This document shows positions 1 to 64,000 of a stretch of 64,000 nt of DNA, piece after piece. This DNA comes from Chlorobiaceae bacterium (GTDB lineage: Bacteria > Bacteroidota > Chlorobiia > Chlorobiales > Chlorobiaceae): assembly GCA_013334925.1 (NCBI GenBank), contig JAAXWP010000002.1, forward strand, positions 1-64,000. Direction: 5' to 3'. The notes under the pieces were generated by a model. That model saw only the letters and a list, made by a program, of their open reading frames with translations. It made no database searches and was not told where the DNA came from. Made by a program: the position numbers and the translations under genes. Positions within the stretch are counted from its first letter, which is position 1; the number at the start of each line of letters is the position of its first letter.

Positions 1-637
1 CCGGCCGGAAATTGGAGATGTGAATCACCACACTTCCATCGCCGATGCCCAGCAGCTCAAGGTGCTCCCGACCCGGCAGACGCCTGAATATCGAGGTATC
101 GACGAAGTTCGGAATCACCTCGATCGGAACGCGTGGAGCGAACATCCGTTCCGTCTCTTCCTTCAGGTACTTCGATACGGCCGTCACCCCGTCCGATTTG
201 TTGATTGCCAGCCGCACCGCATCACGCATACTGCTGTCGGCTCCTACGATAGTGATGTCGGTACCGTGCAGCGTCGTGGCTATGCGGAAACAGCTTGAAT
301 CCGGGCACTTCTCTTCGAGCATCTGCCGGGCGAGCAGTGCGCTGATTGCATGAGGGATAGCATAGTGGGCGTGCACCACATCGAGCTTTTCATAATAAGC
401 CACCTCTGCGATTTTCGACGCGAGAGCAAGCGAATAGTAGGGGCTGTCGAACAGCGGATAGTTCATCGCCTCGACTTCGTGGAAAAAAATATTTTTTGAA
501 AAACGTCCCAGACGGAACGGAGCCGCCTGGCTGAAGAAGTGGATCGTATGGCCCCGGGTGGCCAGTGCCTTGCCGAGTTCAGTGGCGACGGCGCCACTGC
601 CGCCGTACGTGTGATGACAGGAAATACCAATCTTCAT
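1..637 (-). CDS. bshA: N-acetyl-alpha-D-glucosaminyl L-malate synthase BshA (N-terminal part, cut by window edge)
   Basis: GT-B glycosyltransferase that joins GlcNAc from UDP-GlcNAc to L-malate, the first step of bacillithiol synthesis in the cytoplasm. The reverse strand reads open from an ATG at 637 to the left edge, giving about 212 residues. The N-terminus MKIGISCHHTYGGSGAVATE carries the glycine-rich donor loop typical of BshA (TYGGSG-VATELG). Further on come HAHYAIPHA, the TTLHGTDITIVG block and VSKYLKEET, all in the order of this family. The C-terminal half with the EPFGL-type sugar-nucleotide site lies outside the window. Green sulfur bacteria are known to make N-methyl-bacillithiol, so the gene fits the lineage. 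It points away from the CNNM/CorC gene, leaving about 125 bp for two divergent promoters. Another GT4-family enzyme is possible, but the N-terminal block is distinctive. Confidence 0.85.
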   Translation of the reverse strand, partial: MKIGISCHHTYGGSGAVATELGKALATRGHTIHFFSQAAPFRLGRFSKNIFFHEVEAMNYPLFDSPYYSLALASKIAEVAYYEKLDVVHAHYAIPHAISALLARQMLEEKCPDSSCFRIATTLHGTDITIVGADSSMRDAVRLAINKSDGVTAVSKYLKEETERMFAPRVPIEVIPNFVDTSIFRRLPGREHLELLGIGDGSVVIHISNFRP

Positions 638-762
638 GCGGAATAGCGTGAAATGATGGAAGGATTGAATGCGCGCAAGTGATCGAAAAAGCGAAAAAAT
701 GTGTTATCCATAGCGTATACTAACTGTTAACCCCGTCTGGACTGCCAGACGGAACAGTTTTT

Positions 763-2094
763 GTGCATTTATCTGAATCTATGGAAATCATCATTGTTTT
801 CTTTCTTCTTATCCTCCTGAACGGCATGTTCGCCATGTCGGAGATGGCGCTCATTACCGCCAGGCGCACCCGCCTGGCAAAACTCGCCGAAGATGGCGAC
901 CGGGCAGCGGCTGTTGCGCTCAAGCTCGGACAGGATCCTACCCGATTCCTCTCTACTGTACAGATAGGCCTCACAGCCATCGGTGTCATCAACGGCATTA
1001 TCGGTGAATCATCTTTCGCACCGCCTTTTATCACCTGGCTGCAGAATCTCGGTCTCGATCCGGAAGTGAGCCGCATCGGTGCCACTGCGATCGTGGTCAT
1101 GCTGATCACCTATGTCACCATCGTAATCGGCGAGCTTGTGCCGAAACGTCTCGGACAGTCCAATCCGGAGGGCATCGCACGCATCTTTTCGATGCCGATG
1201 CAGGCCCTGGCCACGGCGACCAGGCCCTTCGTCCGGCTGCTCTCCGCATCGACCGATGCTATTCTGCGCATTCTCGGCCGACAGCTTCCGTCAGGCCCAA
1301 GCGTGACCGAAGAGGAGATCCACGCGCTCCTGGAGGAGGGCTCGGAGGCGGGCATCATCGAGCAGCAGGAGCATGAAATGGTGCGCAACGTCTTCAGGCT
1401 TGACGACCGTCAACTGGGATCGCTCATGGTGCCGAGATCCGAAATCATCTACCTCGACACCACGCTGCCCATCGAAGAGAACATGCGGCTGGTAGCCGAA
1501 TCGGAACATTCGCGCTTCCCGGTCTGCAACGGCAGCCTGCAATCGCTCCTCGGCGTCGTCAATGCCAAACAGCTGCTCTCCCATACACTCAAAGGCAGCC
1601 TTACCAATCTTGCCGAGAACCTGCAGCCTTGCGTATTCGTACCTGAAACCCTGACCGGTATGGAACTGCTCGACCATTTCAGAACCTCGGGCACCCAGAT
1701 GGTGTTCGTTGTCGATGAATATGGAGAGACCCAGGGTCTGGTTACCCTTCAGGACCTGCTCGAGGCGGTCACCGGCGAGTTCGTGCCGCGAAACATCGAA
1801 GACTCCTGGGCAGTGCAGCGTGAAGATGGCTCCTGGCTGCTCGACGGGCTGATTCCGGTTCCCGAACTGAAAGATACCCTCGACCTCAGGAGTGTGCCGG
1901 AAGAGGACAAGGGGGTCTATCATACCCTCAGCGGGCTGGTGATGTGGCTGCTTGGAAGGATGCCGCAAACCGGAGACATAACCGACTGGGAAAACTGGCG
2001 ACTCGAAGTTATTGACATGGACAGCAAACGCATCGACAAGGTGCTGGCCACCAAAATCGAGCAGGAGCAGGATAAAGAGAGCACGGAGAAGTGA
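763..2094 (+). CDS. CNNM/CorC-type (hemolysin C family) membrane protein with CBS pair
   Basis: Inner-membrane protein of the CNNM/CorB/TlyC family, linked in other organisms to Mg2+ or Co2+ export. Residues about 7-140 form the DUF21/CNNM membrane domain with three or four hydrophobic segments and the conserved LLNGMFAMSEMALITARR entry motif. Residues about 200-330 are a CBS pair (MVPRSEIIYLD, FPVCNGSLQSLLGVV, FVVDEYGETQGLVTLQDLLEAVTGE). Residues about 345-430 are the CorC_HlyC domain (GSWLLDGLIPVPEL, YHTLSGLVMWLLGRMP). The length of 443 is normal. The listed start is GTG at 763, with GGAAC about 8 bases upstream; an ATG at 781 would place the first helix right at the N-terminus and is equally possible. 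The transported ion cannot be told from sequence. The gene is followed by 450 bp without a gene. Confidence 0.88.
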   Translation: MHLSESMEIIIVFFLLILLNGMFAMSEMALITARRTRLAKLAEDGDRAAAVALKLGQDPTRFLSTVQIGLTAIGVINGIIGESSFAPPFITWLQNLGLDPEVSRIGATAIVVMLITYVTIVIGELVPKRLGQSNPEGIARIFSMPMQALATATRPFVRLLSASTDAILRILGRQLPSGPSVTEEEIHALLEEGSEAGIIEQQEHEMVRNVFRLDDRQLGSLMVPRSEIIYLDTTLPIEENMRLVAESEHSRFPVCNGSLQSLLGVVNAKQLLSHTLKGSLTNLAENLQPCVFVPETLTGMELLDHFRTSGTQMVFVVDEYGETQGLVTLQDLLEAVTGEFVPRNIEDSWAVQREDGSWLLDGLIPVPELKDTLDLRSVPEEDKGVYHTLSGLVMWLLGRMPQTGDITDWENWRLEVIDMDSKRIDKVLATKIEQEQDKESTEK

Positions 2095-2187
2095 CCGACG
2101 ATCGCTCTCCGTACAAGCAGCCATCAGCATGACCTGCAGGCATGACTGCTCAGGTGACAACGAGCATCATAAGTACACCCGGTCAGT

Positions 2188-2294
2188 CTCTGTCATGCTG
2201 AATGCCGCGCAGCGGAGTGAAGAATCCGTTCTATTTCCTGATAACAGTTTACGGATTCTTCTTCCGACAAGTCGTGAGAAGAATAACATTGACG
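2188..2294. repeat. Palindromic dispersed repeat, copy 1
   Basis: The left arm begins TCTGTCATGCTGAATG and runs to GAAGAATCCGT. The right arm begins ACGGATTCTTCTTCC and ends AACATTGACGG. The arms are imperfect inverted copies, so a transcript could fold into a long hairpin. The same family recurs at 2351-2431 and 14383-14472, and its core lies inside the miniature elements at 28159 and 33136. The rest of the 2095-2542 gap shows no plausible gene. Confidence 0.7.
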
Positions 2295-2350
2295 GACGAA
2301 TTGCGTTATCAATCCGGCGACTACAGGATGCAATTTAATTCCTGGGAAAG

Positions 2351-2431
2351 TCTGTCATCCTGAACGAAGTGAAGGGTCAATCTTCAATCCTGACAATACC
2401 TTATGGATTCTTCGCTACGCTCACAATGACA
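2351..2431. repeat. Palindromic dispersed repeat, copy 2
   Basis: The left arm is TCTGTCATCCTGAACGAAGT and continues GAAGGGTC. The right arm is TGGATTCTTCGCTACGCTCA followed by CAATGACA. This is the clearest form of the family: arms begin TGTCATCCTGA and end with its near inverse, enclosing about 30 unrelated bases. It lies between the CNNM/CorC gene and the SAM synthetase gene, where it could act as an RNA hairpin. Confidence 0.75.
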
Positions 2432-2542
2432 ATCCATAATAGAGCGGATTGATCCTTTTAATCAGCGAAGTAATAATTGCTGAAGAAATAACAACGGAGT
2501 GACAGCTTTCGAACCATCCCCTGATTCCCAAGGAGGAGCTCG

Positions 2543-3760
2543 ATGACGAACCCCGTACGAAACATTATGGTCGACCGGTCGCCGGCCGCGCCCATGGAAG
2601 AGCAACTGATCGAACTGGTCGAGCGGAAGGGTACCGGCCATCCCGACACCATCTGCGATTCGATTATGGAGGCGGTCTGTATCGAGCTTTGCCGGGAGTA
2701 CCGGAACGCCTTCGGCCATATCTGCCACCACAACATAGACAAAGGCCTTCTGGTTGCTGGCAGGACGCTACCGGCAGCAGGAGGCGGCATCGTCATCGAG
2801 CCGATGAAGATCGTGTTCGGCGATCGGGCAACCTACTCCTGCGACGGCCGTTTGATTCCGGTTGGTGAAATTGCCGAAGCCTCTGCGAAACGCTGGATCA
2901 GAAAAAATCTCCGCTATGTCAACCCTGATGAGCATGTCATTTTTCAGAACGAAATCAAGTCAGGCTCACCAGAACTCACCGATGCATTCAGCCGGCAGAT
3001 AGTCGGTGCGAACGATACTTCTGTCGGAGTCGGCTATGCGCCGCTGAGCGATACCGAACGGCTGGTGCTTGCCGTCGAACGACAGCTCAACTCCCCGGAT
3101 CTCAAAACCCGCTTCCCTGAGATCGGCGAGGATATCAAGATCATGGGTTACCGTTACGGCAGAACACTGACGCTCACCGTGGCCGCTGCATTCGTCGATC
3201 GTCACATCCTCGACCTGAACCACTACTTTGAACGCAAAACCGCACTCAAAAAAGACCTCGAAGAGTTCATCACGAACGAAAACCGACATCTCGACAGCGT
3301 CAGGATAGACATCAATACCCTCGACGATCCCGCGCGCGGCGCCGGAGGTATGTACCTGACCGTGCTCGGCACCTCGGCGGAGGGCGGAGACGGTGGCCAG
3401 GTCGGCAGGGGAAACCGGGTCAACGGACTCATCCCCTTCAACCGTCCACAAACCACCGAGGCTGCTGCAGGCAAAAACCCGATCAACCACGTAGGCAAGA
3501 TCTACAACATCCTGAGCCACGAAATCGCCGCCCGGATCCACCGGGAAAGCCCTGGCGTCAGGGAGGTCGTCATCTATCTCTGCAGCCAGATCGGCAACCC
3601 GGTCGACCGCCCGCTTGTCGCTGCCGCACAGCTAAGTATGGAACAAGGGGCTGATTTCAAGGAGGCGCAGAAGCACGCGACGATGATCATCGAAGAGGAG
3701 CTCGATCTGATCGGCTCGTTCAGCCTTCGCCTCAGCGAAGGGCGCTACCCGGTCTGCTGA
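2543..3760 (+). CDS. Archaeal-type S-adenosylmethionine synthetase
   Basis: Makes S-adenosylmethionine from methionine and ATP in the cytoplasm. The 405-residue protein matches the archaeal MAT family (Pfam AdoMet_Synthase), not the common bacterial MetK fold sequence. Diagnostic stretches are ELVERKGTGHPDTICDSIME near the N-terminus, HHNIDKGLLVAG, FQNEIKSGSPELTDAF, GYAPLSDTERLVL, and the block GTSAEGGDGGQVGRGNRVNG followed by a NRPQTTEAAAGKNP motif at about residues 275-315. A strong ribosome site AAGGAGGAG sits just before the ATG at 2543, which fixes the start. The family is normally about 400 residues, so this copy looks intact. Whether the genome also has the bacterial MetK cannot be seen here. 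The gene stands alone between a repeat-rich gap and a metal transporter. Confidence 0.93.
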   Translation: MTNPVRNIMVDRSPAAPMEEQLIELVERKGTGHPDTICDSIMEAVCIELCREYRNAFGHICHHNIDKGLLVAGRTLPAAGGGIVIEPMKIVFGDRATYSCDGRLIPVGEIAEASAKRWIRKNLRYVNPDEHVIFQNEIKSGSPELTDAFSRQIVGANDTSVGVGYAPLSDTERLVLAVERQLNSPDLKTRFPEIGEDIKIMGYRYGRTLTLTVAAAFVDRHILDLNHYFERKTALKKDLEEFITNENRHLDSVRIDINTLDDPARGAGGMYLTVLGTSAEGGDGGQVGRGNRVNGLIPFNRPQTTEAAAGKNPINHVGKIYNILSHEIAARIHRESPGVREVVIYLCSQIGNPVDRPLVAAAQLSMEQGADFKEAQKHATMIIEEELDLIGSFSLRLSEGRYPVC

Positions 3761-3859
3761 AGGGAAAACGCCCCGACCGAACCGCTCAATTCATACAGTT
3801 TCAGCACGAAACCGTATATTTGGCAGCAAAAACTTTACCATGCATTGAACCCCATCCAG

Positions 3860-5248
3860 ATGAGTTCACACGAACAGAAAAAGCAGAGCGTCGCGCTGAG
3901 TTCGGTCTCTGCAAGCCTGCTGCTTACCACACTGAAACTCGTTGTCGGCCTCATGACCGGCAGTATCGGTATCCTGTCCGAAGCGGCTCACTCGGCGATG
4001 GACTTCGGTGCCGCCGCACTCACCTGGTTCGCGGTCAGAATCAGCGACAAACCGGCGGACGAAAAGCATCACTACGGTCATACCAAAATCGAGAGCGTCA
4101 CGGCACTGATCGAGACCGGCCTGCTCTTCCTGACCAGCGCATGGGTCGTCTATGAAGCAGTCAAGCGCCTGATGGAGGGGGGGCACGAAGTCGAGGTGAC
4201 CTGGTATGCCATTGCGGTGGTCATCATCTCCATCGTGGTGGATATCTCCCGTGCAAGAGCATTGAAAAAGGTCGCCAGAGAGACCGGCAGCCAGGCGCTC
4301 GAAGCCGATGCCCTTCACTTCAGTTCGGACATTCTCTCATCTGCGGTCGTCCTGGTCGGCCTTGTCTTCGTCCATTTCGGTCTGGGATGGGCTGATGCAG
4401 TCGCTGGTATCTTCGTGGCCATACTGGTCGGCCATGCTGCCTGGGAGCTCGGCAGAAAAACGATCGATGTGCTGGTGGATGCTGCCCCGGAAGGCCTCTC
4501 CGAACAGATCGAAGAGATCACCTCCGAGGTACCTGGCGTAGTGGCCATTGAAAAAATGCGGATCAAACCCGCCGGCCCCTTTGTATTCATCGACATGACG
4601 GTGAGCGTCAGCCGAACCCTCGCCCACGAGAAGGTTCAGGCAATTTGCAGGGAGGTTGAATCACAACTCAAGAGTGCCTTACCGGAGAGCGACACTACCG
4701 TGCATGCCCGTCCGATCGCGCTCAACGGCGAAACGGTCACCGAACGGGTGCATGTCGTCGGTCTCAACCACAACATGCATGCCCACAACATTTCGACCTC
4801 GCTTTCGGGCGAGCGCAAACAGATCACCTTCGACGTCGAAGTCGATGGACGACTGACCATCCGTGAAGCTCACGAAGCCGTGACGGCACTCGAAAAGGAG
4901 CTGCACGATGAGTTCGATGGTGAACTCGACATCTGCATCCACATGGACCCGCTTCGCCATGAAGAGAGACATACAAGCGAGCTGTCTGCCGAAGAGGCTG
5001 CTCGGGTCAGCAAAATCATCCGCGAATCTGCCGCCACGATTCCAGGTATCGAGGACGTGCACGAAATCAGGCTGCGCAGAACCGAGCACGACCGGCTCTG
5101 CATTACGCTGCACTGTGCATTTGCCGATGACATTCTTCTCGAGAACGTCCATAACCTGACCAGTCGTCTCGAGGGAATCATCTACCAGACCCTGCCGGAA
5201 ACCGGTCGGATCATCGTGCACGCCGAGCCGCTCTACGCCCAGGACTGA
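3860..5248 (+). CDS. Cation diffusion facilitator transporter with extended C-terminal domain
   Basis: Inner-membrane proton-coupled exporter of divalent metals (Zn, Fe, Cd or similar) of the CDF family. Six hydrophobic segments lie at roughly residues 10-200. The two metal-site motifs are visible: HSAMDF in helix 2 and DALHFSSDILSS in helix 5, each an H/D-x3-D type pair. The region after residue 200 is unusual: a first ZT-dimer-like domain (ITSEVPGVVAIEKMRIKPAG), then two more segments of similar pattern (ITFDVEVDGRLTIREAHEAV; IEDVHEIRLRRTEHDRLCIT). The total is 462 residues against about 300 for FieF. The extra segments suggest a larger cytoplasmic regulatory or metal-sensing part. The ATG at 3860 was preferred over the in-frame TTG at 3845. 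The stop codon is the first three bases of a REP element at 5246. The metal cannot be assigned. Confidence 0.9.
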   Translation: MSSHEQKKQSVALSSVSASLLLTTLKLVVGLMTGSIGILSEAAHSAMDFGAAALTWFAVRISDKPADEKHHYGHTKIESVTALIETGLLFLTSAWVVYEAVKRLMEGGHEVEVTWYAIAVVIISIVVDISRARALKKVARETGSQALEADALHFSSDILSSAVVLVGLVFVHFGLGWADAVAGIFVAILVGHAAWELGRKTIDVLVDAAPEGLSEQIEEITSEVPGVVAIEKMRIKPAGPFVFIDMTVSVSRTLAHEKVQAICREVESQLKSALPESDTTVHARPIALNGETVTERVHVVGLNHNMHAHNISTSLSGERKQITFDVEVDGRLTIREAHEAVTALEKELHDEFDGELDICIHMDPLRHEERHTSELSAEEAARVSKIIRESAATIPGIEDVHEIRLRRTEHDRLCITLHCAFADDILLENVHNLTSRLEGIIYQTLPETGRIIVHAEPLYAQD

Positions 5249-5283
5249 ACCCTGGGGTCAGGCCTTGCATAAGTTGCATTTTC
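5246..5283 (+). repeat. RAYT-associated REP element, copy 1 (left end of transposase unit)
   Basis: The element starts TGAACCCTGGGGTCAGGCCT and continues to 5283 with TGCATAAGTTGCATTTTC. Its first three bases are the stop codon of the metal transporter. It matches copy 3 (7079-7116, opposite strand) at 37 of 38 positions. It also matches the first half of copy 2 (6173-6207, opposite strand). Copies 1 and 2 face each other across the transposase gene, as expected for REP sequences bounding a RAYT gene. Confidence 0.8.
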
Positions 5284-5329
5284 TCTGTTGTATCGGTCCG
5301 AGATTTCCCCCAACTCAAAACCGAGCATT

Positions 5330-6217
5330 ATGGCCAGACCACTTCGCCTTGAATTTTCTGGCGCTCTCTACCATATCATGTCGAGAGGCAACGCCAAGGC
5401 ACCGATATTTATCGATGATGCCGACCGGATCAAGTTTATCGACATTCTGGCAAAAACAGTCCAGGATTATCGGTGGACATGTCATGCCTACTGTCTGATG
5501 GGCAACCATTACCATCTGCTGATCGAAACACCAGACATCACGCTTTCAGCCGGAATGCACCTCCTCAACGGAATGTACACTCAGGCGTTCAACCACCGTC
5601 ACCACCGCACGGGACATGTGTTTGAAGGACGATTCCGATCTATCCTGGTTGAAAAAGAGTCCTATTTGCTTGAACTTACCCGCTACATTGTGCTCAATCC
5701 GGTACGGTCCGGGCTGACCACCAACCCTGCCGACTATCGCTGGTCAAGTTATAATGCGACATGTGGCGCTGTTGAACCCCCCGGTTTTCTTCAAACAGAC
5801 TGGATTCTCGAACAATTCGGAAATGTCCGAAGCTCTGCCATATCAGCATATACGGAATTCATCAACGATTCCTCGTGCATACCGGCAAGCTTTATTGTCG
5901 ATGACAGGCAGCCATTTCTGGGTAGCGAATCTTTTATCGATGATATGAAATCGAAAATGGAAAGCGCTTTCCCCCGGAGGGAGCCCTCAAAACCACAGCA
6001 CGCTGAAGAGAGGCAGGAAATCGGTGAACTTTTCGGGTCGAAATCGCTGAGCAGAAAAGAGCGAAACATGAAGGTAATGATCGCTTTTTTCAAACTCGGC
6101 TATTCGAAAAAAGAGATAGCTGAAGCAACAGGACTGCACCTGTCATCGATAGGACGGATCATCGGTCGGGCTGATGCAAGCGATGCAAGGCCTGACCCCA
6201 GCGTTCACCTGAGGTAG
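5330..6217 (+). CDS. REP-associated tyrosine transposase (RAYT, Y1_Tnp family)
   Basis: HUH-type single-strand DNA transposase of the IS200/TnpA_REP family, thought to mobilise REP hairpins in the host genome. The N-terminus MARPLRLEFSGALYHIMSRG is classic for RAYT proteins. The HUH motif appears as GNHYHLLIE at about residue 60. The tyrosine helix appears as ESYLLELTRYIVLNPVRSG at about residues 110-130. HVFEGRFRSILVE is also conserved. A C-terminal extension (about residues 225-285) contains a helix-turn-helix-like stretch, MIAFFKLGYSKKEIAEATGL. The ATG at 5330 was chosen over 5288 because RAYT proteins begin MARPLR. The last codons run into REP copy 2, and the end overlaps the convergent META gene by 13 bases. 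The gene appears intact, so it may be active. Confidence 0.93.
   Translation: MARPLRLEFSGALYHIMSRGNAKAPIFIDDADRIKFIDILAKTVQDYRWTCHAYCLMGNHYHLLIETPDITLSAGMHLLNGMYTQAFNHRHHRTGHVFEGRFRSILVEKESYLLELTRYIVLNPVRSGLTTNPADYRWSSYNATCGAVEPPGFLQTDWILEQFGNVRSSAISAYTEFINDSSCIPASFIVDDRQPFLGSESFIDDMKSKMESAFPRREPSKPQHAEERQEIGELFGSKSLSRKERNMKVMIAFFKLGYSKKEIAEATGLHLSSIGRIIGRADASDARPDPSVHLR
6173..6207 (-). repeat. RAYT-associated REP element, copy 2 (right end of transposase unit)
   Basis: Read on the minus strand it begins TGAACGCTGGGGTCAGGCCT and then diverges from copies 1 and 3. The TGA is the stop codon of the NlpE-META gene at 6205. In the plus direction the same bases encode the last residues of the transposase. 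With copy 1 it makes inverted ends around a unit of about 960 bp. Confidence 0.78.
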
Positions 6218-7026
6218 ACTGCCTCGAAACGGGCAATCGGCGAGGCCAGCCGGGCACCGTACAGTTCAAGTGTGTTGCCTTTGATCGAGTAGCGGTCAAC
6301 CTGTTCGAGCATGCTGAAGAATCGCTGTTCGGTCATCATGTCCGGACAGGCCATCATGGTGGAGCCAAGTTTCGAGAAGTGGATGCGATTGCCGGGCAAA
6401 AGCTCACAGGTACCGAAAAAGCGATTGCATCCGCCCGATCCGTGCACTCTCGTCCCGTTCCTTTCGAGCACCATATGCGCCTCCTGCTGCCGTTCAGGGG
6501 TCGGTACCGGTTTACCATGCATCATCGTGAGCTTCCAGTACGTTTCCTGAAGCGAGGCATCAGGCCCTGTCGTGACGGTGTCTGAAATTTTACGAAGCAC
6601 GAACCGCTCCGCTATTTCACCGGGAATGAGGTTACCGTCGCCGTCGAGCTGGAACAACCGGTTTTCACCGACCTGGAACAGCTGTCGCCCCCCCTTGCGA
6701 TCCACACACTCGATACGCAGACCATCGGGATACCAGCTGAACGAGCCTTCCTGTATAAACGGCCTGACGTTCCGGTCGATGTAAACCATCTCGATCCTGA
6801 AGGTCCGATCGGATCTGAGGGTGACCTTTGTGTCAATCCCCGGGCAGTCTGCACAGGGCAACGTTCCCCGGTACACGCCAGGCCAGTCGACCGAGGTCCG
6901 GCTGTTGTCCGCAACGACAGCGGATTGGCCGGGAGCATCCTGAACAATGCCGTTCGACTGGCAGCTGCAGAAGAGAAGGCTGAGCATGAACGTCAACAAA
7001 CGCAACGACCCGTCTTTCATAACCAT
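6205..7026 (-). CDS. NlpE-like / META-domain lipoprotein
   Basis: Predicted envelope lipoprotein of 273 residues. The N-terminus has a signal peptide ending in a lipobox-like SLLFC at about residue 20. Residues about 45-150 resemble the NlpE N-terminal domain (VDWPGVYRGTLPCADCPGID, with the CADC motif). Residues about 165-270 are a META/HslJ domain (YWKLTMMHGKPV, GSGGCNRFFGTCEL, ACPDMMTEQRFF). NlpE in enteric bacteria senses envelope or copper stress; META domains are found in heat-shock and motility proteins. The exact role here is unknown. A paralogue with the same layout lies just upstream (7114-7926, same strand). Both stop codons are the TGA of a REP copy. The two probably arose by duplication together with the repeat. 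Confidence 0.85.
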   Translation of the reverse strand: MVMKDGSLRLLTFMLSLLFCSCQSNGIVQDAPGQSAVVADNSRTSVDWPGVYRGTLPCADCPGIDTKVTLRSDRTFRIEMVYIDRNVRPFIQEGSFSWYPDGLRIECVDRKGGRQLFQVGENRLFQLDGDGNLIPGEIAERFVLRKISDTVTTGPDASLQETYWKLTMMHGKPVPTPERQQEAHMVLERNGTRVHGSGGCNRFFGTCELLPGNRIHFSKLGSTMMACPDMMTEQRFFSMLEQVDRYSIKGNTLELYGARLASPIARFEAVYLR

Positions 7027-7078
7027 AGCAGTTGACAGTTGAGGGATGGCGCCAGATCCCGAAGCATCAATAGGCGGC

Positions 7079-7116
7079 GAAAATGCAACTTTTGCAAGGC
7101 CTGACCCCAGGGTTCA
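7079..7116 (-). repeat. RAYT-associated REP element, copy 3
   Basis: On the minus strand it begins TGAACCCTGGGGTCAGGCCT and continues TGCAAAAGTTGCATTTTC, with one mismatch to copy 1 over 38 bases. Its TGA is the stop codon of the second NlpE-META gene. There is no transposase beside it, so it is a detached copy. Confidence 0.8.
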
Positions 7117-7926
7117 TTTCTCGATGACCGCTTCGAAGCGGGCAAGCTGGGATTTATCAGAGGTTCGGCTGAGCAGCAGGACGTTCCCTTTGATCATGTA
7201 GCTGTCAGCCTGCGTGAGGACGCCGAGTACATCCTGCTCGGTCACCATCTCCTGACAGGGGTTCTGCCCGGAATCGAGCCTGGAAAACCTGATCCGGTTA
7301 TAGGGCAGAAGTTCGTAGGTTCCATAGAAGGTATTGCAACCGCTCGAACCCTGTAGAAGTGAACTGCAGGTCTTGAACATCATACGAACCTCATGCTGGC
7401 CTTTCCCGGTTACGACAGGCTTGCCCATGAGCGCGGTAAGTTTCCAGTTCGTCGATTTCAGTGTGGCGTAGGGAACCCGTGTAACGCCATCGGTCACCTT
7501 GTAGAATACGTAACGTTTTGCGAGGTCGCCGATCATGGGCTGCCCCTGGGCGTCGAGCTGGTAGAGACGGGTCTCCTTGACCTGGAACTGCGTGACCTGA
7601 CCGCCGCTCTCTCTGCAGACAATCGTATTGCCATCCGGCAACCATTCGAATACCCCTTCGCTGACCGTGGGGGTAACCGCCTTGTCGATATTGCGCCGCT
7701 CGATCCTGAAGGTTCCGTTCATCCGTATCAGGAGCACCGTATCGATTCCTGAACATCCTGAGCAAGGCACGTTGGCCCAGTAATATCCCGCCCAGTCAAC
7801 CGAAGTCTGGCTTGGACCACCCATGCCACACACTGACGGAGTAGTAGCGAAAACACGGTCCGGAACACAGAACCCGATGAGTAATAGAAGCACGCAGGCA
7901 AAACGACGCAGCGAAAAACGGTTCAT
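7114..7926 (-). CDS. NlpE-like / META-domain secreted protein (paralogue)
   Basis: A 270-residue paralogue of the protein at 6205-7026. The signal peptide MNRFSLRRFACVLLLLIGFC ends near RVFA, which suggests signal peptidase I cleavage, with no clear lipobox. The NlpE-like half has VDWAGYYWANVPCSGCSGID. The META half has NWKLTALMGKPVVTGKGQHE, GSSGCNTFYGTYEL and PCQEMVTEQDVL. The start at 7926 is preferred because the signal peptide begins there and CCGGAG lies upstream; the longer open frame to 8118 adds a sequence with no export signal. Its stop codon comes from REP copy 3. Its upstream region is shared with the divergent START-like gene. Confidence 0.83.
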   Translation of the reverse strand: MNRFSLRRFACVLLLLIGFCVPDRVFATTPSVCGMGGPSQTSVDWAGYYWANVPCSGCSGIDTVLLIRMNGTFRIERRNIDKAVTPTVSEGVFEWLPDGNTIVCRESGGQVTQFQVKETRLYQLDAQGQPMIGDLAKRYVFYKVTDGVTRVPYATLKSTNWKLTALMGKPVVTGKGQHEVRMMFKTCSSLLQGSSGCNTFYGTYELLPYNRIRFSRLDSGQNPCQEMVTEQDVLGVLTQADSYMIKGNVLLLSRTSDKSQLARFEAVIEK

Positions 7927-8134
7927 GACGAAGCTCCGGTGTGTTGAGAAAAATGCGCTGGAAGTGGTATAACGGAATTTAATGGCACGGACAAAAGAAA
8001 ACCAAACCCTCGAGCTCTGGTTGCAGCGGAAGTGCCCGAAATGTACATTGCATAAGATGCCGGTACGTTCATGATCCTCCACCTGCAGGACCAAGGAGCG
8101 ATTGTGCCTGATCGTCAATCAAAGCCCCGGTCTG

Positions 8135-8668
8135 ATGAAACTCTCTTCCGACAACATCAAACGACTCCTGCAGGGAGAACTCCTGGTTGACATCGACTGG
8201 CTCGCCACCGACGTGATCGGCGCGAGCGGAAGCGTTTTCGTGAAGGCTCCGCCTGAAGTCGTCTGGCAGATGCTGACCGACTACGGCAATCTGCATCATA
8301 CCATGCCGAAAGTCACCTCGAGCACGCTCATCGAGGAGCATGGGCCCTGCAAAGTCATTGAGCAGACCGGCAAGTCAGGCATCTTCATTTTCGAGAGAAG
8401 TGTGCACTTCCGGCTGAAGGTGGACGAAGAGTTTCCGCAACGCCTGCATTTCGAACAGCTGAAGGGTGATTTCAAGGTCTATGAGGGAGACTGGTTCCTC
8501 GAACCGGTCAGTGGCGCAACGGGCACTGGCACCATCGTCACCTACGTGGCCAGAATGAAACCTGACTTCTTCGCGCCCCCCATACTGGTGAGTTTCGTCC
8601 AGAGTCAGGACCTGCCGGCAATCCTGCGTTCGATCCGTACCTACTGCGAGCCTCGTGCGGCTGGCTGA
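8135..8668 (+). CDS. SRPBCC / START-like domain protein (polyketide cyclase/Coq10 type)
   Basis: Small soluble protein with a helix-grip fold expected to bind a hydrophobic ligand. The match is to the cyclase/dehydrase pattern: GSVFVKAPPEVVWQMLTDYG near residue 35, MPKVTSSTLIEEHG, and FEQLKGDFKVYEGDWFLEP near residue 115. Proteins of this type are common in phototrophs, but no ligand can be named. The ATG at 8135 is used. An in-frame TTG at 8102 has AAGGAG only three bases upstream, so the protein may be 11 residues longer. The 3' end overlaps the convergent glycosyltransferase gene by 28 bp. Confidence 0.8.
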   Translation: MKLSSDNIKRLLQGELLVDIDWLATDVIGASGSVFVKAPPEVVWQMLTDYGNLHHTMPKVTSSTLIEEHGPCKVIEQTGKSGIFIFERSVHFRLKVDEEFPQRLHFEQLKGDFKVYEGDWFLEPVSGATGTGTIVTYVARMKPDFFAPPILVSFVQSQDLPAILRSIRTYCEPRAAG

Positions 8669-9699
8669 GCCCCGCGGCGAAGCAGAAACATGGAGATCGG
8701 AGCACCGCTGAACAGCTCGCGATCCCTAACACGTCGCGCCTGCTGGATCTCGGATCTCCGACGAAGCGTCTCCCCCAGATTCCTGAGAGTATCGGCCGCC
8801 GCACGAAATACCTGCGTCGCCCTCTGCCATCCTGCGCCTCCGCCGATCAGATAATACATAACCGCAGCGACTTCGAGCATGATCCGCAGAGGAAGAATGA
8901 TGGCAAGCGCCGTTCCGCTCCGGTTACGCAGCAGCATGGCCAGGGCGTTCCTGTGGTTGTAATAGACCTTGAGTGGACTTCCCTGCATCAGCGATGCGCC
9001 ACCTTCATGCCAGACAACCGATTGCGGTACGGAACGAACGCTGAGCCCCCGCAATCGCATCCGCCAGCAGAGATCGATCTCCTCCATGTGCATGAAAAAG
9101 CTCTCTTCGAACCCGCCCAGCTCCATGAGCACGCTCCTGCGTGCAAACAGCGCCACGCCGGATGCCCAGAAGATCTCTCCCGGCGTGTCGTACTGCCCGA
9201 GATCCTCTTCGCTTCCCGAAAAGGTCCTGCCGAGGCAATAGGGATAGCCGAGACGATCGAGAAGCCCTCCCGCTCCCCCTGCATAATCGAACATCCGTCG
9301 ACCTTCGCGACGTGCGCCAAGGGAAAGAATTTTAGGCTGCAGCGCTCCGATGTCCGGATTCCGCACCGCTTCGGTCACAAGCGGCTCGAGCCATCCGGGT
9401 TCGAGCTCCGCATCGTCGTTCAGAAACACGACAAACTCGGAGATGCTGCGTTTCAGTCCTTCGTTGCATCCTCCGGCATATCCCCGGTTCGACGGCAAGC
9501 GAATCACCTCAACCTCTGGCCATGAAAGTTCAAGTCCATCAAGATCAGATGCAACGCCCCCATTGTCGACCACAATGACGGCAATTGGCATCGAAGTCGA
9601 CCGACGCAGTGCTTCGAGACAACGCTCGAGCATGGGACGGTTCTTCAGGTGCGGAATGACGACCGTGACGGTTGTCGCTGGTGCGGGCGTTTCGGGCAT
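8641..9699 (-). CDS. Family 2 glycosyltransferase (rhamnosyltransferase-like)
   Basis: GT-A fold enzyme that transfers a sugar from a nucleotide donor, probably to an envelope polysaccharide or a lipid-linked precursor. The N-terminal donor domain has VTVVIPHLKNRPMLERCLEA at about residues 10-30, VIVVDNGG, NRGYAGGCNEGL, and the metal-binding FLNDDAEL (DxD-like) near residue 95. Then come WASGVALFARRSVLMELGGF and FFMHMEEIDLCWRMRLRG, typical of WbbL-like rhamnosyltransferases. A hydrophobic segment near residues 260-290 (LAIILPLRIMLEVAAVMYYL) suggests membrane association. It lies downstream of trpA with a strong inverted repeat between. The substrate is unknown. Confidence 0.88.
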   Translation of the reverse strand: MPETPAPATTVTVVIPHLKNRPMLERCLEALRRSTSMPIAVIVVDNGGVASDLDGLELSWPEVEVIRLPSNRGYAGGCNEGLKRSISEFVVFLNDDAELEPGWLEPLVTEAVRNPDIGALQPKILSLGARREGRRMFDYAGGAGGLLDRLGYPYCLGRTFSGSEEDLGQYDTPGEIFWASGVALFARRSVLMELGGFEESFFMHMEEIDLCWRMRLRGLSVRSVPQSVVWHEGGASLMQGSPLKVYYNHRNALAMLLRNRSGTALAIILPLRIMLEVAAVMYYLIGGGAGWQRATQVFRAAADTLRNLGETLRRRSEIQQARRVRDRELFSGAPISMFLLRRGAQPAARGSQ

Positions 9700-9721
9700 G
9701 GTCGTGCGAGCGGGTAAACGG

Positions 9722-9763
9722 TTCGGTTCCGTACCACTGTCAGTGCAAGGGTACGGAACCGAA
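9722..9763. repeat. Perfect 14-bp inverted repeat downstream of trpA
   Basis: Arms TTCGGTTCCGTACC (9722-9735) and GGTACGGAACCGAA (9750-9763) enclose a 14-base loop. The hairpin lies between the trpA stop and the glycosyltransferase start on the same strand. There is no T-run after it, so it is not a standard intrinsic terminator. It could protect the trpA mRNA end or reduce read-through. Confidence 0.6.
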
Positions 9764-9769
9764 TGAAGG

Positions 9770-10573
9770 TCATTTCAGGGAGTTCCAGAACTCTGCGGCA
9801 AGCCTGGCGGTCTCTTCGGGAGTTTTGGCATCGGCGACATGCTGCAGGAGCGCCGAACCGACTACGGCTCCGTCGGCAAGTTCCCACATGCGATGCACCC
9901 GCTCACGGTCCTTGATACCGAATCCGACGACAAACTTCTTCCTGGTATGCTGTCGAACCCTTTCCAGATAATCGGCTATCCGCTGATCTGAGCCGGAGTC
10001 GTCAAGTTTTGCGGTTCCTGTCGTGGCATTCACGGCCAGACAGTAGGAAAAGTCGGTCGAAAGGCTGTCGATAAGCTCGATCCTCTCAGGTGTGGTGACT
10101 GGTGAAATCAGGTAGACGACCGTCAGACCGAAGCCTTTGGCACGATCGAGGAAGTCGTCCGACTCCTCAGGCGGAAGATCCGGTATCAGCATACCGTCGA
10201 CGCCGGCTTCGACCGCATCGGCCATGAAGCAGTCACCTCCGTATGCGATAAGCGGATTGCTGTATCCCATGAGCAGGATCGGCGTGGTGATCTTCTTGCA
10301 ACCTTTGCCTTCACGCGCCATCCTGACCATTTCAAGAATGCCCTTTACGGTCACGCCGTGCTGGATGGCAGTGTGCGCGGCATTCTGGATCACCGGCCCG
10401 TCACCGATCGGATCGGAGAACGGTATGCCGAGTTCGATAAGATCGGCGCCACTCTCCTGCAAGGCTTCAAGCACGGGCAGGGTGGCTCCTGGAACCGGAA
10501 ATTCCGGCATGTAGTAGGCTATGAGCAGCTTTTTGTCTTTACGGACAAGCTGGGTAATTCGGTTTTCAGACAT
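9770..10573 (-). CDS. trpA: Tryptophan synthase alpha chain
   Basis: Cleaves indole-3-glycerol phosphate to indole and glyceraldehyde 3-phosphate, and passes indole to the beta subunit. The 267-residue TIM barrel has the catalytic glutamate in ADLIELGIPFSDP and the catalytic aspartate in DPIGDGPVIQ. Phosphate-binding segments VVGFGIKDRE and DGAVVGSALL are near the C-terminus. Length is normal for the family. trpB is not adjacent; it lies at 25067 on the other strand. The gene starts 15 bp after the end of the CPBP protease gene, so the two may be co-transcribed. Confidence 0.97.
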   Translation of the reverse strand: MSENRITQLVRKDKKLLIAYYMPEFPVPGATLPVLEALQESGADLIELGIPFSDPIGDGPVIQNAAHTAIQHGVTVKGILEMVRMAREGKGCKKITTPILLMGYSNPLIAYGGDCFMADAVEAGVDGMLIPDLPPEESDDFLDRAKGFGLTVVYLISPVTTPERIELIDSLSTDFSYCLAVNATTGTAKLDDSGSDQRIADYLERVRQHTRKKFVVGFGIKDRERVHRMWELADGAVVGSALLQHVADAKTPEETARLAAEFWNSLK

Positions 10574-10588
10574 AGGCGATGGTTACAA

Positions 10589-11284
10589 TCAATGCATGTA
10601 TGAGTAAACGAGGTTCGGAATGACGAAAATGTCCAGAATCATCGACAACATGGTGACCATGTGCACCAGGACGCTTCCCCAGACATTTTTCGACCTCAGG
10701 ACGATATAACCGCCGAGGATGCCGATCGGGAAGGCCATCATGCCCATGAGCGCACGTTCCTGCATGCCCACGGGAGCCACTGCGAAATGGTTCAGCACAT
10801 AGAACATGGCCGTGACGAAGACCGAAAGATGCGGGTTGATCCCTTTCTGGATCATGGATGAAAGCATCAGGCCTCTCCAGAGAAATTCCTCGGCAAGCAC
10901 GAGTACCGGAAAGAGGTAGAGGAAGTTCATGTTGACGAGAATGCCCTGCATGTCCATCATCGGAGGCTTGCCGCTCTTGTACCACATCACGGTGTTGAAG
11001 ACATCCATGCAGAACAGGATCGCACCGGCGATACCGCCCCACTTCAGCGACTTGGCACGGTCTCCGCCCGCCAGGTACATCTCGGCCCACTCACCTTTGC
11101 TCTTGCCACGCCAGACGACCACACCGATCGAACCGAGCACATAGACAGCCAGGGCCGGCCATTCGAGCAGCGGTGTGAAATGCCCTACAAGCCCGACGAT
11201 CCAGATAAGGGCCGTAAGTCCGAACGCGAGTTTGAACCGCTCGTTGAGCGACGGAGAGGCTGATACCGCTTTGACCTGTTCCAT
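10589..11284 (-). CDS. CPBP-family intramembrane metalloprotease (CAAX protease-like)
   Basis: Multi-pass membrane protein of 231 residues with six or more hydrophobic segments. The glutamate motif EEFLWRG at about residue 125 and downstream FYVLNH and VHMVTML histidine segments match the CPBP (Abi/Rce1) active-site pattern. In bacteria such proteins process or bind peptides, and some give bacteriocin self-immunity; no substrate is evident here. It sits between queC and trpA, all on the minus strand with 15-30 bp gaps, and so may be in an operon with them. Confidence 0.85.
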   Translation of the reverse strand: MEQVKAVSASPSLNERFKLAFGLTALIWIVGLVGHFTPLLEWPALAVYVLGSIGVVVWRGKSKGEWAEMYLAGGDRAKSLKWGGIAGAILFCMDVFNTVMWYKSGKPPMMDMQGILVNMNFLYLFPVLVLAEEFLWRGLMLSSMIQKGINPHLSVFVTAMFYVLNHFAVAPVGMQERALMGMMAFPIGILGGYIVLRSKNVWGSVLVHMVTMLSMILDIFVIPNLVYSYMH

Positions 11285-11313
11285 GGAAAAAACAGTGTTT
11301 GAAAGTTGACGGA

Positions 11314-11994
11314 TTACAGATAGTTGGGCCTGACCTCGTACTCGATCGGGTCACGGACACCTACCATTTCAAATGCTCTCAGGCGACGGGCACAGCTGTC
11401 ACAGACGCCGCAGGCCAGCCCTTCGCTTTTGTAGCACGACCAGCTGCAATCAAACGGAGCATCGAGTTCCATGCCCTTGGCCACAATCCGGGCTTTGCTC
11501 ATGGCGATGAGCGGGGTCAGGATTTCGATCTGGGTTTCGGGACGGGTGCCGAAATCGATCACCCGGTTGAAGGCGTCATAGAAAACCTTGCGGCAGTCGG
11601 GATAACCCGAGGAGTCCTCCTCGACGGCACCGATGAAGATACGGTTCGCACCGATCACTTCGGACCAGCTCACGGCCATCGACAGGAAATTGGCGTTTCT
11701 GAAAGGGACATAACTGGTCGGGATCGTCGTTCCCTGAAGATCGGCAGGTCCGACGGGAATCTCCTGGTCGGTCAGCGAGGAGCCGCCGATCGTTCCGAGA
11801 AAGTTGGCGTCGACCTCGAGTCGTTGCCCGATACCGTAGTGATCACAGACACGACGGAACGAGTCGAGCTCCTTCTGCCAGGTCCGCTGACCGTAATTGA
11901 CGTGCATGGCTGCCAGATCAAAGCCCTGGTGATGAGCCATCGCGGTCGCCACAAGGCTGTCCATGCCTCCGCTGACGAGTAATACTGCCTTCAT
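11314..11994 (-). CDS. queC: 7-cyano-7-deazaguanine synthase
   Basis: Converts 7-carboxy-7-deazaguanine to preQ0 with ATP and ammonia, in the queuosine tRNA-modification pathway. The PP-loop SGGMDS lies at about residue 8. The zinc site is formed by the four cysteines in [19 protein letters not shown] near residue 190. [25 protein letters not shown] and [14 protein letters not shown] are characteristic QueC blocks. The start is placed at [10 protein letters not shown] (11994); nine extra in-frame codons upstream are probably untranslated. Other que genes are not in the window. It is the first gene of a possible queC-protease-trpA transcript. Confidence 0.95.
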
Positions 11995-12226
11995 TGGGTT
12001 CTCAGGTTCTCGAATCGTCAATAATCACATAAAAGATCACCTCTTATTGTACGTAATCCACGAGACAAATAAAAAGGCGGCCGAGCAGTACCTTCGCAGT
12101 AAACGCACCTTGACTGGCAGTTTTTTTGCCTCCTCCAGAAATTGCCAGGCAATATGTTCATGAGAAGCTGCAGTTCAGGTGCACGATAGCAAAAAATCAA
12201 CTATACTTTCAGTTGAATTCGTCAGT

Positions 12227-14326
12227 ATGCATGAATCCAGCATCCCCTCAACCATGAAAAACGACCATCACGACAGCGCAGGTCTGAATGCACCAGTACC
12301 GGAACAGAGCGGGCAGCGGGCAGATGAGACCATGTTCATGGCACTGTTCGCAACCCATCCGTCCGTAATGCTGATTGTCGATGCCGGTACCGGCAGGGTC
12401 GTCGATGCCAACCATGCTGCGACACAGTTCTATGGCTGGCCGGTGGAAGAGTTCCGAAAACTGAACCTCCTCGACATCGATGTACCGTCCCCGGCAGACG
12501 GAACGAACAGCCCATCGTTGTTGGCAGCTCTCGAACAGGGGCGGACCTCCCGCACTCACCGGAAAGCCGATGGATCTGTTCGCGAAGTCGAGCTGTTCGC
12601 CTCCCCGGCAGGGCTACCAGAAAAAAACACGCTGTTCGTCATCGTCCAGGATATCAGCGAGCGCAAGGATTTCGAGTCACTGACGGAGTTCCGTTTGCGG
12701 CTGCTTGAGATGAGTAATACCAGTTCTACCGAGGAGTTGCTGACCTTCACCCTCGATGAAGCTGAACGGTTGACCGGTAGTACCCTCGGCTTTTTCAATT
12801 TCATCTCTGACGATCAGTCCATCGTCATGCGACACGCCTGTTCGAGCTGCGCCAAAAAGGATAACTGCGGTGAAGCCTCCCATCCGAACCAGATCGATCC
12901 CGCAATCTGCGCTGATGTCATCACTGAAAAAAGGGCGGTGATCCACAACGATCATGCAACCCTGCGGCATTGCAACAGCAGATTCGTCGACCACCAGCAG
13001 GCCAAACGTGAGCTGATCGTGCCCATCATACGCAACGGCAAAGTGATGGCAACGATGGAAATAGGAAACAAGCCGATCGATTACCGTGATGAGGATGTCC
13101 GGTTGATCAGCGTTCTTGCCGGTGTGGCCTGGGATATTATCGCCAGGAAATACGCTGAGGAGTCTGAACGGAAAATGCAGGAGGCCATCCAGTACACCCA
13201 GAAAATGGAGCTGATCGGCCAACTCGCCGGAGGTATCGCCCACGACATCAACAATGTGCTCATGGCCATTCTCGGTCATGCGGAACTCATGATCGACGAG
13301 CTGGATGAGTGGAATCCCTTCTCCGAAAGTCTTCTGACTATCCAGGAATCTGCCGTGCGCGCCACCAACCTGATCCAGCAGTTGCTCGCCTTCGCACGAA
13401 AACAGATGATACAGCCGACTCTTGTTGAACTGGATAAGGAGATCGATAAACAGAAACCCATGCTCCGGGAGATCACCGGCGATCGGGTGCGTATTGAATG
13501 GATTCCGGGCAGCAACCATGCCAGGGTACTCATCGACCCGTCGCAACTGGACCAGATTCTCACAAACCTCTGCGCAAATGCGCGGGATGCTATCGAGGGT
13601 GCGGGAAAAGTAACGATCGAGACCTCCACCGTCAGGGTGGAAGCTGCTGAATGCTATGCGGGCCATCCCTGCCAGACGCCGGGAAACTTTGTCACGATCT
13701 CGGTCACCGATAACGGTTGTGGTATCGACAGCAATACACTTCCCCACATCTTCGAACCCTTTTTCACTACCAGGGAGGTAGGAAAGGGTACCGGTCTTGG
13801 ACTCTCAACCGTTTATGGTATCGTCCGGCAGAACAAGGGGTATCTCGAATGCCAGAGTTCGCCGGGCTGTGGCGCGCGGTTTACGATCTATCTGCTCCGG
13901 CATGATGACTCGCCCGAAACGCCTGAAAACACCTCAGCCGGGGTATCCGAAACCCGCAAAGCCTGGAAAACGATCCTGCTGGTCGACGACGATCCGTCGA
14001 TCGTCGCCCTTATCAGAACCGTCCTCACGAAACACGACTATGCCGTGCTGACGGCAACAACGCCGCGCAACGCCGAACGTATCGCAGCGGCATCGGACAA
14101 CGAGATCGCGCTGCTCCTGACCGACGTTGTCATGCCGGAAATGAACGGTCGGGAGTTATCGGCGAGGGTGCAGGCCATCCATCCTCATCTGAAAACGCTC
14201 TTCATGTCCGCCTTCACCATGGAGATGATCGCGATGCACGGCGTAACGGGAAGCGAGACGAACTTCATCCGCAAACCTTTCAAAATCAGCACACTGATAC
14301 AGGTTATACAGAAAATCCTGGGCTGA
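12227..14326 (+). CDS. PAS-GAF hybrid sensor histidine kinase with C-terminal receiver
   Basis: Soluble sensor kinase of about 699 residues with no membrane segment. Domains in order: PAS (residues about 30-130; LFATHPSVMLIVDAGTGRVV), GAF (about 155-310) with a Cys-rich part CSSCAKKDNC that could bind metal or a cofactor, HisKA with the phospho-acceptor His in GGIAHDINNVLM (about 338), HATPase (LTNLCANARDAIEG, VTDNGCGID, GKGTGLGLSTVYGIV), and a receiver (ILLVDDDPSIVALI, LLLTDVVMPEMNGRE, FIRKPF). The architecture is common in sensor kinases of anaerobes. The start is uncertain: GTG 12179, ATG 12227 or ATG 12254 are all open and none has a strong ribosome site. No dedicated response regulator is adjacent. 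Confidence 0.9.
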   Translation: MHESSIPSTMKNDHHDSAGLNAPVPEQSGQRADETMFMALFATHPSVMLIVDAGTGRVVDANHAATQFYGWPVEEFRKLNLLDIDVPSPADGTNSPSLLAALEQGRTSRTHRKADGSVREVELFASPAGLPEKNTLFVIVQDISERKDFESLTEFRLRLLEMSNTSSTEELLTFTLDEAERLTGSTLGFFNFISDDQSIVMRHACSSCAKKDNCGEASHPNQIDPAICADVITEKRAVIHNDHATLRHCNSRFVDHQQAKRELIVPIIRNGKVMATMEIGNKPIDYRDEDVRLISVLAGVAWDIIARKYAEESERKMQEAIQYTQKMELIGQLAGGIAHDINNVLMAILGHAELMIDELDEWNPFSESLLTIQESAVRATNLIQQLLAFARKQMIQPTLVELDKEIDKQKPMLREITGDRVRIEWIPGSNHARVLIDPSQLDQILTNLCANARDAIEGAGKVTIETSTVRVEAAECYAGHPCQTPGNFVTISVTDNGCGIDSNTLPHIFEPFFTTREVGKGTGLGLSTVYGIVRQNKGYLECQSSPGCGARFTIYLLRHDDSPETPENTSAGVSETRKAWKTILLVDDDPSIVALIRTVLTKHDYAVLTATTPRNAERIAAASDNEIALLLTDVVMPEMNGRELSARVQAIHPHLKTLFMSAFTMEMIAMHGVTGSETNFIRKPFKISTLIQVIQKILG

Positions 14327-14382
14327 AGGAGCTCTTCTTATTACTCCGGCAACATCAAGTCGCAAATAAATACCGCTCCAAA

Positions 14383-14472
14383 TCTGTCATCCTGAACGAA
14401 GTGATGGATCCATCTTCTTTTCAAGCAAGGCGTTATGGATTCTTCTCCCGACAAACCGGGATCAGAATGACA
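14383..14472. repeat. Palindromic dispersed repeat, copy 3
   Basis: The left arm begins TCTGTCATCCTGAACGAAGT and continues GATGGATCC. The right arm is TATGGATTCTTCTCCC and ends ATCAGAATGACA. This is the same family as 2351-2431. It lies between the convergent hybrid kinase and groEL genes in a 337-bp gap whose only other feature is the groEL terminator. Confidence 0.75.
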
Positions 14473-14608
14473 TTGTCTGCTGTTGTGAGTAGTGACCGTT
14501 AATCGCCGGAACAATAACCTGGTCTCGACCAGACCGAGACGATGTGCTGGCTCGTCAGGACGAACCTCATGATAGCCGGGCCGGTAGTCTGTCCGGCAAA
14601 ACTGATGG

Positions 14609-14640
14609 TAAAAAAAAAGAGCCGGCTTGCGCCGGCCCTT
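14609..14640 (-). terminator. Intrinsic terminator of groES-groEL
   Basis: On the minus strand, a GGGCCGGC-GCAA-GCCGGCTC hairpin is followed by a run of nine or more T. It lies 24 bp after the groEL stop codon. Confidence 0.9.
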
Positions 14641-14663
14641 TCGATAGGTATGAACAACTGGGA

Positions 14664-16331
<1,668 letters not shown>

Positions 16332-16355
16332 TTAATAAATACTTGTCTGAACGGT

Positions 16356-16643
16356 TCAGGCGAGAATCGCAAAGATGTCCGACTCACGCATGATGAGGTA
16401 ATCCTCACCTTCAACCTGAACTTCGGTGCCGGAATATTTGCCGTACAGCACTTTGTCACCGACTTTCACCTGCATCTCGACGAGCTGACCACCGTCGGCA
16501 ACCTTGCCGGGGCCAACAGCGACGACTTCACCGTACTGCGGCTTTTCCTTGCCGGTATCGGGGATGTACAGTCCACCCTTGGTCTTCTCTTCTGCCTGTG
16601 CGGCCTTAACAATAACTCGATCAGCTAATGGTTTCAAGTTCAT
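16356..16643 (-). CDS. groES: 10-kDa co-chaperonin GroES
   Basis: Lid of the GroEL chamber. The 95-residue protein starts [20 protein letters not shown], contains the mobile loop [20 protein letters not shown], and ends with [16 protein letters not shown], all standard. It is the first gene of the groES-groEL operon. A CIRCE operator 70 bp upstream indicates HrcA repression. Confidence 0.99.
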
Positions 16644-16712
16644 TGTCTATTTCTCGTTTGAGTTTGATTTTTCACTTGATTTCTTGACTTCAGCCTGAAG
16701 GCTTCCGATCTG

Positions 16713-16739
16713 TTAGCACTCAACGCCTGCGAGTGCTAA
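16713..16739. promoter_or_regulatory. CIRCE element (HrcA operator)
   Basis: A perfect TTAGCACTC-N9-GAGTGCTAA inverted repeat, the classical HrcA binding site. It lies between the groES promoter and its start codon, so heat-shock control by HrcA is expected. The hrcA gene itself is not in the window. Confidence 0.97.
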
Positions 16740-16750
16740 CAGATGAGGTA

Positions 16751-16779
16751 ATTATAAAAAAAAGATTTCCGGGCAGCAA
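16751..16779 (-). promoter_or_regulatory. Sigma-70-type promoter of groES-groEL
   Basis: On the minus strand, TTGCTG (16774-16779) and TATAAT (16751-16756) are separated by 17 bp. Transcription would start just before the CIRCE element, so bound HrcA would block it. Confidence 0.8.
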
Positions 16780-16832
16780 ATATTTTTTTATCGTATGATG
16801 CCTTTGAAACAGCTGAAACCAAGCCTGCTATC

Positions 16833-17144
16833 ATGATGCCGGAAAACCGGAACAAAAGGACCCCAGCCATGCTGATGACCATCGGCAAGGTTACGCTCGA
16901 AAAGCTTGAGAGCATCGCCTCCAAAATCAGGGACAATGTGGCGACCGATGCGGACAGGCACAACCATGAAATCCTGCGTGAGATTGTGGCTCTTGCATCG
17001 AACCGTGTGTCGGTAACCGAAAATGAAGCTGATGTGGAGCAAGGCGGCGCCGCTTGGACGGAACGCACCTCGGAGTCGCACTACCCGCACATTCGCCTGC
17101 ACGGCGGGGCGCTCGAGGACGATCCACTGAAGATGAATATCTGA
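16833..17144 (+). CDS. Small hypothetical protein
   Basis: A 103-residue reading frame with no recognised domain. It is hydrophilic and probably soluble, with a helical middle part (TLEKLESIASKIRDNVATDA; LREIVALASNRVSV) and a His/Tyr-containing tail. Third-codon-position use resembles the neighbouring real genes more than the overlapping minus-strand frames do. It begins about 55 bp upstream of and divergent from the groES promoter. Internal ATGs near 16869 or 16875 could be the true start. Function unknown. Confidence 0.55.
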   Translation: MMPENRNKRTPAMLMTIGKVTLEKLESIASKIRDNVATDADRHNHEILREIVALASNRVSVTENEADVEQGGAAWTERTSESHYPHIRLHGGALEDDPLKMNI

Positions 17145-17202
17145 GAACTGGTCAAGAATAGGTCAAAAATAGGTCTTATGGGTCTTATAGGACCTATGGG
17201 AG

Positions 17203-17260
17203 CATCCGACCCATCCGACCCATTCGACCAATCCAACTCATCCGACCCATCCAACCCATC
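17203..17260 (+). repeat. 9-bp tandem repeat (CATCCGACC)6
   Basis: Six units of CATCCGACC with small changes (CATTCGACC, AATCCAACT, CATCCAACC) end exactly at the uvrA stop codon. Just upstream, 17150-17200 has a second degenerate tandem motif around AGGTC / GGTCTTATGG / GGACCTATGGG. Confidence 0.8.
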
Positions 17261-20144
17261 AATTCTCCCCGCGCCCCTCTTCCAGATAAGGCCTGAGATG
17301 CTTGCCCGTCAGGGAGGCTTCATTGGCGCAGATCTCTTCGGGAGTTCCGACGGCAACCACCTCCCCGCCCCGGACACCCGCGCCCGGTCCAAGGTCGATA
17401 ATCCAGTCCGCCTGCTTGATAATATCAGGGTTATGCTCGATGATGACCAGTGAGTTACCCTGATCGAGCAGCTTCTCAAAGCAGTTCGCCAGCTTCGAGA
17501 TGTCGTCGAAATGAAGGCCGGTGGTGGGTTCGTCGAAGATGAAGAGCGTGTCGCTGACGTCGGCCCGCGAAATGAAATGGGCGAGCTTCAGGCGCTGGGC
17601 CTCGCCCCCTGAGAGCGTGCTCGAGGACTGGCCGAGACGGATATATTCGAGACCGACCTCTTCGAGCACCTGCAGCTTTTTCTGGATCGCCTTGTCGGAA
17701 CCGAAGAATTCGCGTGCCTCACCCACAGTGAGGTCGAGCACTTCGGCGATCGACAACCCTTTGTACTTAACCTCCAGCGTCGATTGCTTGTAGCGCTTTC
17801 CTCCGCACTCTTCGCAGACCGCCTCAATATCGGCCAGGAACTGCATCTCGATCTTGACAGTACCTTCGCCAGCACAGGCCTCGCATCGGCCGCCAGGTAT
17901 GTTGAAGGAGAAATAGCCCGGCTTCCACCCCCGCTCACGGGCATCACGCGTCGTGGCAAAAAGCTGCCGGATATCGTCGAAAAGCTTCAGGTAGGTGGCC
18001 GGATTGCTTCGGCTGGACTTGCCGATCGGTGACTGGTCCACATGCTCGACAGCGGAGATCAGTTCGAATCCGCTGATGGATCGATGGGTACCTACCTTTT
18101 CGCGCGTGCCCTCCTTCTCCCTGATGATACCAAGCCGAAGGATGTCGTTCACCAGGGTCGATTTTCCGGACCCGCTCACACCGGTCACGCAGGTCATGAC
18201 GCCAAGCGGGAACTTCACGTCGATGTTGCGCAGGTTGTTCTGCATGGCCCCGGTGATCTCGATGCAGGATGAGAAATCGGGCTTGCGACGCTGTTGCGGT
18301 ACGGCGATACGCTTCCTGCCCGTGAGGTAATCGGCGGTTAGCGACCCGGTCGCGCCGGGCATGGCCGACGGAGGTCCGTGAAATACCACTTCGCCGCCGA
18401 GACGTCCCGCCCTGGGGCCGAGGTCGATCACCTCGTCCGCCGCTTCGATGATCTCGCGGTCATGCTCGACAACCACCACGGTGTTGCCCAGGTCCCGCAG
18501 TCGCTTGAGCAGCGCCACAAGCCGCGCCGAATCGCTCTGGTGCAGGCCGATGCTCGGTTCGTCGAGAATGTAGATCGCGCCGACGAGCGGTGAACCAAGC
18601 GAGGTGGAGAGGTTGATCCTCTGGAACTCGCCGCCGCTGAGGGTATGGGTGAGACGATCCAGGGTCAGGTAGTCGAGCCCGACGTCGAGCAGGTAGCCGA
18701 GACGCTTGGTGATCTCCTGCAGCACCGAATCGGCCACGCTCCGGTCAAAGGGCGAAATATCGAGGCTGGCGAAAAAGTCGTGGGCATCGGCAATGGTCAT
18801 ACGTGTCACTTCGCCGATGTTCCTGCCGGAGACCCTGACGAGTCGAGCATCGGGGTTGAGCCTCGACCCTTCGCACTCGGGACAGGTCGCGTAACCCCGG
18901 TAACGGCTCAGGAAGACCCGGTAATGAACCTTGTACCCGGCATCCTTCTCGATATCGGCGAAAAATGGCCACAACCCCTTGAAACTCTTTTCAGGAATCC
19001 CTTTCCAGATCATCTCCTTGTGTACGAATCCCAGTTTTTCGTACGGCACGTCAACCGGGATACCAACCTCGGACGCGATGCGCAGCAACTGCTTGAGATA
19101 CCAGGAGTACTTCTCGGAGTTCCAGCAGGAGATCGCGCCTTCGGCGAGAGAAAGCGACTTGTCGGGAATGACGGCATCCTCGTCGATACCAGCGATCCGG
19201 CCAAAACCCTGGCAAGCCGAGCAGGCTCCGATCGGCGAGTTGAAGGCGAAGAGCTGCGGTGACGGCTCCTGATAGACAACCCCGTTGAGTTCGAGCCGGT
19301 CGCTGAACCGGAACTCTTTGCCTCCGGCAACCCTGATGACCGCGTTGCCTCCGGATTCGGCAAAACAGGTCTCTGCAGCCTGGGCCACCCTGCCATACAC
19401 CTTTTCGTCCTGCTTCGCGACGAACCGGTCAACCAGCACGAGCAGACTTTCAAGCGCTTTCCGATCCATCGACTCCACTTCGCTCCGCACCGCCTGATCC
19501 GAAATGTCCAGAACACTCTCGTCCCTGAGCAATCTGAAAAACCCTTTCTGGAGGAGATTCTTCAACTCCTCGCTGATCGAACAGTCATGGTGGTCGGCCG
19601 CATGGTGGCAGGGAAAGGGATACCCTACATAAAATCGGGTGCCATCGTCGAAAAAGCGGGCCTGCAGCGAAACATCTTCCGGGGTGTGTTTCAGCACCAG
19701 CTCGTTGGTATCGCTCGAGTAGATCTTGCCGATCCTCGCGTAGAGCAGGCGAAGGTAATCGTAGATCTCCGAAACGGTGCCTACCGTGGAACGGGGATTC
19801 TTTGGAATCGCTTTCTGCTCGATGGCGATAGCCGGGGCGATGCCTTCGACCGTTTCGATCTCGGGTTTGGGCATACGCTCGAGAAACTGCCTGACATAGG
19901 CCGACAGCGATTCGACGTAGCGGCGATGTCCTTCGGCGTACAAGGTGTCGAACGCGAGGCTCGATTTGCCCGATCCGCTCAGGCCGGTCAGGACCACAAA
20001 ACGGTTGCGAGGTATGCGAACCGTTACATGCTTGAGATTATGGGTGGTGACTCCACCGAGGACGATATCGGGAAGGGTTCCGGTTTTTCCGGCGTCATGA
20101 GGTTCGACAGAGCTGTTCCGGGACTGGTCGATGCGGTTATGCAT
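17259..20144 (-). CDS. uvrA: Excinuclease ABC subunit A
   Basis: DNA-damage recognition ATPase of nucleotide excision repair, acting with UvrB. The 961-residue protein has two ABC modules. The first Walker A is GLSGSGKSS (about residue 55) with LSGGEFQRINLSTSLGSPL as signature. The second Walker A is GVSGSGKSTLVND (about 655) with LSGGEAQRLKLAHFIS and FIFDEPTTGLHFDD. The C-terminal zinc module is intact: CEACAGEGTVKIEMQFLAD then CEECGGKRY. The first zinc module is degenerate: SPIGACSACQG is present, but the preceding CPxCG pair is replaced by LELNGVVY. This variant is typical of Bacteroidota/Chlorobiota UvrA proteins. MHNRIDQSRN is taken as the start; the first conserved residues begin near residue 26. 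No operon partner is visible. Confidence 0.97.
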   Translation of the reverse strand: MHNRIDQSRNSSVEPHDAGKTGTLPDIVLGGVTTHNLKHVTVRIPRNRFVVLTGLSGSGKSSLAFDTLYAEGHRRYVESLSAYVRQFLERMPKPEIETVEGIAPAIAIEQKAIPKNPRSTVGTVSEIYDYLRLLYARIGKIYSSDTNELVLKHTPEDVSLQARFFDDGTRFYVGYPFPCHHAADHHDCSISEELKNLLQKGFFRLLRDESVLDISDQAVRSEVESMDRKALESLLVLVDRFVAKQDEKVYGRVAQAAETCFAESGGNAVIRVAGGKEFRFSDRLELNGVVYQEPSPQLFAFNSPIGACSACQGFGRIAGIDEDAVIPDKSLSLAEGAISCWNSEKYSWYLKQLLRIASEVGIPVDVPYEKLGFVHKEMIWKGIPEKSFKGLWPFFADIEKDAGYKVHYRVFLSRYRGYATCPECEGSRLNPDARLVRVSGRNIGEVTRMTIADAHDFFASLDISPFDRSVADSVLQEITKRLGYLLDVGLDYLTLDRLTHTLSGGEFQRINLSTSLGSPLVGAIYILDEPSIGLHQSDSARLVALLKRLRDLGNTVVVVEHDREIIEAADEVIDLGPRAGRLGGEVVFHGPPSAMPGATGSLTADYLTGRKRIAVPQQRRKPDFSSCIEITGAMQNNLRNIDVKFPLGVMTCVTGVSGSGKSTLVNDILRLGIIREKEGTREKVGTHRSISGFELISAVEHVDQSPIGKSSRSNPATYLKLFDDIRQLFATTRDARERGWKPGYFSFNIPGGRCEACAGEGTVKIEMQFLADIEAVCEECGGKRYKQSTLEVKYKGLSIAEVLDLTVGEAREFFGSDKAIQKKLQVLEEVGLEYIRLGQSSSTLSGGEAQRLKLAHFISRADVSDTLFIFDEPTTGLHFDDISKLANCFEKLLDQGNSLVIIEHNPDIIKQADWIIDLGPGAGVRGGEVVAVGTPEEICANEASLTGKHLRPYLEEGRGEN

Positions 20145-20209
20145 GAAATGTCGTGATGCGTGAGTTACTTTCGGAAAAGTAAATGTAACGATTTAAGCAA
20201 GCTAACCAT

Positions 20210-20626
20210 TCACCGTTTTCCGAAACGCTCGAGCAGCATGGCCACCGTCGTCTCTCCGAGCAGCTCGTGGATCCTGAACTGGAGATTGACCATATATCCC
20301 TTGTGGTTGCAGTTCGACTCGATCTCGCACTCACAGTTCTCCTGGGTACACCGCATCAGGTGAGGTGCGCCTTCGATGGCTGTTCCGATATCTGCCACCG
20401 TGATCTTGTCAGGAGATTTTCCAAGGGCATATCCACCCTTGACCCCCTGCACGGAACGTACGATGCCCGCCTTCTTCAGGTTCTGCATCGCCTTGGCGAG
20501 AAATACCTGTGAAAAGCCGATCTCGGCAGCCATCTCCTTGACCGTGACAATCTTTTCAGACCCCTGCAAGGCCAGAAAGGTCACTGCGTGGAGACCATAT
20601 TCAAACTTTCTTGATACTTGTAGCAT
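20210..20626 (-). CDS. Rrf2-family transcriptional regulator
   Basis: A 138-residue winged-helix regulator of the Rrf2/IscR/NsrR group. The N-terminus MLQVSRKFEYGLHAVTFLAL and the recognition part FSQVFLAKAMQNLKKAGIVR with VQGVKGGYALGK are typical. Cysteines in RCTQENCECEIESNC (about residues 92-106) could hold an iron-sulfur cluster, as in IscR, NsrR and RsrR, so it may sense Fe-S status, redox or nitric oxide. No isc or suf genes are nearby. It is divergent from the alpha/beta hydrolase gene, which could be a target. Its specific signal is unknown. Confidence 0.9.
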   Translation of the reverse strand: MLQVSRKFEYGLHAVTFLALQGSEKIVTVKEMAAEIGFSQVFLAKAMQNLKKAGIVRSVQGVKGGYALGKSPDKITVADIGTAIEGAPHLMRCTQENCECEIESNCNHKGYMVNLQFRIHELLGETTVAMLLERFGKR

Positions 20627-20781
20627 GTACTTATAAAGTTATTAAACAGGATAAATTTACACCTATTTCCAGAAATTCCCATGCATCTCTTTTTTTCAGG
20701 ATCGCATAGGCTATATTTTCAGGAACAACACGAGCGCCCCCTGTAACGTTTCGAAAGAACCTGAAATCTTCACGTTTCGAT

Positions 20782-21660
20782 ATGCACAATCAGTCAAAAG
20801 ATCGCTGGTTCCTCTGGCAGTTCGCTGAAGGGCAGGAAGCGAGAATCCGATATCAGGAGTTCGGGCCAGCCGATTCACCATACACCCCCCTGCTGTTCAT
20901 TCATGGGTATGGCGGCATGCTCGAGCACTGGAACCTGAACATCCCGGCGTTCGAGAACCGTTACCGGATCTACGCGATGGATCTGATCGGATTCGGACAG
21001 TCCGAAAAACCGAACGTCCGATACAGCCTGGAGCTGTTCGCTGCCCAGATCGAGGCATTCCTGCACCTGAAAAAGCTCAGGAAAGTGATTGTGGTGGGGC
21101 ACTCCATGGGGGCTGCCAGCAGCATCGTTCATGCACATTTCAATCCCGCTGCCATCAGGGCGCTGGTGCTCGCAAACCCCTCCGGTCTCTATGGCGACAG
21201 CATGGACAGCGTCGCGAAAGCGTTCTTCGGGCTGATCGGCTCCCCACTGATCGGCGAGGTGCTGTTCGCGGCCTTTGCCAACCCCGTCGGAGTCTCCCAG
21301 AGCCTCACGCCAACCTATTACAATCAGAAGAAAGTCGACCTGAACCTCGTCAATCAGTTCTCGAAGCCGTTGCAGGATCGTGGAGCGATCTACTCCTACC
21401 TGTCACCATCGAGGAGGCCGCAGGACTTTCTGCTCGACCACCTGAAGCCCTGCAATTACAACGGCGAGGCCTGGCTGGTCTGGGGGGCGGAGGATACTGC
21501 GCTGCCGCCGCACAAAATCATTCCGGAATTCCAGCAATTGCTCCCGCAGGCCGGAGCGTTCATCATCCCGAAAGCGGGGCATTGCATCCATCACGACGCA
21601 CACGACGCCTTCAACAAACGGCTCGGCCAGATTCTCGAAAAAATCGAGTGTGAGGAGTAG
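20782..21660 (+). CDS. Alpha/beta hydrolase
   Basis: A 292-residue alpha/beta-hydrolase. The oxyanion segment [15 protein letters not shown] is at about residue 35, the nucleophile elbow [10 protein letters not shown] at about 105, an acidic residue in [11 protein letters not shown] at about 235, and the catalytic histidine in AGHCIHHD at about 265. A cap region lies between the elbow and the acid. Such enzymes in phototrophs act on esters or chlorophyll-related esters, but no substrate can be assigned here. It is transcribed divergently from the Rrf2 gene. Confidence 0.87.
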
Positions 21661-21764
21661 TGACGGGTGATTAGTAACGAGTGACAAGCAGGAGCTCAGC
21701 GTGCCGTGCCCATTGCGTGACTCGTGACGCAAAAACAGTGACGGGTGACGAGTGTCCTCTGTAG

Positions 21765-21784
21765 GGGCACGGCTTGCCGTGCCC
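21765..21784. repeat. Short palindromic repeat GGGCACGGC-TT-GCCGTGCCC
   Basis: A perfect 9-bp inverted repeat with a 2-base loop, in a form found dispersed in many bacterial genomes. It lies in the 21661-22086 gap, which also has degenerate GTGACGGGTGA motifs at 21660-21755 and the 7-bp array at 21947. No gene is seen in this gap. Confidence 0.6.
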
Positions 21785-21946
21785 GAATTCGTTACGCGAA
21801 AGAGGTGAGACGTGCGGTGTTCAGATTGATGATTGAGAACGAAGCATATCGTTCATGCCTTCCCATTCATCATTCAGGATTCAGCACTAATCATTCATCC
21901 ACCGCTCCTCATTCATCCCTCATCCCTCAGCATTCAGAACTCATCC

Positions 21947-22079
21947 CTCAGCATTCAGCATTCAGCACTCAGCACTCAGCACTCAGCACTCAGCACTCAG
22001 CATTCAGCACTCAGCATTCAGCATTCAGCACTCAGCATTCAGCACTCAGCACTCAGCATTCAGCACTCAGCACTCAGCA
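21947..22079 (+). repeat. 7-bp tandem repeat, 19 units of YTCAGCA
   Basis: Nineteen head-to-tail copies of CTCAGCA or TTCAGCA, differing only at the first base, end eight bases before the lptD stop codon. Less regular ATTCATCCCTCA units lead into it from 21880. The array is open in two frames on the plus strand (7-bp units give a 21-bp, seven-codon period), which explains the spurious Ser-Thr-Gln-His-rich frames. Confidence 0.93.
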
Positions 22080-22086
22080 TTCTTCC

Positions 22087-24798
22087 TCAGAACGACCGTT
22101 GCGATTTAACCCGAAGATCCTTGAGCTGCGGCGGTTTCATGGCAATCTCGAAGAGGTAGCTGCGATACTCGCCTGTTGGCACCCACTGGAAGCTGAACTG
22201 GAAGTCGTGCAGATCGCGGTACAGCACCAGCGTCGGGTAGATGAAATTCTTCTTCTTCAGGTCGTACCCGGTATTGAACCCGGCCTGCCAGTGCCGTGAC
22301 AGTCCAACCCTGCCAGACGTGTTCAGGAGCATCGATGTTGTAGGCGCAAGCGGATTGCTCTTGTCGCTGACCAGATACATCGAGGCGCGCAGCGACCATG
22401 GAAGCATGGGGCTGAATTCGACCAGCTCGCCATTGGAAAAACGATCCCTGAAAATGGCCTGATCCAGCTTGGTGCCGTCGCTGCGGAATGGCGAACGGGC
22501 ATTCTGCTGCTCGACATCCTCACGGCTGCGGAGGTGTCCGCTGAAGTTCACACTCATGTTCAGATAACCGGTCAGGAACCGGAGCAGCCCCTTCCCTTCA
22601 TCGGAGTTGAGCCTGTTGATCCTGGCACCGGTTACCGGATCGTAGGAGTAGAAATCGTAGGCAGCGCCGGCGGTCATCTGGAATGCGGGCGCAAGCGCGT
22701 TGCTCGATGCCGTCAGGGTCAGCGGAGCGAGTCGAAGCGAGTCTGCGGCGAAATTGTACCCCGTGGCGGCGGTGAACGAAAGCAGCTGCAGTGTGCGGTC
22801 GCCTTTCGAGGGGTCACTCCCTGTCAGATCCGAAGCGTTTCTGTTGCGGAACTTCCCGTGAAACAGGTTCTGCAGGCTGATGCCGACAAATCTGCGCTCC
22901 TGCGGAACGTCGCTGTAGAGCGACGAACCGAAACGGTTGTACCGTACCACCGATCCCGTCGAAGGATTGATGTAGGAGCCGTAGTAATCATATCCCGTCC
23001 CCTGATAATCGGGATTGGCAATGAAGGAGATCGTCGGGATAAAAGTGTGCCTGATGGCCTTCAGTCCGACGAGGTTCTCCATGAAGCCGGTATTCATCAC
23101 CCCGTACAGACGGGTCTGGGCATCGACCTGGAAAATGGTGGTCGAGTACTCGGCAGGATCGTTGACCGTCACCAGAGACTGGGTCGCACTGTCGTAGCGC
23201 AGCGTGCTGTTGACCCGGTAATGACTGAAGGTCAGAGAGGGCGTCAGGGTCAGATACCTGAAGAGCGTCGACTGGACCTTGAAAGGCATCTGCAGCCGGC
23301 TGCCCGACAGATCGTCCTGGAGCGAAACGGTCTTGTAGAGCTGCTGGTAGGTCACGTTCTGGGTAAAGGTCGCCCGGTAGCCGGGAGCGAAATTCTGCTG
23401 GTAGCCGACCTCCAGACCGGCGTTGCCCGTATACAGGTCGCTTCTGACTGCATCGACATGCGAAAACTGCCCGGTGAACGATGCGCTTGGCTGCAGGTAG
23501 AACCTCGAGCGCCAGTCGGTCAGGAGAGTGTTCGTATCCGTCCTGAAGGGAAAGATCTGGCTCTGATACAGCGAACCGGTGACCGTCTGGGTCAGATTGG
23601 TCGCCGCCAGGTAGTCGACCCGCTGGTAACCGAGAGCGAATACCCGGTTGCCCTCAGCCCACGATTTTGATAACGAAGCGTACGAGGTCGCCTGCTGGGT
23701 GATGACGTTCTCGATGTTGATCGAGTTGACATCGTAATAGCGATCACCGCCAAGGAACTGGAGGTTCATGTCCAGCTTCGTCGTCGGATCGAACTGCTGG
23801 TGATGGATGATCCGGGTGTTCCAGTTCTTGTACTCGGCAAACTTCGGGTCATCCGGATGATTGATCAGAAAGGTCTCGTTCTCGTTCTCGATCGATCCGC
23901 TGATGGTGTTGCCAATCTTGTATCGTACCCGCTCAGCGAGGCGCCAGCTGCCGTTGAAGGCATAATCACCTTCGAGCCGGAGATCGGAATAGTCGTTGAA
24001 CGCCCAGAAATAGCCCAGGTCACCGAGATAGACGCCGCGTTTCCCATCGCTGCCGATCCTCGGGAACAGGAATCCTGAGGCGCGCTTGTTGGAGACAGGA
24101 ATCGACATGAAGGGCAGCGGCAGCAGCGGAATCTTCGGAAGCCTGTGGTTGAAGATTTCCGGGTGGATGTACATGACCAGAGGACGTGCGACCAGTCGCT
24201 CCTCGGGTATGATCTTCATGTTTTTACCCGCAAACCAGTAGTGTGGCTCTTCGAGATCACAGGTCGTGTAAATGCCGTCCCTGATGTAGAGCTCTCCGGT
24301 GGGCAGGCGTTTGACCTGGTAACCGGTATAGAAGCCATCGGCATCCCGCGACGAAACGTTCGTCGTCTGCCCCTTGCGCGTCTGGTAATTGTAGGTCATC
24401 ACCTCGGCGGTGAAGGTCCCGGCCTTGTCGGTGTATACCGGCAGATCTTTCGGGTGCCCGAGGGAATCGGTCGCCGCACTGGAGTGGAGCGTTCTGGCGA
24501 TATGATCGACGGTGATTCTCGGGCCGACAAGCCGCATGTCCTTGTAATCGACCTGAGCCTTGCCGTACAGGTCTGCAGTGCGCTTGTCGAAATTGTAGAT
24601 GAGCGAATCCCGTGCCGTGTACACCACGGTCGAATCGAGATCGTCATGCTTCTTAATGAGGGTATCGGGCTGAGCCGCTCCGTTCGGCTTCTGGGGCGGC
24701 GTCTTTTCAGCATTACCCGCACGTGCCGGCACGATCCCCTCCGTCATGTTGACGAGCAGTATCAGGCTGAGCACTTTCAGGGACTTGAGCAATCTCAC
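22087..24798 (-). CDS. lptD: LPS-assembly protein LptD (OstA)-like outer-membrane protein
   Basis: Outer-membrane beta-barrel that inserts lipopolysaccharide into the outer leaflet. After a signal peptide (VRLLKSLKVLSLILLVNMTE, ending near PARA) come an OstA-type jellyroll at about residues 60-180 (LIYNFDKRTADLYGKAQVDY, MTYNYQTRKG) and the LptD barrel (PLPFMSIPVSNKRASGFLFP, GYFWAFNDYSDLRLEGDY, many alternating aromatic strands). The last residues form a typical terminal strand region followed by a basic tail. The frame is open up to 24975; the GTG at 24798 puts the signal peptide at the N-terminus, while ATG 24906 is an alternative. It is divergent from trpB, and its 3' end abuts the 7-bp repeat array. 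Confidence 0.88.
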   Translation of the reverse strand: MRLLKSLKVLSLILLVNMTEGIVPARAGNAEKTPPQKPNGAAQPDTLIKKHDDLDSTVVYTARDSLIYNFDKRTADLYGKAQVDYKDMRLVGPRITVDHIARTLHSSAATDSLGHPKDLPVYTDKAGTFTAEVMTYNYQTRKGQTTNVSSRDADGFYTGYQVKRLPTGELYIRDGIYTTCDLEEPHYWFAGKNMKIIPEERLVARPLVMYIHPEIFNHRLPKIPLLPLPFMSIPVSNKRASGFLFPRIGSDGKRGVYLGDLGYFWAFNDYSDLRLEGDYAFNGSWRLAERVRYKIGNTISGSIENENETFLINHPDDPKFAEYKNWNTRIIHHQQFDPTTKLDMNLQFLGGDRYYDVNSINIENVITQQATSYASLSKSWAEGNRVFALGYQRVDYLAATNLTQTVTGSLYQSQIFPFRTDTNTLLTDWRSRFYLQPSASFTGQFSHVDAVRSDLYTGNAGLEVGYQQNFAPGYRATFTQNVTYQQLYKTVSLQDDLSGSRLQMPFKVQSTLFRYLTLTPSLTFSHYRVNSTLRYDSATQSLVTVNDPAEYSTTIFQVDAQTRLYGVMNTGFMENLVGLKAIRHTFIPTISFIANPDYQGTGYDYYGSYINPSTGSVVRYNRFGSSLYSDVPQERRFVGISLQNLFHGKFRNRNASDLTGSDPSKGDRTLQLLSFTAATGYNFAADSLRLAPLTLTASSNALAPAFQMTAGAAYDFYSYDPVTGARINRLNSDEGKGLLRFLTGYLNMSVNFSGHLRSREDVEQQNARSPFRSDGTKLDQAIFRDRFSNGELVEFSPMLPWSLRASMYLVSDKSNPLAPTTSMLLNTSGRVGLSRHWQAGFNTGYDLKKKNFIYPTLVLYRDLHDFQFSFQWVPTGEYRSYLFEIAMKPPQLKDLRVKSQRSF

Positions 24799-25066
24799 GG
24801 GGTCAATGCTGATGGTTTGCCGGATGGCCTCACGACCTTCACGTACGGTTACAAAACCTGAATATATGAAACCTTGTCGAATTGACTCCAGCCCGTCACA
24901 CAACATGCAGGGAAACTGCACGAAAAAAATCGCATATGGCCGTCCGGAAGCGCATCCGGTCTTGAAATGTAGCAAAGGTTTCTATATTGGATGTTGCAGG
25001 AGCCACAAACCCGGCACACCTGATTCCATATGACGATTTCATCATCATCACAACGACAGTAACCTC

Positions 25067-26269
<1,203 letters not shown>

Positions 26270-26307
26270 GGACCGGAATTTTTTATGAAAAAATGATGAG
26301 AGACCTC

Positions 26308-26336
26308 TTGCACAGAAACGGTAAATTCCCTATAAT
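26308..26336 (+). promoter_or_regulatory. Promoter of first tRNA-Gly
   Basis: TTGCAC and TATAAT with a 17-bp spacer, 12 bp before the tRNA 5' end. Confidence 0.8.
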
Positions 26337-26348
26337 TAGGCCTCTCAA

Positions 26349-26423
<75 letters not shown>

Positions 26424-26431
26424 GCAGTAAC

Positions 26432-26461
26432 AGAAAAGCCTCCGAATCCGGAGGCTTTTCT
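26432..26461 (+). terminator. Terminator-like hairpin after tRNA-Gly copy 1
   Basis: Arms AGAAAAGCCTCC and GGAGGCTTTTCT with a 6-base loop; the 3' arm ends in a T-rich stretch. Confidence 0.85.
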
Positions 26462-26562
26462 GCTTTATACCCACCACGAAACCATCCGGTTATACCATAC
26501 AAAGCAGCCTCACGATATAGCCCCACTTTTTGCATAAAAATGGAAATTTATCGTTAAAGCGC

Positions 26563-26591
26563 TTGCACAGAACCGGCAGATTCCGTATAAT
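26563..26591 (+). promoter_or_regulatory. Promoter of second tRNA-Gly
   Basis: TTGCAC and TATAAT with a 17-bp spacer, a near-copy of the promoter at 26308. Confidence 0.8.
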
Positions 26592-26604
26592 CAGTCACTC
26601 TCAA

Positions 26605-26679
<75 letters not shown>

Positions 26680-26687
26680 GCAGTAAC

Positions 26688-26717
26688 AGAAAAGCCTCCA
26701 AATCCGGAGGCTTTTCT
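26688..26717 (+). terminator. Terminator-like hairpin after tRNA-Gly copy 2
   Basis: The same hairpin as at 26432 with one loop change. Confidence 0.85.
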
Positions 26718-26785
26718 GCTTTATAGCCGCGCACTATCCCGACCAGCACCGACGCTGACATTAGTCACGCGCCACGCGCAAAAAA

Positions 26786-26815
26786 TTGGGAAATAAGCGC
26801 ACGTTCTGTTATATT
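26786..26815 (+). promoter_or_regulatory. Possible promoter of tRNA-Ser
   Basis: TTGGGA and TATATT with an 18-bp spacer, 27 bp before the tRNA; weaker than the tRNA-Gly promoters. Confidence 0.5.
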
Positions 26816-26842
26816 CGGTGGTTTCTATTTCGACCACGACAC

Positions 26843-26934
<92 letters not shown>

Positions 26935-26935
26935 A

Positions 26936-26960
26936 AGCCCGCAAATTGCGGGCTTTTTTC
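26936..26960 (+). terminator. Intrinsic terminator after tRNA-Ser
   Basis: The hairpin AGCCCGCAA-A-TTGCGGGCT is followed by a run of T. Confidence 0.9.
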
Positions 26961-27264
26961 TTTTCCAGCCTTTTTAGCGACAACAGAACGCTTCAAAACG
27001 GCCACGCACTTTCCACTTACGATCTACCCATCCCAAGCGACCCTCGGTTTCTGAACATCCAAAGTCACCAGTTACCGTATAGGATTCACCGCCTGTTCAG
27101 ATCCCTCCTGATCTTTTGCGCTTACTGTACAACCTCCCCGAGTTTCCTCTCATGGAGACGGAACGAATCATTCAATCCCACATGCGCAAACTGAACTTCA
27201 TGATATTGTATTTCCGGATTCAACCATACGCTTCTTTAATTGTACCTGCATGCAAAACAAGGGG
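26961..27264. other. Gap without a convincing gene
   Basis: Between the tRNA-Ser terminator and mazF. The frames here overlap the tRNA and look like chance open stretches. No repeat or hairpin was noticed. Confidence 0.5.
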
Positions 27265-27588
27265 TTAAGCAAAACCAAGCCATAAAGCAAGAGCTCGGTT
27301 AACCGAAAGCATCGTCGCATCATCCATATGCCCGAATGCCGTTCCGATTTTTTCACAGGGGACGGTCTGAATCTTGTCGACCATCACTTGAGATGTTTTT
27401 TTCAGGTTGTTTTCCGGGGTTGGTTTTACCTCGATTCGGAACAACGGCGTTTGTCGCAACTCACTCGTTACCGGCAAGACCGTGACAGAAGGATGCTCGG
27501 CAAAGAAATCAGACTGGATCACAAGGGCAGGCCGGAGTTTTCCGTAATCACCTGACAGCGCAATGGTGACGAGATCGCCGCGTTTCAT
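27265..27588 (-). CDS. MazF/PemK-type toxin (mRNA interferase)
   Basis: Sequence-specific endoribonuclease toxin of a type II toxin-antitoxin pair. The 107-residue protein has the MazF pattern MKRGDLVTIALSGDYGKLRP, where the RGD-x-V and GKLRPALVI segments form the active face. QVMVDKIQTVPCEKIG is the conserved second motif. The length is normal. Its start overlaps the antitoxin stop by four bases, so the two are translationally coupled. The cleavage sequence cannot be predicted. Confidence 0.9.
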   Translation of the reverse strand: MKRGDLVTIALSGDYGKLRPALVIQSDFFAEHPSVTVLPVTSELRQTPLFRIEVKPTPENNLKKTSQVMVDKIQTVPCEKIGTAFGHMDDATMLSVNRALALWLGFA

Positions 27589-27797
27589 GCGCGCCAGCCT
27601 TCGCGGTCAGTTGCCTTATCCATAAACTCCAGGACCTCCTGCTCCTGCCGATCGTGCCTGATCAGCTCGGATTGCCGCTTGCACTCCTCCTTGAACCCCA
27701 GGCGTCTCGTATCCGGAACCCAGATTTGAACTGGTCGCATTCCAGCCTTGCGCAATCCCGCCCTGTACTTCTGCACTCTTTCAACCACTCCGGCCAT
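27585..27797 (-). CDS. MazE-family antitoxin (DUF3018 type)
   Basis: A 70-residue antitoxin partner of the MazF toxin. The pattern VQKYRAGLRKAGMRPVQIWV and VPDTRRLGFKEECKRQSELI is typical of the DUF3018-like MazE family; the C-terminal half is acidic and basic mixed and probably binds the toxin. A strong AGGAGGTG ribosome site precedes the ATG. A perfect 16-bp palindrome 28 bp upstream is a likely operator for autoregulation. Confidence 0.9.
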   Translation of the reverse strand: MAGVVERVQKYRAGLRKAGMRPVQIWVPDTRRLGFKEECKRQSELIRHDRQEQEVLEFMDKATDREGWRA

Positions 27798-27824
27798 GCC
27801 GCACCTCCTGATTCCTGCTTAAGA

Positions 27825-27840
27825 ATGTTACATGTAACAT
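27825..27840. promoter_or_regulatory. Palindromic operator candidate of the mazEF pair
   Basis: ATGTTACATGTAACAT is a perfect 16-bp palindrome 28 bp upstream of the mazE start. Toxin-antitoxin complexes usually repress their own promoter through such a site. Confidence 0.6.
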
Positions 27841-28158
27841 ACCTTAGAACAGCTCGATCTCCAACAAAATTCCTCACCACCATCGCATCAACAAAGCGCG
27901 GCAAGGTTATTGCTCTACTTGCCTCACATCATAAGCATGAGCTTCGGACGTGACCCGACAACCCACATGCTGCATTGAGCTACGTTCCATTCCCTGTTTT
28001 TCCCTGATAATTTTTCACGGCGTTGCTCAAGTGGATGTGATAACAGCAGTTTTCAGGGGTCGGTGTCATCAAATTCGAAGCTATTCCCTGATAATTTCCC
28101 TGTTACCAGAGATTTCAGCGGCAAAGAGAAGTGATCGAAGGACTGGCAGCGCCGCAAA

Positions 28159-28306
28159 GAAGCTGTCTCAAAAATACCAACAGAGCTGCTTACTGATGCC
28201 ATTTCGTTCACTTTTTCTGTCATTCTGAGTCCGACACAGTCGGGATCAGGATGACATTCAGGGAGAAACGCAAAATACCTATGTAAAAGCCTTCTGAAAC
28301 AGCCTC
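28159..28306. mobile_element. Miniature inverted-repeat element (148 bp), copy 1
   Basis: Ends are GAAGCTGTCTCAAAAATA on the left and CTTCTGAAACAGCCTC on the right, an imperfect inverted pair. The interior holds TTTTTCTGTCATTCTGAGTC, with the hairpin closing at CAGGATGACA. It is collinear with the 148-bp element at 33136-33283. It has no coding capacity. The rest of the 27798-28676 gap shows only degenerate TTCCCTGATAAT motifs near 27990-28100 and no supported gene. Confidence 0.75.
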
Positions 28307-28676
28307 TTTTTCGTTTCCTGCAGTTCAGGCCATAACCGCAGGCTCAAAAAAGTCGAGCAGCTCCCCCTCAAACAATTTCGCCCTCCCAATCAACCACATC
28401 TTCCCGTATACCAATTCACCTTTTCACGGGAATGGAATCACATTCCTGCTTCAAGTAACAGCCGCACCTGATTTTGCTCATAGTCACACGCCGGATCGCC
28501 TGGACTCTGATCACAACGGAGAACTGCCGGTAACGGTCTTTTGTTATATCGGGATATCTGGATAGCTCAGGCAACTGAAACAGCCTGGACAAATCTGGTT
28601 AACTCAAATACTGCCCGACAATTGGAGAGGGATTCAACTTGGTTCGGGCATTTTCGGCAGTAAACAGTCTATCACC

Positions 28677-29555
28677 ATGTCAGACAACACCATAGATCGT
28701 TTTTTCGGATATCTGAACTGGCTTTTCAATCCTTTCCACGGGTTGAAAACAACGGAAGTGTATGATCTGATCGGCACCTCTTCTCTTACAGAAAATGCGC
28801 TGTATCTGAATCTCGGCTATTGGCGGGATGCGGATACCATTGACGAAGCCAGCGAAGAGCTTGCGCTTCTGGTGGCGAGAAGAGGCGGCATGGGCCCCGG
28901 TGATACGGTGTTGGATTGCGGGTATGGTTTTGGCGATCAGGACATCCTCTGGGCGAGGAAGCTGAAACCCGAAAAAATCATCGGGCTGAATATCACGAAC
29001 TCCCAGGTCGAGCGGGCCCGGCTGAATGTTGCCGATGCGGGACTCGAGCAATCGATCGATCTACGAGCAGGTTCGGCGACGGAGATGCCGATCGACAATG
29101 AATCGGTCGATCTGGTTGTCTCCGTGGAAAGCGCGTTCCACTACAGGAACCGTGAGGATTTTTTCAGGGAAGCGTTCCGCGTTCTGCGTCCGGGAGGAAG
29201 GCTGGTGACTGCGGACATTTTACCGATGAAAAACTCCAATAACATCTTCAGGCGAATAGAGCAATGGATGTCATGGAACCTTGTGGCGGGGAAATTCAAT
29301 ATCCCGCATGAAAACTACTATCTGATCCCTTCCTACAGAAGTAAACTCTCGGAAGCCGGATTTGTCGATATCGACATCAGATCAATACGTGACGATGTCT
29401 ACGAACCTCTTCATGAGTATCTGTCAAAAAACCGGGCATTTGTCGGCAAGATGCATCCACTCGCCAGGATCCTTGCGCAATTGACCTTGAATCGTTCTGC
29501 GGAGAGTGTCTACGCAGGCCTGGACTATATCCTTTCTTATTCCGAAAAGCCATAA
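28677..29555 (+). CDS. Class I SAM-dependent methyltransferase
   Basis: A 292-residue methyltransferase of the UbiE/type 11 group. The SAM-binding motif I is VLDCGYGFGDQDI at about residue 78. Motif II-like EKIIGLNITNSQVERARLNV, motif IV VDLVVSVESAFHY at about 140 and motif V RVLRPGGRLVTADI follow. The N-terminal extension of about 60 residues and C-terminal half resemble small-molecule O- or N-methyltransferases of the erythromycin/sarcosine type. No substrate can be assigned; the neighbouring genes give no pathway. The window also encodes a SAM synthetase, but far away. Confidence 0.87.
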   Translation: MSDNTIDRFFGYLNWLFNPFHGLKTTEVYDLIGTSSLTENALYLNLGYWRDADTIDEASEELALLVARRGGMGPGDTVLDCGYGFGDQDILWARKLKPEKIIGLNITNSQVERARLNVADAGLEQSIDLRAGSATEMPIDNESVDLVVSVESAFHYRNREDFFREAFRVLRPGGRLVTADILPMKNSNNIFRRIEQWMSWNLVAGKFNIPHENYYLIPSYRSKLSEAGFVDIDIRSIRDDVYEPLHEYLSKNRAFVGKMHPLARILAQLTLNRSAESVYAGLDYILSYSEKP

Positions 29556-29658
29556 GTCGAAAACCGAACTTCAGATCGGCCGGTTTGCCGGAAGGAGATC
29601 ACAGCGGCAATGTAACAACCCGGTCATGATCTCCAGTCGGGTATATCGGCCGACACTC

Positions 29659-31140
29659 TCAGGGAACGACCATTTTCTGATAGAATCGCAGAACTATGAA
29701 CTCCCCCGGCCTCGTGACAGCAAGGCCCACTTCGATCACCATAAGTCCGTTGATGATATCCTGGGATGTCATCGTCGTGCCGAGTCCGACCTGCACGAAA
29801 CAGGCTTCATGAAGCCTGGAACCGGCAAGCGCTCCCTGGCGCCATAACGTATCCAGATAGTTTTGAATCATGGCCGTCACCCTGACCCAGGTTCGGCTGT
29901 CGTTCGGTTCGAAGACAAACTGCTGAGTCGACTTGCTGATACTCTCTTCGACCGTGATGAAGAAACGCCTGACATTGACATATCGCCATTCGAGGTCATT
30001 ACCTGCAAGCGTGCGCGCTCCCCAGACCAGAAGGCCCTGTCCCGGAAAGTGACGGATTGCGTTGACCGATTTGCCGCTCAGGGTGACGTTCATATCCGCC
30101 TGCTCCCGATCGCCGATATTCACCATGGGTTCGACAACGCAATGCAGCATCACATTTGCAGGGGCCTTCCAAACGCCCCGCGTCCGGTCAACCGTGGCGT
30201 AGATGCCTGCGATGGCCGGTGATGGCGGCAATATGACTTTGAACTGGTCGATCTCCTGCCGGATCGCGGTATACAGGTCGTTTCGAGCATGATAGAGGGA
30301 GACCATGATATCCTGCGGCGAAAGCTCCGCCTCCCCCGCTCCCGGATAGTTCCTGAGCACCATTCCATCGGGAATGTCGGAAGGAAGTACCCCATCGCCT
30401 CTCACTATGGATGTGGCCGACTCGTCGATGAGGTACGCGAGCGTGGTTTTCAGCCATGGATAGTAGGATGCCCCGTAACTCAGGTGATCGGTACCGATTC
30501 CATCACGGAAGCCCGATTCGACATCGGCAAATGGTGCCGCGCCGTTATATGCTGCATCGAGATACACGTCGATGATCGCGAACCGATCATTCAATTGAGC
30601 GCATTGTGACAAAGCGCTATTGCACAATGCATAATATTCATCCGCATTGGCAAGGGACACCGCGTCGCTAAAGACGATCATGGTCGGTTCGTCAACACCC
30701 GTCAGGGCCTGCAGAGCCGAAGCCATGTCGACGTCGGAGACCCTGTCGTCACTCTTGTACGCGCCGCAGGAGACAATAAAACAAGGGCCGCCCCCATTGC
30801 TGAAATAGAGCTGAAGGCTGTAGTACAGTCGATACACCAGGGAGGAAAAGGGATCGGACAGGTTGCCGTCGAGCGTCAGCTGTCCGTTTTCCTTTCTGAT
30901 TTTTATGCCAGCTTCAGCGCCAGTCTGAAGGCGCACCGGCTTGGCCATCCCATAGATTTCAACAAATTCGGCAAGGGATCGAATTTTCTTCGGGTTGGCA
31001 ATGAGGCTCACCCCCTGAAAGTTATCACGTTCCGTGTAACCGATAAAGGCAGGAATGGCCGATTCGACCTGGATGACTGATGGAAACGGCTTACCGGTCT
31101 CTTCCACATAGACTCCCGGAGTTCCTGGTGCGCTGGGCAT
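29659..31140 (-). CDS. Contractile tail sheath protein (extracellular contractile injection system type)
   Basis: Sheath subunit of a phage-tail-like contractile machine. The N-terminus TPGVYVEETGKPFPSVIQVE followed by SAIPAFIGYTE is diagnostic of sheath proteins in extracellular contractile injection systems. The C-terminal domain has GLLVWGARTLAGNDLEWRYV, RRFFITVEESISKSTQQFVF and a final PGEFIVLRFYQK, the conserved sheath core. About 493 residues from the ATG at 31140; an in-frame TTG at 31200 is less likely. No tube, baseplate, spike, ATPase or second sheath gene is adjacent, which is odd since these genes usually cluster. It may be an orphan, or part of a locus split across the genome. 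Confidence 0.9.
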   Translation of the reverse strand: MPSAPGTPGVYVEETGKPFPSVIQVESAIPAFIGYTERDNFQGVSLIANPKKIRSLAEFVEIYGMAKPVRLQTGAEAGIKIRKENGQLTLDGNLSDPFSSLVYRLYYSLQLYFSNGGGPCFIVSCGAYKSDDRVSDVDMASALQALTGVDEPTMIVFSDAVSLANADEYYALCNSALSQCAQLNDRFAIIDVYLDAAYNGAAPFADVESGFRDGIGTDHLSYGASYYPWLKTTLAYLIDESATSIVRGDGVLPSDIPDGMVLRNYPGAGEAELSPQDIMVSLYHARNDLYTAIRQEIDQFKVILPPSPAIAGIYATVDRTRGVWKAPANVMLHCVVEPMVNIGDREQADMNVTLSGKSVNAIRHFPGQGLLVWGARTLAGNDLEWRYVNVRRFFITVEESISKSTQQFVFEPNDSRTWVRVTAMIQNYLDTLWRQGALAGSRLHEACFVQVGLGTTMTSQDIINGLMVIEVGLAVTRPGEFIVLRFYQKMVVP

Positions 31141-31288
31141 ACTGTTTACACGTCTGGGGTTGATGAAAACACTCAGGTCACGTTGTACTTCGGCGAACAA
31201 AAGTATCCATTTTTATAACTCCGCGGTTCCGCGGATGTCATTTCCGGCAAAGTACAGAATCCAAAAGTCATTATGATAAAATAAGATG

Positions 31289-31325
31289 GATTCTTCATTC
31301 CGCTACGCTTCATTCAGAATGACCG
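31289..31325. repeat. Half-copy of the palindromic dispersed repeat
   Basis: GATGGATTCTTCATTCCGCT and a following ATTCAGAATGACCG match the right arm of the repeats at 2351 and 14383. The left arm is absent. Confidence 0.5.
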
Positions 31326-31395
31326 AGCCTGAACCTGTGTATCTCTGAAAACTGTTGTCGCCGAAAAATTAACCACTGACTGATGGCAGCGCTTG

Positions 31396-32169
31396 TCAGT
31401 TGGACCTCCCGATGTGGCTGGTCGTGTATCCGCCGGCGAAGTCGATGACGCACATCTTGTTGTAGACGCGATGAGGGCCGACACCGACTCCGACAAATCT
31501 GAAGCTGCTGTCCAGAAAATTCTTCCGGTGACCGCGCGAAGGCACGCCGTCGTCGATGAGCAGGGCCGTCACGATCGCCCTGGCCTCGCCGAAACCGTAC
31601 GAGATGTTTTCCCCGACCGAAACATCCCAGTTACCATATCGTTCGAGCCGGTCGAGCAATGTGGAGCCATCGCTTCCGGAATGCCCTGTTCTGCCGGTTG
31701 GTCCCTGTTCCATTACATGATCTCTGGCTGCCATGGTCAGCCCGTCGCTTGGCGAAAAAATCGGCAGGTGTCTGGCCTGTTCAAGCTCGCGAATACACTC
31801 ATCCAGTGCCTTCACTCCTTCGTGCGTCAATATTGGCAGTTGATCCGGATATTTGAGCAGCTTCCCCTGATAGCATGATCTGAGCGGAACCAGGCACTGC
31901 TTCGCATAGCCGCTCGGGTCACTTCTCATCAGGTTGATTTCAATAATGACCTGCCGTTCAACACTGGTCAGATACCCGGCGCCGCTGGTGGTATCGATTC
32001 GGTCCGGCTGAACCGTTGCCGGTTCGATGCCGTGGCCTGAAGTCACGGGAAAAACCGTTTCATCGGGTCCCGGATTGTCATCCGGAAACGTTCTTCCATG
32101 AACGTTTCCGCTCGCCAGCATGATGAAACAGAAGAGAACCCCGATTCTTCCAGCCAGATACCTTCGCAT
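31396..32169 (-). CDS. Secreted CAP-domain protein
   Basis: A 257-residue exported protein. The signal peptide MRRYLAGRIGVLFCFIMLAS is followed by a linker. A CAP (SCP/PR-1) domain lies at about residues 90-245: LTSVERQVIIEINLMRSDPS, LTMAARDHVMEQGPTGRTGH, VGENISYGFGEARA, and GHRKNFLDSSFRFVGVGVG. The His and Glu residues of the CAP cavity are present. Bacterial CAP proteins are often extracellular and of unknown function. It is the nearest gene upstream of the sheath gene, on the same strand. Confidence 0.9.
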   Translation of the reverse strand: MRRYLAGRIGVLFCFIMLASGNVHGRTFPDDNPGPDETVFPVTSGHGIEPATVQPDRIDTTSGAGYLTSVERQVIIEINLMRSDPSGYAKQCLVPLRSCYQGKLLKYPDQLPILTHEGVKALDECIRELEQARHLPIFSPSDGLTMAARDHVMEQGPTGRTGHSGSDGSTLLDRLERYGNWDVSVGENISYGFGEARAIVTALLIDDGVPSRGHRKNFLDSSFRFVGVGVGPHRVYNKMCVIDFAGGYTTSHIGRSN

Positions 32170-32405
32170 GTCCCTGTTGTCTGAAGTTGTTGTGTGCTTT
32201 GCCGATGAGGATTTGTTAAAGACAAGGGGGCTTGACGATGGTTACCCTGAAGCTGTATCATGGGCTGAACCATGAGCCCAGGCGACCTTGCACCTCATGG
32301 CATAGCATAAGGTAATCGATTATTGGAGCCGCTGGGAAAAAACCGGTGAAGTGCTGAAAAATCGACCGTTCCGGCATGGTTCTTCAGGTGCCGTTTGTTA
32401 TCTTA

Positions 32406-32424
32406 TATACCCATACCGGGTATA
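32406..32424. promoter_or_regulatory. Inverted repeat upstream of rhodanese gene
   Basis: TATACCC-ATACC-GGGTATA is a 7-bp perfect inverted repeat about 120 bp before the rhodanese start. The pattern resembles operators of CsoR/CstR-type regulators of copper or persulfide response. That link is an inference. The rest of the 32170-32547 gap shows no gene. Confidence 0.45.
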
Positions 32425-32547
32425 GGTATAGGACCCCGAAAAGGGAGCATCGGAAAAGATTGCAGAATTACGACTGCATCAGGGTGATTCAGGGTAGAAA
32501 CCGATCGGCAAATACAATCCAACTCAAGCGGAAAAAGCGTCTGTCTC

Positions 32548-32922
32548 ATGAGCAATATTAAAAATGTCAGCCCCAAAGAGGCTCAACTTCTCATACGAAA
32601 AGGGGCCGTGCTGATCGATGTCCGGGAACCTCGTGAACTGTCAAGAATGGCGTTCGATGTCGAGAGCTGCATGAATATCCCGCTGAGCAGAATAGAACAG
32701 CGTCACCAGGAGATTCCGGCAAACAAACAGGTGATCGTCGCCTGTCAGCGAGGCAATCGCAGCCTTGCGGCGTCACGATTCCTGATCAGTCATGGTCATC
32801 GCAAGCTCGTCAATCTGCAGGGCGGAATCTCCAGATGGGCCGGTGAAGGTATGGCGGTAAAGCAGGAACCGAAACAGAGCCTGCTTGCAAGGATTCTTCA
32901 GCTCTTCTCAAAAAAGGCGTAA
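32548..32922 (+). CDS. Rhodanese-like sulfurtransferase
   Basis: A 124-residue single-domain rhodanese. The active-site loop is CQRGNRS at about residue 71, with the persulfide-carrying cysteine. VLIDVREPRELSRM and LQGGISRWAGEGM are standard flanking motifs. The C-terminal 20 residues are basic and amphipathic (LLARILQLFSKKA), which may touch a membrane. In a sulfide-oxidising phototroph it could move sulfane sulfur. A candidate persulfide-type operator lies upstream. Confidence 0.9.
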   Translation: MSNIKNVSPKEAQLLIRKGAVLIDVREPRELSRMAFDVESCMNIPLSRIEQRHQEIPANKQVIVACQRGNRSLAASRFLISHGHRKLVNLQGGISRWAGEGMAVKQEPKQSLLARILQLFSKKA

Positions 32923-33135
32923 CGTGAAGACAGACAGTACTTTCATTCTGTCCTCTCTGACTCATACGAAAAAAGGACGATGAAGTACTTTGCGGCCAGC
33001 AATAAAACGTCATTTTGAACGGAGGGCAGACATCCCTGCCTCCCTCTTGTATTGGCACTCAACCAGACTTTTAGACGGCCTCATAAAAGCAACTGCTGTA
33101 GTTGTAGCTGATTGCTTTTTCAATGATATAAAGCT

Positions 33136-33283
33136 GAGGCTGTCTCAAAAGCACCAACAAAGCCGCTTACTGACGCCGGTTCGTTCACTTTTTCTGTCAT
33201 TCTGAGTCCGACACAGTCGGGATCAGGATGACATTCAGGGACAAACGCAAAACATATAGGTGAATCCCTTCTGAGACAGCCTC
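33136..33283. mobile_element. Miniature inverted-repeat element (148 bp), copy 2
   Basis: The left end is GAGGCTGTCTCAAAAG and the right end is CTTCTGAGACAGCCTC, a 16-bp inverted repeat with one mismatch. Length (148 bp) and interior match copy 1 at 28159. It has no coding capacity and was probably moved in trans by an IS transposase not in the window. Confidence 0.82.
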
Positions 33284-33327
33284 GTTCCCAGAGATGAAAC
33301 TGCCTCATCCTTGCTTCTGAGACAGCC
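33284..33327. mobile_element. Partial miniature element joined to copy 2
   Basis: GTTCCCAGAGATGAAACTGC through CTTCTGAGACAGCC is the inverted copy of the left part of the element at 58750. It lies directly against copy 2, as if two related elements inserted side by side. Confidence 0.6.
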
Positions 33328-33344
33328 ACTATCACATCTCGGAT

Positions 33345-34202
33345 TCAGCGCAAGGCACCGAACATCATGGGTTTTCCGATCTCCATGACGACGGTGCGTG
33401 ATCTGGTGAAGTACTTGTACCAGAAGTTGGCGATATTGCTGATTCTGTCAGAGTCGAGATAGTTTTCACTCTGCGGCTTCGTCCTGTCCACCGTGTAGTA
33501 CCCGAGCCCGAGAATGTATACCTTCACGTTGCCGCCAAAGTCCCCGATCATGTTTTTCGCAGCAACCGCTGCAAGCTCCCTGTCAGGAGCAATCGCTCGT
33601 ATCCTGTTGTTGTAGTAGAACGATGCGACCTGCGAGTTCTCGAGCATGTCCGATACCAGAAAAACGCTCTTTGTACCAGCCGGATACCGATGTATGTAAT
33701 CCGAGATCTCTCTGACGGTCCTGACGATATCGGTATGATGGATCTCGGACCTGCTGCCATTGAATGCCTGCAGCATCGAGTTCAGGATGACCCGCTTCGC
33801 CAACGTCTTCTGCCTGGCATGCATGACGTTGAACATTTCCCGATCACTCCGCCGCAGATTGTCGATAAAGTAGTCGGTCGGGGTATCGTCGATTCTGCCT
33901 CCGGTAATTCTCATTGTGTACCTGCCGGGAACCGCCGATGAGAAGGCATAAACTTCTACCGCACGGCCATCGGCTATCCAGTCACTGACCAGTTCGAGTG
34001 CCTTGCTTCTGATCGTGTTATCGAAATTGACACTCTGGTCGATCAGGACAAACAGTACATCCGAAGGATAAGGCCGCATGTTCCGCTGGCCAAGCGCTTC
34101 ATAAGAGGTTCGTGGAAACGGGTTGGCAAACAGTCTGAGCGGAATGAGCAGGAGGATTCCGAGAATGATCAGCCCTTTCCGCATAGATTGTATTGAACTC
34201 AT
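33345..34202 (-). CDS. VWA-like periplasmic protein of unknown function
   Basis: About 285 residues. An N-terminal hydrophobic segment (KGLIILGILLLIPLRLFAN) should export or anchor it. The rest resembles a von Willebrand A fold: the strand DVLFVLIDQSVNFDN carries a partial MIDAS (D-x-S), and KSVFLVSDMLENS is a later strand. The family is not recognised. It follows the membrane protein gene at 34214-35602 with about 11 bp between, so the two form a pair and are likely to work together. The start could also be GTG 34211 or ATG 34184. Confidence 0.75.
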   Translation of the reverse strand: MSSIQSMRKGLIILGILLLIPLRLFANPFPRTSYEALGQRNMRPYPSDVLFVLIDQSVNFDNTIRSKALELVSDWIADGRAVEVYAFSSAVPGRYTMRITGGRIDDTPTDYFIDNLRRSDREMFNVMHARQKTLAKRVILNSMLQAFNGSRSEIHHTDIVRTVREISDYIHRYPAGTKSVFLVSDMLENSQVASFYYNNRIRAIAPDRELAAVAAKNMIGDFGGNVKVYILGLGYYTVDRTKPQSENYLDSDRISNIANFWYKYFTRSRTVVMEIGKPMMFGALR

Positions 34203-34213
34203 GATTGGCACGA

Positions 34214-35602
34214 CTACTGATGGTTATCGATATAGGTCTTCATCCGGTATACACCCCGCTCGTTCAGCGCCTGTTTCAGCGAATCACGCAGGTCTTCGCT
34301 CGTTATGGCGTTGATCAGCAACGGATGATAGTAGGAGAAGAGCAGATTCGCTTTCTTCTCGATGGTTTTCTGCATTGCGGTGACCCCCTCCTGTTTCTTG
34401 GCCCGTCTGACCTGCTGCTTCTCGTATTTCCTGATGGTCCTGAAGCTGTGTTCGCTGGTGTCATTGTAGAAACTGTACTTGTATCCGCTCAGCCCACCCA
34501 TGTAGTTGATGATGAGGAAAATGACCATCAGAGCGAGCAATGACGCATACATGCTGTTGATTTCCGTCTGGCTCATGATGTTGGCATTGGGGGTATTGAC
34601 CGGGTCCTGCTGATCGATGAGATCGGTTGGTGAAGCTGTCGGGGATGAAGAGGCAAAAAAATTGGAATCGCTGACCTGCTCCGCCTGCATGCGGCTGTTG
34701 ATGATTCCGAGATTGAGGTTCGCCCTCGAAAGGAAAGCAAACACCGACAAGAGCGAAACCATCATGACCGCCCACATGATCGGCCCATAGGTTCTGATGA
34801 AGCCGTGTTTCTTGAAGGTGATGGCAGGATTGATCTTTTTCAGCTCCCTGATGATGAGCCGACGATCGCTATCCTGATTGTCCTTGCTTTCATGGTCTAT
34901 GGCAGACCACATCACCTTGCGATGATGCTCTTTGTAGAGCGCCTCACCCGCATGATGCACAGTCAGGGCGATGGTAGCGGCCACGGCCGTACCCAGAGCT
35001 ATACCGAAATAAAGTTCTATGGTCCTGGAGGTGTTGGCGAACCAGGAGATAATGACGATGATGATGGCGATCGCCTCGATGAGCACACCGACAAAAGTGA
35101 TGGCAAGCAGCCACTTGGGCATGGGATGGCGACTCTTTTCACAAATGAAATGCAACCACTCTTTAGCGTTTCTGTAGTCCTCTTCGTTGACAGGATCCTC
35201 ACTCTTTTTCAGCAGCATTTCATAAGCGAACAGCCCCATCAGAACCGTAGAAAGCATGATGGAAGCCAGTCCGATATAGTACTCGTAGAGAAAATCGAAA
35301 CCCAGTATGGCTTTCAGTGCATACGACAATCCGAGCATCAGCAGGATGACGAAATAGATGTTCATCTTCACCAGTGAACTGTAGTCCTGATGCCAGAACT
35401 CATAGTACCTGTCGGCAACATTCATTTCGAAGCCAAAAGGTGATCCTTTTCTGATGATCTCTTCCTGTCCCTGCCCAATCTCATACACATCGGCTATCGC
35501 CCGTTTTCTCAACAGACCGAGTATGCGCTTCAGGTAAAGACCGATATTCAGCAAATTCCATTTAATCCAGTTCATGCCGTAAACTCCGTTTTGTTTTGGC
35601 AT
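34214..35602 (-). CDS. Multi-pass membrane protein of unknown function
   Basis: A 462-residue protein with about five or six hydrophobic helices: residues about 80-100 and 110-130, 165-190 and 195-215, one at about 275-295, and one at about 365-385. A basic amphipathic N-terminus (KRILGLLRKRAIADVYEIGQ) and charged loops lie on the presumed cytoplasmic side. The C-terminal 70 residues are rich in Lys/Gln/Arg and probably form a helix. No known family was recognised. It lies immediately upstream of the VWA-like gene on the same strand and may form a membrane complex with it. Confidence 0.75.
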   Translation of the reverse strand: MPKQNGVYGMNWIKWNLLNIGLYLKRILGLLRKRAIADVYEIGQGQEEIIRKGSPFGFEMNVADRYYEFWHQDYSSLVKMNIYFVILLMLGLSYALKAILGFDFLYEYYIGLASIMLSTVLMGLFAYEMLLKKSEDPVNEEDYRNAKEWLHFICEKSRHPMPKWLLAITFVGVLIEAIAIIIVIISWFANTSRTIELYFGIALGTAVAATIALTVHHAGEALYKEHHRKVMWSAIDHESKDNQDSDRRLIIRELKKINPAITFKKHGFIRTYGPIMWAVMMVSLLSVFAFLSRANLNLGIINSRMQAEQVSDSNFFASSSPTASPTDLIDQQDPVNTPNANIMSQTEINSMYASLLALMVIFLIINYMGGLSGYKYSFYNDTSEHSFRTIRKYEKQQVRRAKKQEGVTAMQKTIEKKANLLFSYYHPLLINAITSEDLRDSLKQALNERGVYRMKTYIDNHQ

Positions 35603-36009
35603 TGATCATGAAAACTGCCACAAATTCTTCTGCCGGGCGTTCAAAGGCGTGCTGAATCCACAAGCATCAAGCCCTTGAATACCCGGAAAAACAACATGCT
35701 GGATAACAAACCATCTGCTGCCTCATACATGGGCATTCTGTTCCGGTATCCATAACTGAACCGATAAACGACAAAACTGAAAACATGAATCAAGCGAAGA
35801 AAAAGCAACGCGCCAGTTGGGGAAACAGGAAACCACTCAAACTTCGAGTAGCTCCAAAGCAGGGGAATAACGAGGGGGTACTGATGAGGTGAAAATTACA
35901 CCTCAAAGAATTCAGTTATAATATATGTAATAACTGGCACTTTCCTATATATCACCACTACAAAAGGAATTAAAATGCCAGTAACATCGTATGGAAATAG
36001 CTGTGCGAC
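35603..36009. other. Gap without a gene
   Basis: No supported reading frame. The part at 35900-35990 is AT-rich and contains TATAATATATG. No long repeat was noticed. Confidence 0.5.
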
Positions 36010-36942
36010 TCATGCAATCAACTTTGCGATAAGTGCAGCGTCGACAACCCCTGTTGCCGGCATACCTTCGGACTTCTGAAAAGATTTAACCAATCCTGCA
36101 GATGTCTGCCCGAAAATACCGTCAGCCTTGACGTTCATGCCACGATCGGAAAGCCCGAGCTGAATCAAACGTACATCGAGCCCGCGTTGCAGCGGAGACT
36201 GCACGCTAACCAGACGCGATCCGGGCTGAGGGCCGTCATAACATCCCGGAGGAACTCCCTGCAAGGTCGCTGTTGAAATTTCATTGCCCCGAACGACGAG
36301 TGGAAGCGTCAATCCCCAGTAGCCCTGTTCGATGAGCCGTTCAAACGCATCCATACGATAGACCGTCGGCCTGAGTTTCGGATTGGCATTGCCGGCAAGC
36401 CAGTCACGGCGGGTCCTGACATATGCTTCGACCCAGGGTCGCTCCCCGAGTTTCTCAAGAGTTCCGACCTGTCTGACGGTTCGATCGCGAATCATCACCC
36501 ACGATCCGTGAATGGTGCTGTCATACACCACCGCCACGCCCAGAGGAGTCGAAATGCCAGCACGGCTTGCCGAACGTTCGGCTGACTGCCAGTAGACCTG
36601 TTCAAAAAAATGATCCTGCGTATCACGCATGACCGGATCGTCAGCAGAGGCGCGAAGAATATTGTGCAGTTTCAGATCATGATCGAGCGACAGATCGCCC
36701 TGTTCGCATCGTTCGAGATAGGAATTCAGTTTTTCCGCGAAACGGGCTCCCGCATTTTCACAATACATCCGCAGAAGTTTGAAGAGATTTCCCGAAGCGA
36801 GTGTAGTCTGGGATCTCCCGAAGGTGAGATGTCCGGTATCCCCCGGTATGAGCGTGACATTTCCATAGTCCCCGAGAACCGAGCCGGTTTCGAAAATGTT
36901 GACGATCGCCTGTGCGGTTCTTTTCTGCAAAACGGTCAGCAT
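36010..36942 (-). CDS. Chitosanase-fold (GH46-like) protein with C-terminal peptidoglycan-binding domain
   Basis: Predicted cell-wall or polysaccharide hydrolase of 310 residues. Residues about 5-210 match the GH46 chitosanase type: AQAIVNIFETGSVLGDYGNV with the catalytic-type glutamate, then GDTGHLTFGRSQTT, and later GVAVVYDSTIHGSWV. Residues about 245-310 are a PG_binding_1 domain (LQRGLDVRLIQLGLSDRGMN; ADGIFGQTSAGLVKSFQKSE). There is no signal peptide, so export would need holin-like, lytic or injection-type release. GGAGGGG precedes the ATG. Such lysins are common in phage tail-like clusters, and an orphan sheath gene lies 5 kb away; a link between them is only an inference. Confidence 0.8.
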   Translation of the reverse strand: MLTVLQKRTAQAIVNIFETGSVLGDYGNVTLIPGDTGHLTFGRSQTTLASGNLFKLLRMYCENAGARFAEKLNSYLERCEQGDLSLDHDLKLHNILRASADDPVMRDTQDHFFEQVYWQSAERSASRAGISTPLGVAVVYDSTIHGSWVMIRDRTVRQVGTLEKLGERPWVEAYVRTRRDWLAGNANPKLRPTVYRMDAFERLIEQGYWGLTLPLVVRGNEISTATLQGVPPGCYDGPQPGSRLVSVQSPLQRGLDVRLIQLGLSDRGMNVKADGIFGQTSAGLVKSFQKSEGMPATGVVDAALIAKLIA

Positions 36943-36974
36943 AAGCCCCTCCTTTGATAGATGTGATTATCCGG

Positions 36975-37337
36975 TCAGACAGGTTCGGGAGATCTGAGAG
37001 CGAACGCGGTCCAGAGAGCGCCGATCAATTCGACGATCCCGAAAAGTATCGCCGTGGTTTTCACCAGACCCACCGCAACAAACAACCCGAGAAAAATGAC
37101 AATCGGTAAACGAACCAGGACACTCCAGCGGAAAAAATCGGCAAGATTGGCACGAGCTGCGGAAATATCATAAAAAGCGATACTCAGCAGGGCCAGGCCA
37201 AGGATGCGGATCCAGATTTCCGAGGTTACCGGAAATCCGAAAAGACGCAGCAGAAAGTTCGGATCGATCACCAGAGATCCTCCGAGAAGAATATGGTAAA
37301 TGCCGCTGGTAAATACACTTCTGGCAGAACTGCTCAT
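36975..37337 (-). CDS. Small four-helix membrane protein
   Basis: A 120-residue hydrophobic protein with four predicted membrane helices (about 10-30, 40-58, 70-88, 90-112). No family recognised. It lies 32 bp upstream of the lysin-like gene on the same strand. A pairing with the lysin (for example as a pore) is possible on context alone; nothing in the sequence shows it. Confidence 0.7.
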   Translation of the reverse strand: MSSSARSVFTSGIYHILLGGSLVIDPNFLLRLFGFPVTSEIWIRILGLALLSIAFYDISAARANLADFFRWSVLVRLPIVIFLGLFVAVGLVKTTAILFGIVELIGALWTAFALRSPEPV

Positions 37338-37962
37338 GGTGTCTCCGGTTGTCGTTCATGCTGAATATCGATATGTAACAGCGTGATTCAAGACCTGAAA
37401 AGGCCACAGGAAACCTTCAGGTTCAGAGGGGGTGAGGGCGGGAACGGTAAGGAAAATGAACCTGCGCACCAGGCTTGTCCCTGACGGCCAAAATTTCCTT
37501 CAGAACGTAATTTATGAATTAAAGTACGTTTCTCGGCAAGGCGTTTGGCAAAACCACTCAACTTACCTTTATTAAAATAGTTACAGATCAGCATGCGCCC
37601 CTGGCAAAACGCATTTTTCACGAAAAGCCTCAAATGTCAGAAAGATGCCCGTCAACTTGGGACTTACTTACATGCCGTCTTGTTTTAAAGCCGAATTGTA
37701 TATATTAAATATTAACTAAAGGCATCCATGCATGCGACCAGCTGAACCCCCTATCACATGCGGCTGTGGATGACTCTTTACAGAAAGAGGATCGTTTGAC
37801 CAAAGACTTCGGTGTTTATTATCAGTTCACCTCTGCGTTAAGAGATCTTTTTCATATAAGCTAAATCAACCATACGATCCCCGATGGTCGTCTGCTGGTT
37901 TTAGCGACTGCTGTTGCGGTACCTGATCGTTAACGAACGCCAACATAACCCCTGAAAACACT
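37338..37962. other. Gap without a convincing gene
   Basis: About 625 bp with stretches of low GC (for example 37690-37725, TATATATTAAATATTAAC). An 81-residue minus-strand frame (37388-37633) has no export signal, known motif or ribosome site and was not called. Confidence 0.5.
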
Positions 37963-38187
37963 ATGGAAGAACTCGTCAAAACAGCCCTGATCGATCGTCT
38001 GGGACTGAATGAAGAGATTACCGCTCATGGCGAAGCGGTGTTCGTTCTCCGTTACGATAGCCAGGACGCGGAAGATCGCCAGCATCTCCGGTGGACCGAA
38101 CTGATCAGGGAACTCGTCGAACAGGCCCACATGCATGGGCTCGATGACGTGCTCGAAGCCGCACATATCGAAAAACACCGTCCTTGA
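37963..38187 (+). CDS. Small hypothetical protein
   Basis: A 74-residue hydrophilic protein, MEELVKTALIDRLGLNEEIT onwards. It is probably helical, with no recognised motif. Codon use fits neighbouring genes better than the opposite frame. It ends just before a hairpin shared with the convergent MFS gene. Function unknown. Confidence 0.6.
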   Translation: MEELVKTALIDRLGLNEEITAHGEAVFVLRYDSQDAEDRQHLRWTELIRELVEQAHMHGLDDVLEAAHIEKHRP

Positions 38188-38195
38188 ACAGCAGC

Positions 38196-38227
38196 AGGCT
38201 GTATCATCACCAAAGATGATGCAGCCT
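38196..38227. terminator. Hairpin between convergent genes
   Basis: Arms AGGCTGTATCATC and GATGATGCAGCCT, 13 bp with one G-T pair and a 6-base loop. There is no long T-run. It may end transcription from both sides. Confidence 0.55.
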
Positions 38228-38254
38228 CTTCCGGAACCCGGTCACCGATCGCTG

Positions 38255-39475
38255 TCAGTCCAGCTGTTGGAGATCCAGACGGCGAAGTTCAGGAGCGATC
38301 CTCCCTGTGAGCGCGACAACTACCAGCGTCATCACTCCCCCAAACACCACGGAAGGCACCAATCCCATCAGTCTTGCGACCAGACCCGACTCGAAAGCTC
38401 CAAGCTCATTGGATGAGCCGATGAATATACCGTTGATCGCGGCGACTCGGCCACGGATAGCGTCTGGAGTAGCAAGCTGCACAATCGTGGTTCGAGTGAC
38501 CACCGAGACTCCGTCACAAATCCCTGACAGAAGCAGAAAAAGAGCTGCAATCCAGATCTGGCCAGACAGGGCGAAGCCGATGATACAGAGCCCGAAACCG
38601 GCAACCGCTCCGAGGAGCCATTGCCCATTATTAAATCTGATCGGATACCGGGAGAGCAGAAGTCCGGTGGCCATGCCACCAAGCGCAGGTGCCGCACGCA
38701 ATAACCCGAGCAGTTCCGGACCGGCGTGAAACACATCCTTCACAAAGGCCGGCAGCAACGACACCGCACCCCCGAAAAGCACGGCAAACATATCCAGCAT
38801 CTGGGCGCCCAGAACGATGCGGTTACCCAGAACGAATCGAAGCCCTTCGGAAATGCTGCTGAAGAGCGGTGCGCTTTGGGTCGGCGGCCGTTTTTCGACA
38901 CGAATCGAGAAAAGGGCCAGAGCCGCAGCGACACAAAACATCGCCGCAATGCCATAACTGGTCGTCTTGCCAAGGGTTGCCACCATGATACCGCCCAGCG
39001 CAGGACCGGTGACCAGCCCGAGCTGGAACACGGAACTTCCGACAGCAGAGCCCTTTGCATACAAATGACGTGGCAAGACCTGGGCGAAAACCGCACTGTA
39101 GGTAGGACTGATGAACGCCCGCGCGACGCCGCCTACAGCGATCGCAGCATAGATCCAGACCACCGGGTTCCCACGGATCACTCCCGCCGAAACGGCCGCC
39201 AGCATGAGGGCGTTGATGACGAGCAGCACCGAGGCGGCCACGCCGAACATTTTTCTCGAGTAGTGATCGATCGCGTGACCGGCAAAAAGTGCCAGTAAAA
39301 AATAGGGAATGACTTCAGCGAGGCCGACAAGCCCCAGCGAAAGCGCATCGTGAGTGAGCTCGTATATGTGCCATCCAGCTACGACAGCGACGGTCTGGTA
39401 TGCCAGTACGATCAGGATCCGGAAAGAGAGCAGATGGAAAAAGGGGCGGTTTACCGTGGATAACGACTGATTCAT
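38255..39475 (-). CDS. MFS transporter (EntS-like exporter family)
   Basis: Inner-membrane transporter of 406 residues with twelve predicted helices. The loop motif FAGHAIDHYSRK after helix 2 is the MFS motif A, and the second-half equivalent appears as LLLSRYPIRF. The pattern resembles the MFS_3 group that includes the enterobactin exporter EntS and macrolide pumps. The substrate is unknown. It is divergent from the carboxyltransferase operon, with which it may share control. Confidence 0.88.
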   Translation of the reverse strand: MNQSLSTVNRPFFHLLSFRILIVLAYQTVAVVAGWHIYELTHDALSLGLVGLAEVIPYFLLALFAGHAIDHYSRKMFGVAASVLLVINALMLAAVSAGVIRGNPVVWIYAAIAVGGVARAFISPTYSAVFAQVLPRHLYAKGSAVGSSVFQLGLVTGPALGGIMVATLGKTTSYGIAAMFCVAAALALFSIRVEKRPPTQSAPLFSSISEGLRFVLGNRIVLGAQMLDMFAVLFGGAVSLLPAFVKDVFHAGPELLGLLRAAPALGGMATGLLLSRYPIRFNNGQWLLGAVAGFGLCIIGFALSGQIWIAALFLLLSGICDGVSVVTRTTIVQLATPDAIRGRVAAINGIFIGSSNELGAFESGLVARLMGLVPSVVFGGVMTLVVVALTGRIAPELRRLDLQQLD

Positions 39476-39800
39476 GAAAGGATTGATTTCTGCATCATCA
39501 CAAAGATCACTGGCGGGTAACCCGGAAAATGCAAACGCTCAGACTGAGCTCGCAAAATTTCGAAATAAAGGTGCCTCATCCTCTGTTTACTGGTGCAGAC
39601 AACCATTTCAGGTCAGAAACCGAAAGAATTTGCAGGAAGTTCGCAAAGAATTCAGGTCTGCTGTTGAATGAAGTATATCATTTTCAAAAAATAAATTATA
39701 AGATTAAGAAAAGCCGGACCAAGAACAGGTTGTCATCAGGAAACCTGCAAGACCGGCAAATGGTTGACTGTAAAAGGACCGTCCAGCGGTCGCCGTTCGT

Positions 39801-41349
39801 GATGTGCCGGACGCGGTCCACATCGAACCCTCAACAAAACGGAGTTATCATCGACCGCATTATCGACATTACCGAACTTGCACTTCGGGACGCTCACCAG
39901 AGCCTGATCGCCACCAGGCTCGGAATCGAGGACATGACCGAAGCATGCAGCGATCTCGACCAGGCCGGTTTCTGGTCGGTCGAGTGCTGGGGAGGGGCCA
40001 CCTACGACGCCTGTATCCGCTACCTGAACGAAGACCCGTGGGAACGGCTCCGCACCTTCCGGAAACTCATGCCGAACAGCCGCCTGCAGATGCTCCTGAG
40101 AGGTCAGAACCTCCTCGGGTACCGGCATTACCAGGACGAAGTTGTTGAACGTTTCTGCCAGAAATCGGCGGAAAACGGTATCGACGTGTTCCGCATTTTC
40201 GATGCACTCAACGACCTTCGCAACATTGAAACCTCTGTCCGTGCGGTCAGACGCGCCGGCGGACACGCCCAGGGGACCATCTCCTATACGGTGAGCCCGA
40301 TCCACACGACCGCGCTGTTCGTCGAGCAGGCAAAACGCCTGCAGGAGATGGGTGTGGACTCCATCTGCATCAAGGATATGGCCGCACTCATCAAGCCTCA
40401 GGCTGCGTACGATCTGGTTAAAGGGATCAAGGAGGCTTGTGGCAGGGAGATGCGCGTTCACCTGCACGTCCATGCCACCACCGGCGTAACCATGGTGAGC
40501 CTGATGAGGGCGGTCGAAGCCGGAGTCGACTGCGTGGACACGGCGGTCAGCACCATGAGCCTCGGCCCGGGTCACAATCCCACGGAAAGCTTCATGGAGA
40601 TGCTCGAAGGCACCGGTTTCACCACGAAGGTTGACATGGAAAGGGTTCAGAAGATCAAGGCCCATTTCGTGAACGTGCTCCCGCGTTATCGTGAGTTCCA
40701 GTCGCAGGTGACCGGTGCGGAAACCGAAATCTTCAAAAGCCAGATCCCCGGAGGCATGCTTTCCAACATGGAGAGCCAGTTGCGGCAGCAGGGCGCGGGT
40801 GATCGCATGAAGGAGGTGCTCGACGAAATCCCGCTGGTACGAAAGGATACCGGTTATGTACCCCTCGTAACGCCAAGCAGTCAGATCGTCGGTACCCAGG
40901 CGGTACTGAATGTGCTGATGGGCCGCTACCAGGTGCTCACCGGTGAGTTCTCGGATCTCATGCTTGGCTATTACGGCGCGGGACCGGGAGAGAAAAACCC
41001 GGAGGTTGTGCAGATGGCCAGGACCCATGCTAAAAAAGAGCCCATCACCTGCAGGCCTGCCGATCTGCTGAAACCCGAATGGGATCGGCTCAGGTCCGAA
41101 GCGCTTGCCCTTACCGGCTGCAACGGTACCGACGAGGATGTCCTGACCTACGCCATGTTCCCGCAGGTCGCGCCGAAATTTTTCGCAGAACGCCACGAAG
41201 GGCCGCGAAACCTCGGCAAAGACCCTGAAACAGGCTTGTCAGAAAAAACCCCTGCAGAAGGTCACCAGGGGGCGATTACCGGCCCGATCACCTACTCGGT
41301 GACCGTGAGCGGCCACCAGCACAAGGTGACCGTGGCCCCATACCAGTAA
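39801..41349 (+). CDS. Pyruvate/oxaloacetate carboxyltransferase subunit (transcarboxylase 5S-like)
   Basis: Moves a carboxyl group between carboxybiotin and pyruvate/oxaloacetate. The HMG-like TIM barrel starts IIDITELALRDAHQSLIATR. The metal ligands lie in RDAHQS and in LHVHATTGVT (about residue 230). The carboxylation lysine is in DSICIKDMAAL. The PYC_OADA domain follows from about residue 290 (AHFVNVLPRYREFQSQVTGA, IPGGMLSNMESQL). The C-terminus ends with ITYSVTVSGHQHKVTVAPYQ, like the first strands of a biotinyl domain that is otherwise encoded separately at 43153. The open frame extends to 39529 but the conserved part starts only at about 39844, so the ATG at 39801 is a guess. First gene of an eight-gene run. 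Confidence 0.88.
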
Positions 41350-41385
41350 CGAGAACCTGAAAAAACAGGCACGAACAACAACAGC

Positions 41386-42930
41386 ATGGATATCGAAACG
41401 ATCGTAGCGGAACTCAACCAACGCAAAGATGAACAACAGATGGGCGGTGGGCAGGTCCGCATCGACCGGCAACACGAAACCGGTTGCCTGACCGCACGGG
41501 AACGGGTCACGGCGCTGCTCGATCAGGACAGTTTCCAGGAATCGGGACTGTTCGCCAAACACCGCTGCACCCAGTTTGGACTCTCCGGAAAAGAGATGCC
41601 CGCGGATGGCGTCGTAACCGGTGCAGGATGCATCGAGGGACGCCTGGTGCATCTGGCCAGCCAGGACTTCACCGTCGGCGGTGGCGCCGCAGGAGAAATG
41701 CACTGCCGCAAGATTGTCGAGATGATGCAGGCATCACTGAAAACCGGTTCGCCGTTCATCTTCGTCAACGACTCTGGCGGAGCACGTATCCAGGAGGGCA
41801 TCGACAGCCTTTCGGGTTACGGCAAGATCTTTTACAACAACGTGATGCTTTCCGGTGTGGTCCCCCAGATATCGCTGATCTGCGGGCCTTGTGCCGGAGG
41901 CGCCGCCTACAGCCCGGCGCTGACCGACTTCATCATCCAGACCCGTTCCGCAAGGATGTTCATCACCGGACCTTCGGTGATCAAAACGGTCACCGGCGAA
42001 GATGTCACGGCGGAAGACCTTGGCGGCCCGGTCGCCCAGATGAACTACTCCGGCGTAGTTCACTTCATTGCCGATGACGATATCGATGCCATGAACATCT
42101 GCAAGCGGCTCCTGTCGTTCCTGCCTTCGAACAATCTCGAGGATCCGCCCCGTTTTGAATCCGAAGAGGTGATCCTGCCGGACAAGGCCCTGAACTCGAT
42201 CGTCCCGCTGGACTCAAAACAGAGCTACGACGTCCGCGAGGTGATCCGGCATCTGATGGATCACGGTGACTTCATGGAGGTACAGGAGTCGTTCGCTCCG
42301 AACATCGTCATCGGTTTTGCGCGCATCCAGGGTCGATCCGTGGGCATCATCGCCAATCAGCCCTGCGTCATGGCGGGTGTGCTCGATATCGACGCATCGG
42401 ACAAAGCCGCCCGCTTCATCCGCTTCTGCAACGCGTTCAACATCCCGATCGTCTCCCTGGTCGATGTGCCGGGCTTCCTGCCCGGCGTCCAGCAGGAGTA
42501 TGGCGGCATCATCCGCCACGGCGCCAAGATGCTGTTCGCCTACTCGGCGGCGACGGTACCGAAAATCACGGTGATTCTCCGCAAAGCTTATGGTGGTGCT
42601 TACCTGGCCATGTGCAGCAAGGACCTCGATGCCGACCGGGTCATCTGCTGGCCTACGGCCGAAATCGCGGTTATGGGTGCCGAAGGTGCCGTTGACATCA
42701 TCTTCAGGGATGAGATCCGCAAAGCGGAGGACCCGACAGCGAAACGCAAGGAGCTGATCGAAGAGTATCGCAACACCTTCTCCACGCCGTACGCTGCGGC
42801 GTCCCGGCTTCAGGTGGACGACATCGTCGAGCCGGCAGAAACAAGAAGGTACCTTGCCATGGCGCTCGACGTCCTGCACTCCAAACGCGAGTTCAGGCCG
42901 CAGAAAAAACATGGCCTGATACCACTGTAA
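41386..42930 (+). CDS. Acyl-CoA carboxyltransferase (methylmalonyl/propionyl-CoA, transcarboxylase 12S-like)
   Basis: Crotonase-fold carboxyltransferase of 514 residues that moves CO2 between biotin and propionyl-CoA (or acetyl-CoA). The N-half has GGGQVRIDRQHETGCLTARE, GGAAGEMHCRKIVEMMQASL, FVNDSGGARIQEG and GPCAGGAAYSPALTD. The C-half has GFLPGVQQEYGGIIRHGAKM and RKAYGGAYLAMCSKDLDADR; both oxyanion glycine pairs are present. The length fits PccB/MmdA (about 510). With the 5S-like and biotin carrier genes it makes up a transcarboxylase set; no biotin carboxylase gene is adjacent. Confidence 0.94.
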   Translation: MDIETIVAELNQRKDEQQMGGGQVRIDRQHETGCLTARERVTALLDQDSFQESGLFAKHRCTQFGLSGKEMPADGVVTGAGCIEGRLVHLASQDFTVGGGAAGEMHCRKIVEMMQASLKTGSPFIFVNDSGGARIQEGIDSLSGYGKIFYNNVMLSGVVPQISLICGPCAGGAAYSPALTDFIIQTRSARMFITGPSVIKTVTGEDVTAEDLGGPVAQMNYSGVVHFIADDDIDAMNICKRLLSFLPSNNLEDPPRFESEEVILPDKALNSIVPLDSKQSYDVREVIRHLMDHGDFMEVQESFAPNIVIGFARIQGRSVGIIANQPCVMAGVLDIDASDKAARFIRFCNAFNIPIVSLVDVPGFLPGVQQEYGGIIRHGAKMLFAYSAATVPKITVILRKAYGGAYLAMCSKDLDADRVICWPTAEIAVMGAEGAVDIIFRDEIRKAEDPTAKRKELIEEYRNTFSTPYAAASRLQVDDIVEPAETRRYLAMALDVLHSKREFRPQKKHGLIPL

Positions 42931-42949
42931 TCATCTGAAAGGAACCAGC

Positions 42950-43141
42950 ATGAACGATACCGAAATCACCCCGGAGCTGCTGATGATCATGTCGGCCGCA
43001 ATTGCAGCCTATCTCGGCAAGAACGTACGCATTCGCAGAGCCCGCTTCATCAGCGATCAGGGGCCGAGCAGCTGGTCACAGCAGGGACGGGTCTCGATTC
43101 AGTCGTCCCATACCTTCAGCACCACAAGCACCACAAAATAA
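42950..43141 (+). CDS. Small carboxyltransferase-operon protein
   Basis: A 63-residue protein, TPELLMIMSAAIAAYLGKNV at residues 7-26 then WSQQGRVSIQSSH. Short proteins of this pattern are found next to methylmalonyl-CoA decarboxylase or carboxyltransferase genes, as a minor subunit or in place of the delta/gamma subunit. A single helix and a Ser/Thr-rich tail are visible. AAAGGAACC lies just before the ATG. It sits between the 12S-like gene and the biotin carrier gene with 12-20 bp gaps. Confidence 0.8.
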   Translation: MNDTEITPELLMIMSAAIAAYLGKNVRIRRARFISDQGPSSWSQQGRVSIQSSHTFSTTSTTK

Positions 43142-43152
43142 GGAGACGCATC

Positions 43153-43545
43153 GTGCAGTTAAGCCTCACCATAGATGGGAAAAAATATGTGGTCGATGTC
43201 GAGGTGATCGAAGGCGAGGAGGTCCGGATGCCTGCGGAACTTCCCACCTCGACGATCCAGGCGGGACAACCGGTCACCGCACCGCCCCCCAGACCACAAC
43301 CAGCTGCTCCGGCTGCGGACGGACTGCCCGACGAAAAAGTGTGCCGGAGCCCGATTGCCGGCATCGTGCAGCGGGTCAACGTCCAGCCCGGCCAGAAACT
43401 CCAGGTCAACGACCTGCTCGTCGTGCTGGAGGCGATGAAGATGGAGACGAATATTACGGCCCATACCGCCGGCACGGTCAAAAGCATTCTCGCCACGGTC
43501 GGAGAGGCCGTCAAGAGCGGCCAGCCGCTGATCGAATTCGAATGA
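43153..43545 (+). CDS. Biotin carboxyl carrier protein (transcarboxylase 1.3S-like)
   Basis: A 130-residue carrier. Residues 1-20 are a beta-hairpin start (MQLSLTIDGKKYVVDVEVIE), residues about 40-60 a Pro/Ala hinge, and residues about 62-130 a biotinyl domain with the modified lysine in EAMKMET. It carries CO2 between the two carboxyltransferase subunits. GGAGACGC precedes the GTG start. A biotin ligase is not in the window. Confidence 0.95.
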   Translation: MQLSLTIDGKKYVVDVEVIEGEEVRMPAELPTSTIQAGQPVTAPPPRPQPAAPAADGLPDEKVCRSPIAGIVQRVNVQPGQKLQVNDLLVVLEAMKMETNITAHTAGTVKSILATVGEAVKSGQPLIEFE

Positions 43546-43568
43546 ACGAAGAGAGAGGAGGGTGACCG

Positions 43569-44705
43569 GTGACAGGCCTTTTCAGAATAGCCTTCAAACT
43601 GCTGGTCAACGATCGGAGCAAGTTCACCGCGCTCCTGGTCGGCATCACCTTCGCCGTCTTCCTGATGGTCATGATGATGTCGATGTTCTCCGGCATCCTC
43701 TCCAGATCCTGTGCCCCCGTCTATAATATCGGCGCCAAGGTATGGGTCATGGATCCTGCCGTGAACAACACGGTCAGCAGCATACCCATGCCCGATTACG
43801 TGCTCTCCTCGGCACGCAGCATCAAGGGGGTCAGCTATGCTGTCCCGCTGTACTACGGCGGCGCACAGGTTAAGCTCAGAAATGGCTCCTACCAGTCGGT
43901 CACGGTGATCGGGCTCGACGATACCACCCTTTTCGGCAGACCGGAGCTCATTGAAGGCCGGATCGAAGACATCTTCGCCGAAAATGGGTTCCTGGTTGTC
44001 AAAGACGCGGAGTATTCGAAACTTGGAAGCCCTCCCATCGGCAGCGAACTCGAAATCAACGACAACCGGGCCTCCGTCGTAGGCATAGCCAAAGTCGCCT
44101 CGTCGGGACTTTTCGGCGTACCGACACTGTATACCACCTTCAGCCGTGCCATCACCTACATTCCCACGACGCGCTTCACCACCTCGTTCGTGCTGATCGA
44201 GCCGCGAAGCACCGGTGACATTCCGGGAATACAGCGGGAGATCGCCAGGCTGGGTTACGAGGCCCTGACGCGGCAGCAGTTCGTCGACAAGATCACCGCA
44301 TTCTATACCTACAAAACCGGTATGGGAACCAACATCCTCCTGATGACCTCGATCAGTTTCCTGGTAGGCCTCTCCATATCTGGTCAGACATTCTACACCT
44401 TCATTCTTGAAAATCTGGAGAAGTTCGGCGCCATGAAAGCCATTGGCGCCAAGGGGCGGGAGCTCGTCACCATGATCCTGTTCCAGGCGTTCTTCACCTC
44501 CCTGACCGGTTATGGCCTGGGGGTCGGTGCCGCATCGAGCTTCATGCTGCTCATGCGGATGCGCATGCCCGACTATGCCGCACAGCTCACCTTCAGCATC
44601 CTGGGGTTTGCCCTGCTCATGGTCACCATCATCGCCGGCGTATCAAGTTATATCGGCGTCCGCAAAGTGCTCCAGATCCAACCATTCGATATTTTCAGGG
44701 GTTGA
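43569..44705 (+). CDS. ABC transporter permease (DevC/MacB-like)
   Basis: A 378-residue inner-membrane protein with four helices: one near residue 20, then a large periplasmic domain, then three near 255, 305 and 345. This is the FtsX/MacB_PCD layout. The GAMKAIGAKGRELVTMILFQ coupling segment lies near residue 285. The start is GTG 43569, with GAGGAGGG upstream. It ends one base before the ATPase gene. With the next three genes it forms a DevBCA-TolC-type exporter; the substrate is unknown. Confidence 0.88.
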   Translation: MTGLFRIAFKLLVNDRSKFTALLVGITFAVFLMVMMMSMFSGILSRSCAPVYNIGAKVWVMDPAVNNTVSSIPMPDYVLSSARSIKGVSYAVPLYYGGAQVKLRNGSYQSVTVIGLDDTTLFGRPELIEGRIEDIFAENGFLVVKDAEYSKLGSPPIGSELEINDNRASVVGIAKVASSGLFGVPTLYTTFSRAITYIPTTRFTTSFVLIEPRSTGDIPGIQREIARLGYEALTRQQFVDKITAFYTYKTGMGTNILLMTSISFLVGLSISGQTFYTFILENLEKFGAMKAIGAKGRELVTMILFQAFFTSLTGYGLGVGAASSFMLLMRMRMPDYAAQLTFSILGFALLMVTIIAGVSSYIGVRKVLQIQPFDIFRG

Positions 44706-44706
44706 G

Positions 44707-45411
44707 ATGGGCGATTGCGTGATCAGGGCCAGCAAGCTGGCGAAATGGTTTGGAGAGGGTGACGCCCGAACGATAGCCGTGCGTGATGCCGACTTCGAGG
44801 TGCGCTACGGTGAGATGCTCTACATCGTGGGGCCTTCGGGCAGCGGCAAGACCACGCTGCTCAGTATGATCTCCGGTATTCTGAAACCAAATGGAGGTCA
44901 GGTCACCATCGAGGGGCGTGACATCTGGGCCATGACTGATGACGAACTCGCCGATCTGAGGCTGAAGAAGATCGGGTTCGTCTTTCAGGACTACCACCTG
45001 TTCCCTCGCCTGACGACACTCGAAAACGTGGCAATTCCACTGATCCTTAAAAAGATGGAGTGGAACGAAGCCATGCGGAACGCCCTGCAGTATCTGGAGA
45101 TTGTCGGCCTGAAGGAGCGGGCGGAGCTACAACCGGTCAAACTGAGCGGCGGTGAACAGCAGCGTGTGGCCATCGCCCGGGCGATTGCAGGACAACCGGA
45201 TATCCTGATCTTCGACGAACCCACGGCATCACTCGATGGCGATACCGGCAGAAAAATTGTCGAATTCATCAAGACCAGGATACTCAACGACAAAAGATGC
45301 GTCATCATCGTGACCCATGACAGCAGAATCTACGAGTATGCCGATACGATCATGAAGATGGAGGATGGCAGAATCACCGGACTTGAAACCAATCACCTGC
45401 ATGAGAAATAA
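44707..45411 (+). CDS. ABC transporter ATPase (DevA/MacB-like)
   Basis: A 234-residue nucleotide-binding protein. Walker A GPSGSGKTT is at about residue 41, the Q-loop in VFQDYHLFPRLT, the signature LSGGEQQRVAIARAI at about 143, Walker B ILIFDEPTASLD, and the H-loop in VIIVTHDSRIYEY. It belongs to the LolD/MacB/DevA group. The ATG at 44707 overlaps nothing upstream and lies one base after the permease stop; the longer open frame is chance. The last 11 bp overlap the adaptor gene. Confidence 0.95.
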   Translation: MGDCVIRASKLAKWFGEGDARTIAVRDADFEVRYGEMLYIVGPSGSGKTTLLSMISGILKPNGGQVTIEGRDIWAMTDDELADLRLKKIGFVFQDYHLFPRLTTLENVAIPLILKKMEWNEAMRNALQYLEIVGLKERAELQPVKLSGGEQQRVAIARAIAGQPDILIFDEPTASLDGDTGRKIVEFIKTRILNDKRCVIIVTHDSRIYEYADTIMKMEDGRITGLETNHLHEK

Positions 45412-46342
45412 AATCCTCATTGGCCTGGCAATCCTGGGAGTATTTCTGGGAATCGGAAGCGCATTCATCATGAGAATGCAGCAGAAGCCTCAGCCACCGG
45501 CGTTCAAACCGGCGTCGAATCCTTACAGCAAAGGCATCTACGCCAACGGGATCATCGAAAGCGCCCAGTCGAGCGGAGCCAATGTCAACATCTATCCTGA
45601 AGTATCGGGAACGGTGCTTCGCATTCCCGTATCGGAAGGCCAGAAGGTGAAATCCGGCATGGCGCTGATCATTCTCGACGACACCGTACAACGTGCCGCC
45701 ACCGAATCCGCAAAGGCGCAGATCGAGGTGGCGGGCGCCACACTCGGCACTGTCGATGCGCAGTACCGCAAACTGAAGTCCGCAGCCGACACCGATCCCC
45801 GATCCGTGAGCAGGGATGCGCTCGACACGGCCGCGAATGCCGTCAGGACGGCGAAAGCGAATCTCGAACTCGCAAGAAAGCAATACCAGTCTGCCGAAGC
45901 ACTCCTGTCGAGATATGTCATCAAAGCGGTAGCCGACGGCACCGTTCTTTCGATCAACACCTCCGCCGGCAGCTTCATCTCGACGCAGGGCAGCTACAAC
46001 ACCTATACCAGTGGTTTTTCGCCGGTACTGGTCATGGGAAATCTGAACGGAGACCTGGCGGTGCGCTGCTATGTCGATGAAATTCTCATCCAGCGGCTTC
46101 CCTCCCCGGCACAGATGCAGGCGCGAATGACCATTCGCGGCACCGACATCACGCTGCCATTGAAATTCACCCGGATCCAGCCAAACGTTTCGCCAAAAAT
46201 CGAGCTCTCGAGTCAGCGATCCGAGCGGGTGGATGTGCGGGTCCTTCCGCTCATTTTCACGTTTGAGAAACCGAAAGGGCTCTCGCTCTATCCAGGCCAG
46301 CTTGTCGACGTCTATATCGGCGAACAAACAAGGAAACCGTAA
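45401..46342 (+). CDS. HlyD-family periplasmic adaptor (DevB-like)
   Basis: Membrane-fusion protein of about 313 residues. The N-terminal anchor is KILIGLAILGVFLGIGSAFI. A lipoyl-like domain (VNIYPEVSGTVLRIPVSEGQ) is split by a coiled coil at about residues 95-165 (AKAQIEVAGATLGTVDAQYR; NAVRTAKANLELARKQYQSA). A second lipoyl half (IKAVADGTVLSINTSAGSFI) and a beta-barrel follow. It bridges the ABC permease and the outer-membrane channel. The start is at ATG 45401, overlapping the ATPase gene. Confidence 0.92.
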   Translation: MRNKILIGLAILGVFLGIGSAFIMRMQQKPQPPAFKPASNPYSKGIYANGIIESAQSSGANVNIYPEVSGTVLRIPVSEGQKVKSGMALIILDDTVQRAATESAKAQIEVAGATLGTVDAQYRKLKSAADTDPRSVSRDALDTAANAVRTAKANLELARKQYQSAEALLSRYVIKAVADGTVLSINTSAGSFISTQGSYNTYTSGFSPVLVMGNLNGDLAVRCYVDEILIQRLPSPAQMQARMTIRGTDITLPLKFTRIQPNVSPKIELSSQRSERVDVRVLPLIFTFEKPKGLSLYPGQLVDVYIGEQTRKP

Positions 46343-46343
46343 G

Positions 46344-47822
46344 ATGCCACTCCGTTTTCGCCATACGGGTATCGCGTGTTGTCTCATGCTCCTCATGCTC
46401 TCGGGCTGTTCAGCCGGCCCCGATTTCGTGCGTCCTGCAGAACCGCAGGGCAATCGTTACGACCGGAATGGAACTCCCTGGCACAACGGCGCATCACCCG
46501 ATTCGCTGCAGCGTTTTGCCGAAGGTGCAGAACCATCGCCTCACTGGTGGAGGGCATTCAGGTCAAAACAGATCGACTCGGTAATGACGAGCGCTCTTGC
46601 CGGCAATCCAGGCCTGCAGTCAGCACAGGCGAGCCTCCGGCAAAGCCAGGAAAACATCAAAGCTGGCGCGGGGATCTTTTTTCCCCAGGTGAACGCATCG
46701 CTCCAGCAATCGAGAGGAAACAGCACAACAGCCGGTTCCGGCAGCGTACCCACCGGATCGGTGATCAATCTGTCTACCCTGACAGCCTCGGTCAGCTATG
46801 CGCTTGACCTTTTCGGAGGCCAGCGCCGTACCGTCGAAGGACTCAGGGCACAGGTAGACCAGCAGCAGGCGCTCACCCTCGGCACCTGGATGATGCTGTC
46901 AGGCAATATCGTGAACACCAGCATTGCCATAGCGGCATACCGGGAAGAGATCGGTGAACTCGAACAGCTCATCGCCATCGAGAAGGAGCAGCTCTCGATA
47001 GCGGAAAACCAGTACCGGTCAGGGTTGACCGACTACAGTGCGGTTCTTGCCATGAAGAGTCAGCTGGAGTCACTCGAGGCTTCTCTGCCCCCAGTCAGGA
47101 GGAGCCTGAGCCAGTCGGAGCACCTGCTGGCCACCCTTGTCGGCAAGTCACCATCGGAATGGCAGGTACCGGAGCTGAAACTGACAGAGATTGCGCTTCC
47201 TGATCGGCTGCCGTTGTCGCTGCCTTCCGAACTTGTTCGCCAGCGTCCGGACATCCTCGCCGCCGAAGCCCAACTGCATGCTGCAAACGCCAATATCGGC
47301 ATTGCCACCGCAGCCATGCTCCCCAGCTTTACTCTAACCGGCAATTACGGACGATCGAGCGGGTCCATGGACAAGCTGCTGGACGGCAGCAATCTCGTCT
47401 GGGGCATCGGAGCCGGTGTCGTGCAACCGCTGTTCAATGGCGGAACTCTTGCAGCGAAACGACGAGCTGCAATTGCCGGAAGGGATCGCAGCCTGGCTGA
47501 CTACCGGCAGACCGTTCTGTCGGCCTTCGCCCAGGTCGCCGACCTCTTGCGGGCACTCGAAGAGGATGCCAATCTCGCCCGATCCAGAGCCCGTGCGGTG
47601 AACGATGCCGGCCTCTCGCTCAAACTGATACAGACCAGATACAAAGCCGGGCTTGCCGATTATCTGCAGGTCATCATGGCAGACATTCAGTACCGGCAGT
47701 CGAGAATCGGACAAATCCAGGCTCAGGCGCTCAGGCTGCAGGACTCGGCGGCGCTCTATGTCGCCCTTGGCGGTGGATGGCAGCATGACCACGACGCAAA
47801 AGGAAAAGCAGGGCTTAAATGA
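46344..47822 (+). CDS. TolC/NodT-family outer-membrane efflux lipoprotein
   Basis: A 492-residue outer-membrane channel. The signal peptide ends in the lipobox MLSGC (Cys at about residue 21). Two OEP repeats follow: PHWWRAFRSKQIDSVMTSAL, VSYALDLFGGQRRTVEG, and ERPDIL-type PSELVRQRPDILAAEAQLHA, with PLFNGGTLAAKRRAA in the second half. AAGGAAACC precedes the ATG at 46344. It is the last gene of the run and completes the exporter with the permease, ATPase and adaptor. Confidence 0.93.
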   Translation: MPLRFRHTGIACCLMLLMLSGCSAGPDFVRPAEPQGNRYDRNGTPWHNGASPDSLQRFAEGAEPSPHWWRAFRSKQIDSVMTSALAGNPGLQSAQASLRQSQENIKAGAGIFFPQVNASLQQSRGNSTTAGSGSVPTGSVINLSTLTASVSYALDLFGGQRRTVEGLRAQVDQQQALTLGTWMMLSGNIVNTSIAIAAYREEIGELEQLIAIEKEQLSIAENQYRSGLTDYSAVLAMKSQLESLEASLPPVRRSLSQSEHLLATLVGKSPSEWQVPELKLTEIALPDRLPLSLPSELVRQRPDILAAEAQLHAANANIGIATAAMLPSFTLTGNYGRSSGSMDKLLDGSNLVWGIGAGVVQPLFNGGTLAAKRRAAIAGRDRSLADYRQTVLSAFAQVADLLRALEEDANLARSRARAVNDAGLSLKLIQTRYKAGLADYLQVIMADIQYRQSRIGQIQAQALRLQDSAALYVALGGGWQHDHDAKGKAGLK

Positions 47823-47840
47823 CTCACTGCGCCGGCAAAA

Positions 47841-48323
47841 TCATACCTTCCCCGAAACATCCTCGTCCCAGAGTCCGGGATTGCGATCGATGAATTCGGA
47901 CATGAGCTCCCGGCAAGCTTCATCATCGAGCAACTCTACCCCGACCCCGCAGTCGATCAGCAACTGCATATATCCCTTGTAGTTACGATTCTCCCCCACG
48001 ACGACTCGAGAGACACCCAACTGAACGATGGTACCGGCACACATCATGCATGGCGAAAGCGTCGTGTACAACGTTACACCGCCATATCGGGTTCGACGCC
48101 CGCATTTCCTGATGCAATCGATCTCCCCATGCGCCAGCGGATCATTATCCTGAACCCTTCGGTTGTGACCGGCAGCGATCACCCGATCCTCCTCAACCAT
48201 GATCGCGCCCACCGGGATGCCCCCCTCCCGGTAACTTTTCAGGGCCTGTTCATAAGCGAGGTGCATGTATTGACGATCCGTGGCAGCCAATGTCCTGCTG
48301 CAGGTTTGAGCATTCTGTTCCAT
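47841..48323 (-). CDS. Cytosine deaminase of the yeast FCY1 type
   Basis: Zinc enzyme of 160 residues converting cytosine to uracil. The zinc ligands lie in LAHGEIDCIRKCG (His and catalytic Glu, about residues 63-66) and TLSPCMMCAG. The pattern GYMQLLIDCGVGVELLDDEA and FIDRNPGLWDEDV at the C-terminus is close to yeast Fcy1 and unlike tRNA adenosine deaminase TadA (HAE motif). The usual bacterial CodA is an unrelated amidohydrolase. The comparison is from memory of the family. It is convergent with the efflux lipoprotein gene and 6 bp from the Cache-protein gene. Confidence 0.85.
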   Translation of the reverse strand: MEQNAQTCSRTLAATDRQYMHLAYEQALKSYREGGIPVGAIMVEEDRVIAAGHNRRVQDNDPLAHGEIDCIRKCGRRTRYGGVTLYTTLSPCMMCAGTIVQLGVSRVVVGENRNYKGYMQLLIDCGVGVELLDDEACRELMSEFIDRNPGLWDEDVSGKV

Positions 48324-48329
48324 GACCGG

Positions 48330-49103
48330 TCAGTTCTGTTGACGTGCAATGAAAAAATACCAGCCAAGGATGGGAGATCTCCTGAATATCGACGAGATCC
48401 GCTTGCCATCGAGGGAATAGTCCAACTCCCCAAGATTCCTGTTCATGACCGCCCTGAAGTCATTGCCGAGACGCTCATCGCCAACATCACCGACGGTTCT
48501 GAACATCCTGTCGGCATAACGATGCAGGGCAATCCGGGTATCCGGAGTGAGTGCATAAAAATAGACTCCTTCAGGCATGTTGAGTGCCGTATCGACCATT
48601 TTTGAAAGCAGATCGACCCTGACTGAAATCCCGACAGCGGCAACCATTTTCCCGCCTGACATCACCGGCGAAGCGACGATGATCGACCGATATCCAGTCG
48701 ACTTGCTGATCACGAGCTCCCCCAGCACATCCCTGCCTGCCGTGAGGCTCGGGAAATATGAACGGTCCCTTATGTTCTGGCCGGAAAGCGTTCCGCTCTC
48801 CGTCGTGTAATAGCTGCCGTCGGGCAGCGCGTACCATACCGTGGCATCGGTAGCCAGATCGGCGCTGAAGCGCTCGAGCATCGGCCGGACCCTTGTCCAG
48901 TTTCCACTCGCGGCTTCAGGCGACGACGCGATGACATGGGCGGTATGCAGGATACCGGACAGATGCTCTTCAACCATCCCCTGATAAGCCCCAACGGTAA
49001 TCCCCGAATCGAGATTGAGCTTGCCGGATCTCGAACTGCTCCTGGCAATCGCCGAGTTCATGATCAGTACAAACGCCATGACGATTACGAGAACTCTTTT
49101 CAT
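48330..49103 (-). CDS. Periplasmic Cache-domain protein
   Basis: About 257 residues. The signal peptide is MKRVLVIVMAFVLIMNSAIA. A double-Cache/PDC ligand-binding fold follows: VWYALPDGSYYTTESGTLSG, NIRDRSYFPSLTAGRDVLGE, GYRSIIVASPVMSGGKMVAA, VGISVRVDLLSKMVDTALNM. Such domains normally form the sensor part of chemoreceptors or kinases; here no output domain is present. It could bind a ligand and act on a partner. GGAGG precedes the ATG at 49103. It may be co-transcribed with the cytosine deaminase gene. Confidence 0.85.
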   Translation of the reverse strand: MKRVLVIVMAFVLIMNSAIARSSSRSGKLNLDSGITVGAYQGMVEEHLSGILHTAHVIASSPEAASGNWTRVRPMLERFSADLATDATVWYALPDGSYYTTESGTLSGQNIRDRSYFPSLTAGRDVLGELVISKSTGYRSIIVASPVMSGGKMVAAVGISVRVDLLSKMVDTALNMPEGVYFYALTPDTRIALHRYADRMFRTVGDVGDERLGNDFRAVMNRNLGELDYSLDGKRISSIFRRSPILGWYFFIARQQN

Positions 49104-49527
49104 GATCGGCCTCCTTTCGTTCAGGTTAGAGGAAAACACCACAAAGCGTTACCAGATCTCCTGAAAACGCATCTGTCAGACTGTATCGGACATTTCGATC
49201 ACGGTGATCAGGGATTGCAGTTGTTCGTTATGCCCTCGGGAAATTGAGCACGAGGAATTTGCTGGTGGTCGAAAGCGACCCAGGCAACAGACTGCAACCA
49301 GGAAGAAAACGAAGTACAGATGGAAATACTGCAGGCCTGTAAACGGATGTTACAGCCGTGAGACGGAAAAAGACGGGAATCGTTCAAACCGGCCAAGCGC
49401 CGGATCGTGCTCTGTGTTCACTATGGAAAGGCCAAAATCTCAGCCACCAGAGAAGTTCGCATCACCTCGCTGGACATGTTTCGAACTGATGATAACCCGG
49501 AGCGGACCGATCAGAGCGAAGCTGAAA
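49104..49527. other. Gap without a convincing gene
   Basis: A frame at 49204-49638 overlaps the response regulator's 3' end and has no ribosome site. No repeats noticed. Confidence 0.5.
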
Positions 49528-50286
49528 TCAGGCAAGCACGATCGGCACGGCCAGACAGTAGCCTACCCCACGATACGTCTTGATGGGAAAACCGAAGCCG
49601 AACGACTCGGTTTTACGCCGCAAACGATAGATCAGTGACTCAAGCGCGCGATTGCCCTGTTCATTTGACTGATAGCCCAAAATTTTCAGGATATACTGAC
49701 GGGTGACGATTGCCGTACTCTGCAACACAAGGGAGAGCAGAAAATCGAACTCCTTGGCCGTCAGCGCAATGACATCACCATGTGGGGTCAGTAAACTCCA
49801 CTCGTTGCGCAGAAGTCGCCACGAACCGCTCTCATCGCCTGCCACAGGCTCCTGTGGAGTGGGTTGTTTAACCTGATGGGGTCTCGATGCCTCGATCCGA
49901 TCGAACATGTTGGCGATCAGCGCCGCCAACTCCCTGACATCGACCGGTTTGGCAAGAGACATGTCAGCGCCTGATTCATATCCGGCGAGTCGCTCCTCGA
50001 CGGTCGCTCCGGAGTGAAGCACGATAATCCAGGCATCGGTATTCTTTCTGACATATTCTGCCAGCACAAATCCGCTCTGGTCCGGCAGGCCGATATCGAT
50101 AATGGCAAGATCGCAGCGCTCAGCGGAAAACAGCATCTGATAAAAATCGGCTGCCGACCCGACTCCAGTCACCGTATACCCCTGAAGTGACAGATAGCTG
50201 ACCAGGTCGTCACGCAAATCCCGGTCACCGTCCACGACGATAACCCGTTTTTCCGAGGCCGTGGTTTGAGAAAAATGCCTGGTCAT
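49528..50286 (-). CDS. OmpR/PhoB-type response regulator
   Basis: A 252-residue two-domain regulator. The receiver at about residues 12-125 has VIVVDGDRDLRDD, phospho-acceptor Asp in LAIIDIGLPDQSG, and Lys in SLAKPVD. The winged-helix DNA-binding domain at about 155-250 has LTAKEFDFLLSLVLQSTAIV, LIYRLRRKTES and IKTYRGVGYCL. It is an orphan without an adjacent kinase. The three CqsS-like kinases begin 3.3 kb away on the other strand and two end in phosphotransfer domains, so it is a candidate partner; that is an inference. Confidence 0.92.
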   Translation of the reverse strand: MTRHFSQTTASEKRVIVVDGDRDLRDDLVSYLSLQGYTVTGVGSAADFYQMLFSAERCDLAIIDIGLPDQSGFVLAEYVRKNTDAWIIVLHSGATVEERLAGYESGADMSLAKPVDVRELAALIANMFDRIEASRPHQVKQPTPQEPVAGDESGSWRLLRNEWSLLTPHGDVIALTAKEFDFLLSLVLQSTAIVTRQYILKILGYQSNEQGNRALESLIYRLRRKTESFGFGFPIKTYRGVGYCLAVPIVLA

Positions 50287-50793
50287 AGCACTCCTTTTTC
50301 TACTGCGGATTCTGAAATCGATAAAAGCATCCCGCTACGCATATCACTTTTGATCAGGCCTGAGCCGCACATTCTGCGTCAGAACTACACAGAAACGAAA
50401 GAATGACGTACCGGCAATCGACAAAAAGTTGTCGGTTGAACCGATGGTCATGACTATCAGTGACTCGTATGGCCTTAGATCTGAATGACACTGCCCGGCG
50501 ATCCATTAAAACTTGTAACGTGAAGTTTAAATAACACTTAAGGACATCACGAAACGATCAAATCATACAATGAAACGAGGAACTTTCGGAAAGGGTCTCT
50601 CTGCCGAACCTGCCTTCAACCAGAAAGAACCCCTTGACTGAGGGACAAGAGGGGGGAACCGAACATTACTTCAACATATTTACCATATTTTTCATAAAAA
50701 TAATAGTTAAAAAAACATACAGGAGAGCCGCCTGTATCTTCGATATAAAGGCATGCGGTATTCGAGACTTTCTGAACTTATGCTTCTTCGCAC
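50287..50793. other. Gap without a gene
   Basis: About 500 bp, AT-rich at 50655-50720. A 63-residue frame at 50634 has no support. No clear repeat. Confidence 0.5.
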
Positions 50794-51345
50794 TTAAGGC
50801 TGATGAAAGCGAACCCAGGCGGTGAAGCGATCCATCCATCCCTGAAGGAACTGCCTGCTTGCCGCGCCAATTCCGCCATCTTCGTCAAAAAGCCCCTCTT
50901 TTGCCTGTATGAACGCTTCAGGTTGCCCGAGCGTCGGCACATCGAGAAAGGCGAGCATGTTCCGCAGATGCTGCTGGGCCAGCGCAGTACCCGCCGCTCC
51001 CGGCGATATTCCGATGACAGCGGCAGGCTTACCTGTCCACGCACTCTGCCCGTAAGGTCGGGAGGCCTGATCGATAGCATTCTTGAGCACCCCGGGCACC
51101 GAGCGGTTGTATTCGGGTGTCACGAAAAGCAAGCCCTGCGACGCGCCAACAGCCGCCTTCAGACGACGAACGGATTCAGGAGGATCGTTCTCCTCGTCCT
51201 GATTGTAATGAGGTACATCGGCGATAGGTATCAGCGAGAATGAGAAATCGGGTGGGCCAAGACGTATGAGAGCTTCTGCGAGTTTCCTGTTCAGCGAATC
51301 CCTTCTGATGCTGCCGACAATGACGGCAATGTGGTAGTTCTGCAT
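50794..51345 (-). CDS. NADPH-dependent FMN reductase
   Basis: Flavodoxin-fold reductase of about 183 residues. The FMN phosphate loop is IVGSIRRDSLNRKLAEA near the N-terminus. FVTPEYNRSVPGVLKNAIDQ and KPAAVIGISPGAAGTALAQQ are typical of the ChrR/YieF/azoreductase-like group. It may reduce quinones, chromate or flavin. ATG 51345 is preferred because the GGAG inside the upstream ATG-containing stretch makes a ribosome site for it. It is followed by 270 bp before the DUF3570 gene. Confidence 0.92.
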   Translation of the reverse strand: MQNYHIAVIVGSIRRDSLNRKLAEALIRLGPPDFSFSLIPIADVPHYNQDEENDPPESVRRLKAAVGASQGLLFVTPEYNRSVPGVLKNAIDQASRPYGQSAWTGKPAAVIGISPGAAGTALAQQHLRNMLAFLDVPTLGQPEAFIQAKEGLFDEDGGIGAASRQFLQGWMDRFTAWVRFHQP

Positions 51346-51616
51346 GTGAATCTCCATTGATGGTGGCCCGGAATCATCTTTCCTTAACTGCCCCCGGGCG
51401 GTGTTGCATGACCAGGAACTGCATCACCTTTCAAAACCCACTGAACGGGACACTCAGTCAATCTCTTCCGGTTCAGAGATGCCGGCTCTTACAGACCGGC
51501 TCCAATTCATTCATTATATAAACCTGCATCAAAACATCGCAGTTCCTCCGGTTTTCCCTGGAAACATCGATCGAATACTGAATTGCCGATAACTCACCGG
51601 CACAGCCCCAACCCGG

Positions 51617-52867
51617 TCAGATTTCCCGTGAGATGCCAACCTGGATGCTGCGTGCATTGAAGGTCGCCACGCCCGGATCACCATGTCCGCTGACCGTCCA
51701 ATCCTGACGCTGCCTGTAGTGTTCGTATTTCACATCCGCCTGCCAGCCTTTGCCCAGATCCTTGCTGATCTTCATGCCCAACGTGACCGCCCCGAATGCT
51801 CCGAGACGCTGGTCTTCCGAGTAGTATTCGGTCCCGGGAGGAACCGGTGTCGGATCGGACGGAGAGGCGGTGTTGGTTGCAATGTAAAAATCGGCTTCAG
51901 ACTGCGAATAGAGCCTCAGCAATGGCGTCAGCGTCCAGCCACGATGCAGCGGCTGCACATATTCGGCTTCAAGTGTATGAGCTCGAATGCCAAAGGTATC
52001 GGAATAGTAACGGTACGCCAGCCTGGCAGTGCCTTCAGTGCTGTCGAAATGATGATTCCACCTGGCCAGCAGGGTAAACATCTCTCGCTTTCCAGGTCTC
52101 ACGTCCGGATCCTTGTATGGGTCGGTATAGAATCCATGACCTTTTGAATACCCTGCATTGACCTGGACGATATCGTTTTTCGAAACCACCTGGGTCAGAC
52201 CGATCAGACCTGAAAAAACCTGTTTTTTCTCCATCACATCATGCCGTTTTGATGCTACGACATTGGGACGACCAAGATCGATGGAATCATTGTTGAACGC
52301 TACGCCGAGTGTGATGGTCGAATTTCTGTCTTCTGTCGACAAAGTGCCCTGAAGGGAACACCCCCTGGATATGTAATCCGATTCGCGTGAGTAGTTAAGA
52401 CCGCCGGTCAGGCTCCCCCGCTGAAAATATCTGGTAACTGCAAGATCACCGGCATGCCTCAACTCACCCGAAGCCCCTGAAGATGTATCGTGCTCACCCG
52501 AAGACGAAGCAAAACCTGAAGAATGGTAAGCCGGAGATGCCCCGGTAACCGAATCCTCGACAAAAGTGCCGCCAATCAGCCATTTACCGGCGACAGGCAC
52601 CTTGCCGCTGAACGTCAGTGCGTTGACGCCAATCCTGTCTCTGGACATGCCCTGTGTTATGTCGGTATCGCCGCTCTGGCTGTCCTGATAATTGAGATAT
52701 TTAACTGCAACGACAGCCTTTTCGGGAGGAGCATCCGCATACGCACCACTCAATGATGGAAGCAGCACGACCGCAGAAACGAATGCGGTGCTGTACAACG
52801 TCGATTTCGCTGTGGTCACGATATTCATCGCCGTCAGTGGTTTTCTGTGGTTCAATTGCATCCGCAT
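51617..52867 (-). CDS. DUF3570-family outer-membrane beta-barrel protein
   Basis: A 416-residue predicted barrel. A signal peptide (FVSAVVLLPSLSGAYA) is followed by VAVKYLNYQDSQSG, which is typical of DUF3570. Many alternating strands follow (SLTGGLNYSRESDYISRG; TARLAYRYYSDTFGIRAHTL), with a final strand region ending SIQVGISREI. Function is not established. Its 5' end overlaps the DUF4266 lipoprotein gene by 16 bp, so the two are coupled. The pair is known to occur together in other Gram-negative bacteria. Confidence 0.88.
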   Translation of the reverse strand: MRMQLNHRKPLTAMNIVTTAKSTLYSTAFVSAVVLLPSLSGAYADAPPEKAVVAVKYLNYQDSQSGDTDITQGMSRDRIGVNALTFSGKVPVAGKWLIGGTFVEDSVTGASPAYHSSGFASSSGEHDTSSGASGELRHAGDLAVTRYFQRGSLTGGLNYSRESDYISRGCSLQGTLSTEDRNSTITLGVAFNNDSIDLGRPNVVASKRHDVMEKKQVFSGLIGLTQVVSKNDIVQVNAGYSKGHGFYTDPYKDPDVRPGKREMFTLLARWNHHFDSTEGTARLAYRYYSDTFGIRAHTLEAEYVQPLHRGWTLTPLLRLYSQSEADFYIATNTASPSDPTPVPPGTEYYSEDQRLGAFGAVTLGMKISKDLGKGWQADVKYEHYRQRQDWTVSGHGDPGVATFNARSIQVGISREI

Positions 52868-53082
52868 CCTCCTCCGCCAACACCGGCACCACCAGAAGCC
52901 CCTTCCTTGCTGCTGTAGATATGCTCGGTATATCGGGTATCGAGCTGCTCGTAATCAAAGGTCATTTCCGGCCTGGCGAGATTCTGTTTTTCCCAGGGCT
53001 GAACGCTTGAACAGCCGGCAAGAGAAAATGAGGCCAACAGCAGAGCACGGCACAGCAGAAGTGGAATTGTGTTTTTATTCAT
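52852..53082 (-). CDS. DUF4266 lipoprotein with Gly/Cys tail
   Basis: A 76-residue lipoprotein. The lipobox SLAGC lies at about residue 24. SVQPWEKQNLARPEMTFDYE and HIYSSKEGASGG are DUF4266 marks. The C-terminus is GVGGGGCGCN. Two cysteines in a glycine run could bind metal or be modified; nothing proves this. It is translated just before and overlapping the DUF3570 barrel, so they probably act together in the outer membrane. Confidence 0.88.
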   Translation of the reverse strand: MNKNTIPLLLCRALLLASFSLAGCSSVQPWEKQNLARPEMTFDYEQLDTRYTEHIYSSKEGASGGAGVGGGGCGCN

Positions 53083-53590
53083 GGCATTGGCGTTAGTTCC
53101 TGGTGACCGCTTTTGGCCGAATCATCACTGCTGTTTCACAACATGATTCGTGCGAAAAATGTGATAGGCTCAGTCGGTTCCGACCCGGAAATCGCAGCCT
53201 GTCCGTCATGGAACGAACCTGCGGTAATCGGATGCCGTAACCGGTAATAAGAAACGATCAGGTGAAGCGAGCGGGCGGCGACTGCAGATTGCTATCGTCA
53301 CTACCAAAACAGCGAGAGTGGCGTAATCTTCCGGCAGATCGCCATGAATAGTTAAAGATTAAAAAAATAAAAAGATTGGCACAGCTTTACAATTGTTAAT
53401 TCCTCTTTTCAGAAAGAAGGTCTTCCGTATTTTCTGGCGTATGCCATGAAAAAAAATGACAGCAAACACATAGAACACCTGTATAATTGCCAATATATAG
53501 CTATATTAACACTATCTTGATGCCTGCATGACAGCCACGCATCGGACCGAACAGTATCAGATATCAGTAACCCAAGTGCATTAACCCCCT
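53083..53590. other. Intergenic region upstream of the first CqsS-like kinase
   Basis: No gene is supported. The segment 53360-53510 is AT-rich, with TATAAT at 53482-53487 and the 12-bp palindrome ATATAGCTATAT at 53495-53506; these could belong to the promoter of the kinase gene. Confidence 0.45.
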
Positions 53591-56113
53591 ATGCGCTCCC
53601 CTCGTCATTTCAGCAGTGCACTGACTCAGAGAGCCCGTACTGTTTTTGAAACTTTCGAATCGATCATGCCGCTGCTCGGCATTTTTTCGATCGTCTGGCA
53701 TGTTACTGCCTACATCTCCTGGGCCTACATATACCCCCAGCCTTATGAAAGCCTCCTGTTGCGGTCTGTCCATGCATTGCTGGTACTGCCACTGTTGTTT
53801 TATCCCTGGCTGAAACGGTACCTGTCGACCCTCTTTCCAGCCTATTATCTTTTTTTCACGCTTTTCGCCACATCGTTCTTCTTTTTTTTCATGGCCATGA
53901 AGAACGAATGGTCAACCGTATGGACGATATCGACATTCTGTACCGTCCCGGTGCTCATCATGATCGGCTGCGACCTGCTCTACATCGGATTGTTCATTCC
54001 CTCCGCTTATGCGCTGTCATATCTGACGGTGCTCTTCCTGGATGGAGATGTCAGATTCACCCATTTCCAGGGGGCATACTTTCCGATTGTCCTGTTCGCC
54101 GTCTCCGGCAGCCTCGTTGCCAATAGCTGGACACACTTCCGACATCGCACAAGGATCTCGCTTCTGCAGAATCTGAGCGGGTCGATAGCAAACGAAATGA
54201 AAACCCCTTTGCATGCCATTGGCATAGCGATCGAAGCGATCAAAGCGATGCTTCCTGAACGGCGGCATGAAGTAGAAAACGTCAGCATAACGATTCCGGA
54301 ATCCGCTCTGACAGGCATCAGAGACCTGATCGATCAGGAGGCGGAAACCATTCGCAGAAGCAACAAAATCATCGATTCAATCCTGAAAAGCCTCAATGGC
54401 AATGCCATCGACCAGCAACAGTTCAGACGTTGCTCTGTCGCAAAAGCTGTCAGCCAGGTCGTTGAAACTTTTGGATTTGAATCCCCGGAAGATCGTGCCA
54501 GGGTTCACCTCGACCTGTCAAAGGATTTCGATTATTTCGGTGACAGAGACCTTCTTGTGCATTGTCTGTTCAATCTGCTCAACAATGCGCTGTATTACAA
54601 AAACAGGCCCGGGTTCAGCATCGACATCTCCACCCAGGTCGATGATCAGGCGCAGCGTATCATCATAAGGGATAACGGTCCGGGGCTGACTTCAGACCAA
54701 CTGGAAAAAATATTCGAACCGTTCTACACAGTTGACAAACCTGAAGGAAACGGACTCGGGCTCGCTTTCTGCAGAAGAGTCACCGAATCCTTTGGTGGAA
54801 CCATTGTCTGCAGATCCATTCCGGGCAAATGGACTGAATTCGTCCTGGATCTGCCTAAATATGAATCGGCAAAAGTCGATCAGCTCAAGAAAGAGCAGCT
54901 CTCCAGGAAAAAGGTACTCATCGTTGATGATCAGGCAGCCAACCGAATCATGCTCGCCAGATATCTCTCGGATATGAACTGTCAGTACGATCAGGCGGTA
55001 AATGGTCAGGTCGCTCTTGAGATGGCAGCAAAAAAGCGATACGACCTCATCCTTATGGATATCGAAATGCCGGTGCTCAATGGTGACGAGGCGGTAAAAA
55101 AACTCAGAACCGGAGAGGGTATCGAGCCATCCATGGCACTCTATTACTGGGATATACCCATAATCGGCATAACCGCTCTTCCGGAAGCCGAAGCCAAAAG
55201 AAGAACTCATGAATCGGGCATGGACGCCTACGCGCTCAAACCAGTCGATAAAACACAGCTGAAAAGAATCATCGACAGCAGTTTTTTTCAGGAAGAAGAG
55301 GAACCGTTTCCCGGTCTCATGGGGGCGGCGATACTGCTCGTCGATGACAACCTCATGACACGCGAGTTCCTCAAGGCGCTGCTCGAACCACTTGGTGTCC
55401 GGGTCTATCAGGCCGAAAACGGCGCGATAGCCTTGGAACTTCTGCAGGAATTACCGGTTGACCTCGTCATCGTCGACCTTGAGATGCCGGTCATGGGAGG
55501 CCTGGAAATCGCGACAGCACTCAGAAATCATACAGATGAAAAGCTTCGTCATCTTCCGATAATCTCTCTCGGCAAGCAAACCGATCTCGATACCGCAGAA
55601 AAAACGAAACGATCAGGTATCGACCTACATCTCGGCAAACAGACCCGCAGAGGAGAGCTCTTCAAAGCCATTTCGGTACTTCTGGATCATAACAGGCCTC
55701 AGAAAACATTGCGGGAAGAGGGTACATCGATTCCAACCAATTCTCCGGATGAATACGAAGCCTTTTCCGTGCTGGACATGTCAGTCATTGAGACGCTTCA
55801 GCAACTTGGGGAACCAGACCTGTTAGAACAGCTTGTCGGACTCTTTATCAGCGATTCCAGCAAACTCATCGATGACCTTGAAGGGGCGATGCAGCGTCAG
55901 GACCTCGAAGTCACACAGCGGGCAAGCCATACGCTCAAGGGCTCTTCTGCCAGTATGGGTGCCGCCAGACTCCATGCCATCACGACCACAATGAACCATC
56001 AGCTGCGTGCTCAAGGCAATCTGGAGGAACTCTCCTGGATAGATCTGCTCAGGAACACGCTCGACATCACTGAAAAGGCCCTGAAAAATCTGTTACAGGT
56101 CAATCGGCAATAA
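53591..56113 (+). CDS. CqsS-like membrane hybrid sensor kinase 1 (phospho-acceptor His replaced by Asn), two receivers and Hpt
   Basis: An 840-residue inner-membrane protein resembling the Vibrio quorum-sensing receptor CqsS. Residues about 28-175 have six hydrophobic segments including YIYPQPYESLLLRSV and KNEWSTVWTIS (Trp111, Ser114). The dimerisation helix reads LSGSIANEMKTPLHAIG with Asn201 (codon AAC at 54191) where the paralogues have His. The ATPase domain is intact (FNLLNNALYYKN, IIRDNGPGL, GNGLGLAFCRRV, GKWTEFVLDLPKY). Then come receiver 1 (VLIVDDQAANRIM, LILMDIEMPVLNG), receiver 2 (ILLVDDNLMTREF, LVIVDLEMPVMGG; KQ instead of KP), and an Hpt domain with ASHTLKGSSASMG near residue 780. 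It may not autophosphorylate but could act in dimers, as a phosphatase, or as a relay. First of three tandem paralogues. Confidence 0.92.
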   Translation: MRSPRHFSSALTQRARTVFETFESIMPLLGIFSIVWHVTAYISWAYIYPQPYESLLLRSVHALLVLPLLFYPWLKRYLSTLFPAYYLFFTLFATSFFFFFMAMKNEWSTVWTISTFCTVPVLIMIGCDLLYIGLFIPSAYALSYLTVLFLDGDVRFTHFQGAYFPIVLFAVSGSLVANSWTHFRHRTRISLLQNLSGSIANEMKTPLHAIGIAIEAIKAMLPERRHEVENVSITIPESALTGIRDLIDQEAETIRRSNKIIDSILKSLNGNAIDQQQFRRCSVAKAVSQVVETFGFESPEDRARVHLDLSKDFDYFGDRDLLVHCLFNLLNNALYYKNRPGFSIDISTQVDDQAQRIIIRDNGPGLTSDQLEKIFEPFYTVDKPEGNGLGLAFCRRVTESFGGTIVCRSIPGKWTEFVLDLPKYESAKVDQLKKEQLSRKKVLIVDDQAANRIMLARYLSDMNCQYDQAVNGQVALEMAAKKRYDLILMDIEMPVLNGDEAVKKLRTGEGIEPSMALYYWDIPIIGITALPEAEAKRRTHESGMDAYALKPVDKTQLKRIIDSSFFQEEEEPFPGLMGAAILLVDDNLMTREFLKALLEPLGVRVYQAENGAIALELLQELPVDLVIVDLEMPVMGGLEIATALRNHTDEKLRHLPIISLGKQTDLDTAEKTKRSGIDLHLGKQTRRGELFKAISVLLDHNRPQKTLREEGTSIPTNSPDEYEAFSVLDMSVIETLQQLGEPDLLEQLVGLFISDSSKLIDDLEGAMQRQDLEVTQRASHTLKGSSASMGAARLHAITTTMNHQLRAQGNLEELSWIDLLRNTLDITEKALKNLLQVNRQ

Positions 56114-56257
56114 TGCATTGACCTCCCTCGGCGCTGAGGCGCCTCTTGCTCGAACGACCAGTTTCTTTCGCTCGATGGCGTTATCGACCATCGAAGCGGA
56201 CAAAGATTGCGCGACGCAATAAAACTTTGCGAACAGGATAGATCATCATTGAAAATC

Positions 56258-58387
56258 ATGGATACCATTATAAAACTGAATAAAATTTTCCTCAGGAGAG
56301 CCGGAGAGATCATCGATCAGACGGAGCATAAGATTCCGACATTAGGGTATTACATCATCGGCTGGTTTCTGGGTTTTGAACTGGTAATCATTCTTTTCAG
56401 GTCCAGTTATCATGATTTTTTCAGCCTGCGCATCGTTGAGATTATACTAGCCGTGCCGCTGGTCCTGTATAACCATCTGAATGGCACCTTGCGGAAGATT
56501 TTCCCGTATCACTACATCTTCTACATGCTCTGCTGCATCCCCGTTTTCCTGTTCTACAGCACCATAAATAACGACTGGGACCCCATCTGGAGCATGGCGA
56601 CTCTGGGAGGAATTATCCTGCTCGTCGTCATCATTTCCGACTGGCTGTTCATTTCCGTGTTCATCACGTTATCCTTTGGAATTGCCTACTTAACAACCAT
56701 TTACCAGACCGGCACAGTCAGCTTCGTTCATTTCGACCCTCTTTATCTTTCGATTTACATATTCACTTTAAGTGGCAGCATGCTGGTCACCCGCTGGAAA
56801 GAGGAACGAAACAACAACAAGATCTCGCTGATGAAAAGCCTCAGCGGAACGATCGCTCACGAGATGCGGACACCTTTGCATACGATCACGCTGGCTATCG
56901 ATTCCGTCAGCTGCATTCTGCCGGATAAACCGGACCATTCCGAAAATCAGCTCCAATCCGTCACCCTACCGGTAACAGAATTTGACCGTATCAGAAACAT
57001 CATTGACCAGAGTGGCGAGACCATCAAACGGAGCAACAAGATCATCGACTCGATTCTGGCGAGTCTTAACGGCAGCGAAGTCGATCGCCGGCACTTCAGG
57101 TTTCACCAGGCTTCTGCCGTCATCAGCGTGGCCGTTGACAACTACAGTTTCAATGATCTGAATGAAAAATCGCTCGTCCAGCTCGATCTTTCACAGGACT
57201 TTGAATTCCTTGGGGATCGGGAGCTGTTTTCACACATGCTCTTCAATCTGCTGAACAATGCCATCTACTATCGCCACAAACCTGGCTTCTCCATTAAAAT
57301 AAGCACCACTACCGGTGAGAATAGCAATCAGATCAGGATACGTGACACAGGTCCTGGCGTTCCGGCAAACAAACGTGAAGTCATATTCAACCAGTTCTAC
57401 ACCTATGGTAAAAGCGGTGGCAACGGACTGGGACTTGCGTTCTGCAGAAGAGTTGCAGAGTCTTTCGGAGGAACGATAACCTGCCTTTCAGTAACCGGCG
57501 AATGGACAGAATTCGTCATCGACCTCCCATCTGCCGAATCAAAAAATATCCTGCAGCTCAAGAATGAAATACTGACCGGCAGACAGATCCTGATTGTCGA
57601 TGACCAGGCCATCAACCGTCTGCTGCTTTCAAAATTCGTCAACGGAATGAACTGCAGAACGGATCAGGCCGAAAACGGCAAATCGGCTCTTGAAATGGCC
57701 GCAGCAAAAACCTACGACCTCATTCTCATGGATATCGAGATGCCGGTGCTCAACGGAGACGAGGCCGTAAACCGACTGAGGGAGGGAGCCGGAATTCCTT
57801 TGTACCTGAAGAATCATTACCGCGAGATCCCGATCATTGGTGTAACCGCATTACCAGCCCAGGATGCCCGGCAACGCTGCCTGTCATCGGGAATGGACGA
57901 CTACCTCCTGAAACCGATAAAGCAGGCTGACCTCAGAAAGGTTATCGATCGCTATTTCTTCTACGAGCGACCTGCAAAAGAGCGCGCGCCACTCCCGGGC
58001 GTTACCAAAGCGTCCATCCTGCTGGCTGATGACAACGTTGTCATCAGAGAGCTTCTCAAAGCTATGCTCGAGCCACAGGGCTACCAGATCTATCAGGCCG
58101 AACACGGTAAAATGGCTCTCGATCTGCTGAAAGATATGCCGATCGATCTGGTCATCATGGATCTTGAAATGCCAGTTCTTGATGGTTTGGATACAGCGGC
58201 AGAGATCAGAAACAATTCCGTTGAACGGCTTCGCAGCATACCGATCATCGCTCTCAGCGGTCATACCGATTGGGAAACGATAGCAAAAACACAGCAGGCG
58301 GGAATCGATCTGCATCTTGCCAAACCGGTGCAGAAGCACGAACTGCTCAGTGCCGTTGCAAAGCTCGTGTCACACGACTCCGTTTGA
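56258..58387 (+). CDS. CqsS-like membrane hybrid sensor kinase 2, two receivers, no Hpt
   Basis: A 709-residue paralogue of the gene at 53591. Six hydrophobic segments occupy residues about 28-175. The sensor position has NNDWDPIWSMAT, so Trp111 is kept but residue 114 is Ala, not Ser. The H-box LSGTIAHEMRTPLHTIT has His201. ATPase motifs FNLLNNAIYYRH, IRDTGPGVP and GNGLGLAFCRRV are intact. Two receivers follow: ILIVDDQAINRLL with MDIEMPVLNG, and ILLADDNVVIREL with MDLEMPVLDG and LAKPV. The protein stops after receiver 2 and has no Hpt, so its phosphate would have to pass to an Hpt in trans, perhaps those of kinases 1 or 3. ATG 56258 aligns all residue numbers with the paralogues; a TTG at 56207 is less likely. 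Confidence 0.93.
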   Translation: MDTIIKLNKIFLRRAGEIIDQTEHKIPTLGYYIIGWFLGFELVIILFRSSYHDFFSLRIVEIILAVPLVLYNHLNGTLRKIFPYHYIFYMLCCIPVFLFYSTINNDWDPIWSMATLGGIILLVVIISDWLFISVFITLSFGIAYLTTIYQTGTVSFVHFDPLYLSIYIFTLSGSMLVTRWKEERNNNKISLMKSLSGTIAHEMRTPLHTITLAIDSVSCILPDKPDHSENQLQSVTLPVTEFDRIRNIIDQSGETIKRSNKIIDSILASLNGSEVDRRHFRFHQASAVISVAVDNYSFNDLNEKSLVQLDLSQDFEFLGDRELFSHMLFNLLNNAIYYRHKPGFSIKISTTTGENSNQIRIRDTGPGVPANKREVIFNQFYTYGKSGGNGLGLAFCRRVAESFGGTITCLSVTGEWTEFVIDLPSAESKNILQLKNEILTGRQILIVDDQAINRLLLSKFVNGMNCRTDQAENGKSALEMAAAKTYDLILMDIEMPVLNGDEAVNRLREGAGIPLYLKNHYREIPIIGVTALPAQDARQRCLSSGMDDYLLKPIKQADLRKVIDRYFFYERPAKERAPLPGVTKASILLADDNVVIRELLKAMLEPQGYQIYQAEHGKMALDLLKDMPIDLVIMDLEMPVLDGLDTAAEIRNNSVERLRSIPIIALSGHTDWETIAKTQQAGIDLHLAKPVQKHELLSAVAKLVSHDSV

Positions 58388-58722
58388 AATAACATGAAAG
58401 GAATTCTGCCTGCAACATAGTCCCGAAGCACTTGCAACAGGCTCCGATTGCGCCGGTTTTCCATAGCAGATATTGAAAGCGAAAAATCGGCAAAAACACG
58501 CCGAACTGCTCCTCCGTTTTTCGCATGAAGATCAGGAACAGATGCCAGGCCGTTCTGACTTATCGCTCCGTCGATTACCTGTATCAATCACCCGGATCGC
58601 CATGTTTCCGCCAATGGCCTGAGGTTGTCTGAGAGGCATACTGAAGACCAGATTGAGCCATCACCAGGAATAAGGTCATGAAAAGCCATTGTGGCAGAAA
58701 AAAAGCGTCGTTCTGAAAGGGG

Positions 58723-58742
58723 GGCGGGTTTTGCAACCCGCC
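58723..58742. repeat. Hairpin GGCGGGTT-TTGC-AACCCGCC
   Basis: A perfect 8-bp stem just left of the miniature element. A related segment (GTCATTTTGAACGGAGGGCA and a GGCAGacatccCTGCC hairpin) lies at 33010-33045, shortly before miniature-element copy 2. Confidence 0.6.
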
Positions 58743-58749
58743 ATTGAAT

Positions 58750-58847
58750 GAGGCTGTCTCATAAGCAAATCCGAGGCAGTTTCATCCCTGGGAACGCCAA
58801 GCCCCGGCTACTCTTTGACCATCCGATCTGTCTTCTGAGACAACCTC
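58750..58847. mobile_element. Miniature inverted-repeat element, short form, with an extra end at 58866-58883
   Basis: The left end is GAGGCTGTCTCATAAGC; the right end is CTTCTGAGACAACCTC. Another right end, CTTCTGAGACAGCCTC, follows at 58868-58883. The interior differs from the 148-bp copies but its left part matches, inverted, the piece at 33284-33327. No coding capacity. Confidence 0.7.
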
Positions 58848-59132
58848 GTTATAGGTGCTCAGGCCGGCTTCTGAGACAGCCTCATCCGGCAGCTATTTCA
58901 TGCCGTTATGCGTTATTCAGAATGACAGATGCTCTGATGGTGTGTCTTTGACTCCTGTGGTTGCCGAAGTGACACAAAAGTTCACGAAACGAAAATGCGC
59001 TCTTGCTCCGACAGGAATTTATCCGGAAGAAAACGATCGCTTCGCCGACGATCCCAAACTTTTCTGTATTCTATTCTTATGTGTCAAACGTGAGCGCCTG
59101 GGCACAAACAACCAGCTGCAGTAATCAACCAC

Positions 59133-61661
59133 ATGAATGCGCGCAATAACATGCTGGTCAGCCTCCGTCAGCGGGCTGAAGCTGTTACCGATCATATGGC
59201 ACCCAATATACCAGCCCTCGGTGCCTTCATCATTTTCTGGCAGTTCGCCTGTATCCTGATCTGGATAAATCATGGGTTCGAAACCTATGAAAACCTGTTC
59301 ATGAGAAGTCTGCTGGCGATCGGAGCCCTGCCTCTGGCATTTCTGCGAAGAGTCCCGCCCTCTTTCAGAAAAATGTTCCCATGGTACTTCCTCGGGTTCA
59401 TTCTGTTCTTTGGCAATTACTTTACCTTTTTCATGACCATCAGGAGTGAATGGACGACTGACTGGTCGATGTCCACGCTGGTCACCGTCATGCTGATCAT
59501 CGTGATCACCTACGATTGGGTATTCATTGTTCCGCTGATGAGCCTGGCCTATCTGCTTGCCCACCTGAGCGTACTCATCCTGGATGGAGGCGTCCGGTAC
59601 ACACACCTCGACAAAGAGTTCCTGCCCTCCCTCGTTTTTGCCATATCCGGCACGCTGATTGTCACACGCTGGAAACAGACACGTCATGAAACCAGTATCT
59701 CGCTGATGAAGAGCCTGAGCAGCACCATCGCACATGAGATGCGAAGTCCTCTGAACTCCATCACCCTGGCCATCAACGCCGTCAGGACCATGCTCCCCGA
59801 AAGGCGAAACAATACCGGTAACGTGAGCGAAAGAGTGTCGATTCCCGATGTGACCCTGAACGGTATCAGGGATATCATTGATCGCAGCGCTGACACTATC
59901 CGAAGAAGCAACAAGATCATCGACTCCATTCTGGCGAGTATGAATGGAAGCGAACTCGACCGCAGCCACTTTAAGGTCTACGAAGCCGCAAACATCGTCA
60001 GGCTTACCGTAGCAAGCTACGCATTCACCAATCCTGAAGAGCAATCGCTCATCCATCTGCAGCTTTCCGATAACTTCGAATTTCTCGGGGACCGTGACCT
60101 TTTTTCCAATCTGTTGTTCAATCTGATCGACAACGCGCTTTACTATCAGTCGACCCGAGGATTCCGCATCGACATCATCACGGCAAAAAAGGAGAACAGC
60201 AACTGCATCATCATACGAGACAATGGACCCGGAGTCCCGGCTGACAAGCGCGAAGCTATCTTCGAGCAGTTCTGCACCTTTGGTAAAACTGGCGGCAATG
60301 GCCTCGGACTCTCCTTCTGCAGGAGAATCACCGACTCGTTCGGCGGCACGATCGTGTGCAACTCGGAGCCTGGAGCATGGACGGAGTTTGTCATCGAACT
60401 GCCCTCGACCGAATCGAAAGCCATGGATAACCTCAAACGGGAACTCCTGACTGACCGACAGGTGCTGATCGTCGACGATCAGGCCCCGAACCGTATTCTG
60501 CTTTCAAAATTCGTGAGTGACCTCAACTGCAAGGTGGACCTGGCCGAAAACGGAAAAATCGCTCTGGACATGGCCGCCACCAAATCTTACGACCTCATCC
60601 TCATGGATATCGAAATGCCGGTGCTCACGGGAGATGGTGCCGTACAACGCCTGAGGGATGGAGGGGATCTGCCCCCCGCGCTGCGAAGCCATTACCGTAA
60701 TATCCCCGTTATCGGAGTTACGGCGCTGCCCGAAAAAGAGGCCATTCAGCGTACCGTCAAGTCCGGCATGGACAGTTACCTGCTCAAGCCGGTCAGAAGC
60801 AACGTCATCCGGGAGCTCATCTATCACAGCTTCTTCAGCGAAATGAGTGAAAAAAAGCGGGCTCCGCAGGAAAACCTCGCCGGAGCATCGATACTTCTTG
60901 TCGACGATAACCTCATGACCCTGGAGTTTCTCAAACTGTTTCTCGAGCCTATCGGATCGCGGCTGCACCTGGCGGGAAACGGACGGGACGCTTTGGCGCT
61001 TCTGCAGGAGCAGTCGTTCGATCTGGTCATCATGGATCTGGAGATGCCGATCATGGGCGGAATCGAAACCGCAAAAGCCATCAGGTCCTCCGAAGCCTGC
61101 CGTATGGTACCGATCATCTCCCTGAGCGGCCACACCAGCAGACAAACCATCCTGGAAGCACGCCAGTCGGGCATCGACATTCATCTCGGCAAACCGATTC
61201 GGAGATATGAGCTCCTGGACGCCATTTCCACCCTGATCACCCGCAACGGCAAAGCGGAGCAGACGAACACACAGTACCAGACAAAAAAACCCTCATATAC
61301 CATCATGTCAAACGAAACCGAACCCCTCCTTGACGACTCGATCATAACCAGTCTCAAGGAACTTGGAGACCCCGAACTGTTCGCTCAGCTGGTCGGTATT
61401 TTCATGACGGACACCGAACAACTCATCAGGCAACTGGACGAAGCCCTGGGCAACCATGACCTTGAAACCGCATTGCGTGCCAGTCACACACTGAAAGGAT
61501 CGGCGGCAAACATCGGGGCAAACCTGATGCATCACACCTCAGCAGAAATCAACAACCGGCTTCGTACTGCCGGATTCCCTGCCGAAAACGACTGGATCGA
61601 ACAACTCGGAAAAATCCTGAAAATGACGGAACAGGCATTTTCAGAACATGAAAACCGGTAA
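59133..61661 (+). CDS. CqsS-like membrane hybrid sensor kinase 3, two receivers and Hpt
   Basis: An 842-residue third paralogue and apparently the complete one. The sensor region has NHGFETYENLFMRSL and RSEWTTDWSMST (Trp111, Ser114). H-box LSSTIAHEMRSPLNSIT keeps His201. ATPase motifs are FNLIDNALYYQS, IIRDNGPGVP and GNGLGLSFCRRI. Receiver 1 has VLIVDDQAPNRIL and MDIEMPVLTG; receiver 2 has ILLVDDNLMTLEF, MDLEMPIMGG and LGKPI. The Hpt domain near residue 785 has ASHTLKGSAANIG. It is separated from kinase 2 by 745 bp of repeats, so it probably has its own promoter. By likeness to CqsS it would bind a small lipophilic signal; no synthase gene is in the window. Confidence 0.94.
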   Translation: MNARNNMLVSLRQRAEAVTDHMAPNIPALGAFIIFWQFACILIWINHGFETYENLFMRSLLAIGALPLAFLRRVPPSFRKMFPWYFLGFILFFGNYFTFFMTIRSEWTTDWSMSTLVTVMLIIVITYDWVFIVPLMSLAYLLAHLSVLILDGGVRYTHLDKEFLPSLVFAISGTLIVTRWKQTRHETSISLMKSLSSTIAHEMRSPLNSITLAINAVRTMLPERRNNTGNVSERVSIPDVTLNGIRDIIDRSADTIRRSNKIIDSILASMNGSELDRSHFKVYEAANIVRLTVASYAFTNPEEQSLIHLQLSDNFEFLGDRDLFSNLLFNLIDNALYYQSTRGFRIDIITAKKENSNCIIIRDNGPGVPADKREAIFEQFCTFGKTGGNGLGLSFCRRITDSFGGTIVCNSEPGAWTEFVIELPSTESKAMDNLKRELLTDRQVLIVDDQAPNRILLSKFVSDLNCKVDLAENGKIALDMAATKSYDLILMDIEMPVLTGDGAVQRLRDGGDLPPALRSHYRNIPVIGVTALPEKEAIQRTVKSGMDSYLLKPVRSNVIRELIYHSFFSEMSEKKRAPQENLAGASILLVDDNLMTLEFLKLFLEPIGSRLHLAGNGRDALALLQEQSFDLVIMDLEMPIMGGIETAKAIRSSEACRMVPIISLSGHTSRQTILEARQSGIDIHLGKPIRRYELLDAISTLITRNGKAEQTNTQYQTKKPSYTIMSNETEPLLDDSIITSLKELGDPELFAQLVGIFMTDTEQLIRQLDEALGNHDLETALRASHTLKGSAANIGANLMHHTSAEINNRLRTAGFPAENDWIEQLGKILKMTEQAFSEHENR

Positions 61662-61777
61662 TTGCATGATCCGCATCCTGTTACCGGGCAGTTACCCGTC
61701 AGAAAACGTTTGCCGGATAACTACGGTTGCAACTATCTTGTTTACCGATGAACTCCTGAACATCACCTTACATATCC

Positions 61778-62515
61778 ATGAGCAACAAGGTACTGATCAT
61801 CCAGAACATCGGTCACGAAGGTCCGGGACTGCTGCTGGATCTCATGCGTGAATACACGATTGAGTTCGAACTCTGCGATCTCTCGCAGGGAGACCTTATC
61901 CCCGATCCCCTCGACTTCGCCGCTGTCGTCATACTTGGCGGGCCACAGAGCGCTAACGATGAAAGCGCGACCATGAGTCAGGAGTTGCAGCGAGTGCGTG
62001 AAATCCTCGATGCTTCGATCCCCTGTCTCGGCATCTGCCTCGGCCTCCAGGTGATGGTCAAGGCCTCGGGCGGGAGCATTGAACCTTGTGCACTGAAAGA
62101 GACCGGCTTTCATGAACCCGATGGAGAGCCGTATACGGTATCCCTGACGCCTGAAGGCCGAAATGACCGACTCTTCAAAGGTCTGGCGGATCGGCTGAGA
62201 GTGTTTCAGCTGCATGGCGAAACGGTCGTCCCCACACCAGAAATGTCATTGCTGGGCACCGGAAAAGGATGCCGCTTCCAGGTTCTGAGAATCGGCGGCA
62301 ACGCCTGGGGACTCCAGTGTCATTTCGAAATGACCCGCAGCATGTTCGAAACGTGGACTGAACTCGATCCCGACCTCAGGGCGATGGACAGAAACACGTT
62401 GCTTGCCGATTTCGACCGTATCGGCCCAGAGTACACGAACACCGGTCGAACCCTGCTCCTGAATTTCCTGGAGGCGGCCGGACTTGTTGATGTGTTGCCC
62501 GAATCGGCATCATGA
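61778..62515 (+). CDS. Class I glutamine amidotransferase-like protein
   Basis: A 245-residue GATase1 domain protein similar to the stand-alone GMP-synthase-like amidotransferases. The nucleophile Cys lies in CLGICLGLQVMVKA at about residue 88; the His and Glu of the triad lie in LQCHFEMT near residue 180. VVILGGPQSANDE is the oxyanion segment. Its partner is not evident, and it may act as a peptidase or a gamma-glutamyl hydrolase instead. It overlaps the photolyase start by four bases, which indicates coupling. Confidence 0.9.
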   Translation: MSNKVLIIQNIGHEGPGLLLDLMREYTIEFELCDLSQGDLIPDPLDFAAVVILGGPQSANDESATMSQELQRVREILDASIPCLGICLGLQVMVKASGGSIEPCALKETGFHEPDGEPYTVSLTPEGRNDRLFKGLADRLRVFQLHGETVVPTPEMSLLGTGKGCRFQVLRIGGNAWGLQCHFEMTRSMFETWTELDPDLRAMDRNTLLADFDRIGPEYTNTGRTLLLNFLEAAGLVDVLPESAS

Positions 62516-63900
62516 AGACGATCTCCCCTCAGGTTGACCCGAGACGAGTACGTGCGCTGAACTCCGTACCCGACAGAACAGGACCGGTCATGTACTGGAT
62601 GTCGCGTGACCAGCGCGCGCGGCACAACTGGGCACTGCTCCATGCGTGCCAGAAAGCGAACGAACTCGGCCAGCCGCTCGAGGTGGTGTTCACCCTGGCT
62701 CCGAACTTTCTGGACGCTCCGTTTCGCCATTACGATTTCATGTTCAGGGGACTGCAGGAAACGGAATCCGCGCTTCGAGCGCTCGGTATCCCGATGAACG
62801 TCCTTTCAGGAGAGCCCGGAACTCTTCTGCCAGCTTATGCCACCGAACGTCGGGCCGGAGCGATTATCACCGACTTTTCTCCCCTGAAGCTCACCAGAAG
62901 CTGGAAAACAGCGATCGCAGAACGACTGGAATGCCCGTTGTACGAAGTCGATGCCCACAACATCGTCCCCTGCTGGTTGGCGTCGACGAAACAGGAGTTC
63001 GCAGCCAGGACCATCCGCCCGAAGCTTCACGCCCTCCAAGAAACCTTCCTGACTCCGTTTCCCGATCCCGAAGCACATTACCAGCCATCCTCGCTCATCA
63101 GTCCAACGGTGGACTGGTCAATGATTGCCGACGGAATCCGTGCAAACCGCTCGATCGGGCCGTCAGACGCTCTGCCACCTGGTGAAAAGGCCGCAGCAAA
63201 TCGACTCCGTCAGTTCATCGCCCGTAGCCTTCAGGAGTATGCTGAAAAGAGAAATGACCCGAACAGCGGTTGCGTATCACAGCTCTCCGCCTACCTCCAC
63301 TTCGGCCAGATCAGCGCGCAGCATGTGGCCCTGTCGGTCATGCAGAGCGGATCTTCTGTTGCCGATCGTGACGCGTTCATCGAAGAGCTCTTCGTCAGAA
63401 GGGAGCTCTCCGATAATTTCTGTTTCTATAACCCCGATTACGACACCTTCAACGGTATTCCTGCATGGGCCAAAGCGACCCTTGCCGACCACGCTGAAGA
63501 TCGACGGGATTACCGCTATTCACTCGAAGATTTCGAAGCTGGAAGGACACACGACCCTCTCTGGAATGCCGCACAGAAGAGCCTCGTCGGAACCGGGCTC
63601 ATGCATGGGTACCTGAGAATGTACTGGGCGAAGAAAATTCTCGAATGGAGCGCCAGCCCGGTTACGGCATTCGAAACAGCCGTACTGCTGAACGACCGTT
63701 ACGCACTCGACGGGCGTGATCCCAATGGCTACACCGGCATCGCCTGGTCGGTCGGAGGTCTGCACGACCGCCCGTGGTTCGAACGGCCGGTCTATGGCAA
63801 GATCCGTTACATGAACGCCTCCGGCTGCGCCAGAAAGTTCGATGTCCAGCGATACATCCGGGAGATCGGCAGGCAAGACACGCTCTTTCCGGATACCTGA
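62512..63900 (+). CDS. Class II deoxyribodipyrimidine photolyase
   Basis: Blue-light flavoenzyme of 462 residues that repairs UV-induced cyclobutane pyrimidine dimers. The N-terminal Rossmann-like domain has VMYWMSRDQRARHNWALLHA, a mark of class II enzymes. The C-terminal FAD domain has LSAYLHFGQISAQHVAL at about residue 265, EELFVRRELSDNFC, MHGYLRMYWAKKILEW and DGRDPNGYTGIAWSVGG, the class II FAD-site signature. It starts inside the stop of the amidotransferase gene. Light exposure in a phototroph makes it useful. The last 100 bp of the window show no gene. Confidence 0.96.
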   Translation: MKTISPQVDPRRVRALNSVPDRTGPVMYWMSRDQRARHNWALLHACQKANELGQPLEVVFTLAPNFLDAPFRHYDFMFRGLQETESALRALGIPMNVLSGEPGTLLPAYATERRAGAIITDFSPLKLTRSWKTAIAERLECPLYEVDAHNIVPCWLASTKQEFAARTIRPKLHALQETFLTPFPDPEAHYQPSSLISPTVDWSMIADGIRANRSIGPSDALPPGEKAAANRLRQFIARSLQEYAEKRNDPNSGCVSQLSAYLHFGQISAQHVALSVMQSGSSVADRDAFIEELFVRRELSDNFCFYNPDYDTFNGIPAWAKATLADHAEDRRDYRYSLEDFEAGRTHDPLWNAAQKSLVGTGLMHGYLRMYWAKKILEWSASPVTAFETAVLLNDRYALDGRDPNGYTGIAWSVGGLHDRPWFERPVYGKIRYMNASGCARKFDVQRYIREIGRQDTLFPDT

Positions 63901-64000
63901 CGGCTCTACCTGCACACTTGAAGGTGTTGCCGGGAAGATCTTCATGCAAAGGCTGCCCTACCAGCCTTCTGACTGACTGTCTGCTGGTCGATACGGCCAT

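Follow-up and report, generated by a model that had tools for sequence, protein, structure and literature searches.

Three adjacent receptor genes on the same strand, R1, R2 and R3, were found in the window, the 64,000-nucleotide stretch of DNA analysed here. They encode hybrid kinases of the CqsS family. R1 has lost the phosphoacceptor His and R2 its Hpt domain, the sensors correspond slot by slot to those of a related genome, and the CqsA genes of the host lie away from the locus. We read the locus as an old tandem set of orphan CqsS-family hybrid kinases that would offer three input ports to one output module, and give this reading a probability of roughly 60%. The host is a green sulfur bacterium, as the first-pass annotation had supposed: a search for the FMO protein matched its genome at 737 bits and none of 14 control genomes.

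Gene organisation and sensor family

R1 (53591..56113, + strand) encodes 840 amino acids and R3 (59133..61661, +) encodes 842. R2 (56207..58387, +) encodes 726 amino acids if read from the mechanically assigned TTG at 56207, or 709 from the ATG at 56258, which is the likelier start. R1 and R2 are about 145 bp apart, counted to the ATG at 56258, and 745 bp (58388..59132, +) follow R2. ORF analysis and domain searches bore out the earlier description of three adjacent same-strand receptor genes, each with a HATPase and two receiver domains. R3 has the complete layout of six-helix membrane (6TM) sensor, DHp domain with His201, HATPase, REC1, REC2 and Hpt. R1 has a CqsS-type 6TM sensor and the same order of domains, with Asn201 in place of the His, and R2, which has the His, ends after REC2 with no Hpt. 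Promoter and terminator scans gave no more than the chance expectation. An OmpR-type response regulator (49528..50286, −), an NADPH-dependent FMN reductase (50794..51357, −; a conserved neighbour in genome G006) and a DUF3570 protein (51617..52867, −; conserved in genome G018) lie on the left. The conserved right-hand neighbours are a class-I glutamine amidotransferase-like protein (61778..62515, +) and a DNA photolyase-like protein (62512..63900, +).

An HMM made from the three sensors, with the H-box excluded, returned two CqsS proteins of Vibrio (1.5e-15 and 2.4e-14). Comparison of profiles with hhalign gave 99%. A CqsA homologue adjoins each of these two Vibrio proteins, so they were taken as genuine CqsS. 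AlphaFold2 predicted six long helices in the sensor (mean pLDDT 85), the last of which continues into the DHp helix. The sensor-only HMM, the profile match and the six predicted helices thus place the sensors, as judged from their sequences, within the CqsS family; a likeness limited to generic kinase motifs, which the first-pass annotation had named as the result that would overturn its view, was not what we found. LuxN was the top NCBIfam match, but the match spans the kinase half only, and LuxN was rejected as the identity. A PDB search for structural relatives of the sensor returned none that were significant, so no link is drawn to the 6TM anchors of adenylate cyclases discussed in PMC4821796.

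The sensor and H-box regions of R1–R3 align without gaps over 223 columns. Residues 111 and 201 consequently carry the same number in all three proteins, as had been pointed out, provided that R2 starts at 56258; residue 111 is Trp throughout. The strings first quoted as common to all three proteins did not hold up: PQPYESLLLR, EWSTVWTIS and WTEFVLDLPKY occur in R1 only, and the H-box string IAHEMRSPLNS occurs in R3 only, R1 reading IANEMKTPLH. The PQPYE signature, located between helices 1 and 2, is kept in R1 and reads SSYHD in R2 and FETYEN in R3.

The three proteins resemble Vibrio CqsS, the CAI-1 receptor, in the 6TM sensor, the DHp/HATPase core, the C-terminal receiver and the equivalents of W104 and F162. 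They differ from it in having an intact REC1 and, in two of the three, a fused Hpt, in lacking PQPYE (R2 and R3) or the H-box His (R1), and in having no cqsA neighbour. Vibrio CqsS contains a stretch of similar size at the place of REC1, which matches the green sulfur REC1 profile marginally (hhalign 16%; HMM i-E 0.017 and 0.09); the idea that Vibrio CqsS has a first receiver in degenerate form was not adopted on such marginal support.

History of the tandem array

In a tree of 52 receptors, built as the first-pass annotation had proposed, R1–R3 and seven others formed a clade with 100/100 support, apart from the cqsA-linked clade. Members of the triplet clade were found only in the host genome and in genomes G006, G018 and G010. 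G018 has three (a, b and c) in the same order as R1–R3, and is the only genome besides the host from which the full triplet is known. G006 has one, in a neighbourhood common to G018 and the host.

The sensors paired by slot between the host and G018, with tree support of 92/89 for R1 and a, 90/84 for R2 and b, and 100/99 for R3 and c; the last pairing reaches the starred level of support and the first two fall below it. Uniting the three G018 sensors as a clade was rejected (p about 6e-57). The kinase parts of the G018 proteins cluster together (97/96), and pairing of the kinases by slot was rejected (p 0.0002–0.004). At the DNA level, the G018 copies are 37–60% identical over the sensor and 78–98% identical from the sensor/DHp border (residue 180) onwards, the latter range applying to the region covered by all three copies, in which a few windows fall to 71–77%. 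The simplest reading of these data is an old triplication in which the sensors have stayed distinct per slot and the output module has been gene-converted in one lineage. Homogenisation was not seen in the host genome, whose triplet kinases are 52–59% identical, so a shared output for the host triplet is argued from G018. The description of R1–R3 as recent paralogues had to be given up, since their sensors are only 28–36% identical and the three slots already existed when the host and G018 diverged.

Signal synthases and the ligand

The host genome encodes seven CqsS-like receptors: the triplet, R4 (contig 37), R5 (contig 62), R6 (at about 122–124 kb of the triplet's own contig) and the distant, short R7 (contig 77). 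The genome-wide search for CqsA proposed earlier was carried out and gave two genes, on contigs 37 and 67, scoring 593 and 615 bits to the alpha-hydroxyketone autoinducer synthase equivalog NF005526 (curated cut-off 428 bits), neither of them next to the triplet. The contig 67 gene scored 386 bits against the V. cholerae CqsA structure. The contig 37 cqsA is beside R4 and divergent from it. The second cqsA starts less than 200 bp from where contig 67 ends, and R5 about 150–200 bp from the end of contig 62; because both start so near contig ends, they likely form another divergent pair, interrupted by an assembly gap. Among 98 genomes of the order Chlorobiales, CqsA was found in 30, and a CqsS-like receptor was near 29 of the 34 CqsA genes, the remaining five being at contig ends. 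As cqsA-linked receptors of Chlorobiaceae, a class that also takes in the Prosthecochloris pair of PMC10158934, R4 and R5 are like the triplet in genome of origin, in the REC-REC-Hpt layout of the long type and in kinase identity (44–53%), and differ in belonging to a separate clade and in having cqsA divergent beside them, probably so in the case of R5.

Several further observations were made around these genes. R6 (L022 3756-11983; G000:C74, ~122–130 kb) adjoins an iron-type alcohol dehydrogenase and a 1109-aa patatin-like protein, and carries Ile in its sensor in place of the F162 equivalent. About 1.3 kb from a cqsA lies a gene for a protein of the thiol-activated, cholesterol-dependent cytolysin family (L009 2701-4128; G000:C67, −), with 282 bits to PF01289 plus the C-terminal domain of the family. 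The cqsA match at G023:C47:308556-309743 carries one in-frame TAA. A MAG labelled Rickettsiaceae encodes a CqsS-like receptor with Hpt (L062 4935-7511) that is 37% identical to R4; its presence there may reflect transfer or misbinning.

R7 closes a cassette that begins with an AfsA-like hotdog protein (PF03756), followed by a flavin amine-oxidase-like protein (L023 1165-5514, G000:C77; also L111 905-12652 and L113 2254-9083). R7-type receptors are related 6TM sensor kinases with two REC domains, of which REC1 is degenerate; they differ from R1–R3 in length (about 700–730 aa), in lacking Hpt, in sensor sequence (13–20% identity) and in being paired with AfsA or cqsA. In the 98 genomes, 25 of 28 AfsA genes were located upstream of an R7-type receptor on the same strand, with an almost constant spacing of 1427–1530 nt. 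The cassette is tandemly duplicated in G007, and in G001 and G008 the R7-type receptor adjoins cqsA instead of AfsA. This suggests that related CqsS-type receptors work with signal synthases of two different types. The literature searched yielded no pairing of AfsA with either CqsS or LqsS, and the cassette may be more novel than the triplet; if confirmed, it would link an enzyme of the A-factor type with a membrane kinase of the CqsS type, not with a cytosolic repressor. On a Paraburkholderia caribensis plasmid (L026 1852-5493), an Hpt-bearing CqsS-like receptor gene was located 27 bp after a ketoacyl-synthase-III-like gene, possibly a third synthase partner for CqsS-like receptors.

W104, S107 and F162 (V. 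cholerae numbering) are ligand residues of CqsS, and W104 and F162 read the head group of the signal in the Vibrio protein (PMC3376566). The equivalents of W104 and F162 are Trp and Phe in R1, R2 and R3 alike, while that of S107 is Ser in R1 and R3 and Ala in R2. Read without gaps, position 166 is Gly in R1–R5, and position 170 is Ala in R1, R4 and R5, Val in R2 and R3, and Leu in R6. Position 170 determines tail length in Vibrio CqsS. By homology to CqsS, each six-helix sensor would bind a hydrophobic, acyl-derived signal inside the membrane, and binding would switch the kinase. The ligand would most likely be an alpha-hydroxyketone or a close analogue, coming from the cell's own two CqsA enzymes, encoded elsewhere in the genome, or from neighbouring cells.

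The strongest competing explanation, which we rate as possible and clearly less probable than the orphan receptor set, is that the clade has switched ligand away from alpha-hydroxyketones, for instance to what the AfsA and oxidoreductase enzymes make or to a lipid or redox cue, so that no CqsA quorum sensing would be involved. Relatives of the triplet persist in G006, G018 and G010, where no CqsA above the cut-off was found (best 196 bits against 428), and the ligand may for that reason be foreign or not an alpha-hydroxyketone. G006 and G018 also have an AfsA gene, not beside a receptor. The regular pairing of R7-type receptors with AfsA genes points the same way, since with such partners membership of the CqsS family does not fix the ligand, as do the low identity among the triplet sensors, the disappearance of PQPYE from R2 and R3 and the Ala at the S107 position of R2. 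Against a switch stand the conserved W104 and F162 equivalents in all three sensors, their match to the sensors of Vibrio CqsS (1e-14 to 1e-15) and the two CqsA genes of the host.

Proposed phosphorelay, output and significance

R1 was the only one of 54 aligned receptors to lack the phosphoacceptor His, the codon at this position being AAC (Asn201; 54191..54193, +); the other 53, R2 and R3 included, have His there. The REC2 Asp is conserved in R1, R2 and R3, and in REC2 of R1 the conserved Thr/Ser is replaced by Gly and KP by KQ. With Asn201, R1 is predicted to be unable to autophosphorylate at its own H-box, yet it retains its Hpt. In R2 the situation is reversed. Its orthologue G018b has an Hpt, no Hpt remnant was recognised in the 745 bp that follow R2, and on this comparison R2 has lost the domain. 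Because the defects are complementary, R1 having Hpt without His and R2 His without Hpt, and the genes are only about 145 bp apart, an R1/R2 heterodimer is a natural hypothesis. R1 would probably act as heterodimer partner, phosphatase or Hpt donor, and R3 is the one complete copy beside two that are now partial.

In the orphan receptor set as we picture it, the three sensors would be separate input ports, distinct per slot since before the split from the related species, and would feed one interchangeable output module, with phosphate passing from His to receiver Asp, to Hpt His and on to a response regulator. A bolder version is doubtful at present: a combinatorial three-port receptor with sensors that stay apart per slot, gene-converted output and, in the host, an obligate R1/R2 heterodimer, within a family of green sulfur bacterial CqsS-type 6TM kinases that are ligand-diverse and have exchanged CqsA and AfsA-oxidoreductase synthases.

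The defects of R1 and R2 could also reflect decay, with both genes becoming pseudogenes and R3 alone, or none of the three, still working. The His-to-Asn and Thr/Ser-to-Gly changes of R1, the missing Hpt of R2 and the long terminal branches of both in the receptor tree (R1 0.63, R2 0.79) would suit such a history. We consider it improbable, as all three frames are intact over 709–842 codons, R1 retains the N-box, G-boxes, REC1 Asp/Thr/Lys and Hpt His, and R2 retains every catalytic residue as far as REC2. The view of the first-pass annotation, that these are canonical CAI-1 receptors, recently triplicated and all active as kinases, fits the CqsS-family sensors and the occurrence of CqsA in the host. 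We consider it very improbable, given that the phosphoacceptor His is missing from R1 and the Hpt from R2, that the genes were triplicated before the host and G018 diverged and that no cqsA was found at the locus, which has 53 kb of contig on one side and 86 kb on the other; its claims of recency and of three complete kinases are refuted.

Candidates for the output were sought in the host genome. In G006 and G018 the OmpR-type regulator adjoins the receptors, and in G010 it lies close to the receptor. In two genomes where no orphan receptor is present at that place, its orthologue also has the amidotransferase as neighbour, and this occurrence without receptors makes it weak evidence for an output; it was rejected as a dedicated one. 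A stand-alone LuxU was likewise rejected, as the only stand-alone Hpt of the genome sits beside a hybrid kinase. The search for a LuxU/LuxO relay gave ten strong sigma54 activators in the host genome.

A new signalling arrangement, with fused Hpt domains replacing LuxU, had been proposed for the triplet. Its CqsS-family sensors stand, as do the two receivers in all three proteins and the Hpt in the first and third. The novelty is weakened on four counts. REC-REC-Hpt is the usual layout of long CqsS-like receptors in the sampled Chlorobiaceae, the cqsA-linked ones included, and is thus not specific to the triplet; a fused Hpt is also found in the Paraburkholderia relative. The second receiver, first taken as an addition peculiar to these genes, is found in all long green sulfur receptors. 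No synthase adjoins the triplet. Finally, the cqsA/cqsS pair is already published: a passage of PMC5289986 that cites Tiaden 2010 names homologues in Chlorobium and Prosthecochloris, and a pair of which cqsA was lost in one strain is reported for Prosthecochloris (PMC10158934). Orphan receptors of the CqsS/LqsS type have a precedent in LqsT of the Legionella Lqs system, an alpha-hydroxyketone receptor paralogue without its own synthase (PMC5289986); compared by description, LqsT differs from the triplet in being single and in belonging to Gammaproteobacteria. An orphan tandem array with sensors conserved slot by slot was not found in the literature searched, and this, on the sequence evidence, appears to be the new part.

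Cell-cell signalling in green sulfur bacteria has been annotated and not experimentally tested in the literature searched. The triplet suggests that three different chemical inputs are wired to one shared output in a phototroph, and a single genome with two synthases and seven receptors would be a system for studying how receptors gain ligands while keeping one output.

Follow-up and report, generated by a model that had tools for sequence, protein, structure and literature searches.

In receptors for alpha-hydroxyketone (AHK) autoinducers such as CqsS, LqsS and LqsT, a multi-pass membrane domain precedes the DHp and ATPase domains, and CqsS adds a receiver. CqsS is phosphorylated at His194, LqsS at His200 and LqsT at His204 (PMC3376566, PMC5289986), and cqsA/cqsS have been reported in green sulfur bacteria (PMC10158934, PMC5289986). 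Some hybrid kinases use the Hpt of another kinase, as in LadS/GacS and CblS/CblT (PMC4866733). Here we analysed a 64,000-nucleotide stretch of Chlorobiaceae DNA (the window) that carries three tandem hybrid kinases, K1 to K3. K1 resembles the AHK receptors in its membrane domain and the DHp and ATPase domains that follow, but has Asn in place of the phosphorylated histidine, and unlike CqsS, LqsS and LqsT it carries two receivers as well as an Hpt. Like LqsT of Legionella, K1-K3 are orphan paralogues that are not adjacent to a synthase. The features of the three kinases are as follows.

53591 to 56113, forward strand: K1 (kinase 1), 840 aa, with a hydrophobic multi-pass N-terminus, DHp, HATPase_c, REC1, REC2 and Hpt (ORF, Pfam, hydrophobic segments, family alignment)
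54191 to 54193, forward strand: Asn201 (AAC), the DHp phospho-acceptor position of K1, His in every other relative covering the site (alignment)
54194 to 54205, forward strand: ExxT/N phosphatase motif E202-M-K-T205, intact (alignment; motif role PMC3510030, PMC7005713)
54539 to 54859, forward strand: HATPase_c domain of K1, with intact N, G1, F and G2 (GNGLGL) boxes (Pfam, alignment)
54902 to 55285, forward strand: REC1 of K1, with DD446-447, Asp490, Thr528 and Lys550-Pro551 all present (alignment)
55319 to 55681, forward strand: REC2 of K1, with Asp585/586, Asp629 and Lys683 kept, and Ser/Thr661 changed to Gly, Gly662 to Lys and Pro684 to Gln (alignment)
55793 to 56095, forward strand: Hpt domain of K1, with acceptor His780 (55928-55930) intact in SHTLKGS (Pfam, alignment)
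56207 to 58387, forward strand: K2 (kinase 2), likelier start ATG 56258, with the acceptor His and complete REC1 and REC2, Hpt absent (ORF, Pfam, alignment)
59133 to 61661, forward strand: K3 (kinase 3), with a complete H-D-D-H set and Ser at His+4 (HEMRS) (ORF, Pfam, alignment)

The first-pass annotation had read residue 201 of K1 as Asn (AAC, 54191-54193) and the equivalent residue of K2 and K3 as His, and we find the same: codon 201 lies in the context SGSIANEMKTPLHAI in K1, with SGTIAHEMRTPLHTI in K2 and SSTIAHEMRSPLNSI in K3 falling in the same alignment column, and the K1 DHp motif reads SIANEMKTPL. K1 is 47-49% identical to its two tandem paralogues. An AlphaFold model of K1 (6-row alignment, mean pLDDT 69) was set aside, as pLDDT fell below 50 at residues 98-211, including Asn201. 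Promoter and terminator scans returned chance-level signals only.

The family of these kinases is indicated by a paralogue elsewhere in the genome (L005), which shares 39% identity with K1 over residues 9-829, membrane domain included. Two proteins of this genome exceed the curated cut-off of NF005526, "alpha-hydroxyketone-type quorum-sensing autoinducer synthase", and one of them is divergent from L005.

Contig C37 of this genome (G000), 51729 to 54239, reverse strand: paralogue kinase L005, divergent from an AHK synthase about 330 bp away
Contig C37, 54566 to 55750, forward strand: AHK autoinducer synthase L202 (NF005526), divergent from L005
Contig C67 of the same genome, 175 to 1365: AHK autoinducer synthase L203 (NF005526), its gene beginning at the contig edge

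Because L005, a full-length homologue of K1, pairs with an AHK synthase in the same genome, K1-K3 classify by homology as orphan CqsS-type (AHK quorum-sensing) hybrid kinases, a placement absent from the first-pass annotation. K1 itself has the full-length homology; Asn201 stands in place of the acceptor His, and no synthase gene is adjacent. A search for AHK synthase matches on the contig of K1-K3 (C74) found none. The second synthase, L203, may pair with a kinase near the end of contig C62.

How unusual is Asn201? The family set comprised 53 members, drawn from the genome of K1-K3 and from 85 further Chlorobiaceae genomes as a selected sample of best-scoring loci; one member is a C-terminal fragment and 52 span the phospho-acceptor site. 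Among these best-scoring loci of the 86 genomes the acceptor column holds His in 51/52 and Asn in K1 alone. When the DNA of the 86 genomes was searched for the pattern I-A-N-E-M-(K/R), K1 was the sole kinase match; the remaining four matches are chance occurrences in short frames without kinase sequence. The acceptor His is likewise present in 28 of the 30 best HATPase_c loci of this genome, the others being K1, which lacks it, and L171, whose open frame begins past the site. As judged from these alignments, Asn201 exceeds ordinary variation. Since HisKA domains without His make up 0.9% of the total (722/76,471; PMC12632262), K1 is rare but belongs to an already known class.

In a maximum-likelihood tree K1 is sister (support 100/99) to L012, the only kinase at the corresponding locus of a different species (G004), to which it is ~52% identical. 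L012 has the His, as do all three tandem copies at the locus in G007, the third of which is split across two contigs. The G004 kinase lies between FMN-reductase/response-regulator genes and GATase/photolyase genes, and the three G007 kinases lie between those same flanking genes, while in G005 and G017 no kinase separates the regulator genes from the GATase genes, which are directly adjacent. As the G007 copies group together in the tree, the arrays of G007 and of the K1-K3 genome may have expanded separately. Because its other relatives keep His, including L012 and the G007 tandem copies, the loss reads as derived and is placed by the tree on the K1 terminal branch; its age would lie anywhere along that branch, back to the split from the G004 relative.

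We then compared the remaining signalling motifs, all of which (ATPase, receiver and Hpt) the first-pass annotation had described as intact. This stands for the ATPase boxes, where N, DNGPG and GNGLGL are all kept, for REC1 and for Hpt, but not for REC2 (Gly661, Lys662, Gln684). There LSG..KP has become LGK..KQ, with loss of the Ser/Thr switch, of the small residue that comes next and of the Pro that follows the catalytic Lys; Gly662 and Pro684 are invariant across the 35 other family members compared. Loss of Thr/Ser together with the small residue after it is a described trend of pseudo-receivers (PMC12632262). Several relatives combine an intact REC2 with a degenerate REC1, in which the phospho-Asp is replaced or the acidic pair or Lys is missing (L051, L023, L007, L017-L020, L025, L026 and L031). 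Pseudo-receivers, as recognised from such residues, thus recur among CqsS-type relatives. The REC2 Asp is retained wherever the domain is complete, and because it is kept family-wide while REC1 is degenerate in several members, we infer that REC2 is likely the usual relay receiver of the family. In a two-member clade that keeps His (L022 in G004, contig C25, and L027 in G007, contig C33), Ala replaces the conserved H-box Pro (HEMRNAL) and the G2 box contains Ile (GxGIGL). With H1 missing and D1 (490), D2 (629) and H2 (780) present, K1 does not hold all phospho-sites in one protein as an unorthodox tripartite kinase of the ArcB/TorS type does. It does have the features of a pseudo-histidine kinase: the acceptor His is gone and the DHp/ATPase fold motifs are kept.

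Given the established chemistry of the missing His, K1 is probably inactive as a kinase. Without His201 it would not autophosphorylate and would therefore be unable to start a phosphorelay. It keeps a membrane sensor, the ATP-binding domain, the ExxT motif, receiver 1 and the Hpt His, and could act among its tandem paralogues by accepting phosphoryl groups. We give about an even chance to the reading that K1 is a kinase-dead orphan CqsS-type receptor which accepts phosphate through its Hpt or receiver 1 and acts as a bridge or a drain. As a bridge, K1 would take up phosphate on its Hpt from K2, a kinase with His and two receivers that lacks an Hpt, and hand it on to a response regulator. As a drain, receiver 1 or Hpt together with the phosphatase motif would withdraw phosphate from the pathway in amounts set by the sensor. 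ArcB shows Hpt-to-receiver back-transfer, and such transfer could be a further drain. Bridge and drain appear about equally likely, and we infer the partners of K1, the direction of phosphate flow and the ligand from sequence throughout.

The first-pass annotation had proposed a phosphatase, a heterodimer partner or a relay hub; each is possible, and the sequence does not choose among them. The relay hub gains strength because K2, unlike every other complete member of its clade, lacks an Hpt: it is the sole Hpt-less member of 41 rows once the visibly truncated L055, L057 and L032, which end before Hpt, are excluded. No Hpt remnant was found downstream of K2 (58388-59132). An intact Hpt (His780) beside an Hpt-less partner hybrid kinase (K2) is the combination expected of a bridging Hpt in the role of GacS or CblT. 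The phosphatase gains strength because the ExxT motif is kept and a published His-to-Ala mutant keeps phosphatase activity: HisKA phosphatase activity requires Thr/Asn at His+4 and can survive loss of the His, the half-life of CrdA~P being 2.6 min with CrdS H371A, 0.7 min with wild type and 53.5 min without enzyme (PMC3510030). K1 keeps the required residue as Thr205. K3 and the three G007 tandem kinases (L011, L021, L032) have Ser at His+4, not the Thr/Asn needed for the HisKA phosphatase activity of CrdS.

Several points weigh against K1 as an acceptor. Because REC2, with its Asp kept family-wide, is damaged in K1, the usual route to its own Hpt may be impaired. K2 could rely on the complete K3, with no need of K1. 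The His is essential to some HisKA phosphatases, PleC H610A having lost activity (quoted in PMC3510030), and a nearby regulator that might provide the output also occurs at loci without these kinases.

49528 to 50286, reverse strand: OmpR/TorR-like response regulator, a candidate output only (same locus)

This regulator is conserved in the vicinity of the kinase locus and of a putative ABC-permease/ATPase/HlyD/TolC-like set of efflux genes. Within the genus, its orthologues are found together with these kinases (5/6 genomes versus 0/15; Fisher p 0.0003, the species not being independent). We considered it as the cognate output, but in G005 and G017 it stands beside the GATase gene without a kinase between. 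Because it persists at these kinase-free loci, its association with the kinases may be one of shared location only.

A more specific and distinctly tentative proposal is that tandem duplication left K1 and K2 as a complementary pair, K1 having lost His and the REC2 switch and K2 its Hpt. The two would then form an obligate split phosphorelay, sense AHKs separately and act as a coincidence or ratio detector in quorum sensing.

K1 might instead have no present role, having become redundant after tandem duplication and now losing function piecemeal, starting from His201 and the REC2 switch. The two separate phosphorelay sites hit (the DHp His and the REC2 switch residues) and the remaining tandem copies K2 and K3 would fit such early decay, as would nine changes at conserved columns, which place K1 among the higher counts (L023, L015 and L016 exceed it). 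Per-domain branch lengths, computed with the topology fixed, point the other way. The terminal branch of K1 measures 0.36 for DHp, 0.36 for CA, 0.27 for REC1, 0.46 for REC2 and 0.70 for Hpt, against 0.51, 0.36, 0.51, 0.50 and 0.65 for K3 and 0.52 (DHp) and 0.23 (CA) for K2, so that DHp, CA and REC2 of K1 are not above those of K3. Between K1 and its nearest homologue, from G004, dN is 0.36 and dS 1.96 (dN/dS ~0.18, with dS near saturation). On these figures the DHp and ATPase domains of K1 seem to evolve no faster than those of its siblings, and local relaxation and decay are not evident, although such averages are taken over the entire branch and would not reveal decay of recent onset. The 840-codon frame is uninterrupted, and ATPase boxes, REC1 and Hpt are intact. 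The earlier statement that the gene is not decaying thus survives in the form that it is not plainly decaying, and we regard early decay as unlikely.

K1 could also pair with K2 or K3 through its DHp domain, its ATPase phosphorylating the partner His in trans or K1 exerting allosteric control, as RetS acts on GacS and DivL on CckA. Its tandem paralogues at 47-49% identity offer putative partners, heterodimers and pseudokinases are known (PMC9491836, PMC4866733), and the intact ATP-binding boxes, superfluous in a protein that only donates an Hpt, favour this arrangement. It leaves the intact receiver 1 and Hpt of K1 unexplained, however, and we think it rather improbable. Finally, a base error or single-isolate mutation in a species that normally has CAC would take one base, and one strain was read, from a 101-contig draft, but the independent REC2 lesions (Gly661, Lys662, Gln684) fit a real loss of the normal relay, and we consider this very unlikely.

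Returning to K1 as a phosphoryl acceptor, its pairing with K2 resembles LadS/GacS and CblS/CblT, in which an Hpt-less hybrid kinase works in a pathway with an Hpt-bearing one. GacS, however, has an H1 of its own and is active as a kinase (PMC4866733), whereas K1 lacks H1 and its phosphotransfer is putative. The locus presents a natural CqsS-type quorum receptor, predicted to be kinase-dead, that keeps its Hpt beside the Hpt-less K2 and the complete K3; of the related species, one carries a single kinase here and others carry none. Because the array can be set against these one-kinase and empty loci, it should be possible to trace, and to test in a small system, how a single receptor could have become a divided phosphorelay. 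The Rcs phosphorelay offers a further kinase-like protein, RcsD, which lacks the acceptor His, has a working Hpt and relays phosphate from the hybrid kinase RcsC; it is not known to be a CqsS-type receptor, and our comparison with K1 is by description. In DivL, Tyr replaces the His. DivL has been termed a pseudo-histidine kinase (PMC9430884), and K1 resembles it and the experimentally evolved ChrS in that the fold is kept and kinase function is lost (in K1, by prediction). Evolved ChrS differs from K1 in having lost its ATPase domain and not its His. Unlike both DivL and ChrS, K1 is a quorum-type hybrid kinase with an intact-looking Hpt.
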